Source: a virus. Taken from it: a DNA stretch of 38,027 nt. The notes under the pieces were generated by a model that had not been told where the DNA came from, ran no database searches, and saw nothing but the letters and a program-made list of their open reading frames with translations. Shown here in pieces: positions 1 through 38,027 of this stretch (position 1 is its first letter; the number at the start of each line of letters is the position of its first letter). The translations under genes and the position numbers were made by a program. The DNA lies in IMG/VR virus record IMGVR_UViG_3300045241_000075, positions 1 to 38,027 of that record. One strand, written 5' to 3'.

Positions 1-53
1 AGCAGCGGCCGGAGTGGATGCACAGGTGAAGGCGCAGGGCTCCGGCCGCTGCT
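1..53. terminator. Long hairpin between early and late regions
   Basis: Perfect 14-bp inverted repeat: AGCAGCGGCCGGAG at 1-14 and its complement at 40-53, around a 25-base loop. On the circle it lies between the HNH gene ending at 63 and the next minus-strand gene starting at 37875. No T-run follows on either strand, so it is either a factor-dependent terminator or another structured site. It also occurs at 37901-37953. Confidence 0.5.
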
Positions 54-127
54 AGGTCGATGCTACTTGAAGAGCTCGAGCTGGTCGTCGTCGGAAGGCG
101 GTTCCGCGGCATCATCGAGAAGATCCT
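1..127. repeat. Terminal direct repeat, left copy
   Basis: Identical to 37901-38027. This is best read as the overlap of a circular contig, with a unit genome of 37,900 bp. The length of exactly 127 fits a k-mer assembly artefact rather than a biological terminal repeat. Confidence 0.95.
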
Positions 128-797
128 CGACTTCGGCCTCGGCATTGTTCAGCGCGATGGCCGACTGCCGCTTTTCCTCTTCGGAATCCAGCCACGCGTT
201 GAACTCGTCGTCGTTCTTCCCCACATTGCAGGATGTGCAGCCGAATCCCAGATTCCGTGAATGCAGACGCGCATAATCGGCGCGCTTGAGATCGCGACGA
301 GGTGGCGAACGGTGGTCGATCTGGATATCGCTCTCGTTCCGATAGGGATGCCCACACGAACAAGGTGGTTCGAGGCCCTCGTCGAGAGCGATGAGGATCC
401 CGTTGAGCGGAGCGATCAGAGACTCGTAGTTCATACAGCGAGGATCCATCATGAACGCCCTCGTGAGTCCGAATCCAAACCGGCCGGCATGAGACTGCGC
501 GCGCTGTTCGATGATCCAGCGAGCAGGATCGGCATACTTGGCTTCGACGCGGGAATCGTGCTGGCAGAGCTTGCATTCCGGGTCGGGATGCCAAATGGTA
601 CCGTTTGGCGTTTCCCGCTTTCGGCCGTAGAACTGACTCGGTGGCTTGTACTTCCCGCACGGCCCTTTGCACTTGATGAACCCGTTCGGCAGCTTCTGCC
701 GACGGGAACGAGGGGACGTTGCGCGATTCACCTTTGCATCCACAGCGCCGGCAAGTATAAGCCGGACCGGTGGACGTACCGCAACTTTTCCTACCAA
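63..797 (-). CDS. HNH endonuclease with N-terminal zinc finger
   Basis: Up to 244 residues. An N-terminal CKGPCGKYKPPSQFYG zinc-knuckle, with a later ECKLC pair, is followed by a second cysteine pair CSCG and an HNH core: IQIDHRSPPRRD, then LHSRNLGFGCTSCN, giving the His, Asn and CxxC expected of the family. The tail is acidic. The far upstream start at 797 is TTG; GTG at 731, just before NRATSPRSRR, is as likely. It is the last gene of the early operon and likely acts as a DNA nuclease. The region 819-735 in another frame also looks protein-like, so the 5' end is uncertain. Confidence 0.75.
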   Translation of the reverse strand: MVGKVAVRPPVRLILAGAVDAKVNRATSPRSRRQKLPNGFIKCKGPCGKYKPPSQFYGRKRETPNGTIWHPDPECKLCQHDSRVEAKYADPARWIIEQRAQSHAGRFGFGLTRAFMMDPRCMNYESLIAPLNGILIALDEGLEPPCSCGHPYRNESDIQIDHRSPPRRDLKRADYARLHSRNLGFGCTSCNVGKNDDEFNAWLDSEEEKRQSAIALNNAEAEVEDLLDDAAEPPSDDDQLELFK

Positions 798-815
798 GTC
801 GCACCCAAGCCATCG

Positions 816-1604
816 TCATAGGTCGACTCGATGGCCGATTCCACTCGCTAACGCCGCAACACGCTGCTTCGCCTTCGCCGCTGTCTCCGGATCAACATCA
901 GGCAACGGCTCCTGCGCTTCCACGGGTCGCGACGAGCGCCGCACGGCGAGCTGTCCCCAGTACTTGGCGAGCGCTGTCGGTGTGAGTGTGGTTGAGAAGC
1001 GGCGATGGTACGCCGCTGCGCGGCGTTCCATCTCGACTGGGGTAGCGTCGCCAGCGTCGCGGAGCTCTTTCGCTGCCCTGTTCCACGAGCCTCTTCCGCT
1101 TTTCGTGGTTGGTTCTGGGCCGCAGAGCTTGATGAAGCCTTCCCAGATTTCGTCGCGTTCTCGCGGCGTAGCCGCCAATGTTTTTTCTTGTTGTTGGGTA
1201 CGGGACGGGCCGGGGTTCGATTTTGCTTCAAGCCGGAGTGAAGCATCCTGCTTAGCATTTTGCTCCGCTTTTGCTTCGCTTCTGCGTCCGCCTTTGCTAC
1301 CGGCTTTCGCACGCGCTATCCGGGTCTGCTCCACGCGTTCGCGCGATGGTTGGTAATCGTGGTAGTCGTGTATCTGGTACCCGGTTTCAGTAGATTCCCA
1401 GACCCCAGATTGGACGAGTTCCTGCCGGATTCTTGTCGAGTTTCCGTCGAGAAGTCGTCGAGAAACTGTCTTCGGAATGAACCCATCCGTCAGATTCCGA
1501 GCGCAATACGAGATGCCGTGGATGTGCAGACGGAACGCCGCATTCGACAACCCGGCGACCTTCGGGTGCTCGGTCATGTTGTCGTCGAGGCGTACCCAAG
1601 TCAT
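816..1604 (-). CDS. Winged-helix replication initiation protein
   Basis: 262 residues. The N-terminus MTWVRLDDNMTEHPKVAGL, followed by ARNLTDGFIPK and GYQIHDYHDYQPSR, is the typical opening of actinophage replication proteins related to replisome organisers: a winged-helix DNA-binding domain of about 105 residues. A charged, Ala/Lys/Arg-rich linker follows, then a C-terminal helical domain (about 160-235) that may contact the host helicase or loader. The ATG at 1604 overlaps the upstream stop in an ATGA. No phage polymerase or helicase was seen, so this gene probably recruits the host replisome. The exact partner is inference. Confidence 0.75.
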   Translation of the reverse strand: MTWVRLDDNMTEHPKVAGLSNAAFRLHIHGISYCARNLTDGFIPKTVSRRLLDGNSTRIRQELVQSGVWESTETGYQIHDYHDYQPSRERVEQTRIARAKAGSKGGRRSEAKAEQNAKQDASLRLEAKSNPGPSRTQQQEKTLAATPRERDEIWEGFIKLCGPEPTTKSGRGSWNRAAKELRDAGDATPVEMERRAAAYHRRFSTTLTPTALAKYWGQLAVRRSSRPVEAQEPLPDVDPETAAKAKQRVAALASGIGHRVDL

Positions 1605-1735
1605 CCGGCCCACGACTTCCCGCACTCTGTGCAGATGACTCGTGGTCGTGGCAATGCGGCGACGCGGTCGACCTTCACGACGCGCCTGCACGCAGCGCAG
1701 TACGCTGAAGCGCCAGAGCCAGCGTAGAGGGTCAC
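1601..1735 (-). CDS. Small double-CxxC zinc-ribbon protein
   Basis: 44 residues starting at GTG, which overlaps the previous stop as GTGA; the stop overlaps the next start as ATGA. Two CxxC pairs, CAAC near residue 13 and CTEC near residue 35, form a compact zinc ribbon. No catalytic part is present. It resembles the single-ribbon accessory proteins of actinophage early operons; function unknown. Confidence 0.65.
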   Translation of the reverse strand: MTLYAGSGASAYCAACRRVVKVDRVAALPRPRVICTECGKSWAG

Positions 1736-1914
1736 AGCGCGTCGCACCAGTCATAGGCCATGTAGTCGATGTCGTGCCGATCTTCCCAGCGCTCTGGCCG
1801 CGATCCATACCGGCGCTCCCGGTAGATCCGGGTATGCCCACAGACGGGGCAGGACTCCTCGTAGATGAAGTACCAGTGCGGGCGGTAGGATCGGCGTTCG
1901 ATGGAATCAGGCAT
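1732..1914 (-). CDS. Conserved actinophage zinc-finger mini-protein
   Basis: 60 residues from ATG 1914, which overlaps the upstream stop by 8 bases; a GTG at 1968 is an alternative. The block ESCPVCGHTRIYRERRYG, then SRPERWEDRHDIDYMAYDWC, is a recurrent small-protein family in actinobacteriophages with a CPxCG zinc site and a conserved Asp-Trp-Cys end. Function unknown. It is tightly packed with its neighbours. Confidence 0.75.
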   Translation of the reverse strand: MPDSIERRSYRPHWYFIYEESCPVCGHTRIYRERRYGSRPERWEDRHDIDYMAYDWCDAL

Positions 1915-2128
1915 CGTCGCCTCGTAGTTCGGCCAACACCGGTTGGGAATCCTTGTGATATCGACCACTAGTCAACGCCGACTTGAGATACCGGCCGTCA
2001 ATCCATATGACCTGACGGCCCTGGCGAAGCCAGATACGCACCTCTGTTACTGGGACACGTTGGCCCTGGACTTCAATGGCGATGCCGATACTGTTGAGAT
2101 CCGGTTTCACGGATTGTGGCTCTGTCAT
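1907..2128 (-). CDS. Hypothetical protein, MTEPQS start
   Basis: 73 residues. It begins MTEPQSVKPDLNSIG and has a central beta-rich stretch, VPVTEVRIWLRQGRQVIWID. Not recognised. ATG 2128 is preceded by GGTGA; the reading frame upstream has only TTG. Its first 21 bases are duplicated at the start of the next upstream gene (2330). Confidence 0.6.
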   Translation of the reverse strand: MTEPQSVKPDLNSIGIAIEVQGQRVPVTEVRIWLRQGRQVIWIDGRYLKSALTSGRYHKDSQPVLAELRGDDA

Positions 2129-2132
2129 TGGT

Positions 2133-2330
2133 TCACCACGCAACCTCGACGCTACTGATGCGCTTCCACGGCCAGCAGATCGGGCCGCGATAGTTCCTCC
2201 CCACAGCGTGCGGCATGAAGATGCCGTGCTGGTTGAACGTGGCCTCGCCGGTCATCGTGGCGATCTTCTTGCCGCCTTTGCTCTGTACTGTGACTCGCAT
2301 TTCTTTCTCCTTGGATTGTGGCTCTGTCAT
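2133..2330 (-). CDS. Hypothetical protein, MTEPQS start
   Basis: 65 residues from an ATGA-overlapping ATG. An internal ATG at residue 11 (MRVTVQSKGGKK) has a strong AAGGAG in front and may be the real start. If so, the MTEPQSKEK segment is a captured copy of the neighbouring gene start. Rich in short beta strands, with a WPWKRISSVEVAW end. Function unknown. Confidence 0.6.
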   Translation of the reverse strand: MTEPQSKEKEMRVTVQSKGGKKIATMTGEATFNQHGIFMPHAVGRNYRGPICWPWKRISSVEVAW

Positions 2331-2638
2331 TGGGAATACTTCCGTTGTAGCCGGTCGATCTCGGCGGCGATCAATGCACCAGCCTTTACCAACTCGCGCA
2401 CGCGGTCATCTGTCGGTTTCCAGTAGCGGAACTCCCAAGAGTGCCGTGGCCAGAGGACGCGATAGAGAGGCACGTCAAGGAGTGGCTTTTCGCGCAGCCC
2501 CTTCGGCAGGGCGTAGAGCGCCGCCACCGTGGCTAGCGATTCGTCCACATGCCCAGCATCGTGCTCAGGCGTCCAGCCCTCGGCGTCGATCTGGCGCTGC
2601 CGCTCGGCCGCGATTAGGTCTGTTCCCCGGCCGGTCAT
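2327..2638 (-). CDS. Conserved phage protein, ERQRQIxxEGW family
   Basis: 103 residues. It contains IAAERQRQIDAEGWTPEHD, then DESLATVAALYAL, a WPRHSWEFRYWKP segment and LVKAGALIAAEIDRLQRK. This order is shared by a widespread small phage protein family with no assigned role. Helical and probably cytoplasmic. Starts in an ATGA overlap. Confidence 0.75.
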   Translation of the reverse strand: MTGRGTDLIAAERQRQIDAEGWTPEHDAGHVDESLATVAALYALPKGLREKPLLDVPLYRVLWPRHSWEFRYWKPTDDRVRELVKAGALIAAEIDRLQRKYSQ

Positions 2639-3135
2639 TCGGCAGCCCCGGGGGGCTGTGTTGCGTGTTCCTGACCCTGCTGGCACTCGCAGCCTGGGCG
2701 CTTTCGGTTCTGCTGGGCGCTGCCGGCCGCCTCCGCCATGTGTCGCGGGCACGCGGGCGTTCCGGTGCATCCATCCTCCACGCCATTGCATGGGGATTCA
2801 GGCGGAGGATGGTCCTCTAGACACCATCCTCCGCCTTGGGTGGTACCAGCACCCTCCCCAGCCTTGTGATAGAGGTAACGCGGATCTTCGCCCGCCACCT
2901 GCGCCAGCACATCGGCAATCGCCTGGTTGTAAACGGCCTGAACGGCCATTGCCGTAGCGTCTTCCGGGTTGGAGCGCCGCATTGCACCAATGTGTGTGCG
3001 GAACACCGCGAGCACCGCATAGGCCGATTCCCAGTCCTCGCGGATCAGGGTGTCCGTGCCGTCATCGCCCTGCGTGCGGGAGATTGCACGCGCCAACTCC
3101 TGCACTAGTCGACCATTCACGCCAGCTGCCGCCAT
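2635..3135 (-). CDS. Hypothetical protein with Cys-rich tail
   Basis: 166 residues from ATG 3135, which has GGAGGGA seven bases upstream. A helical N-terminal domain of about 95 residues (VNGRLVQELARAISRTQG to YNQAIADVLAQVAGEDPRY) is followed by a low-complexity tail with six Cys and several His. The first 74 bases overlap the end of the upstream muralytic gene in another frame. Not recognised; the tail could bind metal. Confidence 0.6.
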   Translation of the reverse strand: MAAAGVNGRLVQELARAISRTQGDDGTDTLIREDWESAYAVLAVFRTHIGAMRRSNPEDATAMAVQAVYNQAIADVLAQVAGEDPRYLYHKAGEGAGTTQGGGWCLEDHPPPESPCNGVEDGCTGTPACPRHMAEAAGSAQQNRKRPGCECQQGQEHATQPPGAAE

Positions 3136-3562
3136 CGTCCCTCCATGTCCACCAGGCGACCATCCGTTGCATGTGCGGTAACGCGTCCCCGGCATCCACT
3201 GCGAATCGGAGTCCACCGTGCGCTATCCATGTCGAGGGGAGGAACTGGTATCCGCCTTCGTAGCCGTTGCCAGTGTCGCCCCAGCCGCCACCATGCTCCA
3301 GGCGGTGGATGCACGCGGACTCGAGATACCACGAGTATGGCCATGGCGTCCACTTGTGGTTCCAGTGGCGCCGGCGATGCACCCACAAAATCAGATGTTG
3401 CCAGTCTGTGGCCCCTCGGTAGATCGAGGGTTTTTCGCGGAGCCACGATTCGACGTGATGGACTCGTTTCACATCGTGATGAATCGCGACGTGGTAGTCC
3501 GCCTGGGCTGGGGTCGAGCTGAGCGCGAGGAAGATCGCGGCTGTCGATAGGATTCTGATCAG
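3062..3562 (-). CDS. Secreted Rpf/transglycosylase-like muralytic protein, CTG start
   Basis: 166 residues. A signal peptide (IRILSTAAIFLALSSTPAQA, cleavage before DYHV) leads into a domain whose C-terminal half, CIHRLEHGGGWGDTGNGYEG then GYQFLPSTWIAHGG, matches the resuscitation-promoting-factor/lysozyme-like fold. The Glu of RLEHGG is the expected catalytic residue, and the domain ends WSTSAGVGAC. The only start that keeps the signal peptide is CTG at 3562, lying in a CTGA overlap with the previous stop and preceded by AAGGA. A shorter form from GTG 3472 would lack export. Early-operon position suggests cell-wall remodelling during infection or a second lysin. Confidence 0.75.
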   Translation of the reverse strand: MIRILSTAAIFLALSSTPAQADYHVAIHHDVKRVHHVESWLREKPSIYRGATDWQHLILWVHRRRHWNHKWTPWPYSWYLESACIHRLEHGGGWGDTGNGYEGGYQFLPSTWIAHGGLRFAVDAGDALPHMQRMVAWWTWRDDGGSWREWSTSAGVGACNLPHAGR

Positions 3563-3807
3563 GCATCGGTTTCCTTGTCCGTTTCACCCCTGATGGTCGA
3601 GGCTCGGTCTGGCCGCTTGAGGTTCCACGAGTCGATTTCGGCTTGACTCGGGAGGCCACCTAAGCGGCGATACCACGGTCGTTGTCGTGCGCGTTCGCGT
3701 TCGTACTTGTTCATGCTGACGCTGCGGCCACCCATGCCCATCTCGACGAGGTCGTGGGGCATCCACGGGTCAGGCTCGGGCAGCGGGATGCGTGGTGGTG
3801 TACTCAT
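3559..3807 (-). CDS. Hypothetical basic protein
   Basis: 82 residues from an ATGA-overlapping ATG. Proline-rich start (STPPRIPLPEPDPWMP) and a basic middle (NKYERERARQRPWYRRLGGL). Not recognised. Its TGA stop overlaps the CTG start of the muralytic gene. Confidence 0.6.
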   Translation of the reverse strand: MSTPPRIPLPEPDPWMPHDLVEMGMGGRSVSMNKYERERARQRPWYRRLGGLPSQAEIDSWNLKRPDRASTIRGETDKETDA

Positions 3808-4193
3808 GAGATGAGCGTGACGGGGACTGTCCATTTGTAGGTTTCGTGGGTTCCGTTCGTATGGATGATGTGGGCTTGGGCGTGCCCAGTCGCCTTGCCG
3901 CGACGGAGGTGGCCCATCGCGCAGGCGTCCCACCGTGTCGCGCCGTGCTGGTAGCGGCGACTCTGGCCGTCGGCGACGTGTCCGTCTTGGGTGATCTGCG
4001 TCGTGACGACCGCGCTGTGCTCATCCATGTCCCAGCTGTTGAATGTGCCGGTGACTTCGACGCCACCCAGGACGAGGCTGAGGTGCGGGTCGATCTTCGC
4101 TCCCATCGCTTCGGCTGTCTCCGCGGTGAGGAGTGGTGAGGTAATCCCAATCGCTCCGCCGGCCAGTGCTGCCAGCATCCTGCGTCGATTCAT
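3804..4193 (-). CDS. Exported protein with Tat-type signal
   Basis: 129 residues from ATG 4193, with AAAGG upstream. The N-terminus MNRRRMLAALAGGAIG, a hydrophobic run and TAEA looks like a twin-arginine signal peptide. The mature part is beta-rich with many His and Thr (EVTGTFNSWDMDEHSAVVTT, HAQAHIIHTNGTHETY). No family recognised. An ATG at 4208 adds five residues but has no ribosome site. Confidence 0.65.
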   Translation of the reverse strand: MNRRRMLAALAGGAIGITSPLLTAETAEAMGAKIDPHLSLVLGGVEVTGTFNSWDMDEHSAVVTTQITQDGHVADGQSRRYQHGATRWDACAMGHLRRGKATGHAQAHIIHTNGTHETYKWTVPVTLIS

Positions 4194-4238
4194 CGGTTGG
4201 CCTTTCATAGATGGGTAGGTAGAACTTCAAGACGCCGG

Positions 4239-4484
4239 TCATGTCGACACATTGGCTGGGACATCTCTGCCAGCGAACTGGCCCTCGATGTCGTTGAGAG
4301 GAACCGTCAGCGTGATTTCACGCCACTGCGCGAGATCGCTGCCGATCGACGCCTTAGCTTTCTCAAACGATTCCCGGTAGCCCTCGTAGTTGTCGTCGGC
4401 GCTGTACTCGTCCCACGCCTCGATCATCTCGGGAGCGTCCTCAGGCGAATAGGTGCGGGTGATCCAGAGGGTGTAGATCTTCAT
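4239..4484 (-). CDS. Hypothetical acidic protein
   Basis: 81 residues from an ATGA-overlapping ATG. It starts MKIYTLWITRTYSPEDAPEM and is acidic, with an amphipathic helix around YRESFEKAKASIG and a final strand REITLTVPL. Small phage proteins of this shape are common and uncharacterised. Confidence 0.65.
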   Translation of the reverse strand: MKIYTLWITRTYSPEDAPEMIEAWDEYSADDNYEGYRESFEKAKASIGSDLAQWREITLTVPLNDIEGQFAGRDVPANVST

Positions 4485-4717
4485 AGGATTTGTCTCCATT
4501 CGTCGCGGCTCGCCTGGCGGGGGTTGACGATCGTCGTGAAACTCGACCTGGGGCCGACGTACCGCGGCTTGTGCGGCTTCGCAGTGTTCGGCCAGCAAGC
4601 ACCCCTGCTGGTGACGTGGCTGTCGGCGTGGCCACGCGCGCGGATGCACTGAGTCGCGTCGTCCTCATCGTCATGGAAGGCCATGCAGGCTTCGGGTCGG
4701 GTCGGCCACTCGTTCAC
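4481..4717 (-). CDS. Small Cys/His protein, probable zinc site
   Basis: 78 residues. CMAFHDDEDDATQCIRARGH, with a following SHV and Cys, gives a C-x3-H...C-x5-H-x3-H set typical of small phage zinc-binding proteins. ATG overlaps the previous stop. Function unknown. Confidence 0.65.
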   Translation of the reverse strand: MNEWPTRPEACMAFHDDEDDATQCIRARGHADSHVTSRGACWPNTAKPHKPRYVGPRSSFTTIVNPRQASRDEWRQIL

Positions 4718-4923
4718 AGCGCGTCCTCGTACCGGCGTTGATACGCCACGTCACAAGCCCAGCATCGAGTCTCCGCGAGGGGTCGGTATTGGCTGAGTCG
4801 GCACCCACAGGATTCGCATCGAGCGGTGGGGCGTGGCGTCGGGGGTGTCCGCTTGGTGAATGCGTCGCCAGCGGCGATGCGTACGGCTGTCCAGTTGCCG
4901 CTCACGCCGCTGCCTCGTGGCAC
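4714..4923 (-). CDS. Small zinc-ribbon protein
   Basis: 69 residues from GTG 4923; a second GTG at 4905 is possible. CESCGCRLSQYR then ETRCWACDVAYQRR provides two CxxC pairs. First minus-strand gene after the integrase interval. Confidence 0.65.
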   Translation of the reverse strand: MPRGSGVSGNWTAVRIAAGDAFTKRTPPTPRPTARCESCGCRLSQYRPLAETRCWACDVAYQRRYEDAL

Positions 4924-4951
4924 GAATCTGGTACGCGACTAGTTCCGCCAG

Positions 4952-5017
4952 CCTCCAACCACCGGCACCAGCCGCGCGTTAGAAGCGCATGGCTAGGGAC
5001 ACCCCGGTGGTTGGAGG
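4952..5017. repeat. Long inverted repeat upstream of integrase cassette
   Basis: Perfect 14-bp arms, CCTCCAACCACCGG at 4952-4965 and its complement at 5004-5017. The 38-base interior can pair further (AGCC with GGCT, CGC with GCG). No T-run follows. Candidates are a transcription barrier, a structured RNA or part of attP. The region 4924-5153 has no other gene. Confidence 0.6.
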
Positions 5018-5031
5018 TGTGACGCTGTGAT

Positions 5032-5050
5032 ACCCCGCAAAGAGCGGGGT
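5032..5050. terminator. Short GC hairpin
   Basis: ACCCCGC, loop AAAGA, GCGGGGT. Seven-bp stem without a U-run. It may end minus-strand transcription that has crossed the integrase or insulate the integrase promoter from leftward genes. Confidence 0.35.
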
Positions 5051-5075
5051 TGGCGAGGGTGATCATCGACGCCCC

Positions 5076-5112
5076 TGGCTGAGACAGCCATTTGTCGCGA
5101 ATCTGGTACAGT
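5076..5112 (+). promoter_or_regulatory. Candidate integrase promoter and operator
   Basis: TGGTACAGT at 5104-5112 is an extended -10. The -35 area (about 5084-5089) overlaps a 15-bp palindrome, TGGCTG AGA CAGCCA, at 5076-5090, which may be an operator. A start site near 5119-5121 would make the ATG at 5121 nearly leaderless. Confidence 0.45.
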
Positions 5113-5118
5113 GGGGGT

Positions 5119-5164
5119 ACATGACCGATCCGAGTGGAAGGAACTAGAGGCACATGACCGATCC
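5119..5164 (+). repeat. Duplicated gene-start sequence before integrase operon
   Basis: ACATGACCGATCC occurs at 5119-5131 and 5152-5164. The first copy opens an eight-codon frame (MTDPSGRN, stop); the second starts the 69-residue gene. It could act as a leader peptide that feeds reinitiation. Confidence 0.5.
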
Positions 5165-5363
5165 CGAACACCCGAAAAGCGAGCGACTCAAGATCCACGA
5201 GTACGTCGAGGCCCACGACAATGACCCCCTCGCCTACACCATCGCCATATTCAACGCGATCGGCCACCTCGAAATGCGGATCGAAGAGCTGGAACACCTC
5301 GTCCCCGGCGGCAAAGTCGGAGGCCAGCCACCCGTCAATGCTCCCGGCAGCCCGCTCGACTAG
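5154..5363 (+). CDS. Small protein coupled to integrase
   Basis: 69 residues, MTDPEHPKSERLKIHEYVEA at the start, then an amphipathic helix, AIFNAIGHLEMRIEELEHL, and a Gly/Pro tail. Its TAG lies directly before the GTG of the integrase, so the two are co-translated. It is not an HTH protein; the helix could mediate dimerisation. Role unknown, possibly an integrase accessory factor. Confidence 0.65.
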   Translation: MTDPEHPKSERLKIHEYVEAHDNDPLAYTIAIFNAIGHLEMRIEELEHLVPGGKVGGQPPVNAPGSPLD

Positions 5364-6383
5364 GTGAGTCTCTCTCAGACCGCGAGTGGGAAGTGGCGAG
5401 CCAGGTGGCGAACCAGCGACGGCCACCACCCCAGCAAGACGTTCACGCTGAAGCGGGATGCGGAGCGGCACCTCCACGCGATGGCGATCGCCGCCGAGAA
5501 TGCGACAGACCGCCGCCCCGGACGCGACGAGACGATCCGCACCCTCATCAAGCAGTGGTGGCCGTCGGTCGAACGCAGCGTCAAACCCCGCACGGCTGAG
5601 CGGTACGCGGAGCACCTCAAGACGATCCAACGCCACCCCATCGCGAAGGAACCACTGAACCGCGTCGACTACGCGGCGGCGCAGAGCTTCGTGGACGACC
5701 TCGCCACCCAGTACGCGCCGAACACCGTCAGCGGCGTCTACAGCGTCCTCAGCCTCATCCTCGCCGACGCAGCGAAACGCGGGAAGGTCGCCGCGATCCC
5801 CAGGCCAGTCATGCCCCGCCGGCGACGACCCCAACTCGTCATCCCCACCAGGGACGAAGTCGAAGCGCTCGCCGCCGCCGTCGACGCTCGGATGTGCGCC
5901 GCGGTCATCCTCGCCGGGTACTGCGGCCTCCGCATGGGAGAACTCCTCGCGTTGACCAGCGCGGATGTGAACCTCGCTGATGGGTGGGTCTTCGTCCACG
6001 CCAGCCGGAACCAATCCACCGGCGCGATTGAGGGGACGAAGACGGACGCCGCTCGCCGCGTCCACCTGCCAGGGCGGGCGCGTACCGTCCTCGGAGAGCA
6101 TCTCGACGAGTACCCGGGGAGTCAGTTGTTCCCGGTCACGGCGTCCGTCTTCGACAAGTCGTGGCGCCTCGCCCGCGTGGTGACTGGGCTGGAGGGTGTC
6201 CGTTTCCACGACTTGCGTCATGCTGCCGCGTCGATGATGATCGCGGCGGGTTGGAACGTGAAGCTCGTCTCGCAGCAACTCGGCCACGCGAACGCGACAC
6301 AGACCCTCGGAACCTACACCCACTTGTGGCCCGACTCGTTCGGCGTGGCGATCCAGCAGCTCGACGAGTACCTCGACGAGTGA
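5364..6383 (+). CDS. int: Tyrosine-type site-specific integrase
   Basis: 339 residues from GTG 5364. The N-terminal arm-binding part (GKWRARWRTSDG) is followed by a SAM-like core-binding domain (about 55-150) and a catalytic domain with Arg190 in GLRMGE, Lys226 region, His282 and Arg285 in HDLRH, His308 in LGHAN and the nucleophile Tyr318 in GTYTH. All catalytic positions are present, so recombination between attP and attB should be possible. It is transcribed against the surrounding early operon. No tRNA-like attP core could be identified by eye. Confidence 0.93.
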   Translation: MSLSQTASGKWRARWRTSDGHHPSKTFTLKRDAERHLHAMAIAAENATDRRPGRDETIRTLIKQWWPSVERSVKPRTAERYAEHLKTIQRHPIAKEPLNRVDYAAAQSFVDDLATQYAPNTVSGVYSVLSLILADAAKRGKVAAIPRPVMPRRRRPQLVIPTRDEVEALAAAVDARMCAAVILAGYCGLRMGELLALTSADVNLADGWVFVHASRNQSTGAIEGTKTDAARRVHLPGRARTVLGEHLDEYPGSQLFPVTASVFDKSWRLARVVTGLEGVRFHDLRHAAASMMIAAGWNVKLVSQQLGHANATQTLGTYTHLWPDSFGVAIQQLDEYLDE

Positions 6384-6388
6384 TCCCG

Positions 6389-6416
6389 GGCGGTAGAAGA
6401 GCCGTTCTACCGCCCG
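6389..6416 (+). terminator. Hairpin after integrase
   Basis: GGGCGGTAGAA, short loop, TTCTACCGCCC directly after the integrase stop. The 11-bp perfect stem fits a terminator for the integrase transcript, although no long T-run follows. Confidence 0.6.
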
Positions 6417-6501
6417 TCGGCTCACGTCCAAGCCGTCCTTACGGATAGGCTCACGCCCAGCTTTTACCCTGGGATCGCCGCTAATCCGTGAGCCGACGGG
6501 C
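6412..6501. repeat. 15-bp inverted repeat downstream of integrase
   Basis: GCCCGTCGGCTCACG at 6412-6426 and its exact complement at 6487-6501, with a further GGCTCACG in between (about 6448-6455). It may be integrase arm sites or an attP element; it overlaps the hairpin at 6389-6416. Confidence 0.5.
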
Positions 6502-6636
6502 AGGGGGCACCCGTAGAGCGGCCCGTTTCCTTCCACGGGTGGGCCAAGCCCGCATCCGGGCGCAGATGGCGGCAGGTGCACGCGTCCATCGGCGCACAGG
6601 AAGCTTGGGCGGTCGGATAGATGTTCGACAGGGGTT

Positions 6637-6846
6637 TCAGGCATCGCGGCCTCTGAGCAGCGCCAGCACCTTCTCGACCATCGCGTCCTCGCCGAGTTCG
6701 ATGTCAGTCCCGACATCTTCTGGGCGCAGCGCCTCGATTTCGGTGGCGACCACCGCGAGCACCGCATCCGCCGCGTCCGTCGCACTCTCGTCCCAGATCG
6801 TGATGGCACGGGCCACCTCGACGCGCAGGTCTACGGAATCAGGCAT
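6637..6846 (-). CDS. Hypothetical acidic helical protein
   Basis: 69 residues, MPDSVDLRVEVARAITIWDE at the start and VEKVLALLRGRDA at the end. All helix, strongly acidic. ATG overlaps the previous gene end. Not recognised. Together with 6839-7033 and 7193-7474 it shares an 'operate on subunit interface' look, but no family can be named. Confidence 0.6.
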   Translation of the reverse strand: MPDSVDLRVEVARAITIWDESATDAADAVLAVVATEIEALRPEDVGTDIELGEDAMVEKVLALLRGRDA

Positions 6847-7033
6847 GGCCGGTAACCCTGTCAATGATGAGGAGCGCTCGCTCCAGGCCATCAGCAAACC
6901 CCTCCTGATAGCTGGCCGACGTGTCCTCATACCTCTTCTTGCGATAGTTCGACCACGCTTCGCCAATCGCCATCTCCAAGCCGGCACGGATCTCGTACTC
7001 CTGCTGGGCGGTAGAACTACGGTTCGACGGCAT
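6839..7033 (-). CDS. Hypothetical helical protein
   Basis: 64 residues from ATG 7033, with GGAAGG upstream. QQEYEIRAGLEMAIGEAWSN then RALLIIDRVTGHA suggests a helical cytoplasmic protein. It overlaps the excisionase end by 17 bases. Function unknown. Confidence 0.6.
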   Translation of the reverse strand: MPSNRSSTAQQEYEIRAGLEMAIGEAWSNYRKKRYEDTSASYQEGFADGLERALLIIDRVTGHA

Positions 7034-7196
7034 CTTCGCCTTCCTTCCACCAGCGCTCCACATCTTCAAGATCGAACCTGACGCGGCTGTCGACCTTCCG
7101 GCACACCGGGATCTCGCCGCGTTGGACGAGTTCATAGACCTTGTTCAGGCTCATGCCGGTCATCTTGGCGACGTCCTTCGCGGTACCCGGCCTCAT
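7017..7196 (-). CDS. xis: Excisionase-like MerR/HTH_17 DNA-binding protein
   Basis: 59 residues from an ATGA-overlapping ATG. AKDVAKMTGMSLNKVYELVQ, RGEIPVCRKVDSRVRFDL and EDVERWWKEGE are the helix-turn-helix, wing and final helix of the helix-turn-helix_17/excisionase group. Placed in the early operon about 0.6 kb from the integrase gene, it probably directs excision when the early promoter fires. Confidence 0.8.
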   Translation of the reverse strand: MRPGTAKDVAKMTGMSLNKVYELVQRGEIPVCRKVDSRVRFDLEDVERWWKEGEDAVEP

Positions 7197-7474
7197 AGCG
7201 GCAACACGATCCCGGCGGCGTCCATCGCTTCGCGTATCGCGTCACGCAGGAGCAGCCTTATCTCGTCGGAAGGCAAATCTACTTTGACGCCGCCATAGAC
7301 GAGTGCCATGATCGCAGCGTCAATCGCTGATGGCGACAGGAGCCTGGCGATGCATTCTTCGAGGCGCATCGCCATCTCACGGGCCGCGTCACGCTCCGCG
7401 ACGACGACCTCATACATCTCTCCCATGACTTCATGCGAGCCGCGCAAGGCCGCGTTCTTCCGAGCCTCACTCAC
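7193..7474 (-). CDS. Hypothetical protein, MSEARKNA start
   Basis: 93 residues. After MSEARKNAALRGSHEVMGEM comes a coiled-coil-like stretch (VVAERDAAREMAMRLEECIA) and a helical C-terminus. The first eight residues repeat those of the gene at 8160, pointing to duplication of a gene start. Function unknown. Confidence 0.65.
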   Translation of the reverse strand: MSEARKNAALRGSHEVMGEMYEVVVAERDAAREMAMRLEECIARLLSPSAIDAAIMALVYGGVKVDLPSDEIRLLLRDAIREAMDAAGIVLPL

Positions 7475-7698
7475 AGCGAATCCTCGCGCTTACGGTACTT
7501 CCAGCCGCAGCGATACAGGAACACGCGCACCCGCTTCTTGCGGCGCATCAGCGGCCACCACATCCGCAGCTTGAAATGGTGAGCCGTCCAGGGCTTGACC
7601 GGCCAGATGCAGAATCGGCAGAGTCCGTTGTTGTTTCCGTGCTCGTCGGTCAGGTCGTTGCCGCAGCGCGGACAGTGCGTGGGTGGGGCGCTGTTCAT
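7471..7698 (-). CDS. Basic zinc-ribbon protein
   Basis: 75 residues. CPRCGNDL and CRFC give a four-Cys ribbon (residues about 9-30), followed by an Arg/Lys/Trp-rich part (MRRKKRVRVFLYRCGWKYRK) that could bind nucleic acid. ATGA overlaps on the start side. Confidence 0.65.
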   Translation of the reverse strand: MNSAPPTHCPRCGNDLTDEHGNNNGLCRFCIWPVKPWTAHHFKLRMWWPLMRRKKRVRVFLYRCGWKYRKREDSL

Positions 7699-7859
7699 CG
7701 CTCTCCACCGGGAGCGTCGCGAACACCGGTGAAATAGTCAGGGTGAATCTGGCACTCGCCGGGGTGGCCATGTAGCCGCTGGCAGGAGAGCCACTGGTTC
7801 ATCCGAAGTCCTTCAACGGGCTTATGGCACATCCGCATCGTCATCTGAGCCTCACTCAT
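7695..7859 (-). CDS. Small Cys/His protein
   Basis: 54 residues, MSEAQMTMRMCHKPVEGLRM then WLSCQRLHGHPGECQIHP. Three Cys and several His could form one zinc site. The end, DAPGGER, and the bases under it are identical to the end of the gene at 8288-8470. Both ends overlap neighbours in ATGA. Confidence 0.6.
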   Translation of the reverse strand: MSEAQMTMRMCHKPVEGLRMNQWLSCQRLHGHPGECQIHPDYFTGVRDAPGGER

Positions 7860-8008
7860 GATGGGTCGATGGCTCCTGTCTCAAGCGCTTCCTCGACCTC
7901 GGTGCGAATCCATGACGCTGGCAGGCCGAGTTCGAGCGCGCGGTAGATGGCGTCCTCGATCTGCTCTTGGATGAGCTTTCGTTGCATGTCCAGGGTGCGC
8001 TCACTCAT
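7856..8008 (-). CDS. Small acidic helical protein
   Basis: 50 residues starting MSERTLDMQRKLIQEQIEDA. An all-helix, acidic mini-protein with ATGA overlaps at both ends. No family recognised. Confidence 0.55.
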   Translation of the reverse strand: MSERTLDMQRKLIQEQIEDAIYRALELGLPASWIRTEVEEALETGAIDPS

Positions 8009-8160
8009 CGCTTGTCCTCGTGATAAAGGTATTCGGTACCGCGACTCCTAAGCGGCGTCCACTCTGGATACCAGGACAACCTCGGGTCGTATCCGAGGAT
8101 GCGGATCACCGTGGCCCACACGTCGTTGGGCAATCCCGCGTTCTTCCTAGCCTCACTCAT
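8005..8160 (-). CDS. Small protein, MSEARKNA start
   Basis: 51 residues, MSEARKNAGLPNDVWATVIR then ILGYDPRLSWYPEW. Aromatic-rich; not recognised. Shares its first eight codons almost exactly with the gene at 7474. Confidence 0.55.
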   Translation of the reverse strand: MSEARKNAGLPNDVWATVIRILGYDPRLSWYPEWTPLRSRGTEYLYHEDKR

Positions 8161-8291
8161 GGGCGCGGGTACTTCCTGTTCATGGCGCGAATCCACTCCA
8201 GTTCTTCCAGAAGCGCGCGCCTCTTCCCGCGGTGATAACCAGCGGCGAACCATACCGCGCTGACTACAACCAAGACAATGACGTTACTCAT
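8157..8291 (-). CDS. Small single-pass membrane protein
   Basis: 44 residues. An N-terminal membrane segment, VIVLVVVSAVWFAAGYH, is followed by a basic turn (RGKRR) and a short cytoplasmic helix. ATGA overlaps at both ends. Function unknown. Confidence 0.6.
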   Translation of the reverse strand: MSNVIVLVVVSAVWFAAGYHRGKRRALLEELEWIRAMNRKYPRP

Positions 8292-8470
8292 CGCTCTCCA
8301 CCGGGAGCGTCGGAGGGGATCGCGCCCCCAGTGGAGAGGACGGCGCCACTGCCAGGACGGTGTGCAGCGCGCTCCTCAGCGAGCCAATAGTTCAGGAGGG
8401 CGATGAGGCCCTGGTCGTACGGGTCGGGCTCGGGATCCTCGAGTTCGGTGAGGAGCGGGAAGCCAGTCAT
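8288..8470 (-). CDS. Hypothetical protein
   Basis: 60 residues from ATG 8470 in a TGATG overlap. Acidic start (LLTELEDPEPDPYDQG), a helix (LIALLNYWLAEERAAH) and the DAPGGER end shared with the gene at 7695-7859. Confidence 0.55.
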   Translation of the reverse strand: MTGFPLLTELEDPEPDPYDQGLIALLNYWLAEERAAHRPGSGAVLSTGGAIPSDAPGGER

Positions 8471-8688
8471 CAGCAGTTCATGAGGTAGTGGAGGAATCCG
8501 GGCTGCTGTTCGCATGGACACGGGTTGGGTGGGCCACCAGCAAATGTCGGGTCATCCGAGGGTTTCCACGCTGAACTGATCCCGGTCGGGTAGTTGGCGT
8601 TGAGCCAGCGGGCGGCATTTAGCGGCCCTTCGTCAGAGCAGACGCTTGCGTAGCAGATCCCCGGTGATGTGATGAGCGAGGTCGTCAT
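8470..8688 (-). CDS. Conserved small actinophage protein
   Basis: 72 residues. The block WLNANYPTGISSAWKPSDDP then NPCPCEQQPGFLHYLMNC belongs to a recurrent actinobacteriophage mini-protein with a terminal HYLxxC and a CxC pair. Function unknown. Follows the Rad52-like gene in an ATGA overlap. Confidence 0.7.
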   Translation of the reverse strand: MTTSLITSPGICYASVCSDEGPLNAARWLNANYPTGISSAWKPSDDPTFAGGPPNPCPCEQQPGFLHYLMNC

Positions 8689-9416
8689 GACCCAGCCTGT
8701 TCGACGAGTGCGGGGTCGTCGAGGGCTTCCGGAGCCTCGTCGAGCGTCAACGGCGACGGCGGCAACTCTGGCTCGCCATTCGGTGTCTGCTTCGCCTCGG
8801 TGATCGCCCAATCCAGATCCTCGATCAGGAGACTCGCCTCGTCGAGAGTCTTCACATTCCGTTTCAGCAACGGGTGACCAGGCATGAGCGTCCCGAGTTG
8901 GGTACGACGCGCGGTGATCGCCGTCTTCTGCGGCAGCGTCACCTTCGCGATTCCGTCCGAACCAGCCGACGACGCGGCGGGGTCAACGTCAGGGTTAGCC
9001 GCTTCCTGCGCCGCCGGCTGATCCGGTTCCAGACGCTCAATCACCTCCTCTCGGCTCGCCTGCAAATCCTCTTTCGCCCACAAATCTAGGGCGACACCGA
9101 ACCGCATCGCACACCGCCGGATCGCGTCGCTCGAGCACTCCTTCATGTTCGGCCCGTCACCCCACTCATGGCGGGTGACACCGCAGACGGTCAGCGCGTA
9201 CAAGACTTCTTCGCCGCTCCGACCACCAGGACGAACGATCGGGACGTGGTTCGCGTTCATGACCGGCCCGAACTCGTACTCCGGGTCGACCTGGAGCAGC
9301 CGATCGGTGACCACGGCGTGCCCGGCGAAATCGAGCATCTTTCCACCCTTCGGAAGGTGGCCGATCTGCTCGGGTGGAAACGGCTTGCGGAGGGCTTTAG
9401 CTTGTGACGCGTCCAT
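8685..9416 (-). CDS. Rad52-like single-strand annealing protein
   Basis: 243 residues from ATG 9416, with GAGGAGGA just upstream. The N-terminal 130 residues (LRKPFPPEQIGHLPKGGKML, AVVTDRLLQVDP, then DAIRRCAMRFGVALDLW) match the Rad52/DdrA-type annealing proteins common in actinophages. The C-terminal 110 residues are Pro/Glu-rich and variable, as is usual. Likely role: annealing single strands during replication or recombination, perhaps with host exonuclease. It has no phage exonuclease partner nearby. Confidence 0.75.
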   Translation of the reverse strand: MDASQAKALRKPFPPEQIGHLPKGGKMLDFAGHAVVTDRLLQVDPEYEFGPVMNANHVPIVRPGGRSGEEVLYALTVCGVTRHEWGDGPNMKECSSDAIRRCAMRFGVALDLWAKEDLQASREEVIERLEPDQPAAQEAANPDVDPAASSAGSDGIAKVTLPQKTAITARRTQLGTLMPGHPLLKRNVKTLDEASLLIEDLDWAITEAKQTPNGEPELPPSPLTLDEAPEALDDPALVEQAGS

Positions 9417-9642
9417 GATCCTCCTCGAGGATGTCCCGCGCGTGGAACAGCAGCATGCTTGCCAAGAGGTGTGAACATCCACGACGCGCGGGGCAGCTGC
9501 ACTCCATCCCATCCGGTGTCGCGGTCACCTCGTACGTCCCGGTGAATCCTCGGACGAGCGCCGAGTCGAAGCCGGTCAAGTCGACGCGGTCTTCGTCGAT
9601 GAGTCGAACCGCCTTCGACACGACGCTCTCCGAGATCATCAT
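9397..9642 (-). CDS. SWIM zinc-finger mini-protein
   Basis: 81 residues (80 from the second ATG). CSCPARRGCSHLLA is a SWIM signature, CxC-x5-CxH, preceded by a strand-rich part (SALVRGFTGTYEVTATPDG). Small SWIM proteins usually sit beside recombination genes in actinophages, as here, directly before the Rad52-like gene. Probably binds DNA or the annealing protein. Confidence 0.75.
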   Translation of the reverse strand: MMISESVVSKAVRLIDEDRVDLTGFDSALVRGFTGTYEVTATPDGMECSCPARRGCSHLLASMLLFHARDILEEDHGRVTS

Positions 9643-10061
9643 CAGTACGGAGCCAGCGTCTCGTTGATGACGTGGGCTTCTAGCTGGGCCGAGTTGTTCC
9701 AGCCGCTGGTGTAGGTGACGCGGAGCACTGAGCGCCACCATCCGTTCTTCGTGGTGTGGACTCGGACGTTCAGTCCACATGTCGCGCCGGGGGCGAGCTT
9801 CAGGCCGGCGACGCAGGTCGTGCCGCTGCCGAGGGTGAACTTATTGCCACCGCTGCCAGCGATCGCGACTACACCGATCTTCTGGGTGACGCCGCTGCCA
9901 TTGTGGAGCGTCGCCATCTTCTTCGGATGCGTGCCACTGAACACCGTGCCAAACCGGACATGGCTCGGGGAGATCGAGTTCTGCGCGCTCGTGGCGAACG
10001 CTGACGCTGTGATCGCGAGCGTCCCACCCACGATCACTAGGATCGAGACTAGCTTCTTCAT
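9642..10061 (-). CDS. Secreted ASH/immunoglobulin-like domain protein
   Basis: 139 residues. The signal peptide MKKLVSILVIVGGTLAITAS is followed by a single beta-sandwich domain with ISPSHVRFGTVFSGTH, TTCVAGLKLAPGATCGLNVR and VLRVTYTSG, the order seen in ASPM-SPD-2-hydin (ASH) type repeats of actinobacterial surface proteins. Two Cys of that domain may form a disulphide. Third gene of the early operon, so expressed at once after induction or infection. It may alter the cell surface, for example in exclusion; this is inference. Confidence 0.7.
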   Translation of the reverse strand: MKKLVSILVIVGGTLAITASAFATSAQNSISPSHVRFGTVFSGTHPKKMATLHNGSGVTQKIGVVAIAGSGGNKFTLGSGTTCVAGLKLAPGATCGLNVRVHTTKNGWWRSVLRVTYTSGWNNSAQLEAHVINETLAPY

Positions 10062-10089
10062 GGTTCCCTCTCGTTTGGGTTGCCGCCAT

Positions 10090-10254
10090 CTACATTCGTC
10101 CTGTGCGGCGGAGTTGTTCGAGCCAATCCTCTTGCTCGGACTGGCGAAGCTTTATGGCGCGGTCTCGCATGTGGAGGGCGATCCAGGCGTAGCCGACACC
10201 GACGAGGAGGCTGATCGTGATCCACGCGCCGATGCCGATCCCCCACGTGGTCAT
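10090..10254 (-). CDS. Small membrane protein after Cro-like gene
   Basis: 54 residues. One membrane segment, WGIGIGAWITISLLVGVGYA, then a basic and amphipathic tail, ALHMRDRAIKLRQSEQEDWL. ATGA overlap with the HTH gene. It sits between a regulator and an exported protein; function unknown. Confidence 0.65.
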   Translation of the reverse strand: MTTWGIGIGAWITISLLVGVGYAWIALHMRDRAIKLRQSEQEDWLEQLRRTGRM

Positions 10255-10484
10255 GCCGTCACCTCGTCGTTCGTCTCGGCGAACCAGTTCACGGTGCGGC
10301 CGTAGAGGTTCGCGGCGCGGACGAGTGTGCGGTAGCTGGGCTCGGTCTTCCCGGCTTCGTATCGCTCGAGGGTGTCGACGCTGATTCCGAACTCGTCGGC
10401 GGCTCGCGGCTTTCCGATTTCTCGGTCTTCACGCGCTTGTCGCAGCCGTTTACCGATGCTCTGTGCTGTAGGAGTGTGTGGCAT
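10251..10484 (-). CDS. HTH (XRE) regulator, Cro-like candidate
   Basis: 77 residues. AQSIGKRLRQAREDREIG, then AADEFGISVDTLERYEAGKT and VRAANLYGRTVNWFAE, form a complete XRE helix-turn-helix. It is the first gene of the leftward early operon and starts about 5 bases after the predicted transcription start. It resembles the divergent regulator at 10631 in layout (LERYxxGxTxPS, LxGRxxxWFA). By position it would be the Cro-type lytic regulator. Confidence 0.8.
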   Translation of the reverse strand: MPHTPTAQSIGKRLRQAREDREIGKPRAADEFGISVDTLERYEAGKTEPSYRTLVRAANLYGRTVNWFAETNDEVTA

Positions 10485-10524
10485 TTCTGCTCCTCACCCT
10501 AGCACCCCGCATTCTGGTTTGCAA
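10482..10524 (-). promoter_or_regulatory. Early leftward promoter
   Basis: Minus strand: TTGCAA (10524-10519), 17-bp spacer, TAGGGT (10501-10496), then GAGGAGCA and ATG at 10484. The transcript would begin within about 5-8 bases of the ATG, so it is nearly leaderless. Confidence 0.65.
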
Positions 10525-10550
10525 GAGTGGCGGAAAGGAAACCCCGCAGT

Positions 10551-10593
10551 TTGCGCCACGCCCACTCCTCCGCTACCCTGAGGAGCAAAGATG
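10551..10593 (+). promoter_or_regulatory. Rightward repressor promoter
   Basis: Plus strand: TTGCGC (10551-10556), 17-bp spacer, TACCCT (10574-10579), then GAGGAGCA. The block GCTA-CCC-TGAGGAGCA mirrors GCTA-GGG-TGAGGAGCA of the opposing promoter, which suggests a shared operator over the -10 and start region of each. Confidence 0.65.
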
Positions 10594-10630
10594 CTCCAAG
10601 TCATGGCCGCCCCAGAAAGAGAGGCCACTC

Positions 10631-11008
10631 GTGACGCCCACCGCGAAGTACATTGGAGCACGGATCAAGGAAGCCATCGACACCGCTGACTTCCCCGAAG
10701 GCTCCAAGCATCTAGAGCTCGTCGCCGGCACTCTCGGCACGTCCAAAGAGACGCTCGAGCGCTACATCAACGGCGTTACCGACCCTTCCGCATTGTTCAT
10801 CTGGCAGCTGGCCGAGCTGACCGGACGCTCGTTCGGCTGGTTCGCGGGTGACCTAGTCGATGTCCCCGAAGAACTCGATCGTGCGATCTTGACGCGGCTG
10901 CTCCGGGAGTTGGAGCTTCGAGACGCGACCGTCGCGAAGCTCCGCGGCAAGCTCGAAAAGGCGGATCCGCTGCTCGTATCGAGCAGCGATGGCCCGGGCA
11001 AGCGCTAG
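10631..11008 (+). CDS. HTH immunity repressor candidate
   Basis: 125 residues from GTG 10631 (GAGAGG upstream). AKYIGARIKEAIDTADFPEG, HLELVAGTLGTSKETLERYI and QLAELTGRSFGWFAGD make up an XRE-type DNA-binding domain. A coiled-coil-like tail (LTRLLRELELRDATVAKLRG) may mediate dimerisation. It has no peptidase domain, so it would not be controlled by RecA cleavage. Divergent from the early operon, it is the likely lysogenic repressor. Confidence 0.75.
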   Translation: MTPTAKYIGARIKEAIDTADFPEGSKHLELVAGTLGTSKETLERYINGVTDPSALFIWQLAELTGRSFGWFAGDLVDVPEELDRAILTRLLRELELRDATVAKLRGKLEKADPLLVSSSDGPGKR

Positions 11009-11100
11009 GCAGACCACCAGTGTTGCGAGTTCGTCGTCCATCCGATCCCCAGTATGGGTATCGGCGAGTGGAGAACTGGTCAAGAGGGGTTTGTGCCGGG

Positions 11101-11129
11101 TTGCACGAATATCCCCCATCTGCTAGTCT
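11101..11129 (+). promoter_or_regulatory. Promoter for immunity genes
   Basis: TTGCAC (11101-11106), exactly 17 bp, TAGTCT (11124-11129). Same TTGC-17-TAnnnT form as the two switch promoters. It lies about 50 bases before the immunity gene, in an otherwise empty 170-bp gap. Confidence 0.65.
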
Positions 11130-11178
11130 GCACCGCAGAGATGCACCTACCGGGTGCGCCACAAACAGAAAGAACACC

Positions 11179-11373
11179 ATGAACGCTTCAACCATCTTCA
11201 GCATCCTGACCCTCGCCGGCATCTACTTCATCCCGACGATCATCGCGGCCGTGCGGAGTCACCAGGGCGCGAGCGTCTTCGTGATGAACCTGTTCCTCGG
11301 GTGGACGCTCATCGGGTGGGTCGTCGCTTTGACGATGAGCGTCCGCGACAAGCCGCGGCACGCTCGCGCATGA
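11179..11373 (+). CDS. Superinfection immunity membrane protein
   Basis: 64 residues from ATG 11179. Two membrane segments. IYFIPTIIAAVRSHQ and LFLGWTLIGWVVALT match the superinfection-immunity family (Imm-like of T4), which blocks DNA entry of related phages at the membrane. Driven by its own promoter next to the repressor, it is probably a lysogenic conversion gene. Confidence 0.85.
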   Translation: MNASTIFSILTLAGIYFIPTIIAAVRSHQGASVFVMNLFLGWTLIGWVVALTMSVRDKPRHARA

Positions 11374-11588
11374 AGCTGCGCGCCGTCTACGCGTCGGCGG
11401 TCGTCGTGGGTAGCGGCCGCGTTGGATTGATCGCCGCGATCACCGAGGAGATGATCGCCGACCCACCCGTGCTCACCGCGTACTGCCTCCGCGAACTCGC
11501 GTACAACTCGGGACTCGAGGTAGATGCTGAGAGCCTTGAGATCGACATCCACCCGCAGCGACCGCCAACGCGCAACGCCCGCGCCTAA
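11370..11588 (+). CDS. Small protein coupled to immunity gene
   Basis: 72 residues from an ATGA-overlapping ATG. A short hydrophobic start (LRAVYASAVVVGSG), then an acidic helical part (AAITEEMIADPPVLTAYCLR). Not recognised; co-translation with the immunity gene suggests a joint role. Its stop overlaps the convergent stop of the gene at 11585 by 3 bases. Confidence 0.6.
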   Translation: MKLRAVYASAVVVGSGRVGLIAAITEEMIADPPVLTAYCLRELAYNSGLEVDAESLEIDIHPQRPPTRNARA

Positions 11589-12043
11589 CAACTCGCCGGG
11601 TCGGCGCTCGACGCGTAGGTATCCATGACACCATTCGGCCCCAAGAAGCGCACGAACACGCGCTCGCGGTAGGCACAGAGTTGCTGCGCCTTCAAGCCGC
11701 CCTCCGAACCAATCGGATTGAAGTTGGTGGTGTCCTTCGTGATCACGTCTCCCGCGTTGACGATGTTGCTCTGCCAGTTGCAGTCTTCCCCGCTGAACTG
11801 GCACTCCCAGAAGTACCAGGTGCCGCCGGACTCGGCCTGCACCTTTATCTCGATCTGGAACCACGTCGGGCAGTTGCCGGCCTTCACGTGGGGCGCGGTG
11901 ATGACGCCGCTGCCGTAGATCGGCGATTGCGCGTTCTCGGTGCCGCAGACGCCGCTGGCGTGGGCGGGGCTTGTCCACTGGTGGAACCCACCACCGACGC
12001 CGGCGATGGCGACAGCGATGAGCAGGATGATGCGCGAGCGCAT
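11585..12043 (-). CDS. Secreted cysteine-rich protein
   Basis: 152 residues from ATG 12043 (AAGGGAGG upstream). The signal peptide (IILLIAVAIAGVGGGFHQW, cut after AHA) is followed by a mature chain with six Cys, likely three disulphides, and aromatic patches (SGGTWYFWECQFSGEDCNWQ). No family recognised. It lies after the lysis genes behind a hairpin, the position of a moron or lysogenic conversion gene. Confidence 0.7.
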   Translation of the reverse strand: MRSRIILLIAVAIAGVGGGFHQWTSPAHASGVCGTENAQSPIYGSGVITAPHVKAGNCPTWFQIEIKVQAESGGTWYFWECQFSGEDCNWQSNIVNAGDVITKDTTNFNPIGSEGGLKAQQLCAYRERVFVRFLGPNGVMDTYASSADPASC

Positions 12044-12061
12044 CGAAACCTCCCTTTGTCG

Positions 12062-12100
12062 CCCCCAACCGCCCGCCTCTCATAGTGGGACGGTTGGGGG
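12062..12100. terminator. Hairpin after lysis genes
   Basis: CCCCCAACCG at 12062-12071 and its complement at 12091-12100; inner CCC and GGG can also pair. It separates the lysis cassette from the secreted-protein gene. No U-run; probable end of the late transcript. Confidence 0.5.
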
Positions 12101-12140
12101 TGGCGCTCCCACGAACCCCGTGGGCGGGGACGAGCTCAGA

Positions 12141-12212
12141 TCACGCGCTTCTCACGATCGCGATGACGACGAAGATGATCAGCACGAGGATCAGGATGCC
12201 GATGAGGCTCAC
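12141..12212 (-). CDS. 23-residue membrane peptide
   Basis: GTG overlaps the holin stop as GTGA. The peptide is almost only a membrane helix: MSLIGILILVLIIFVVIAIV and then a basic end. Placement suggests a second holin-type or antiholin peptide. Real coding status needs proof because of its length. Confidence 0.5.
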   Translation of the reverse strand: MSLIGILILVLIIFVVIAIVRSA

Positions 12213-12610
12213 GGCGCTGGCGCCGGCACGGGTGGCGTCGAGTTGCCACGACCGCCGATGACGGGACTCGGGTTGAAGCCGGGGATCAAGTCGTCAAGGC
12301 TCGAGACGAGGCTGCCAGCCATCGCCGCAGAGACGAGGGCGAACATCGCGTCCGACGCGGCGTTCACGTCGAACGCGGGGATGATGATGTGCGCGGATCC
12401 CGCGACGAGCGCGAACGAGTGGAGCGCGAAGAATGGCAGCACCTTCGACAGGACATCATTCCTGGCGAAGTTCGCGACGTACTGGAGGTTGAACGTCCCG
12501 AGCTTGAACGCGGCTGCGACGCCGAGGACGAAGTCCGCGACGATCAAGCCGAGGACTACCTTGAACTGGTAGTCGTTCACGAACGCGCTAATCAGAGTCT
12601 GGATGGTCAT
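12209..12610 (-). CDS. Holin
   Basis: 133 residues. Three hydrophobic segments at about 16-38 (FKVVLGLIVADFVLGVAAAF), 57-77 and 86-104, and a Pro-rich tail. The layout resembles phage holins of the phage_holin_4 type. It follows the endolysin, so it likely forms the membrane lesion that frees or activates the lysin. Confidence 0.8.
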   Translation of the reverse strand: MTIQTLISAFVNDYQFKVVLGLIVADFVLGVAAAFKLGTFNLQYVANFARNDVLSKVLPFFALHSFALVAGSAHIIIPAFDVNAASDAMFALVSAAMAGSLVSSLDDLIPGFNPSPVIGGRGNSTPPVPAPAP

Positions 12611-12755
12611 CTACTTCCTTCCTTGGGTGGGTAACTAGGTACTGGTCGAACGCTGCGTGCTTCGCGAGGCTCTCCTCGAGCTGTTCGAGTCCGTATTCGA
12701 CCCACTCCTTGAACCAGCGCCCGTCGCGCTCGCTTGGGGTGAGTCGTTTCTGCAC
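12588..12755 (-). CDS. Small protein between endolysin and holin
   Basis: 55 residues from GTG 12755, one base after the endolysin stop. QKRLTPSERDGRWFKEWVEY then GLEQLEESLAKHAAFDQYL, a charged helix. The end overlaps the holin start by 23 bases. Function unknown, possibly lysis timing. Confidence 0.6.
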   Translation of the reverse strand: MQKRLTPSERDGRWFKEWVEYGLEQLEESLAKHAAFDQYLVTHPRKEVDDHPDSD

Positions 12756-12756
12756 G

Positions 12757-13476
12757 TCACGTCTTCGGCTTGTGGAACCAGATCGAGTCGTGCTTCCGGT
12801 AGCGGAGTGGATGGCCGGCTTCCCAGAGTTTCGGGTGGTTCGTGTGGGCGACGGTCTTCCCGTCGACGACGACCGACCAGCGTGGTCGTGGTTTGGGTGG
12901 TGTCCACTGGCCGTAGTCGGTGGTGGTGGCGCGGTCGAGGTCGACGCTCAGGCCGGCGACGGTCTGCCCGTTCTGGTACTGCTGGAGCTGGGCGCGCTTA
13001 TCCCACACCCCGCCACTCCAGGCGAGCGTCTGCCACATGTACTTGCACGCCTTCGCGGTGGCGACTGCGCGGATGACAGCGAGGCCACCGTAGACACCGA
13101 CCCGGTCATGGCCGATCGCGTCCGCAGCACCCTTGATATAGGCGACGACGGCGGGGAGTTGGTTCGGTTGGGCGTCGAAGTCGACGGCGAAGTAGATCGG
13201 GACGTTATGTCCGCCGAGTGCCGCTGCTTGCGCGCTAGCGGCTAATGCGTCGGCGTGGCCAGCATTACTCCCGTCGAGGGCACGCGAGCCGGTCGTCTCG
13301 AAGACGGTGACCGTCTCGAGGCCAGCACTGGTGAGCGCCGCTGCCTCGGCTGCTTCGAGGTTCTTCGGGTTCCCCGGCGTCGAGAGGTAGCGGCACGCGA
13401 AGCGCTTCCCCGCCGCGTGGAGAGCCTTCGCGGTGGCCGCGTTGATGGGGCTTGCACAATCCACGCCTTCGATCAT
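12757..13476 (-). CDS. Endolysin, DUF1906 glycoside hydrolase-like
   Basis: 239 residues (AGGAGA before ATG 13476). Residues 1-205 form a DUF1906 (Rv2525c-like) TIM barrel: GVDCASP at the start, FACRYLSTPGNPKN, VPIYFAVDFDAQ, GVYGG and LQQYQNG, with Asp residues after each strand as expected. A 45-residue C-terminal part (WSVVVDGKTVAHTNHP) may bind the wall. It is placed with holin and is the main lysin candidate. Confidence 0.85.
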   Translation of the reverse strand: MIEGVDCASPINAATAKALHAAGKRFACRYLSTPGNPKNLEAAEAAALTSAGLETVTVFETTGSRALDGSNAGHADALAASAQAAALGGHNVPIYFAVDFDAQPNQLPAVVAYIKGAADAIGHDRVGVYGGLAVIRAVATAKACKYMWQTLAWSGGVWDKRAQLQQYQNGQTVAGLSVDLDRATTTDYGQWTPPKPRPRWSVVVDGKTVAHTNHPKLWEAGHPLRYRKHDSIWFHKPKT

Positions 13477-13484
13477 GGTGTCTC

Positions 13485-14039
13485 CTATCTGGTGATGGCG
13501 ATGAGGATTGCGGCGGTAACGCCGCTGATCCCGATGAACGTGCCGAGGACGGCGAACAGGAACGATCGAGCGTCGAGGGCGCCGCGGGCGTGGCCGAGCT
13601 CTTCATCACTCCGGGCTTGGAGCGTCGAGAGGCTCGGAGGGCCGATATCAAGGCGTGAGCGGAGCTCGACGATGACCGCGTCCTGTGCTGCGATCAGGCC
13701 GCGGAGTTCGCGGAACGTGTTCTCGGCTTCGCTGCGCGGCATCTGGAATGTCGCTTGGTCGCGGAGCGATCCGCGGAACTCGTTCTGCGTCTCGTTCACT
13801 TTCGCTTGGGCGATCTCGGCTTTCCCGACGGCTTTCTCTGAGGCGGCGAGGGCTGCGGCGACGGCTTTCTCCGCAGCGGCGAGAGCCGCAGCGACGGCGG
13901 TCGCAGCTTCGTCGAGTCGACCGTCGAGGCGGCGGTCGCGTTCGACCGCGAGGCGCTCCGCCGCTCGCATATCCGTATCGCGGAGCTGCGCGAGGCGGTC
14001 GATCTCGGCTTGGAGCCATACTGACTTGCCTTTACTCAC
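13485..14039 (-). CDS. Coiled-coil protein with C-terminal membrane anchor
   Basis: 184 residues from GTG 14039 in a GTGA overlap. SKGKSVWLQAEIDRLAQLRD opens a long Ala/Glu/Lys coiled coil (repeats of AAEKAVAAALAASEKA). It ends with a membrane segment (FLFAVLGTFIGISGVTAAIL). A family found between tail and lysis genes of actinophages, possibly anchoring or spanning functions in lysis or entry. Confidence 0.7.
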   Translation of the reverse strand: MSKGKSVWLQAEIDRLAQLRDTDMRAAERLAVERDRRLDGRLDEAATAVAAALAAAEKAVAAALAASEKAVGKAEIAQAKVNETQNEFRGSLRDQATFQMPRSEAENTFRELRGLIAAQDAVIVELRSRLDIGPPSLSTLQARSDEELGHARGALDARSFLFAVLGTFIGISGVTAAILIAITR

Positions 14040-14593
14040 GGGTAGGGGCCGCACCACCTAGCGGCGAAGTAACACGGCGCGCCACCCGTAACCCCGGTAA
14101 GGGTAAGGTTCGCGCCGCTCGACTGGAATACGAAGACACCGAAAGACGTCACCGCCGCGATCGCGGCAGCATTCAGGGGCCAGAACCCGGAAGCGCTGAG
14201 GCGACACGGGTTACCACTCGGCCCTAACTCGGATTGGTGCGTGATGATCGGGTTCTGGACTGCGGAGTTTGATATCTGCATCCACCGGCTGCCGGTCGCG
14301 TTCCCGGCGAACTGGACGTCAGCAGTCCAGAAGAAGACGCCAGCGGTCTTCGGCGTGATGAGTGTTGGCGCGCCAGCGTTATCGTGCATCGTGTCCGTGT
14401 CGTAGATGTCGGCCGCGGCGAAGGGGACGATCGTCCCGGTACCACCCGTCGTTACCGAGAGGTTCGCCGTCGACTGGGCGAGACACATCGGCGGGTCGAA
14501 GAGAAAGTTCGAGTTGTCGCGCAGGTACGTGTTCAACTGGGCGGCGAGGAGTTGGCTTCCGGTGACGAAAGTTATTGGCGCTGTCCACGCCAC
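14036..14593 (-). CDS. Tail-tip protein, paralogue 3 (C1q-like)
   Basis: 185 residues from GTG 14593 in a TAGTG overlap. WTAPITFVTGSQLLAAQLNT, RDNSNFLFDPP, DIYDTDTMH and final PCYFAARW are shared with the next two genes. The pattern of beta strands resembles a trimeric C1q/TNF-like receptor-binding domain behind a short N-terminal attachment helix. Confidence 0.7.
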   Translation of the reverse strand: MAWTAPITFVTGSQLLAAQLNTYLRDNSNFLFDPPMCLAQSTANLSVTTGGTGTIVPFAAADIYDTDTMHDNAGAPTLITPKTAGVFFWTADVQFAGNATGSRWMQISNSAVQNPIITHQSELGPSGNPCRLSASGFWPLNAAAIAAVTSFGVFVFQSSGANLTLTGVTGGAPCYFAARWCGPYP

Positions 14594-15141
14594 TAGACAC
14601 CAGCTCCGACCCACGAAGCTCCGAAGTAGCATGGCGCGAATCCGCCGCCGATGCCGGCGGTCGTCCCGTCGATCTGGAGTGCCTGCCCACTGCCCTGATA
14701 CGCCTCGACTTCCATGTACTCACCGACGAGCATGTCGATCAGGGTAGAACAGTTCAACCGGACGAATGCGCCCGCTAACGGTGCGAGTTCGCACGCGCCA
14801 GCGACCTCCGTAGCACCATCCTGGAAGAGGCGTATGTGGCGCTGCCCCGTCGCTGCGTTGTCGAACTGGAGGGCAGCGGCGAAGAGGTAGACGCCAGCCG
14901 TGTTGATGGTGATCTGCGTATTGTTCTGCGTGGGGTCGTGCATCGTGTCGGTGTCGTAGAAGTCGGAGCCGTTGAATGCGATCGCCGTTTCGGCGCTGTC
15001 GGGGATCGTCATGTTGGTGACGCGTCTGGCGAGTACCATCGGCGGCTGATAGAGGAAGAGGAGGTTGTCGCGGATATCGGTATTCAGCGTCGCGGCTGGG
15101 AGCGCGGCGCCGCTGACGAATGTGATCGGCGCATTCCACAC
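14593..15141 (-). CDS. Tail-tip protein, paralogue 2 (C1q-like)
   Basis: 182 residues, GTG start right after the previous TAG. WNAPITFVSGAALPAATLNT, RDNLLFLYQPPMVLA, DFYDTDTMH and PCYFGASW match the flanking paralogues; loops between strands differ most. Likely a subunit of the host-contact structure. Confidence 0.7.
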   Translation of the reverse strand: MWNAPITFVSGAALPAATLNTDIRDNLLFLYQPPMVLARRVTNMTIPDSAETAIAFNGSDFYDTDTMHDPTQNNTQITINTAGVYLFAAALQFDNAATGQRHIRLFQDGATEVAGACELAPLAGAFVRLNCSTLIDMLVGEYMEVEAYQGSGQALQIDGTTAGIGGGFAPCYFGASWVGAGV

Positions 15142-15687
15142 CTAGCCAGCGCCGATCCAGTTCGCAGCGAAATAGCACGGCCCAGGCCCGGGACTGTTGT
15201 CCTGCGTCCCCGTGATCGAGAGGCCAGCACCACTCGCTTGGAAGACCTGGAGCTCGACGAAGTCCGTCACCGCTAGTTTCCACTGGACACCCACCGTGAG
15301 ACGCACTGGATGGCCAGAGTCGGGGCTGAGGAGGGATTCGCCGGCGAGTTCCGTCGCAGAGTTCAGGAGGATCCGCGCGTGGCGCTGCCCAGTCGCGTTC
15401 GGCCCGAACTGGACTGTCCCGGTGATGAAGAACGCACCAGCCGTGTTGCAGGTCAGGCGCGAGCTGTTCGTAACGTTGCTGTGCATCGTGTCCGTGTCGT
15501 AGATGTCAGTGTCGATGAACGGGACGCTCGTATCAGCGCCCGTACCGATCGCGACGTTCGATAAGCGCGTGGCGAGGACAGCTGGTGGATCCTGGAGGAA
15601 GTTCGTGTTGTCGCGGACGTGCGCGTTCATCTGCGCCGCCGTGACGACGTTCCCCGAGACCCAGGTGATCGGCGTCGTCCACGCCAC
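15142..15687 (-). CDS. Tail-tip protein, paralogue 1 (C1q-like)
   Basis: 181 residues, GTG following TAA. WTTPITWVSGNVVTAAQMNA, VRDNTNFLQDPPAVLATRL, DIYDTDTMH, VQFGPNATGQRHARI and PCYFAANW. First of the tandem set after the tail tip genes. Confidence 0.7.
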   Translation of the reverse strand: MAWTTPITWVSGNVVTAAQMNAHVRDNTNFLQDPPAVLATRLSNVAIGTGADTSVPFIDTDIYDTDTMHSNVTNSSRLTCNTAGAFFITGTVQFGPNATGQRHARILLNSATELAGESLLSPDSGHPVRLTVGVQWKLAVTDFVELQVFQASGAGLSITGTQDNSPGPGPCYFAANWIGAG

Positions 15688-15972
15688 TTAGTCGACCTTG
15701 CAGCCATGCTCGAGGTTCTCCTCGACGAGCCGACCGATCGTCTCTCCGGGCAGCCAGTTCCGCGTCTTCGGATCGGGCCGCTGATTCAACAGCTGGGTGA
15801 TCCGTTTCGCCACGGTCGGCGCTGGCCAGATGACGTCGTACACCGAGCCGCACTCGCCGCAACGCATCACCCGCTGCCCAGGGTCGAGGAGTTCAGCGGC
15901 GCGGCACTCGGAGTCCGCGACCCACCGTCCGTGGTTCGCGTAGGCACGCGTGACCGGCCGAGCGAGACGCAC
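15688..15972 (-). CDS. Small zinc-ribbon protein in tail region
   Basis: 94 residues, probable GTG start (no clear ribosome site). CGECGSVYDVIWPAPTVAKR combines a CxxC with an earlier Cys. The C-terminal part (IGRLVEENLEHGC) is helical. Not a known tail component; it may help assembly or contact metal in the tip. Confidence 0.55.
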   Translation of the reverse strand: MRLARPVTRAYANHGRWVADSECRAAELLDPGQRVMRCGECGSVYDVIWPAPTVAKRITQLLNQRPDPKTRNWLPGETIGRLVEENLEHGCKVD

Positions 15973-15992
15973 GGGTGGGATGAGAGGCGTGT

Positions 15993-17258
15993 CTAGTATG
16001 TGAGGAGGCTGACGCTCGAGTTGAGTTTGCCGTGCGTCGCATCATTCAGGAGGAACTGGTTCGCGAACGATGTGAGCTTGATCGGGCTGATACCGAGGGT
16101 GACTTGCCAGTCATCCATCCCCGGACTCGTCTGGTGGTTGATCTGTTCGACATAGCCTTGGAGGTTGATGACGTTCCCACTCGGTGGGTGCTTGATGACC
16201 TGCACCCGGTAGGAGATCTCGAGGGGTAGGAGCGCCGGCCATGAGACGGTCGAGTTGAAGACGGGTTGGATAGCCACCGCATCAAACCGTGTGAGCGCCG
16301 CAGCCGATGTTTGGACGATCCACTGGGCCTGGTCGTACCCCTCATTCGGCGTCGGCACCAAGGTCGTGTTCTGCCACGACGCGATACCCTGATTCGCCTG
16401 GCTCCCCGTGTCATCGACCTGGTAGGTGACGCCCATAGCGTCGGTGATGATCGCCTCGTTATAGAGCTGCTGGTCATCCGTGACAGGGGTGAGCGTCATG
16501 TACTCAGGGTTCGCGATGTTCGAGTCGTCCAAGGTGGCTTGGACACTCGTAGATGTTCCTGTCTGCGCCCTGTGGTACCGGTTCTGGAAGGTGATCGTCC
16601 CATCCCGCGCGACGAAGAACGCGCCGTACTCAGACTGCTCGACCTGCTGGCACATGTTCAGTGCGCTCGTGGTCGTGTTGTAGTTCGCCGTGATCACGCC
16701 GGGGGTGACAGAGACGGGCAACGCGGTGGGTGCGGGGACAGCGACGATCTGACTCAACCCCGCATCAAGCGACGTGGGGAGGTTCGTCGCCGCCGCAGCC
16801 AGCACCCTGCTGATCCGCGCGTCCGACGACTCCTGGACGATCCCCGCGAGCGGCGTCGGATAGCCAGCACCATTCAACAACAGGAACGCGTCAGCGCACG
16901 TCACGGTCACCGTCTCCTCACCTTGCGTATAGTCCGACCCCCACGACTGGACAAACCCGTCGAAGATGGGATAGTTGACGGCGCTGTACGTGGCGAGGAG
17001 GCGGATCCGCTTCCGCGGCACCACATTCGGATACGCGGGACTGTTCGTGTACGTCGGGTCGAAGTACCCATCCCGGTTGTCGAGGGTGAGGCTCATCGCC
17101 CCCGTGTTGAAACTCGAGAAGACGTTCGGCCGGCCACGACTCGTCTGGAACGACAAGAGCTTCCCCGAGATATCCGTCCACTGCGGGCTCGCGGCGAGAG
17201 CACCCGTCTTGAACGCGCACTGCAAGATCGGCGCTGGCCAGTCAGCGACAGGACTCAC
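15993..17258 (-). CDS. Minor tail/tip protein downstream of tape measure
   Basis: 421 residues from GTG 17258 in a GTGA overlap with the tape measure gene. DRDGYFDP-type motif (LTLDNRDGYFDPTYTNSP), KRIRLLATYSAVNYPIFDGF and DYTQGEETVTVTCADAFLLL are typical of actinophage distal tail/minor tail proteins that combine Dit- and tail-hub-like domains. The whole hub appears to be served by this single protein. Confidence 0.75.
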   Translation of the reverse strand: MSPVADWPAPILQCAFKTGALAASPQWTDISGKLLSFQTSRGRPNVFSSFNTGAMSLTLDNRDGYFDPTYTNSPAYPNVVPRKRIRLLATYSAVNYPIFDGFVQSWGSDYTQGEETVTVTCADAFLLLNGAGYPTPLAGIVQESSDARISRVLAAAATNLPTSLDAGLSQIVAVPAPTALPVSVTPGVITANYNTTTSALNMCQQVEQSEYGAFFVARDGTITFQNRYHRAQTGTSTSVQATLDDSNIANPEYMTLTPVTDDQQLYNEAIITDAMGVTYQVDDTGSQANQGIASWQNTTLVPTPNEGYDQAQWIVQTSAAALTRFDAVAIQPVFNSTVSWPALLPLEISYRVQVIKHPPSGNVINLQGYVEQINHQTSPGMDDWQVTLGISPIKLTSFANQFLLNDATHGKLNSSVSLLTY

Positions 17259-18898
17259 CGGAGCACAGCCCCCGTCGCGAGACGCGGCCCGTTACCACGC
17301 CGCACCGAGTTCTGGAACGCCTTCATGACAGCGTCCTCCAACGCGCTCTGATGGATGAGCGAACCCTGGACATTGACGACCACGATCGCGCTCGGGCCGC
17401 CACTCACACTCGGCGTGACGACCGCAGAAGGATGGAAGCCACTCGTCCGACCCGTCCCCGTCGGCGTCCCACCACCAACGATATTGCCGACGCCGTGGAT
17501 GATCGACATGAGCCATCCTGGTGGACTCGGCCAGTTGATACTCACGTTCATTACACTCTCGACGGCGATAACGAGCTTGTTCCACGCGGACTTGATGGCT
17601 CCGATGACACCCTCCGCGAGCGTGCGGATAACACCCCACGCCGCGTCAATATTCGACTTGATCGCATATGCCGCACCCATAGCCGCCTTGGTGAACTGCG
17701 ACAGGAGCCAGTTCGCACCTTCCATCGTGAGCTGGTGCGTCTTGGCAAATAACGCGCTCCACGCCTGCCAGAAACCCTGCGCGCTGATCTTCCCCGCCTG
17801 GATGAGAGCCTGCTCGAGGAACGTCCCCATCTCCTTCGCCGCGCCACTACCGATCAACCCCTGCCGAATCTGAGCGCCGATCTTCTGACCCTGCTTCGAG
17901 AAGTCATGCCGGTTGAACCAGTCGATGAACGGTTGGAAGATCCCATCGACCTGATGCGAAACACCGCCAGGAGCGCCATGCGCGAAGTCGAACTTCACAT
18001 TCCGCAGCTGGATCGTCTTCCCGAACAAGTACCCCGTGAGCTGGTGGAAGAGATTCGCCGCTGCCTGCTCACCAGCGCCCTGGCTGAACGCGAACTGGAA
18101 CGCGAGGCGGATCGGCCGTGCGAACCAGTGCGCGATCTGCTCGATCGCCTGCTGCGCACCCTGCACACCCGTCGTCGACAAGCTATGGAACGCCTGCGAG
18201 AGATTCATATGCGCCAACTGGTTGAAATACTGCAAGGCATCCCTCACCATGCTCGCAGCCTTCAAGAAGTACGGCATGAAGTCCCGAGCCAGCGCCAGAC
18301 CAACCTTGTGGATCTCACCGCTGATATCCGCCAACGCCTGGCGGAATGGTGTGAACTCCTTCAAGCCACTGCTTTTCGCGGTATACGCTGCGAGAGCGAT
18401 CGCACCACCGAGACCACCGAGTAACGCGACCAGCACGACAAGCGGCCCAGTGAAATCAGCGACGATCGCGATCAACGTCCCCAAAACATTCGTGAGAAGC
18501 ACCACCGCAGCGACGACGCCGATGATAACGAGCGGCGATGCGGTGAGTAGCGCCAGCCACGTATTCCAAACGCCACCAGAAGATGTGCCCTGCGCGACGA
18601 TGTTCCCCGTCTTGTCGAACGTCATCCCGAACTCGTTCAGCTTCGAGTCGAGAGCTCCGATCGCGTCACCATTCTCATTGGTAGCGCGCTTCCAGTTCTC
18701 CAAATCCTGGATCGTCCGGCTGGTGCGGTTCGACCAGTTCCGACCCATGATCGCGCTGGTCGCGTCGAACTCGACCATCTTCCGTTTCTGAGAGTCGATC
18801 TCATGACCGAGTGTGCCGAGCGCGGCGTCAGCTTCAGCTATTGCTCTTACGAGGTCGTCTGCGTCCCCGGTGATCGAAACTCGAATGTCGTCGGCCAC
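17255..18898 (-). CDS. Tape measure protein
   Basis: 547 residues from GTG 18898, preceded by GGAGGTGAT, the best ribosome site in the window. N-terminal coiled coil (VRAIAEADAALGTLGHEIDS), hydrophobic hairpins at about 115-180, helical middle and Gly/Pro-rich end. No lysozyme or peptidase domain seen. At about 0.15 nm per residue, known for tape measures, the tail should be near 80 nm: short for a siphovirus. Confidence 0.9.
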   Translation of the reverse strand: MADDIRVSITGDADDLVRAIAEADAALGTLGHEIDSQKRKMVEFDATSAIMGRNWSNRTSRTIQDLENWKRATNENGDAIGALDSKLNEFGMTFDKTGNIVAQGTSSGGVWNTWLALLTASPLVIIGVVAAVVLLTNVLGTLIAIVADFTGPLVVLVALLGGLGGAIALAAYTAKSSGLKEFTPFRQALADISGEIHKVGLALARDFMPYFLKAASMVRDALQYFNQLAHMNLSQAFHSLSTTGVQGAQQAIEQIAHWFARPIRLAFQFAFSQGAGEQAAANLFHQLTGYLFGKTIQLRNVKFDFAHGAPGGVSHQVDGIFQPFIDWFNRHDFSKQGQKIGAQIRQGLIGSGAAKEMGTFLEQALIQAGKISAQGFWQAWSALFAKTHQLTMEGANWLLSQFTKAAMGAAYAIKSNIDAAWGVIRTLAEGVIGAIKSAWNKLVIAVESVMNVSINWPSPPGWLMSIIHGVGNIVGGGTPTGTGRTSGFHPSAVVTPSVSGGPSAIVVVNVQGSLIHQSALEDAVMKAFQNSVRRGNGPRLATGAVLR

Positions 18899-18905
18899 TA
18901 GGAGA

Positions 18906-19393
18906 TCACCTCCCGCTCGCTGCTGCCTTGTGCGCGGCTTCCTCGGCGCGGAGGTAGTCGCTGATCAGTGTGAGTTCGCGCAACGTCAGCTGGCCGGTTT
19001 CCCAGGGTCTGATGCCAGCGACGCGGTAGAGGTTCGGGTGCCAGAGCTGGCGAGGGTCGTCACCGAGGCGCCACGCTTTGCTGCGGCGCGCCTTGCCGCC
19101 CTGTTGGTAGGAGGGTCAGCCATCACCGGCTCGATATCGCCGAGTTTGAGCTCGCCGATCGCCTGGTAGTTGACTGTCTCCCCGGCGTGGAGCTTGGCGA
19201 TGATGATGAGGCCGATGAGCTGGCCGAACATGCTGGGTCGCTCGTTCCCGTTCGGGTATGCGAACTTCTCCAACAACTGGGCGTCGTCGAGTGTCCAGTC
19301 GTCCCGGTCGGGGATGTCGTATTCGACGCCCTCAACCTTGATCTTCGTGGGAAGCTGCGCCTCCTCGTTGGGAGGCGTGGGGGTTACTGCCAT
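18906..19393 (-). CDS. Tail assembly chaperone, -1 frameshift form (gpGT-like)
   Basis: In the -1 frame from about 19076 down to the TGA at 18906-18908 the sequence KAWRLGDDPRQLWHPNLYRV, then RPWETGQLTLRELTLISDYL, is clearly coding and is a typical gpT end. The -1 frame opens at 19115, so slippage falls within about 19076-19115. The best site is GCA-AAG at 19076-19081, where AAG can re-pair as AAA. The product is about 162 residues; it ends eight bases before the tape measure start. Confidence 0.8.
18986..19393 (-). CDS. Tail assembly chaperone, short form (gpG-like)
   Basis: 135 residues from ATG 19393 (AGGAG upstream). KVEGVEYDIPDRDDWTLDDA and EKFAYPNGNERPSMFGQL are typical of chaperone N-domains. 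After about residue 105 the zero frame turns into Ser/Thr/Ala-rich sequence, as expected for a read past the frameshift site. Confidence 0.85.
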   Translation of the reverse strand: MAVTPTPPNEEAQLPTKIKVEGVEYDIPDRDDWTLDDAQLLEKFAYPNGNERPSMFGQLIGLIIIAKLHAGETVNYQAIGELKLGDIEPVMADPPTNRAARRAAAKRGASVTTLASSGTRTSTASLASDPGKPAS

Positions 19394-19402
19394 GAATCTC
19401 CT

Positions 19403-19834
19403 TTAGAGGCCGGCGGCTTCGCGGGTGCGGAGCAGCATCAACGTGAAGTGGTCACCGAGGACGCTGCGTTCGGCTTCGGCGGCGGGGTGCATGAACGCGC
19501 GGCCGTGGTACTCGTACCGCTTCGGGTACGAGTAGTGCGGGTATTGGGCGCTCGAGCTGGTCGAGTATTCGGTGATCGTCGCCCTGTTCACGGAGGAGGA
19601 TGCGCGGATCTTCGAGATGAGCGCTCCTGGGTGCGGGTCGCGGCTCGGGGTGTACTTCCCGGCGCCGGTCAAACCCTGCGCCTCCGCCATGAGGCGTGCG
19701 ACGTCACGCGTCTCGTTCGCGATAGCACGCATCGTCCGGGCTTGTTCTACGGGGAGGATCGTGTTGTAGCGAGCGAAGCCGCTGACGAGCTCGTCGAGGC
19801 CATGCTCCTTGATCCCCATCTTGAACCCCGCCAT
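19403..19834 (-). CDS. HK97 gp10-like tail completion protein
   Basis: 143 residues. LDELVSGFARYNTILPVEQA then ETRDVARLMAEAQGLTGAGK and a Tyr-rich end (YPHYSYPKRYEYHGRAFMHP) recall the gp10/minor capsid group that joins head and tail. Lies between tail tube and chaperone. Confidence 0.65.
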   Translation of the reverse strand: MAGFKMGIKEHGLDELVSGFARYNTILPVEQARTMRAIANETRDVARLMAEAQGLTGAGKYTPSRDPHPGALISKIRASSSVNRATITEYSTSSSAQYPHYSYPKRYEYHGRAFMHPAAEAERSVLGDHFTLMLLRTREAAGL

Positions 19835-21148
19835 CTAGAGCGCGGTGTCCGTCGTGTAGATGAACGTCGTCATGACGTTGTCGCCGGCCGTGTCGTTCAC
19901 GGCCTTGAATGGGAGGGTGATCGGCACGACATCCACGCTCGCGACTTGGGGTGTCGTCCCGTCGAACCTGGCGGCGGGGATCGTGATGCTGAGCGTCTGG
20001 TTGTAGACGGGTGTTACCGACTCGATGAAGGGCCCAGTCCACACGAATGTGAGGGCGGGCATCGTCTGGTTCACGAATAGGTTGTACGCCGTGAGGTCGG
20101 TGAACTCGGCGGTGACCGATCCCGAGATGTCGAAGAGCGCGTTGGGGACTGGTTCCTTCTTGAGGGTGTTGCCACGGATGAAGTACCGCTCGCCGATGAT
20201 GTTGTTCGTCCCGGTAAGGGTAAACGCGTTGATGTCCTGGTTCGTGCCGCCGATCGTCATGACGCCCTGCCCGAAGTGGAACTGTGCCTGGTTCGACGGG
20301 AAACTCGCGGCGGCGAGCGCCGTCGCCGTGGATTCATCCTGCGCGTCGAACGTGACCGTCAACGTCAGGAGGTTGTCGAGAGACTGGTCGAGTTGCCACT
20401 GCGCGACCTTGCAGCCCTGATACGTGAACGGCTGGACGACGCCGTTCGTACCGGGGACGCCCTTCTGGAGGGTGAGCGACTGTCCGGTCTGGTCGACGAC
20501 GGTGTAGGTGTGTTTCCGGGTGAGGACACCGTTCGTTGGGGTCGTGATCGCGCTCGCGCCGAAGCACGCGCGGAAGAGCATCGACATTCCGATCGCGCTG
20601 ACGTCGAAGACGATCGCGCCGCCGGCGCCTTTCCGGTTCGCGTAGGTGCGGTCTTGGCGGAGGAAGAGGTTCCCCGACCGGATCGCTGGGGATTCGATGC
20701 GCTGGATCGTCTCCGCGAGCGTCTCGCTGCGGAACTCGAGGAAGCGGGTGACGGTGACGGGTGTCCCGTACCCGGTGGCGGGTGTGGTGATCGCGGGGAC
20801 GACGGTGTTCGTGCCACCCGTGAGAGCGCCCGTGGCGGCTGTCAGCAGCGGCGGCGCGCCCTGGTTCAGCGCAGCCCACGGCCCGACGAACGTGACGGTG
20901 ACGGGTGTACCCGGCGCTGGGCCACCCGCGCAGGTGCAGCCGAGAGGGCCGATGTTCGTGAGCGCCTGCAAAGCGGTCGCGACGACGCTCGACGCGCTGT
21001 TCCACACGATCGGGGCGGTCGTCTGCCCCGCGAATGAGAGGGTGTAGGTGCCACCGGTCTGTGTGCCATAGGTGATCGTCTGGACTTGGTTCGTGTAGAC
21101 CTCTTGCGCCATCCCGACCTGGGCGGCGATTCCCGATGCAACAGCCAT
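19835..21148 (-). CDS. Major tail tube protein with inserted domain
   Basis: 437 residues (GGAAGGTGAG before ATG). The tube core includes FRSETLAETIQRIESPA, RKHTYTVVDQTGQSLTLQKG and QGCKVAQWQLDQSLDNLLTL. An extra domain of about 80 residues near the N-terminus (GGTYTLSFAGQTTAPIVWNS, VVATALQALTNIGPLGC, ALTGGTN) is a repeat unit known from actinobacterial surface proteins; it probably decorates the outside of the tail. Confidence 0.8.
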   Translation of the reverse strand: MAVASGIAAQVGMAQEVYTNQVQTITYGTQTGGTYTLSFAGQTTAPIVWNSASSVVATALQALTNIGPLGCTCAGGPAPGTPVTVTFVGPWAALNQGAPPLLTAATGALTGGTNTVVPAITTPATGYGTPVTVTRFLEFRSETLAETIQRIESPAIRSGNLFLRQDRTYANRKGAGGAIVFDVSAIGMSMLFRACFGASAITTPTNGVLTRKHTYTVVDQTGQSLTLQKGVPGTNGVVQPFTYQGCKVAQWQLDQSLDNLLTLTVTFDAQDESTATALAAASFPSNQAQFHFGQGVMTIGGTNQDINAFTLTGTNNIIGERYFIRGNTLKKEPVPNALFDISGSVTAEFTDLTAYNLFVNQTMPALTFVWTGPFIESVTPVYNQTLSITIPAARFDGTTPQVASVDVVPITLPFKAVNDTAGDNVMTTFIYTTDTAL

Positions 21149-21150
21149 CG

Positions 21151-21396
21151 CTACTCACCTTCCTTCGCCGCCGGTTTCGCCGGCTTGTGGTGTGGTTTGA
21201 CTAGCTCCCAGTTCGATGCTTGTTCGAGCAACCGCTCCGCGAGACTGCGCGGGAAGTCTGCGATGCCCTTGTGCGCGACGTGGGCGAGCATCCCCGCGGC
21301 GCTCGCCTCGTCGACGCTCTGCGGCGTGTACTGGACGTCGGTGGGGATGAGGACGTCGACACCGTCAGCGTGTGGCCCGATGTAACGAATGCGCAT
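21151..21396 (-). CDS. Small head-tail region protein
   Basis: 81 residues. MRIRYIGPHADGVDVLIPTD, then ERLLEQASNWELVKP and a Lys/Pro/Ala tail. Sequences like this follow connector genes in siphoviruses; role not known. Confidence 0.6.
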   Translation of the reverse strand: MRIRYIGPHADGVDVLIPTDVQYTPQSVDEASAAGMLAHVAHKGIADFPRSLAERLLEQASNWELVKPHHKPAKPAAKEGE

Positions 21397-21405
21397 AGTG
21401 GTCTC

Positions 21406-21843
21406 CTAGATCCTGGCTCGTGCGAACATGGTCACGTCTAACTCGCCGCTCCGTGTCTGCCCGTCGTAGCCGGGTCGGAGTTCCGACGTCTGCATCTCTG
21501 TCCACCTGACTGTCCCACCGAGGGTGATATCGCCGACGCCCATCCTGACGGCTTGTTCGAGCTCGGCTTGGAGGGCGTAGGCGCGGTTCTCGACTGTGGT
21601 CGCGTCGGCACCGCCTTCCTGGATCACGATGATCGCGACACTGACGGTCAGGTATTCCTCGCGGTGGATGGCGGGCATCGTCGGGAAGTTCTGCTTCACG
21701 CGGACTCGGTGGACGGCGATGAGTTCCTTGGATGGTGTGCCTTGTGGTTGTCCGCTCGCGATCTGGACGCCGGCGAGGTTCGGCCGCGCCTTCAACGCTG
21801 AGATGATCGCGGTCTTCATGGCAGGTGCGACGCTCGTGGCCAT
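21406..21843 (-). CDS. Tail terminator-like protein
   Basis: 145 residues from ATG in a TAATG overlap. IISALKARPNLAGVQIASG, HREEYLTVSVAIIVIQEGG and ENRAYALQAELEQAVRM fit the size and secondary structure of the gpU/tail-terminator or neck family. Assigned mostly by position. Confidence 0.6.
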   Translation of the reverse strand: MATSVAPAMKTAIISALKARPNLAGVQIASGQPQGTPSKELIAVHRVRVKQNFPTMPAIHREEYLTVSVAIIVIQEGGADATTVENRAYALQAELEQAVRMGVGDITLGGTVRWTEMQTSELRPGYDGQTRSGELDVTMFARARI

Positions 21844-22805
21844 TAGGCGATCAAGACCGGTCGGTAGTTCTTCAGGGTTCGGAGTGCGCTTGGTGGGAGT
21901 CCGAATGAGCCTTCGGCTTGTGGGTTCATGCCGGGGCCGAGAGCGTTCAGGTCATTCATCCCCCACGCGGCGACGGATCGGTCGAGCCAGCTGCGGACGG
22001 TCTGGATGCACGCTTTCCGCGCGTCGAGTGGGACGGTCGCGAATCCCCACGCACCAGCCACGTCGCAGAGCGCCCTGCCGTAGCGGTACCGGTGTGTCGA
22101 GTACATCGGGATCGTGCGGCTGATCTGGATCGACTTATACGTCCCGCTCTGCGGGGTGAGTGGCAGGAGTTCGTAGTCGTCGTTCGCCGCGCTGAGGACG
22201 TACCCGGCTGTCTCCGGATTCACGGTGATACTGGTGACGCTGCGGAGGTCGTAGCCTTGTAGTTGGACGCTCATACTCGCCGGGTCGATATGGAACCTGC
22301 GCGTAGCCGACGCGGTGGCGGGTGCGAACTCGCGGTCGGCGTACCGCATGATCTCGAGGCTCGCCTCGCTGATGTACTCCGCGATCACCGCGTCCCTGGT
22401 CTGATCCGACACTTGGAGTTCCATCATCGAGCGGACATCACCGATCGTGCAGAGATCCGACGCGTTCGGGAGGGCGAGAGGGTCGGCGACGAGGATGTAG
22501 AACGGTGGCCCCGTCTGCGGCTTCCCGGTCGACATCGTCGGGATGTACCACCACGCCGTGTACAAGCCAGCTGTCGTGATGATGACATCCCCACCACCAG
22601 GCGTGTACGTGACTTGGCCAGTGGTGATGCTCGTCCAGGCAGCGGCGACGTCCATCAGCTGCGTCACGCCGTTCCACGCGCGGACGCGGAGATGCGGCAC
22701 CGCTGCGCCGGTGAAGTCGAAGACGGCGCCGCCGACGAGGATCTGGTCGGTGATGCCGACGTTCGTGTCGCCGACGAATCGCTCGATGACTGGTGTCGTG
22801 GCCAC
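21843..22805 (-). CDS. BppU-like domain fused to head-tail connector
   Basis: 320 residues from GTG in a TAGTG overlap. Residues 1-110 (RFVGDTNVGITDQILVGG, VFDFTGAAVPHLRVRAWNG, TYTPGGGD, AGLYTAWWYI) resemble the BppU N-terminal Ig-like fold. From about 115 (CTIGDVRSMMELQVSDQTRD, then EASLEIMRYADREF) it is a gp6-like head-tail connector. The fusion would place an Ig-like ornament on the neck. Confidence 0.7.
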   Translation of the reverse strand: MATTPVIERFVGDTNVGITDQILVGGAVFDFTGAAVPHLRVRAWNGVTQLMDVAAAWTSITTGQVTYTPGGGDVIITTAGLYTAWWYIPTMSTGKPQTGPPFYILVADPLALPNASDLCTIGDVRSMMELQVSDQTRDAVIAEYISEASLEIMRYADREFAPATASATRRFHIDPASMSVQLQGYDLRSVTSITVNPETAGYVLSAANDDYELLPLTPQSGTYKSIQISRTIPMYSTHRYRYGRALCDVAGAWGFATVPLDARKACIQTVRSWLDRSVAAWGMNDLNALGPGMNPQAEGSFGLPPSALRTLKNYRPVLIA

Positions 22806-23818
22806 TAGTGGGCTGGCCCTCCTGTGAAGACGGGGCTAGATGGCGTGCCGGTGAAGACCTTCTCGCTTGGCGAGTCAGCGAATACGGCTTGGCTGGGTTG
22901 GCCGGCGAACGCGAAGATGCGTGGCCCGTCGGTGAATGAGGCGCTCTGCGGGTTCGACTGGAACTGGCCGGTAACGATCGTGCCGCCACTGGTGAGGATG
23001 AGCGGGACGATGGCCTGCGCCGTGGCGAGCGCGACGGGTGCCGGGATGGTGATCTTGATGGTGGGCAGCGGTGCACTCGCGGAAGCGGTCGCGACAGGCA
23101 CGACCACGTTCTGGCCCACGTTGACCTGTGGCACCGGTGCGGAGGCTGACGCGGTCGCCAGTGGGACGGGTACCCGAACCTGGAGTGTTGGGACTGGCGC
23201 CGACGCTGATGCGGTCGCGACGGGTGGTGCGACGGTCTGCCCACCGATGACACTCGGAACGAGCGCCGACGCACTCGCCGTCGCCGCTGGTGCGAGGACT
23301 ACGAGTTGCGGCACCGGTACCAGGGCTGACGCGGCTGCTGTCGCCACTGGTGGCAGTACCCGCAGCGCGACGCCAGGCACTGGACTCGACGCGGTAGCGG
23401 TCGCTACAGGCGCGAGGACTTGCAGCGCCACAGTCGGCACCGGTGCGGATGCTGACGCGGTCGCGACGGGCGCGAACACTGTCTGCCCGACAGTGACCGC
23501 CGGGACGAGCGCGGACGCGCTGGCGGTTGCAACCGGCACCGGGATCTGCACTTGCAGCGCTGGAATGGGCGATGACGCTGAGGCAGATGCAACCGGTGCC
23601 GGGACTTGAAGAGCGAGCACAGGAACGAGCGCTGAGGCCGAAGCCGTCGACGCCGGCGCAGGCACCTGGAGCTGCAACACCGGGACGAGCGCCGACGCTG
23701 ACGCGGTCGCGACGGGTGGGCTGACCGTCTGATTCACGACGCCGCCGAGTGCGAGCTGGTGGATCCGCTTGTCGAACTGCGAACCGAGTCCAGGTGCTGT
23801 TGTGCGGAACAGGCCCAT
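22805..23818 (-). CDS. Twelve-fold PVATASASA repeat protein
   Basis: 337 residues. After a 29-residue head-linked start (MGLFRTTAPGLGSQFDKRIH), residues 30-278 are twelve repeats of 20-23 residues, consensus LQVPAPVATASASAPVPTVA. Copies 4, 8 and 10 are two residues longer. The C-terminal 59 residues hold an 11-residue motif (FTGTPSSPVFTGGP). Alternation of hydrophobic/Pro strands with small residues suggests a beta solenoid or an extended fibre. The codons differ between copies, so the repeat is old and kept by selection. Possibly a head or neck fibre. Confidence 0.7.
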   Translation of the reverse strand: MGLFRTTAPGLGSQFDKRIHQLALGGVVNQTVSPPVATASASALVPVLQLQVPAPASTASASALVPVLALQVPAPVASASASSPIPALQVQIPVPVATASASALVPAVTVGQTVFAPVATASASAPVPTVALQVLAPVATATASSPVPGVALRVLPPVATAAASALVPVPQLVVLAPAATASASALVPSVIGGQTVAPPVATASASAPVPTLQVRVPVPLATASASAPVPQVNVGQNVVVPVATASASAPLPTIKITIPAPVALATAQAIVPLILTSGGTIVTGQFQSNPQSASFTDGPRIFAFAGQPSQAVFADSPSEKVFTGTPSSPVFTGGPAH

Positions 23819-24511
23819 CTAGTAGATCGCTGCCCTGTTCACGGCCTGGCTCATCCCTAGATGCTTCTGACGCCCGAACTGGGGTGGCCCGGGGTAGCCA
23901 GTCCCGTTGACCTGGAGATCATCCATGTAGAACGTGCTCGTCTGCGCGAGGTTCGCGCCCCACCGAACCGCGCCATACGTCGCGGTCGTCTGCGCGACTG
24001 CGCCAGTCGTCTGCGTCTCGGTGATCACCGTCGAATCAACCGACGCGTAATAGTTCGCGTCCGTCGTCACCGTCGTCCCACCACCACCGACAAGGCCATG
24101 GAACTCGAACCTGACCCACGTCGCCGTCGGGATGACACTGGTGAATGCGACGATCGTCGCGTTCGAGCCGACACTCGGCACACGCGCCAAGCTGATCCGC
24201 AATAGCGACGCGTTCGCCGCGTTCGTTGCATCCCTCGCGACCATCACCGGCAACACCGCGCTCGGCGAAGCCGTCAAGTAGAGAGAGAACCGGCCCCAGA
24301 ACTCGGTAGGCGTCCCGAACGACGCGACCCACTGCACCATCGACTGCGCCCCAGTGTTCGGTGTCATCGCCATCAACCCGCGGCACTGAGTCGACGAGAA
24401 CGCGGGCGCCGTCGTACCCACAGTCGAATCGAACGCGTTCCCCGACCCAGCACCACTATTCGCATTGCTGATCACGGTCGTGTTCGTCCCACCCTCGAAC
24501 TGGTTATACAA
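23819..24511 (-). CDS. LamG/concanavalin-like structural protein
   Basis: 230 residues from TTG 24511. QFEGGTNTTVISNANSG, TEFWGRFSLYLTASPS, LLRISLARVP, WVRFEFHG and FYMDDLQVNGTGYPG form the strand order of a concanavalin A-like jelly roll, likely binding carbohydrate on the head surface. No ATG or GTG exists; an ATC at 24523 (IALPLYNQFEGGT), six bases after GAGGAG, is a second possible start. The frame is the same as that of the upstream gene, separated only by TAG. Confidence 0.7.
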   Translation of the reverse strand: MYNQFEGGTNTTVISNANSGAGSGNAFDSTVGTTAPAFSSTQCRGLMAMTPNTGAQSMVQWVASFGTPTEFWGRFSLYLTASPSAVLPVMVARDATNAANASLLRISLARVPSVGSNATIVAFTSVIPTATWVRFEFHGLVGGGGTTVTTDANYYASVDSTVITETQTTGAVAQTTATYGAVRWGANLAQTSTFYMDDLQVNGTGYPGPPQFGRQKHLGMSQAVNRAAIY

Positions 24512-24526
24512 GGGAAGCGCGATGCC

Positions 24527-25030
24527 CTACTCCTCCCACTGGATCCCACAAACACAGTTCACCGCAGGCGTCACCGTCACCCGGATCCGCAAGAACACGC
24601 TCACGGGGACGATCGGTAGCGCGTCCAGCGGGTACTGGATGAAGATCCCACCCGTCGGCGGGACGAGGTGATACTCGTACTGGACACCAGCGGTGACACT
24701 GCCCTCCGCCGATGCGGTATACCCCGAGTTCGCAGTGCCCAAGGTGAGGCTCGACGTCGATGCCGGGTCGGGGCAGTGCACCTTCGTGATATCCGCGGCT
24801 ACGTACGCGACGACGGTCGCAGCGATCGCGGTGGAGTGCATCAGCTCGACCTTCACCGGCGCCGCGGCAGCTGTGCCGTCGAACTCGCACCACCACTGCC
24901 GGATCATGATCGGCTTCGTCGCCGGCGTCGACAACTGGAGCATTGTCTTTATCACCGTCCCAGTCGTGACAGCGACGGGTGCGGCAGCGTTACCCGCCGC
25001 GCCATTCTGTACTGAGAAGACGTTCGCCAT
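24527..25030 (-). CDS. Structural protein, beta-rich
   Basis: 167 residues. ATG follows TAG directly. Beta-rich with RQWWCEFDGTAAAAPVKVEL and GVQYEYHLVPPTGGIFIQYP; related phage head accessory proteins look alike. Probably a decoration protein; no firm family. Confidence 0.6.
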   Translation of the reverse strand: MANVFSVQNGAAGNAAAPVAVTTGTVIKTMLQLSTPATKPIMIRQWWCEFDGTAAAAPVKVELMHSTAIAATVVAYVAADITKVHCPDPASTSSLTLGTANSGYTASAEGSVTAGVQYEYHLVPPTGGIFIQYPLDALPIVPVSVFLRIRVTVTPAVNCVCGIQWEE

Positions 25031-25477
25031 CTAAGCCACTACCACGCTGATGATCCCCGACGCGTTCCACGCGATCGTCAACGTCGCACCCGCCGCCGCG
25101 GTAACCGTACCGCCGAACTGGACGAAACTGATGAGCGGCTTCGACGATGCCGGCGTCGAGTCGTACACCATCGCGTTCACCGCCGAAATCCCAGCGCCGG
25201 ACGCTGTCCAGACAGCGTTACCAGCAGTCCAGGAGGTCGTCTGCGCCGAAGTCGTCGCTGGCGCTGCGAGGGCGACACCACCGACGGTGTACCCGTTCGC
25301 GGTGGTGAGCTCGGTGATCGCCGATGAGAACGGCGCGATGTCGTAGTACTTGTGCGTCGCGACGTACGTGTACGCCGTGTTGGTGAGGATGCACTTGATG
25401 GCATCCGAGTTGATGTTCGCTTCCTTGTTCCACGTCGTGGTCAAGGCCATCGGGTACATGTTCGCGGTGACGGCCAT
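25031..25477 (-). CDS. Conserved head accessory protein
   Basis: 148 residues in a TAATG overlap. ALTTTWNKEANINSDAIKCI, THKYYDIAPF and ANGYTVGGVAL are a pattern repeated in many actinophage virion proteins. Likely head decoration. Confidence 0.65.
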   Translation of the reverse strand: MAVTANMYPMALTTTWNKEANINSDAIKCILTNTAYTYVATHKYYDIAPFSSAITELTTANGYTVGGVALAAPATTSAQTTSWTAGNAVWTASGAGISAVNAMVYDSTPASSKPLISFVQFGGTVTAAAGATLTIAWNASGIISVVVA

Positions 25478-25704
25478 TAGTCGTCTGACCTCCGATACAC
25501 GATCGGGCCGTCTTCATGCTCGAGCACCAGGTAGCTCGGAGCGGCGACACCGGGTGGGCATTTCACGATCAGCCCGTCGGGTAGTTCACCCGGTGGGGGT
25601 GCATTACCAGCGGCTGTCGCTGTGGGAGCGCCGATGACGACGTCCCCGTTGGGCGAGTAGATGATCTCGCCGGGTTCGACGTGGGGTGTGTCGGGGCGCT
25701 CCAT
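25477..25704 (-). CDS. Small hypothetical virion-region protein
   Basis: 75 residues, Pro- and Gly-rich (EIIYSPNGDVVIGAPT then PPPGELPDGLIVKCPPG). Not recognised. Start is two bases after the previous stop. Confidence 0.55.
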   Translation of the reverse strand: MERPDTPHVEPGEIIYSPNGDVVIGAPTATAAGNAPPPGELPDGLIVKCPPGVAAPSYLVLEHEDGPIVYRRSDD

Positions 25705-25706
25705 GC

Positions 25707-25952
25707 CTACGCCTTGGCCTTCGCGGCTGGTGCATCGCCGCGAGTCTCACCGGGCGCGTCGGTTGCCTGCTCATAGTCGAACCGGATGTAATCCGAAGGC
25801 TGCGCCGGCTTGAACATCCACTCGCGGCCTTTCAGGATCGGGTGACCCGCGCGGACGAGGTCACCCGCGGTGATCGAGAGCTGCTCGCCGTCGTACTGGG
25901 TGACGCCACTTTCGGTGGCGATGTACATGTCGACCTTCTTCGGCCGTGCCAT
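25707..25952 (-). CDS. Small capsid-region protein
   Basis: 81 residues. MARPKKVDMYIATESGVTQY, then GDLVRAGHPILKGREWMFKP: this resembles small head proteins of actinophages with a KxxGREWxFKP block. Function unknown. AGGAAGG precedes the ATG. Confidence 0.65.
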   Translation of the reverse strand: MARPKKVDMYIATESGVTQYDGEQLSITAGDLVRAGHPILKGREWMFKPAQPSDYIRFDYEQATDAPGETRGDAPAAKAKA

Positions 25953-25953
25953 T

Positions 25954-26238
25954 TCAGTCCTTCCTCGCGGCTTGGCCGCCGCTGACGTAGGCGTTGGTGA
26001 ATGTCGACCCGACGAGGTCGAACGTGGATGTGGTGATCACGGTGATCGTCCAGTGGCTCGAGTTCGCCTCAACTGTGCCGACGACGTTGGTGATGTTGAT
26101 GTGCTGACCAGTCGAGAATCGGTGGTTCGCAGCGGTGACACGAATCAAGCCCGACCCGTTGTTGGCGCACCCGGTGATGACGGCTTTGAGCTGTTTCCGC
26201 CACCCCTGTTGCATCTGCTGGGCGATCTGGATGCTCAC
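25954..26238 (-). CDS. Small head protein
   Basis: 94 residues from GTG in a TAGTG overlap. HRFSTGQHINITNVVGTVEA and WTITVITTSTFDLVGSTFTN match a beta-rich motif often seen in phage tail or head ornaments ('transition is defined by' type repeats). Role unknown. Confidence 0.55.
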   Translation of the reverse strand: MSIQIAQQMQQGWRKQLKAVITGCANNGSGLIRVTAANHRFSTGQHINITNVVGTVEANSSHWTITVITTSTFDLVGSTFTNAYVSGGQAARKD

Positions 26239-26618
26239 TAGAGGGCTTTACCCTTCCCTGCCACGGGGTGGGCTGGTGAACTCGTGCCGCCGGTGCCTGG
26301 CGGTGTCTTGTTGACCTGGCCCTGACCGGTTTCGGGGTTCACCTTGTCGGCGTAGGGTGGCTGCGTCGCGTCCTGCGTCGCCGCGGTCTGCCCCGTGTTG
26401 TCCTGCGTGATATCGCCGACCGCGTTCGGGCCGGCGATCATGTCAGCCTGATCCTGCGGCGAGACGAGGTCGACGCCCATCGTCGGTGCGGCACCGCTGG
26501 AGATGCTGCCGCCGAGGTTGATCGGGCCACCACTCGGCGCGCTCGGCGATTCGGTAGTCGGCGAGGTGGATCCGCTCGAGATGATGAGGCCACCTTTCGC
26601 GCTGGTGTTGTCCGCCAT
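26238..26618 (-). CDS. Gly/Ser/Pro-rich hypothetical head protein
   Basis: 126 residues from ATG 26618 with AGGAGG. Low complexity (SGSTSPTTESPSAPSGGP), probably disordered. First gene after the capsid hairpin. No function assigned. Confidence 0.6.
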   Translation of the reverse strand: MADNTSAKGGLIISSGSTSPTTESPSAPSGGPINLGGSISSGAAPTMGVDLVSPQDQADMIAGPNAVGDITQDNTGQTAATQDATQPPYADKVNPETGQGQVNKTPPGTGGTSSPAHPVAGKGKAL

Positions 26619-26637
26619 GCTTCCTCCTGTTCGTAGC

Positions 26638-26667
26638 GGTGGCCACCCCATTTCTGGGATGGCCACC
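26638..26667 (-). terminator. GNRA-capped hairpin after capsid gene
   Basis: Minus strand: GGTGGCCATCCCA, loop GAAA, TGGGGTGGCCACC. Thirteen pairs with one G-U wobble and a GNRA tetraloop, but no U-run. It could stabilise the 3' end of capsid mRNA or lower expression of the genes behind it. Confidence 0.65.
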
Positions 26668-26695
26668 ACTCTTGCTTCGTCTCGTGTTGTCCGGC

Positions 26696-28165
26696 TTAGG
26701 TGGTGCCGGTCATGGCCACGAACGCGGATGCGCTCAAGACCCTGCTGCTGTTCCGCCAGTACGCGTAGAGGCCGCGCTGGCCGATCGGGAACCTGCTCGT
26801 GCCACCGAAGATGTGTGGCACGACCTCGACGTTCATCCCGACGCGATCGACGATCTTGAAGTACGAGAAGTCACCGACGATCATGATCTTGGTGGCGTTC
26901 ACGACTGTCGCCTGCATCGCACTCGCTTCCCAAGCGCCACGCCCAAGGAGCGTCGCTCCGGTGTTGCCAGGAGTAGGTGCCTGGGTGGTGAGGCCCTGAC
27001 TCACGTAGAGCCAGAGGGCTGCGCCGCCCGCCGTGTCGATCGCACGGAGGACGTTGTAGATCCCGCGGTTCGCGACGAAACTCTCGTTCGGTCGGAATCG
27101 GGGTGGTAGCGCTGCTTCGAGGGCGTACAGGTTCGCGGCGGTGACCGTGAGGCCAGTCGACGCTGCACTCGTCACGGTCGTCCCGGTGACGACGCCCTGC
27201 GGGAACACGGTGGTACCAGCACCGACGACGAACGAGGAGCCTTCCTCCTCGTCCTTGCCCTGCTGGATCATCCGCGCCATCTCGGACTGGAGTGCGTCCC
27301 AGTCCTCGCTGACTTCGATCGAGAATGGCACGAATGCGTGCGCCTTCGTCACCGTGATCGACGGCTGGACGAGGGTTGGTGCGTTGTCCGTTGCTTCTGT
27401 ACCCTCTGCCACGCGCGTCGCGGTGACAGTCGGGCTCGTCACACCGAGCCACGTGTTCGACCCGGCGATCGTGACGACGTTCCCCAAAGCGCGCATCGGG
27501 TTGACGACGTAGTTCGATGTCGGAACGAGCGTGGGGTCGAGTGCGAAGGGGATCGCGAAGCCACCGCCAGAGCCGGTGAGTGACAACGCGCGCTGCTCGT
27601 CGCTGGTCAGCTGGTGACCAGCGATCGACTTCCCGAACGCCCTCGAGTACGCCGGCGAGCCGGTCGCGAGGATCCTGCGAGCAACCTCGCCGGGGATCGT
27701 CTCCTGCGTCGTCTTCATGACACGCTCGACGTGAGCCTGGCAATCCTCACGATTCAGGCCCTTACCGGTACCGACGTGGGGATGGGGGTACTCGGCTCGC
27801 TCCGCCGCGCGTAGTGCATTGTCGCGAAGGAGACGAGTCTCCATCTCCGGATTCGACGCGTCGGTGCGGATCTGGGTGAGGTCGTAGATGTCGCGATCCG
27901 CTTTGACCGTGCGAACGTTGAACTGGCCAGAGATCTCACGCGTCTCCGGCTCCTTGACGAACTGGCTGATCACGCTCTCGCGGACTTCCAGCTCGGAATC
28001 CAACTCTTTGAGGCTGTCCTTCTCCTCGCCGAGGTTCGTCCACTCAGTCCGCTCTTCGTCGGGGAACGCCTGACCAGCGTATTCCTTGGTCAGTTCCTGC
28101 ATACGAGATTCGATCTCGCGCACGCGTTCCGCGATCGCGTCCCGAGTCATTGGGGCAATCGCCAT
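26696..28165 (-). CDS. Major capsid protein, HK97 fold
   Basis: 489 residues. An N-terminal coiled-coil delta domain (AIAERVREIESRMQELTKEY, EKDSLKELDSELEVRESVIS) precedes the HK97-fold body from about 190 (GGFAIPFALDPTLVP, NPMRALGNVVTIAGSNTWLG, AFVPFSIEVSEDWDALQSEM) to the end (VGDFSYFKIVDRVGMNVEVV). The delta domain is probably removed by the protease encoded upstream. Confidence 0.92.
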   Translation of the reverse strand: MAIAPMTRDAIAERVREIESRMQELTKEYAGQAFPDEERTEWTNLGEEKDSLKELDSELEVRESVISQFVKEPETREISGQFNVRTVKADRDIYDLTQIRTDASNPEMETRLLRDNALRAAERAEYPHPHVGTGKGLNREDCQAHVERVMKTTQETIPGEVARRILATGSPAYSRAFGKSIAGHQLTSDEQRALSLTGSGGGFAIPFALDPTLVPTSNYVVNPMRALGNVVTIAGSNTWLGVTSPTVTATRVAEGTEATDNAPTLVQPSITVTKAHAFVPFSIEVSEDWDALQSEMARMIQQGKDEEEGSSFVVGAGTTVFPQGVVTGTTVTSAASTGLTVTAANLYALEAALPPRFRPNESFVANRGIYNVLRAIDTAGGAALWLYVSQGLTTQAPTPGNTGATLLGRGAWEASAMQATVVNATKIMIVGDFSYFKIVDRVGMNVEVVPHIFGGTSRFPIGQRGLYAYWRNSSRVLSASAFVAMTGTT

Positions 28166-29151
28166 GATGGCTGCTTCCTCCTGTTCGTGCCGTAGAGGTA
28201 GGTGGAAGCCGGGTCGCGGGTCTGCGATACGCGTGCGGTGTTAGCGCGGGGCGTATCACCGAGTGCGGTGTGAGCTTCTTCTGGGACAGATGATACCAGC
28301 GACTCCAGATACTCCGAATCCTCCGTGAACCTGCGGAAGAGGATGTAATCGGTGATCGACCGAACGCCAGCCGTCGCCTCGCCATACGCGGGGAACGCGA
28401 CGGGGCCGAGCTCGCGAACCCTCGCTTCGAGGATCGTGCGCTCCGGGAGGCCATCCGGGTTCGCGTCAGAGGCACGCGGACTCTTGTTGAACTTCTCCCG
28501 GAGCACCGAGAATCGGAACGATGACCCGTAGAGGCCGGCTTCGAGGGCGGGGACGAGGTCGCGGTTATACGTCGTGTCGAGGAGTGGCACTTCGTAGTAG
28601 CCGCCGGTGTCGTCTTCGCGGAGTTCGGTGAGTGGGCCGAGAGGCGAGGTGCCGAAGCGTGGGTGCTGGCCGTGGTCGACCATGACGCGCATCCGGTCAC
28701 GATTCTGCGTGATCGTCCGCGCGAATGCACCAGGAGCGACCTGCTCCATGAAATGGCCCTCCGACTTCGACCGGATCTCCGCCCACGTATTGAAGACAGA
28801 GAAGTGGCCGCAGAGGATCGGCATCGGGCTTTCCTCGGTGGAGCGGAGCTCGAGGGCGTCGGAAGCGTCGAGGGCGCGGTAGAGCTCGTCACGCGGTGGC
28901 TCAGCACTGTTTTCCTGCTGCTCTTCCCAGTCTGTGGGGATCATCTTCGACGCGCCGAGGGCGGCTGCGCGCTTCTTGATATGCGCCTTCGCCGCCGCGG
29001 GATCCTTCGCATTCCCCGCGAGATGGATCGCGTTCTTGAGATCCTCCGTGTTCTCGATCGGGAAGGATCCGTCGGGCATCGCATGCCCTTTGGCTGCGAG
29101 TGCTTTCCGCTCGTCGGCCGTGAAGGTCTTCCGAGTCTCGTCGGTACTCAT
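28147..29151 (-). CDS. Prohead protease with N-terminal DUF6582-like domain
   Basis: 334 residues in an ATGA overlap. Residues 1-70 (ERKALAAKGHAMPDGSFPIE, AHIKKRAAALGASKMIP) form a small domain seen in many phage head proteins. The S78-type protease follows: VMVDHGQHPRFG carries the likely catalytic His, YGSSFRFSV the Ser. It should process scaffold/delta domain of the capsid protein. Confidence 0.87.
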   Translation of the reverse strand: MSTDETRKTFTADERKALAAKGHAMPDGSFPIENTEDLKNAIHLAGNAKDPAAAKAHIKKRAAALGASKMIPTDWEEQQENSAEPPRDELYRALDASDALELRSTEESPMPILCGHFSVFNTWAEIRSKSEGHFMEQVAPGAFARTITQNRDRMRVMVDHGQHPRFGTSPLGPLTELREDDTGGYYEVPLLDTTYNRDLVPALEAGLYGSSFRFSVLREKFNKSPRASDANPDGLPERTILEARVRELGPVAFPAYGEATAGVRSITDYILFRRFTEDSEYLESLVSSVPEEAHTALGDTPRANTARVSQTRDPASTYLYGTNRRKQPSWRLPQ

Positions 29152-30680
29152 GGGTTCGCCTCCTCGGCGTCTACAACGTCATCGTGGTCTGGGAGAAACG
29201 GTTCTAACAAGGCGCGTACACTCGCTTGGGCAAGCGCGGCAGGCTTCACCGTGCCCGGAGGTCGACGTGGAGTTACCGCCGGGCCAGTCTTACCGGGGTA
29301 GGCCTCCGATCCTGACGCGCCCGCCGGGCCGATCGACCCCGTAATCACCGCGCCCTTACCCTCCGTCACCGCACCAGCAGGCTGCAACTGGACGCTGTAG
29401 AGGCCCGTGTGGGAGAGGCGCGCGAAGTCGTGGTTCAGGATCGCCGCGATGACACTGTCCGGCTGGAATCCCGCGGCGATCAGGGTGTGAACCGTCGTCG
29501 CCTGGGTCTGCTGGATCGTCGCCGCGTCGGCTTGATCCTCTTGCAGGAACTGGATATCCCGGTCGTCGTACCAGAGTTCTGCCGGCGCTGGTGTCGTCAC
29601 GATCGTCTCTAACGCTGCACACGCGCTGCGCCACAATGGGCGCATCGTCCCATCAGCGAACGCGCGACGAGCCTGCCCATAGTTGCTATAGGTCGCCGCT
29701 GCCAATCCCTCACTCAATCCGACGATCACTGGTGGGACACCAGCCGCAGCAGCGACGCGGGTCTCTCCAGCGCCCTGCACAACCTTGAAATCCATCTGCT
29801 GGAAGTTCGACCCGACCGGCATCGCCGTCGCACCACCAGCCAGGAAGATCGTCTTATACGCGTTCCTGGCTCCCTCGTGGCCGTCCTTGAACTCTTTCAC
29901 GAACTTGTCGAACAGCTCCGCAGTCGTCGATGGATCCATCTGCACGACCATGTTCACAGTCGCGCCGTGATCGAAGAACGCGAGCTTGTGATCCGTCGCC
30001 GCGTTATCCGCTAACACCTCGCGCATCACCGGCGTCAACCAGCTCATGCCCCGGTAATGGGCTTGGGGATCAGGGATCGGTGCCCAATGCGCGACCTGTT
30101 CGACCCGCAAAGGGATCGGGTCGACCGACGAGTTGTACCCGCCAGGGTGGTACCCGTAGCCGAGGATCTCCGCGTCCGCTGCCCACTGCGGATTATCCGG
30201 CAACGACTGGGAGCCCAGAGCGATCGACGTCCAGTCCGGTCGCATCCGCCGCACCACGTCGCCATCGCGGTACGCGTAGAAGTTCCCTTCTAGATCGACG
30301 TCCTGGATCATCCGCATCAAGAGATCCCCCGTCTGACCGTTCGGCCACGGCTCCTCCAGGATCGCGAGTTCCTGCGTCCCGAACAAGTCCCCTGGTCGCC
30401 CCAGCCGCATCTGCCGGAACTGGAACCGAGCCTCCGAGAAGAGACGCGCTCGCGCCATCATGCACGCGAAGATGACGCCATTCGACTTGTACGCCGACTG
30501 GACATACCCCTGGTACGTCTGGCTGACCTCGCGACTCTTCTGCCCCGCCAACGTCTGCTGCGGCGTGAACGCGTACTGCGTATTCCCCGCATACGAGAAC
30601 ATCTCAAGCCAAGCGTCCACGGACAGCGTTGGATCTGACCTCTGCTCCTCGAGGCCGAAGAATCGTGCCACGCGGCCCAC
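29148..30680 (-). CDS. Portal protein
   Basis: 510 residues from GTG in a TAGTG overlap with the terminase. VFACMMARARLFSEARFQF-like core (FACMMARARLFSEARFQFRQ), ILEEPWPNGQTGDLLMRMIQ, DVDLEGNFYAYRDGDVVRRM and MSWLTPVMREVLADNAATDH are HK97-type portal motifs. Forms the DNA-conducting ring in the head vertex. Confidence 0.9.
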   Translation of the reverse strand: MGRVARFFGLEEQRSDPTLSVDAWLEMFSYAGNTQYAFTPQQTLAGQKSREVSQTYQGYVQSAYKSNGVIFACMMARARLFSEARFQFRQMRLGRPGDLFGTQELAILEEPWPNGQTGDLLMRMIQDVDLEGNFYAYRDGDVVRRMRPDWTSIALGSQSLPDNPQWAADAEILGYGYHPGGYNSSVDPIPLRVEQVAHWAPIPDPQAHYRGMSWLTPVMREVLADNAATDHKLAFFDHGATVNMVVQMDPSTTAELFDKFVKEFKDGHEGARNAYKTIFLAGGATAMPVGSNFQQMDFKVVQGAGETRVAAAAGVPPVIVGLSEGLAAATYSNYGQARRAFADGTMRPLWRSACAALETIVTTPAPAELWYDDRDIQFLQEDQADAATIQQTQATTVHTLIAAGFQPDSVIAAILNHDFARLSHTGLYSVQLQPAGAVTEGKGAVITGSIGPAGASGSEAYPGKTGPAVTPRRPPGTVKPAALAQASVRALLEPFLPDHDDVVDAEEANP

Positions 30681-32215
30681 TAGACGAACGCCGCCATCGG
30701 TATGAGCGCCGGCGCCGCGGTCATCGCACGGTCATACGCGACGACAGCAGCAACAGCGAGGTCGATCTTCCTGGGTGAGTGCCGTCCGTCCTTCGTGATA
30801 TACGCCCCATCCCGCGTCTCCTTGATGACCGCGTTCGCCAAGTGCTGCGCCAAGCGAGGATTCCCGTCATGCGTGATCTTCGCCTCGGCGACAGCCGTGT
30901 AGAACCGGCTACACGCAGCCGACATCAGCGACGGTCGGAACGTCTCGAAGGCGAAGACAGGCCCAGATGGTGGAGCGCCATACTCGAGCGCCCACCGCTC
31001 GATCTCCTGGTGCCAACCAGGCGGGTCACACGCCAACTCACGCACCCGATACCGCTCCAACGCGCGATGCACAGCGAGATCAACCTCATCCCGAGGCACC
31101 TGCCAATCCCGCGCCACCGCTGGCCGCTCCCAAACCCCGACAACGAAGACATGCCCATCCAGTGTGCAACCCACCAATGCTGTCGAGTCGTTGTTGTACG
31201 ACCCGTCAAAGCCGAGGGTGATCTCCTCGCCATCCTCAACGACGCGATCCGGTGCTGCACAGCACATCCACGCGCCAGTCCCAAGCCACGCCGTGCTACG
31301 CCGCCACGGCTGGTTCAGGTAGTAGCGCCGTGAATCCTCTGGCGTCGACTGGGGATCCCGGATCTCCTTCATGATCCGGTCGATATCCATCCACTCGACC
31401 GCTACCCCCGCTGCCTCAACCACCGCCGCGCGCACCTGGTCATCATCATCCCAGTCGACATCCTCCGCGCCCTGCCGATGATCAAACAAGAACCCTGGGT
31501 CGCGCAGCGCACCCGTCGCGATCTTCTGTGCATATTCATGCGACTTCTCCGCGACTGACCCCTCATCGATCGCGTACATCGTCGACGTCTCCAACGCCCA
31601 CGGCTCCGCGGCCTTCCGTTTCGTCAAGTTCCGCCGAATCGTCGCATGCAACTTCACAAGATCCGGCAACACGAACAGGTGCGTCTCGTCGAAGAACGCG
31701 AACGTCTCCTTACCACCATCCTTCGACGTCGACCTCGAGCTGATCGGCTGGATCTTCCCGCCACCAGGAAGGTACGTCCGTGTCAAACCGACGTCCAGAC
31801 CATCCGTAGCAGCGACCGGCCCCTCTTTCAGCATGAACTCGACGACGCTGTAAACGTTGTCGGCAGCCTGTCCCTCCTCCGTCGAGACACATGGGATGTA
31901 CGGCGACACGACTGGTCGACCAAGCGGACGCCCATCATGACCCCAACCGTTGAAGCGGACAGGGCCGAGCGCCTCGGCGCATACGCACATACCGCCGAAC
32001 TCCGACTTCGCACGACCCTTCAACCGGCTCAACACCGCTCGCCGCACCACACGCCGGCCACGAGCATCAATCTCATACGCGTAACACAAGAACCGGACGA
32101 ACTCGTCATCCAACTCGATCGGCTGGCCCTGCACATCACCAGGGCCATGCACCAGATTCGCCTCGATCCACTCGATAACGACCGGCCCAAGCGTCCGATC
32201 CAGCCGCAACTTCAA
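30680..32215 (-). CDS. terL: Terminase large subunit
   Basis: 511 residues. Divergent Walker A at 63-72 (SRLKGRAKSE), Walker B FFDETHL at 174-180, nuclease acidic pair GFDGSYNNDS at 335-344 with later CDPPGWHQE. ATPase and nuclease domains are both complete. Packaging motor and DNA cutter. Type resembles cos-packaging actinophage terminases paired with HNH nucleases. Confidence 0.93.
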   Translation of the reverse strand: MKLRLDRTLGPVVIEWIEANLVHGPGDVQGQPIELDDEFVRFLCYAYEIDARGRRVVRRAVLSRLKGRAKSEFGGMCVCAEALGPVRFNGWGHDGRPLGRPVVSPYIPCVSTEEGQAADNVYSVVEFMLKEGPVAATDGLDVGLTRTYLPGGGKIQPISSRSTSKDGGKETFAFFDETHLFVLPDLVKLHATIRRNLTKRKAAEPWALETSTMYAIDEGSVAEKSHEYAQKIATGALRDPGFLFDHRQGAEDVDWDDDDQVRAAVVEAAGVAVEWMDIDRIMKEIRDPQSTPEDSRRYYLNQPWRRSTAWLGTGAWMCCAAPDRVVEDGEEITLGFDGSYNNDSTALVGCTLDGHVFVVGVWERPAVARDWQVPRDEVDLAVHRALERYRVRELACDPPGWHQEIERWALEYGAPPSGPVFAFETFRPSLMSAACSRFYTAVAEAKITHDGNPRLAQHLANAVIKETRDGAYITKDGRHSPRKIDLAVAAVVAYDRAMTAAPALIPMAAFV

Positions 32216-32640
32216 CCCACAGCCCTCAACACGCGAGCATCCCGCTTCTTCAAATCCACCTTCGGCGCGACAGTCTTCTCAACCGCGTCGATCTCCCACT
32301 GCAACCGCCGACGAGCGAGCGGACTGAGGCCGAAACGATCCTCCAACATCCGAATCTCCTGATGCGTGAACTGCTTATCCCGACCCGTGTGGACGAGATC
32401 CAGCAGATCCGCCCACCGCTCAAGCGCCAAGACATCCACATCGATCCAAATCGCGCTGATCGGTGATTTCCAGATCCGATCCCACTTCCGAAGCGTCTCA
32501 GGATGCCATTCACGATCAGCCGGCAACGGCGGAACCTCTCCATACGCCTTCACACGAGGCGCCGCGACCTTCTTCGGCGTGGACGGCCCCTTATTTCGCC
32601 GCCGGCGAGCTCCAGCTGGCTTCGGAATCGGGTCAGCCAC
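32212..32640 (-). CDS. terS: Terminase small subunit
   Basis: 142 residues from GTG 32640 with GGAGGG five bases upstream. ADPIPKPAGARRRRNKGPST is the classical start of P27-type small terminases, followed by a helical region with WHPETLRKWDRIW. ATGA overlap with the large subunit. Confidence 0.85.
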   Translation of the reverse strand: MADPIPKPAGARRRRNKGPSTPKKVAAPRVKAYGEVPPLPADREWHPETLRKWDRIWKSPISAIWIDVDVLALERWADLLDLVHTGRDKQFTHQEIRMLEDRFGLSPLARRRLQWEIDAVEKTVAPKVDLKKRDARVLRAVG

Positions 32641-32739
32641 CGAAACCCTCCGAGTCGTACACGCTGCGGGGGCCATAGGAGCGGGGTGCATAAGGCCCCG
32701 CATTTGCGCGAGCACCCCACCCCCCCACTGAGCGCATGG
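32641..32739. other. Candidate cos/packaging region
   Basis: The 99 bases between HNH and TerS hold GCGGGG-9 bases-CCCCGC (32681-32701), GGGGTGC (32683-32689) paired with GCACCCC (32712-32718), and a C-run at 32715-32727. No gene. The place and G/C-rich symmetry fit the cos region of HNH-associated actinophages. The contig itself closes elsewhere, so ends cannot be read from the assembly. Confidence 0.3.
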
Positions 32740-33090
32740 TCATCGCGTGACCGCCTTGCGTGCTTGGCTGTCGATGGTGCCGTGACAGTGCGCGCACGCG
32801 GCGAGGTAGGCAGTGGTATCGGTGGGGTGGTGACCACCATCCTCTTTGTGGACGCTTGTGGCTGTGCCTGTGCAGCCGGCGAGTTGGAGTTCGCAGAGGT
32901 GCCCGGCGCGGAGAAGCACCATCTCACGGGTTCTGCGCCATGCTGCCTTGTTGCGACCATCACGCTTGCGTCGGAGGCTGCCATCGTGGTCGCCTGTTCG
33001 GATGCGGTGTTGCAGGCAGCGTCCTCCAGTGGGTGTGATTGCTCCGCAGCCGGGCATGGTGCAGATCCTGGGGAGGGTGAGGCGTGTCAT
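32740..33090 (-). CDS. HNH endonuclease beside terminase
   Basis: 116 residues from an ATGA-overlapping ATG. CTMPGCGAITPTGGRCLQHR (zinc knuckle), then WRRTREMVLLRAGHLCELQL, TATSVHKEDGGHHPTDTTAY and CAHCHGTIDSQAR give the His-Asn/His core with CxxC. HNH enzymes at this position assist terminase in cutting cos in HK97-like phages. Confidence 0.85.
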   Translation of the reverse strand: MTRLTLPRICTMPGCGAITPTGGRCLQHRIRTGDHDGSLRRKRDGRNKAAWRRTREMVLLRAGHLCELQLAGCTGTATSVHKEDGGHHPTDTTAYLAACAHCHGTIDSQARKAVTR

Positions 33091-33545
33091 CCGAAGGTTG
33101 AGAAGGGTGGTTTGCCTGGTCGGGGTGGTCGGTGTCCTTTGGGTCGGCCTTTCTTGGCGCCGGTTGGGCCTTTCTTCTTGGCTCCGCATGGGTGTTGGCC
33201 GTAGGACGTGTAGGGGTTCGCTGCTTTGGGTTGGTCGGGGTGGTTGAGGCGCCACCATTGGGCGTGGATAAGGCGATGACTCACCGGGTTGTGCTGGCCA
33301 TACGAGGTGTACGGATTCGCGGCTTTGGGTTGGTCGGGGTGGTTCTTCGCCCACCACATGGCGTGGACGAGGCGTTGGTAGGCGACGTGTTGGGCGTGGC
33401 GTTTCGCCATGCGGTGTTGTTCTTGGTGGATGTGCCACGCGTGTTTCTGTTGCCAAGTGTGGCGTGGTACGCCGGGAACCTTCTTGGGTTTGGGTGGCCC
33501 GTTCACCTTGCAGACGACGGGGTGGTTGGGGTGGTGCTGCGTCAT
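33087..33545 (-). CDS. His/Trp-rich protein with internal duplication
   Basis: 152 residues. Two copies of a 31- to 33-residue unit, HAMWWAKNHPDQPKAANPYT / HAQWWRLNHPDQPKAANPYT, each ending SYGQH. Very high His, Trp, Tyr, Pro and Lys; basic tail (GPTGAKKGRPKGHRPPRPGK). No known family. A 23-base identical DNA block (33223-33245 and 33322-33344) underlies the repeat. May bind DNA or metal near the packaging region. Confidence 0.65.
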   Translation of the reverse strand: MTQHHPNHPVVCKVNGPPKPKKVPGVPRHTWQQKHAWHIHQEQHRMAKRHAQHVAYQRLVHAMWWAKNHPDQPKAANPYTSYGQHNPVSHRLIHAQWWRLNHPDQPKAANPYTSYGQHPCGAKKKGPTGAKKGRPKGHRPPRPGKPPFSTFG

Positions 33546-33787
33546 TGGCTGAGCGTGAGCGCTGGTTCCTCAACATCGTCTGTGATGGTGTAGGTGGGCC
33601 AGCCAGCGGGGTATTCGCGTCGTGCGATTCGGCAGGCGAGGATGTCTTGGCATTGGTGGATGCCGCGGATGAACTCGGCCCATTCTTGTGGATGTTGGTG
33701 TTCGAGGTTCGCGAAGTGGTGGACAGCGTTGGTGAGAGAGTCCATGACGTGGCCTTCGAGTGTGGTGAGGCCGTCGTCGCGGAGCAT
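33542..33787 (-). CDS. Hypothetical helical protein
   Basis: 81 residues. LTTLEGHVMDSLTNAVHHFA then WAEFIRGIHQCQDILACRIA. TAATG overlap with the previous gene. The gene pair with 33787-34020 has related helical form and may act together. Unknown. Confidence 0.6.
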   Translation of the reverse strand: MLRDDGLTTLEGHVMDSLTNAVHHFANLEHQHPQEWAEFIRGIHQCQDILACRIARREYPAGWPTYTITDDVEEPALTLSQ

Positions 33788-34020
33788 TAGTGGTGGGCCT
33801 CCAGTGAACCCTGCACTGGTCGTTCGGCCAGTTCGCCTTGTGGCTGGGACTGGCGCCCACCGAATCGGCTCGCGAGGATCTCGCTACATGCGACGAGGTC
33901 GCTCGCGTTCGTCTGTGCGGCTTCGCGGTCGTCGGCTTTGAGCGCGAGGTTGATGCCGTGGAGGTCGCGTTCGCAGCGGTGTAGCCATGCGCGAATCTCG
34001 ATTATGGCTTCGGTGGTCAT
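33787..34020 (-). CDS. Hypothetical helical protein
   Basis: 77 residues, ATGA overlap. IIEIRAWLHRCERDLHGINL then AAQTNASDLVACSEILASRF. All helix. Unknown. Confidence 0.6.
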   Translation of the reverse strand: MTTEAIIEIRAWLHRCERDLHGINLALKADDREAAQTNASDLVACSEILASRFGGRQSQPQGELAERPVQGSLEAHH

Positions 34021-34220
34021 ATGACTCCGATTGAGAAGTGGTAGACGAGCCATACGCAGAATGCGAGGACGGCCCAGCGGACGAGTTTGGGTGCTTTGCG
34101 GATGTACCAGGTGAGTGGTTGCCAGCTCGTCTTGCCGCCGCGGTGTTCGTCGTAGAGGCCGACTGCTTCCGCGATGCCGAGGACAGCGAGGACGACCGAG
34201 AAGACGACTAGGCCGATCAT
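34017..34220 (-). CDS. Small two-pass membrane protein
   Basis: 67 residues, ATGA overlap. IGLVVFSVVLAVLGIAEAVG, a cytoplasmic loop with SWQPLTWYIRKAP, then RWAVLAFCVWLVYHFSI. Layout common to small actinophage membrane proteins near terminase. Unknown. Confidence 0.65.
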   Translation of the reverse strand: MIGLVVFSVVLAVLGIAEAVGLYDEHRGGKTSWQPLTWYIRKAPKLVRWAVLAFCVWLVYHFSIGVI

Positions 34221-34792
34221 GCTGCCGGCGCTTTCGCTGCCATCTGGTTGAGCATGAAGAGGTGCGCGGCGTGGGCTTGGCTCTTGAACTCGGCTGCGAG
34301 GACGGCCGAGTCGAAGACGGTAAGCTCGTTGTTTTGCTTCTTTACTCCGCTGCCTTCGCCGCTGAGGCTCCAGTTGGTGGATCCGCCGATGACGAAGCGG
34401 TCGTCTACGCAGACGCCTTTTTCGTGGCTGATCTGGCTACCAAAAGCCGAGGTGCCGATCGCGATGCTGTTGCCTTCGTATTTCTGGTCGAGGGCCAAAA
34501 TGGCTTTCTCGTGGACGCCACCGGATTGGCTCTTGTCGAGGCTGATCTCGACCGAGATGGTGGGGTCGGCGAGGTAGGCGAGGATCATCGTGTTGAGTTC
34601 GTCGTCGTCGTATCCGAACATCATGATCGTGAGGCTCGATTGGCGCGCACCGTTCTTGCCGACGCTGCCGATGACCTGTTTGAGGACGCCGTGGACGTCG
34701 TCGTCCTGCGTGTAGAAGCGGCGGAGGTTCGCGTCATAGTTCGACGGGAACGGGCCGGCGGTGCGGTACTGGTCGAGATCAGCGAGTTCCAT
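34217..34792 (-). CDS. PLD-superfamily nuclease/phospholipase-like protein
   Basis: 191 residues (GAGGAG before ATG). One canonical HKD motif, HEKGVCVDDRFVIGGSTNWS (His123, Lys125, Asp130, Ser138, Asn140), as in Nuc-type enzymes that act as dimers. The stretch NNELTVFDSAVLAAEFKSQA behind it is typical too. No signal peptide, so cytoplasmic; a nuclease or lipid-active role are both open. Confidence 0.8.
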   Translation of the reverse strand: MELADLDQYRTAGPFPSNYDANLRRFYTQDDDVHGVLKQVIGSVGKNGARQSSLTIMMFGYDDDELNTMILAYLADPTISVEISLDKSQSGGVHEKAILALDQKYEGNSIAIGTSAFGSQISHEKGVCVDDRFVIGGSTNWSLSGEGSGVKKQNNELTVFDSAVLAAEFKSQAHAAHLFMLNQMAAKAPAA

Positions 34793-34801
34793 CGCTCCTC
34801 G

Positions 34802-34909
34802 TCATGGTCGCCATCTGTAGACGGGCTTCAGTTGGAGGTTCCCGTGGCGCGTGAGTGGGCGTGGGGATCGGCCGAGCGTGTGCCCGACGATGTGCCAGCG
34901 CCGTTTCAT
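34802..34909 (-). CDS. 35-residue basic peptide
   Basis: ATGA overlap with the DUF1996 stop. MKRRWHIVGHTLGRSPRPLT, then HGNLQLKPVYRWRP. Strongly basic; perhaps a coupling peptide between the exported protein and the PLD gene. Confidence 0.45.
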   Translation of the reverse strand: MKRRWHIVGHTLGRSPRPLTRHGNLQLKPVYRWRP

Positions 34910-35847
34910 GGCCCAGGATTCGCGTTCGTGAGGAAGCCGCAGTCTCGGTGGATGGCGGTGCAGCCAGCGTTCAGGCTGATCATCTTGTTGAGATCCCAGG
35001 CTTGCATGTAGTCGGCGTGGTACGTGTACCACGGGCCGCTGGAGAAGGTCAGGAGGTCGCCACGGTCGAACCGGTGTGGGTCGTTCGCGCCATTCCCGAA
35101 GTGCTCATGCTCCTGCAACTGTGGGAGTTGGTGTGGGTTCGATGCTGGGCAGACGCCGGTTTGCTGGTTGCCGTAGACGACGTTCCATGGTGGCCCCATG
35201 ACGCCGTCCCAGCACCAGGGGAAGAAGACGATCGCGGTGACGCCCTGCGAGCTGACGACGTTCGGGTCGGTGGCGCAGTTATACGGCTGGGCTCGTGTCG
35301 GTGAGCGGTTGCCGGCACTGCCGCCGTTGCCGCAACTGAAGGCGATCGAGTTCGGGATGACATCGGCTGGACTCAAAGCGTGCGAGTTGCCGGCGACCAT
35401 CTCCAAACCCGGTGGGATCGGCTCTGTCGGGATGCCCGGCGTGCCGAAGTAGTACTCGAACTGTTTCACCGGCAGGACAGGCGCGCCAGTATCGCTGCGA
35501 TAGGCGGCTGGTACCCAGTAGCCGGCGGTGTCCTTCGAGAGGACGCAGCTCGTCGGGCCGCCACGAATGCTGTCTGGTGTTGTGTTTTCGGTGATGCCGA
35601 TGGCACCGAAGAAGTCATGGAGATGCGCCGACGGCTTGATCCCAGGCGACACGATCGGGTCGACCTGGTTCTCACCGTTGAACTTGCACGTCACCTCGAA
35701 CTTCCCACCTTTGATGCCAGGGCCGCCAGTCGCCGACGTGCTCGAGTGGCTGCTGATCGCGGTGGCGGCGTAGAGGACGGCTGCAACAGCGATAGCGGTG
35801 CCACACGCTGCGAGTAACGCGGCTATGGGACGGTGGTGCTTGGCCAA
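34906..35847 (-). CDS. Exported DUF1996 protein
   Basis: 313 residues from TTG 35847, the only start that keeps the signal/anchor segment (IAALLAACGTAIAVAAVLYA). DUF1996 landmarks are all present: AHLHDFFG at 74-81, FFPWCWDG at 208-215, CPASNPHQLPQL at 233-244 and WYTYHADYMQAWD at 273-285. The family is known from fungi and soil actinobacteria and has no proven activity; links to the cell envelope or carbohydrate are suspected. No T-rich or canonical ribosome site is present. Its start codon lies in the U-run of an intrinsic terminator. Confidence 0.8.
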   Translation of the reverse strand: MAKHHRPIAALLAACGTAIAVAAVLYAATAISSHSSTSATGGPGIKGGKFEVTCKFNGENQVDPIVSPGIKPSAHLHDFFGAIGITENTTPDSIRGGPTSCVLSKDTAGYWVPAAYRSDTGAPVLPVKQFEYYFGTPGIPTEPIPPGLEMVAGNSHALSPADVIPNSIAFSCGNGGSAGNRSPTRAQPYNCATDPNVVSSQGVTAIVFFPWCWDGVMGPPWNVVYGNQQTGVCPASNPHQLPQLQEHEHFGNGANDPHRFDRGDLLTFSSGPWYTYHADYMQAWDLNKMISLNAGCTAIHRDCGFLTNANPGP

Positions 35848-35870
35848 AAAGAAAACCGCCGAAGCGGTTT
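35844..35870 (-). terminator. UUCG-capped intrinsic terminator at a start codon
   Basis: Minus strand: AAACCGC, loop UUCG, GCGGUUU, then UCUUUUUGG. A textbook Rho-independent terminator. Its U-run contains the TTG start of the DUF1996 gene (35847-35845), so it should act as an attenuator or be bypassed. Confidence 0.85.
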
Positions 35871-35939
35871 ATGGGCGCAACTGTGGTACTGCTGGGTGGG
35901 TGGGTTTTCACCACTCCATACACCTGTTTACACCCAGGA

Positions 35940-35953
35940 TTATCGTACCACTA
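35940..35953 (-). promoter_or_regulatory. Candidate extended -10 promoter
   Basis: Minus strand TGGTACGAT at 35950-35942, like the TGGTACAGT of the integrase promoter. No good -35. Transcription would start near 35935 and meet the terminator after about 65 bases. Confidence 0.4.
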
Positions 35954-36142
35954 GCGTCGGCGCGTGTCGGGACGAGTGCCGGGGATGTTTCCGCTGTCGA
36001 GGCCGATTACGGGAACGCGTCCATGCCGATTTGATGGTACCCAGTGGGTGAGTGGTGTATCGGTTGGTCGACCAGCGGCGAGTTCGGTTTGGACGTGGCG
36101 CATGATCTCGGCTCGAGCGGCTTCAGCGTGGTACCGGGTCAG
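35951..36142 (-). CDS. Hypothetical protein, possible CTG start
   Basis: 63 residues if read from CTG 36142 (in a CTGA overlap with the previous stop), 50 from ATG 36103. [20 protein letters not shown] is an amphipathic helix; then GRPTDTPLTHWVPSNRHGRV. The frame is protein-like from the CTG on. Function unknown. The stretch 35848-35950 after it holds only the promoter and terminator described. Confidence 0.5.
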   Translation of the reverse strand: MTRYHAEAARAEIMRHVQTELAAGRPTDTPLTHWVPSNRHGRVPVIGLDSGNIPGTRPDTRRR

Positions 36143-36363
36143 GAGGTGATGGTCGTCGATGGTGTGTCCTTCCTGGCGAGTTCGATTTTGCGGAGGGCGT
36201 TTCGGTAGCGGCCTTTGATGGTTGATCGGCTGACGCCGAGGGATTCGGTGATGCGGTTCCAGCTGTATCCGTCGAAGCGGAGTTTGACGACGTCGAGTTC
36301 ACGTGGTGTGCAGACGTGTTCGCAGGTAGAGCGGAAGTCGGCTGGGAGTTCCGCGTAGGTCAT
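36139..36363 (-). CDS. Sigma region 4-like HTH protein
   Basis: 74 residues. [20 protein letters not shown] then [20 protein letters not shown] is a sigma-70 region 4/LuxR-type helix-turn-helix. It lacks other sigma domains. Second in the late operon, it may act as an activator of late transcription. Confidence 0.7.
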
Positions 36364-36794
36364 CGGCGGAGTTCGCGGTGGTGTGCGAGGTGCGCGGCGC
36401 TCGTGGGGAAGAGGCGGAGCATCTCGAGGCGGTTGTCGTCCTTACGGCCAGTGCCGCCTTCGCAGGGTTCGAGGTGGTGAACGGTCTCTTGGCTGGTGAG
36501 TGGCCGGCCGAGGTGGTGGCTCATGACGAGGCGGTGCTCGAGGACGTACCCGTTGGGCGCGGCCATCGGACTGTCGGGGCATGAGACGTGCGCGTATCCA
36601 AGTGCGTCGATGATGCGCTTCTCGTTTCGCAGTCCTCGTTTCCGGCCTTTTCCCTTGCGCCTGATCGGCGTGGTTGGTTCTGGGATCTCAATGTAATCGC
36701 GTTCGGCGCGACGAGCGAGGCGTGTGATCTCGGCGGTCGTCTTGGTGGCGTTGAAGCGAGCCATGAGATGCCGCCTTCTCGGTTCTTGTCTCAT
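36360..36794 (-). CDS. HNH endonuclease (HNH_3-like)
   Basis: 144 residues from an ATGA-overlapping ATG; ATG 36764 ([12 protein letters not shown]) with AGAAGG is also possible. [33 protein letters not shown] and KDDNRLEML form the compact homing-type HNH core (HH...N...). Third HNH gene of the genome; perhaps mobile or part of packaging. Confidence 0.8.
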
Positions 36795-37552
36795 AGCGCC
36801 GCCAGGTCTGCGGTGAGCTGGCTGAGGTTGAACCCGCGTGCGCTGAGGCCAGTCGTCCCGTTCAGATCATCCGGCGTGAGATACGCCCAGAGCTCGTCGC
36901 AATAAGTCCTGACGAAACCCCAAGTAGCCGGCTGTAGTGTGCCCCATGTCACCACCTTCACGGTCTGCTTCTGGATCGAAACCACGCAGACGTAATGTCC
37001 TCCCTCAATGGGCGAGCCTTGGACGACCGACCAGGGTTCACCAGCGTTGAACTGATCCATCGCACTCGACGGGAACTGGATTCCCATGCCGACGCAGCCG
37101 AAGAGGTAGACGGCGACGGCGAGATGCGTACTGTCGAGCGAGACGTATGCACCGATTTTGTGGTTGTGGTCGCCGGCGTCCCAGATTCCGTCTACTGCGC
37201 GGTATTTCATCGCGTCGCGGACGTTCGTGCCTTGGTCGGTTGAGGGGTCGTTCGGGTTGAAGCCGGTGGCTTTCGAGTACGCCTCGAGGGCGTCCTGGTC
37301 GATGAACGGCGCCATCAACGGACTCGGGCGCTGTGTGGATTGGATCGCGGTGAGGAGCATCGTTTCGTGGCACGCGCCAGCCCAGACACAGTCGCCGTAT
37401 TGGTCGTTGCCGAGCATCCCCCAGCTCGACTTTGGGACGACGCTGTCGTAGCCGAAGCGGGGTGGGATTGTGGGGAGCGTCGTCGCGTCGAGGTATGTCG
37501 ACAGCTTGAGGTCGCGTGGGTCGTGGGTGGCTGGATGCTTACCGAGCTTCAT
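36791..37552 (-). CDS. Papain/C39-like cysteine peptidase-fold protein
   Basis: 253 residues. [20 protein letters not shown] supplies the Gln and Cys of a papain-like site (about Gln51, Cys55); the His is in [11 protein letters not shown], followed by VVTWGTLQ. No signal peptide. Related proteins occur in actinobacterial phages with unknown target. ATGA overlaps at both ends. Confidence 0.7.
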
Positions 37553-37875
37553 GCGGGCTCCAGTTCGGGGTAGGCGGTGTAGAGGCTGGTGAGCGCGTCG
37601 TCGACTTCGTGATACGCGGCGCAGAGCTCGGTGAACGGGTCGGGAGGTGTGATCGTGAACTTGAAGGACGGCAGCGGATGCGCCGTCACTCCGACGTCCA
37701 CGATGCGAGCGTCCTTGACGACTCGTGTGGCGAGTATCTTGTCGGCGACTTGATCCGCGCGGCGTCTGGCGATGCGTTCTCGCCTGTCCTCGGCTTTCCG
37801 GGCGCGGCAGAGGTTGCAGCGGCAGTTGTAGTGGTTGTACCGGTTCAGGGTTCCATGCGCTGACGGCTCAGTCAT
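37549..37875 (-). CDS. Small CRC-motif protein
   Basis: 108 residues from ATG 37875 (AAAGGA upstream). HGTLNRYNHYNCRCNLCRAR then EDRRERIARRRADQ is a recurrent actinophage motif (HGTxxxYxxxxCRCxxCR), a likely zinc-binding DNA-associated segment. The C-terminal half is acidic. First gene of the late region on the circular map. Confidence 0.7.
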   Translation of the reverse strand: MTEPSAHGTLNRYNHYNCRCNLCRARKAEDRRERIARRRADQVADKILATRVVKDARIVDVGVTAHPLPSFKFTITPPDPFTELCAAYHEVDDALTSLYTAYPELEPA

Positions 37876-37900
37876 GCGGTGTGTCCTTTCTGGTCCATGC

Positions 37901-38027
37901 AGCAGCGGCCGGAGTGGATGCACAGGTGAAGGCGCAGGGCTCCGGCCGCTGCTAGGTCGATGCTACTTGAAGAGCTCGAGCTGGTCGTCGTCGGAAGGCG
38001 GTTCCGCGGCATCATCGAGAAGATCCT
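37901..38027. repeat. Terminal direct repeat, right copy
   Basis: Second copy of bases 1-127. It holds the 3' part of the HNH gene whose full copy ends at 63, so nothing here should be counted as a separate gene. Confidence 0.95.

What the first reader, a model, noticed from the sequence alone, without database searches (positions are those of the whole stretch)
10482..10593. Mirror-image lysogeny switch with matched promoters
Divergent promoters TTGCAA-17-TAGGGT and TTGCGC-17-TACCCT each run into GAGGAGCA and a start within a few bases. The blocks GCTAnnnTGAGGAGCA are inverted copies. The two HTH proteins resemble each other (LERYxxGxTxPS, WFA). The switch may have arisen by duplication and inversion, both regulators reading the same operator.
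Basis: partly seen in the sequence, partly recalled or inferred. Interest (0 to 1): 0.7.

Follow-up and report, generated by a model that had tools for sequence, protein, structure and literature searches.

The report
Lambda-like phage switch, three matched promoters

Summary
The letters described are present: TTGCAA-17-TAGGGT (minus) and TTGCGC-17-TACCCT (plus) diverge from a 146-bp gap between two XRE-type helix-turn-helix genes, each followed by GAGGAGCA and an ATG 11 nt after the -10. Three corrections. (1) The right-hand ATG (10591) is out of frame with the regulator: it opens a 32-codon ORF, and the XRE gene starts at GTG 10631 with its own ribosome site. (2) A -10 ending 11 nt before an ATG puts GAGGAG at or upstream of the RNA start, so it can hardly also be a working ribosome site. 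(3) The pair is not unique: TTGNNN-N17-TANNNT occurs three times in 38 kb, all within 0.6 kb, all with ATG at exactly +11. The third (11101) precedes a superinfection-immunity gene, lacks GAGGA, and is as similar to each of the two as they are to each other. The inverted block alone is weak (2% of shuffles, 8% of real windows). The XRE proteins do look related (38%). Best reading: a divergent repressor/Cro-like switch plus imm, driven by three near-leaderless promoters of one class. Shared operator: plausible, unproven. Duplication with inversion: not supported.

The parts
10251..10484 (-). left regulator, XRE/HTH_31, 77 aa, first gene of the early (lytic-side) operon; Cro position
   Evidence: AlphaFold five-helix XRE fold, pLDDT 84
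10496..10524 (-). promoter PL: TTGCAA-17-TAGGGT; ATG 11 nt after the -10
   Evidence: sequence; one of three in the genome
10488..10503 (-). left copy of the inverted block GCTAGGGTGAGGAGCA
10551..10579 (+). promoter PR: TTGCGC-17-TACCCT
   Evidence: sequence
10572..10587 (+). right copy of the inverted block GCTACCCTGAGGAGCA
10591..10689 (+). 32-codon ORF starting at ATG +11 of PR, out of frame with and overlapping the start of the XRE gene; candidate near-leaderless upstream ORF
   Evidence: translation unproven
10631..11008 (+). right regulator, XRE/HTH_3 with low-confidence C-terminal helices, 125 aa, GTG start with AGAGAGG six nt upstream; likely lysogenic repressor
11101..11129 (+). third promoter of the same class, Pimm: TTGCAC-17-TAGTCT; ATG 11141 comes 11 nt after the -10
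11141..11182 (+). 13-codon ORF MHLPGAPQTERTP whose stop overlaps the imm start (ATGA)
11179..11373 (+). imm: superinfection immunity protein, PF14373, 64 aa
   Evidence: 57.2 bits, cut-off 27.9
10090..10254 (-). 54-aa protein with a hydrophobic N-terminal stretch, start overlapping the left regulator's stop
   Evidence: no family match
8685..9512 (-). single-strand annealing protein of the early operon (longest ORF; true start probably inside)
   Evidence: phrog_3290, 1.6e-32
5364..6383 (+). tyrosine integrase (phage is temperate)
   Evidence: (PF00589, 1.3e-22)

Best explanation
This is the immunity region of a temperate tailed phage, probably of an actinobacterium, organised like lambda cI/cro and the cassettes of mycobacteriophages such as BPs. 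PL (10524-10496, minus) drives the lytic-side early operon headed by a small Cro-like XRE protein. PR (10551-10579, plus) drives a 125-aa XRE repressor. A third promoter of the same design, Pimm (11101-11129, plus), drives a superinfection-immunity membrane protein. All three are of sigma-A type (TTGC-N17-GC-TANNNT) and put an ATG exactly 11 nt after the -10, so the mRNAs should start about 3-6 nt before that ATG (near-leaderless). GAGGAG of the mirrored block then lies at or before the RNA start, as promoter DNA rather than as a ribosome site. At PL the ATG is the regulator's own start; at PR and Pimm it opens a short upstream ORF that overlaps or abuts the real gene. Shown: sequence, geometry, gene content, homology. 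Inferred: that the right protein is the repressor and the left the Cro-like protein, that one or both bind in this gap and shut off the opposing promoter, and that translation is near-leaderless.
For: TTGNNN-N17-TANNNT occurs only three times on both strands of 38 kb, at these three places, each with ATG at +11; 300 shuffles give 0.037 on average, at most 1. Only 4 of 91 TANNNT in the genome have ATG at +11; these are three of them. The three share TTGC, GC before the -10, G after it, and GCAnAnATGC. Imm family hit, integrase, XRE domains and folds, SSAP and replication initiator on the early strand. In about 6 Mb (both strands counted) of related phage and prophage loci the same promoter pattern peaks at ATG 6-7 nt after the -10, the leaderless signature. 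Shell et al. 2015 (PMC4633059) report that a -10 hexamer or an SD upstream of the start codon are mutually exclusive in mycobacteria, and describe leaderless small ORFs that stop before or run into the next gene. Divergently transcribed pairs of DNA-binding proteins around a control region are described as common in temperate phages (PMC4557955).
Against: The -10s TAGGGT and TACCCT are GC-rich, and PR's -35 matches TTGACA at only 3 of 6 positions; the generic promoter scan found neither. The 11-nt spacing is not the 6-7 nt typical of leaderless starts. No relative carries this switch, so nothing is tested by conservation. Roles of the two XRE proteins rest on gene position only. GAGGAG is well placed as an SD for PL's ATG, so a longer transcript from another promoter remains possible.
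Confidence: 0.75

Rival explanations
1. One reading: the switch arose by duplication and inversion of a regulator-plus-promoter unit, and both regulators read the same 16-bp asymmetric operator.
For: Inverted block 13/16 at equal promoter positions. Proteins 38% identical from TPTA through WFA. The left is the right's best match: 30.3 bits against at most 20.3 bits in 395 actinomycete genomes, and 45.8 bits (BLASTP) against at most 40 bits in the phage and plasmid collections.
Against: Left-right promoter identity equals left-imm and is below right-imm, so inversion adds nothing. GAGGA is absent at Pimm. The block is reached by chance in 2% of shuffles and 8% of real windows. The left protein has closer relatives elsewhere (40.1 bits). 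The two proteins' starts sit at different distances from their promoters.
Confidence: 0.12
2. GAGGAG is simply a Shine-Dalgarno sequence at both ATGs, and the resemblance of the blocks is convergence on SD plus a TANNNT match; the true promoters lie elsewhere.
For: GAGGAG is 5 nt from each ATG, a normal SD spacing, and outside the hexamer and ATG positions the left and right promoters match at only 13 of 34 positions, a level reached by 10% of random pairs.
Against: At PR the ATG is not the regulator's start. Pimm has the same geometry without an SD. Only two TA dinucleotides exist in the gap and both make outward TANNNT; the threefold +11 geometry is far above chance.
Confidence: 0.12
3. Same switch, but the regulators use other operators in the gap (compatible with the best explanation, rival to the mirrored block as operator): the direct repeat ACCCCGCA (10504-10516 in the PL spacer, 10541-10553 overlapping PR's -35) or the dyad GTGGCGGAAA/TTTGCGCCAC (10527-10559), much as BPs uses an operator between -35 and -10.
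For: ACCCCGCA is over-represented (7 in the window, 1.8 expected) with two copies in the gap at positions suited to repress PL and touch PR. BPs OR lies between -10 and -35 of its PR (PMC4557955).
Against: The direct repeat (11/13) is reached in 62 of 400 shuffles and the dyad score in 19 of 100. Several other ACCCCGCA copies lie in coding sequence.
Confidence: 0.3

Closest known systems
Lambda-type cI/cro divergent immunity switch
   Same: Two divergent XRE-fold genes around a short control region with outward promoters; the lytic-side protein is small and heads the early operon.
   Different: The right protein (125 aa) is too short for a lambda-type C-terminal peptidase/oligomerisation domain; operators and tripartite structure not identified; near-leaderless promoters.
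Mycobacteriophage BPs immunity cassette (Prep/PR; PMC4557955)
   Same: Short repressor (103-136 aa) divergent from a Cro-like gene in an actinophage, promoters in the intergenic gap.
   Different: Here the integrase lies about 4 kb away, not next to the repressor, so integration-dependent immunity is not indicated; the BPs 12-bp palindrome was not searched for.
Cluster F mycobacteriophage switch (e.g. Krakatau, NC_051675)
   Same: Repressor on one strand, early operon on the other with SSAP and replication-initiation protein downstream; SSAP about 47% identical over its core.
   Different: No detectable homologue of either regulator in those loci; Krakatau has an antirepressor near the switch.
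Leaderless mycobacterial transcripts with short overlapping ORFs (PMC4633059)
   Same: -10 close to an ATG that opens a small ORF running into or abutting the annotated gene.
   Different: ATG is 11 nt, not 6-7 nt, from the -10; host and translation untested here.

Membership tests
Temperate phage (integrating) | site-specific integrase encoded | tested here: met
   PF00589 at 5847-6326, ORF 5364-6383, no stops; R, HxxR, H and Y motif residues visible
Lambda-type divergent repressor/Cro switch | two divergent HTH genes separated by a control region | tested here: met
Lambda-type divergent repressor/Cro switch | divergent promoters in the control region | tested here: met
   sequence evidence only:
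Lambda-type divergent repressor/Cro switch | shared operators bound by both proteins with opposite effects | not testable with these tools
   no relatives for footprinting; needs binding assays
XRE (HTH_3) transcription regulators | five-helix lambda-repressor-like domain | tested here: met
   left HTH_31 2.1e-11, right HTH_3 6.3e-6, both above cut-off; right model resembles lambda repressor, SinR and P22 c2 domains, with weak Foldseek E-values
Superinfection immunity protein (PF14373) | match over the curated cut-off | tested here: met
   57.2 bits against 27.9
Cluster A stoperator system | many dispersed copies of one asymmetric repressor site | tested here: not met
   the mirrored block has only two exact copies and none with 1-2 mismatches; tested for this block only
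BPs-type integration-dependent immunity | integrase next to the repressor, attP inside the repressor gene | tested here: not met
   integrase 4.2 kb away with early-strand genes between; attP itself not located
Leaderless transcript | start codon at the 5' end of the RNA | tested here: inconclusive
   leader of 3-6 nt predicted from -10 spacing; typical leaderless spacing in related loci is 6-7 nt

The most novel reading that the evidence does not exclude
The three promoters carry a phage-specific regulatory element spanning the -10 and the RNA start (GCTANNNTGNNNNGCANANATG), read by the repressor and its diverged paralogue, and repressor and Imm synthesis are additionally gated by near-leaderless upstream ORFs; for the repressor, the ORF runs through an RNA fold that hides its ribosome site (z -2.7).
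Probability: 0.12. Interest if true: 0.55.

Novelty: new member of a known kind. Interest (0 to 1): 0.3.

Why it matters
It adds a lambda-like switch with unusually uniform promoters from a sparsely sampled phage group, and it shows how reading a -10 and an SD at one start can mislead annotation of actinophage switches. If the upstream ORFs matter, lysogeny in such phages would respond to the host's leaderless-translation capacity, which is testable.

Tried and rejected
Close relatives of either regulator in viral and genome collections: none; the one hit for the right protein, L002, is an AT-rich stretch with 27 matching residues and no HTH gene. TerL gives relatives up to 73% identity (L072-L076, L121), but the stretches held do not contain homologous switch genes. 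SSAP-anchored loci hold no homologue of either regulator. Pattern scan for the mirrored pair in viral contigs: none. The strict three-promoter pattern is absent from 395 Actinomycetes genomes and from all fetched loci apart from the window's own; a first version of that loci scan used a wrong spacing and was redone. Direct-repeat and dyad operator candidates: no better than shuffles. RNA folds at the left and imm leaders: unremarkable. The minus ORF 4902-6809 was first taken as a gene and dropped after the integrase was found on the other strand. First family scans of imm used a wrong frame and were redone. Resolvase-type integrase: none. tRNA genes: none.

Full report
What the window is. The record is a 38-kb IMG/VR virus contig at about 63% GC. 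Its large terminase is 35-39% identical to the best-listed actinophage terminases and up to 73% to metagenomic contigs. Portal, capsid, protease, tail, endolysin and terminase genes run on the minus strand from about 33 to 12 kb. A complete tyrosine integrase is at 5364-6383 on the plus strand. The phage is therefore temperate, and the host is most likely an actinobacterium (inference).

The observation. Both promoters and the inverted blocks exist as written. The left promoter faces a 77-aa XRE gene whose ATG (10484) follows the -10 by 11 nt. On the right, the ATG at +11 (10591) is in a different frame from the XRE gene and opens a 32-codon ORF that ends at 10689. The XRE gene has one possible start after the promoter, GTG 10631, preceded by AGAGAGG. 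So 'a start within a few bases' holds for the left regulator only.

Chance. The inverted 16-mer pair (13 of 16) is matched or beaten in 6 of 300 shuffles of the gap and 21 of 259 real windows of this genome; a second scoring gave about 4% and 10%. On its own it is weak. The promoter geometry is not: TTGNNN-N17-TANNNT occurs three times in the genome (2.5 expected by shuffles), and all three have an ATG at exactly +11 (0.037 expected). The +11 rule was read off the first two, but the third is an independent confirmation.

The third promoter. It lies at 11101-11129, TTGCAC-17-TAGTCT, inside the same region, and precedes the gene 11179-11373, which matches Imm_superinfect (PF14373) at 57.2 bits. 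The ATG at +11 (11141) opens a 13-codon ORF whose stop overlaps the imm start. Aligned over 43 positions, identities are left-right 22, left-imm 22, right-imm 26. Shared by all three beyond the hexamer anchors: the C of TTGC, GC before the -10, G after it, and GCAnAnATGC. GAGGA is shared only by the left and right pair. The mirror relation is therefore between two members of a three-member class, not a private duplication. This pattern was not found in 395 Actinomycetes genomes or in the other fetched loci.

Promoter or ribosome site. With a -10 ending 11 nt before the ATG, RNA should start 3-6 nt before the ATG, inside or after GAGGAGCA; GAGGAG would be DNA-level sequence and mostly not in the message. 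In mycobacteria a -10 and an SD are described as mutually exclusive upstream features of a start codon (PMC4633059). In the related loci fetched here, promoter-like matches show an ATG peak at 6-7 nt after the -10, the leaderless signature; 11 nt is off that peak, so 'near-leaderless' is a prediction, not a demonstration.

The two regulators. They share 38% identity over 71 residues, including an N-terminal TPTA. On one scale, the right protein scores 30.3 bits against the left but at most 20.3 bits against 395 actinomycete genomes; in phage and plasmid records its best scores are 37 and 40 bits against 45.8 for the left (BLASTP). The left protein has many relatives at similar or better scores. 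Common ancestry closer than the XRE average is likely for the pair seen from the right protein, but the right has diverged and a local duplication is not proved. The recognition helices share TLERY and differ next to it (SVDTLERYEAG and SKETLERYING), so partly shared specificity is conceivable (inference from sequence).

How it most likely works. By position, the left protein heads the early operon with the annealing protein and, further on, the replication initiator; the right protein is transcribed away from it towards imm. The right is then the lysogenic repressor and the left a Cro-like protein, as in lambda and in actinophage cassettes such as BPs (PMC4557955) or cluster F. The repressor is expected to block PL, and the Cro-like protein to block PR; Imm would block DNA entry of superinfecting phage (known role of the family, from general knowledge). 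Which DNA they bind is open: the shared -10/+1 element, the ACCCCGCA repeats or the GTGGCG dyad are all candidates, and none is established by statistics. The PR leader folds better than 199 of 200 shuffles and encloses the repressor's ribosome site and GTG, whereas the other two leaders do not stand out; translation of the 10591 ORF could open it. This is a single-sequence prediction.

Limits. All promoter, operator and translation statements are sequence-based.

Noticed in passing
11101-11373: A third promoter of the same class and a superinfection-immunity gene (PF14373), with a 13-codon ORF whose stop overlaps the imm start.
   Followed up: yes
5100-5364: The integrase operon has TGGTACAGT 8 nt before an ATG that opens the 8-codon ORF MTDPSGRN, then a 12-nt repeat (CATGACCGATCC) and a second ORF starting MTDP; a leaderless start is likely here too.
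   Followed up: partly
5032-5050: Perfect inverted repeat ACCCCGC-AAAGA-GCGGGGT upstream of the integrase operon; the same ACCCCGCA occurs twice in the switch gap.
   Followed up: partly
10586-10660: Predicted repressor leader RNA folds at z -2.7, with the uORF start region (UGCUCCAA) pairing to UUGGAGCA downstream of the repressor's GTG.
   Followed up: partly
34906-35847: Protein with a full DUF1996 (PF09362) domain, 112 bits, in a phage contig; next to a PLD-like ORF (34217-34792).
   Followed up: no
9642-10061: 139-aa protein with a signal-peptide-like start and weak PapD-like/ASH similarity on the early strand; no phage relative found.
   Followed up: partly
11275-11327: A 53-nt stretch of imm is 85-87% identical to Gordonia phage superinfection-immunity genes, while the rest of the 3-kb query has no listed DNA match.
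   Followed up: partly
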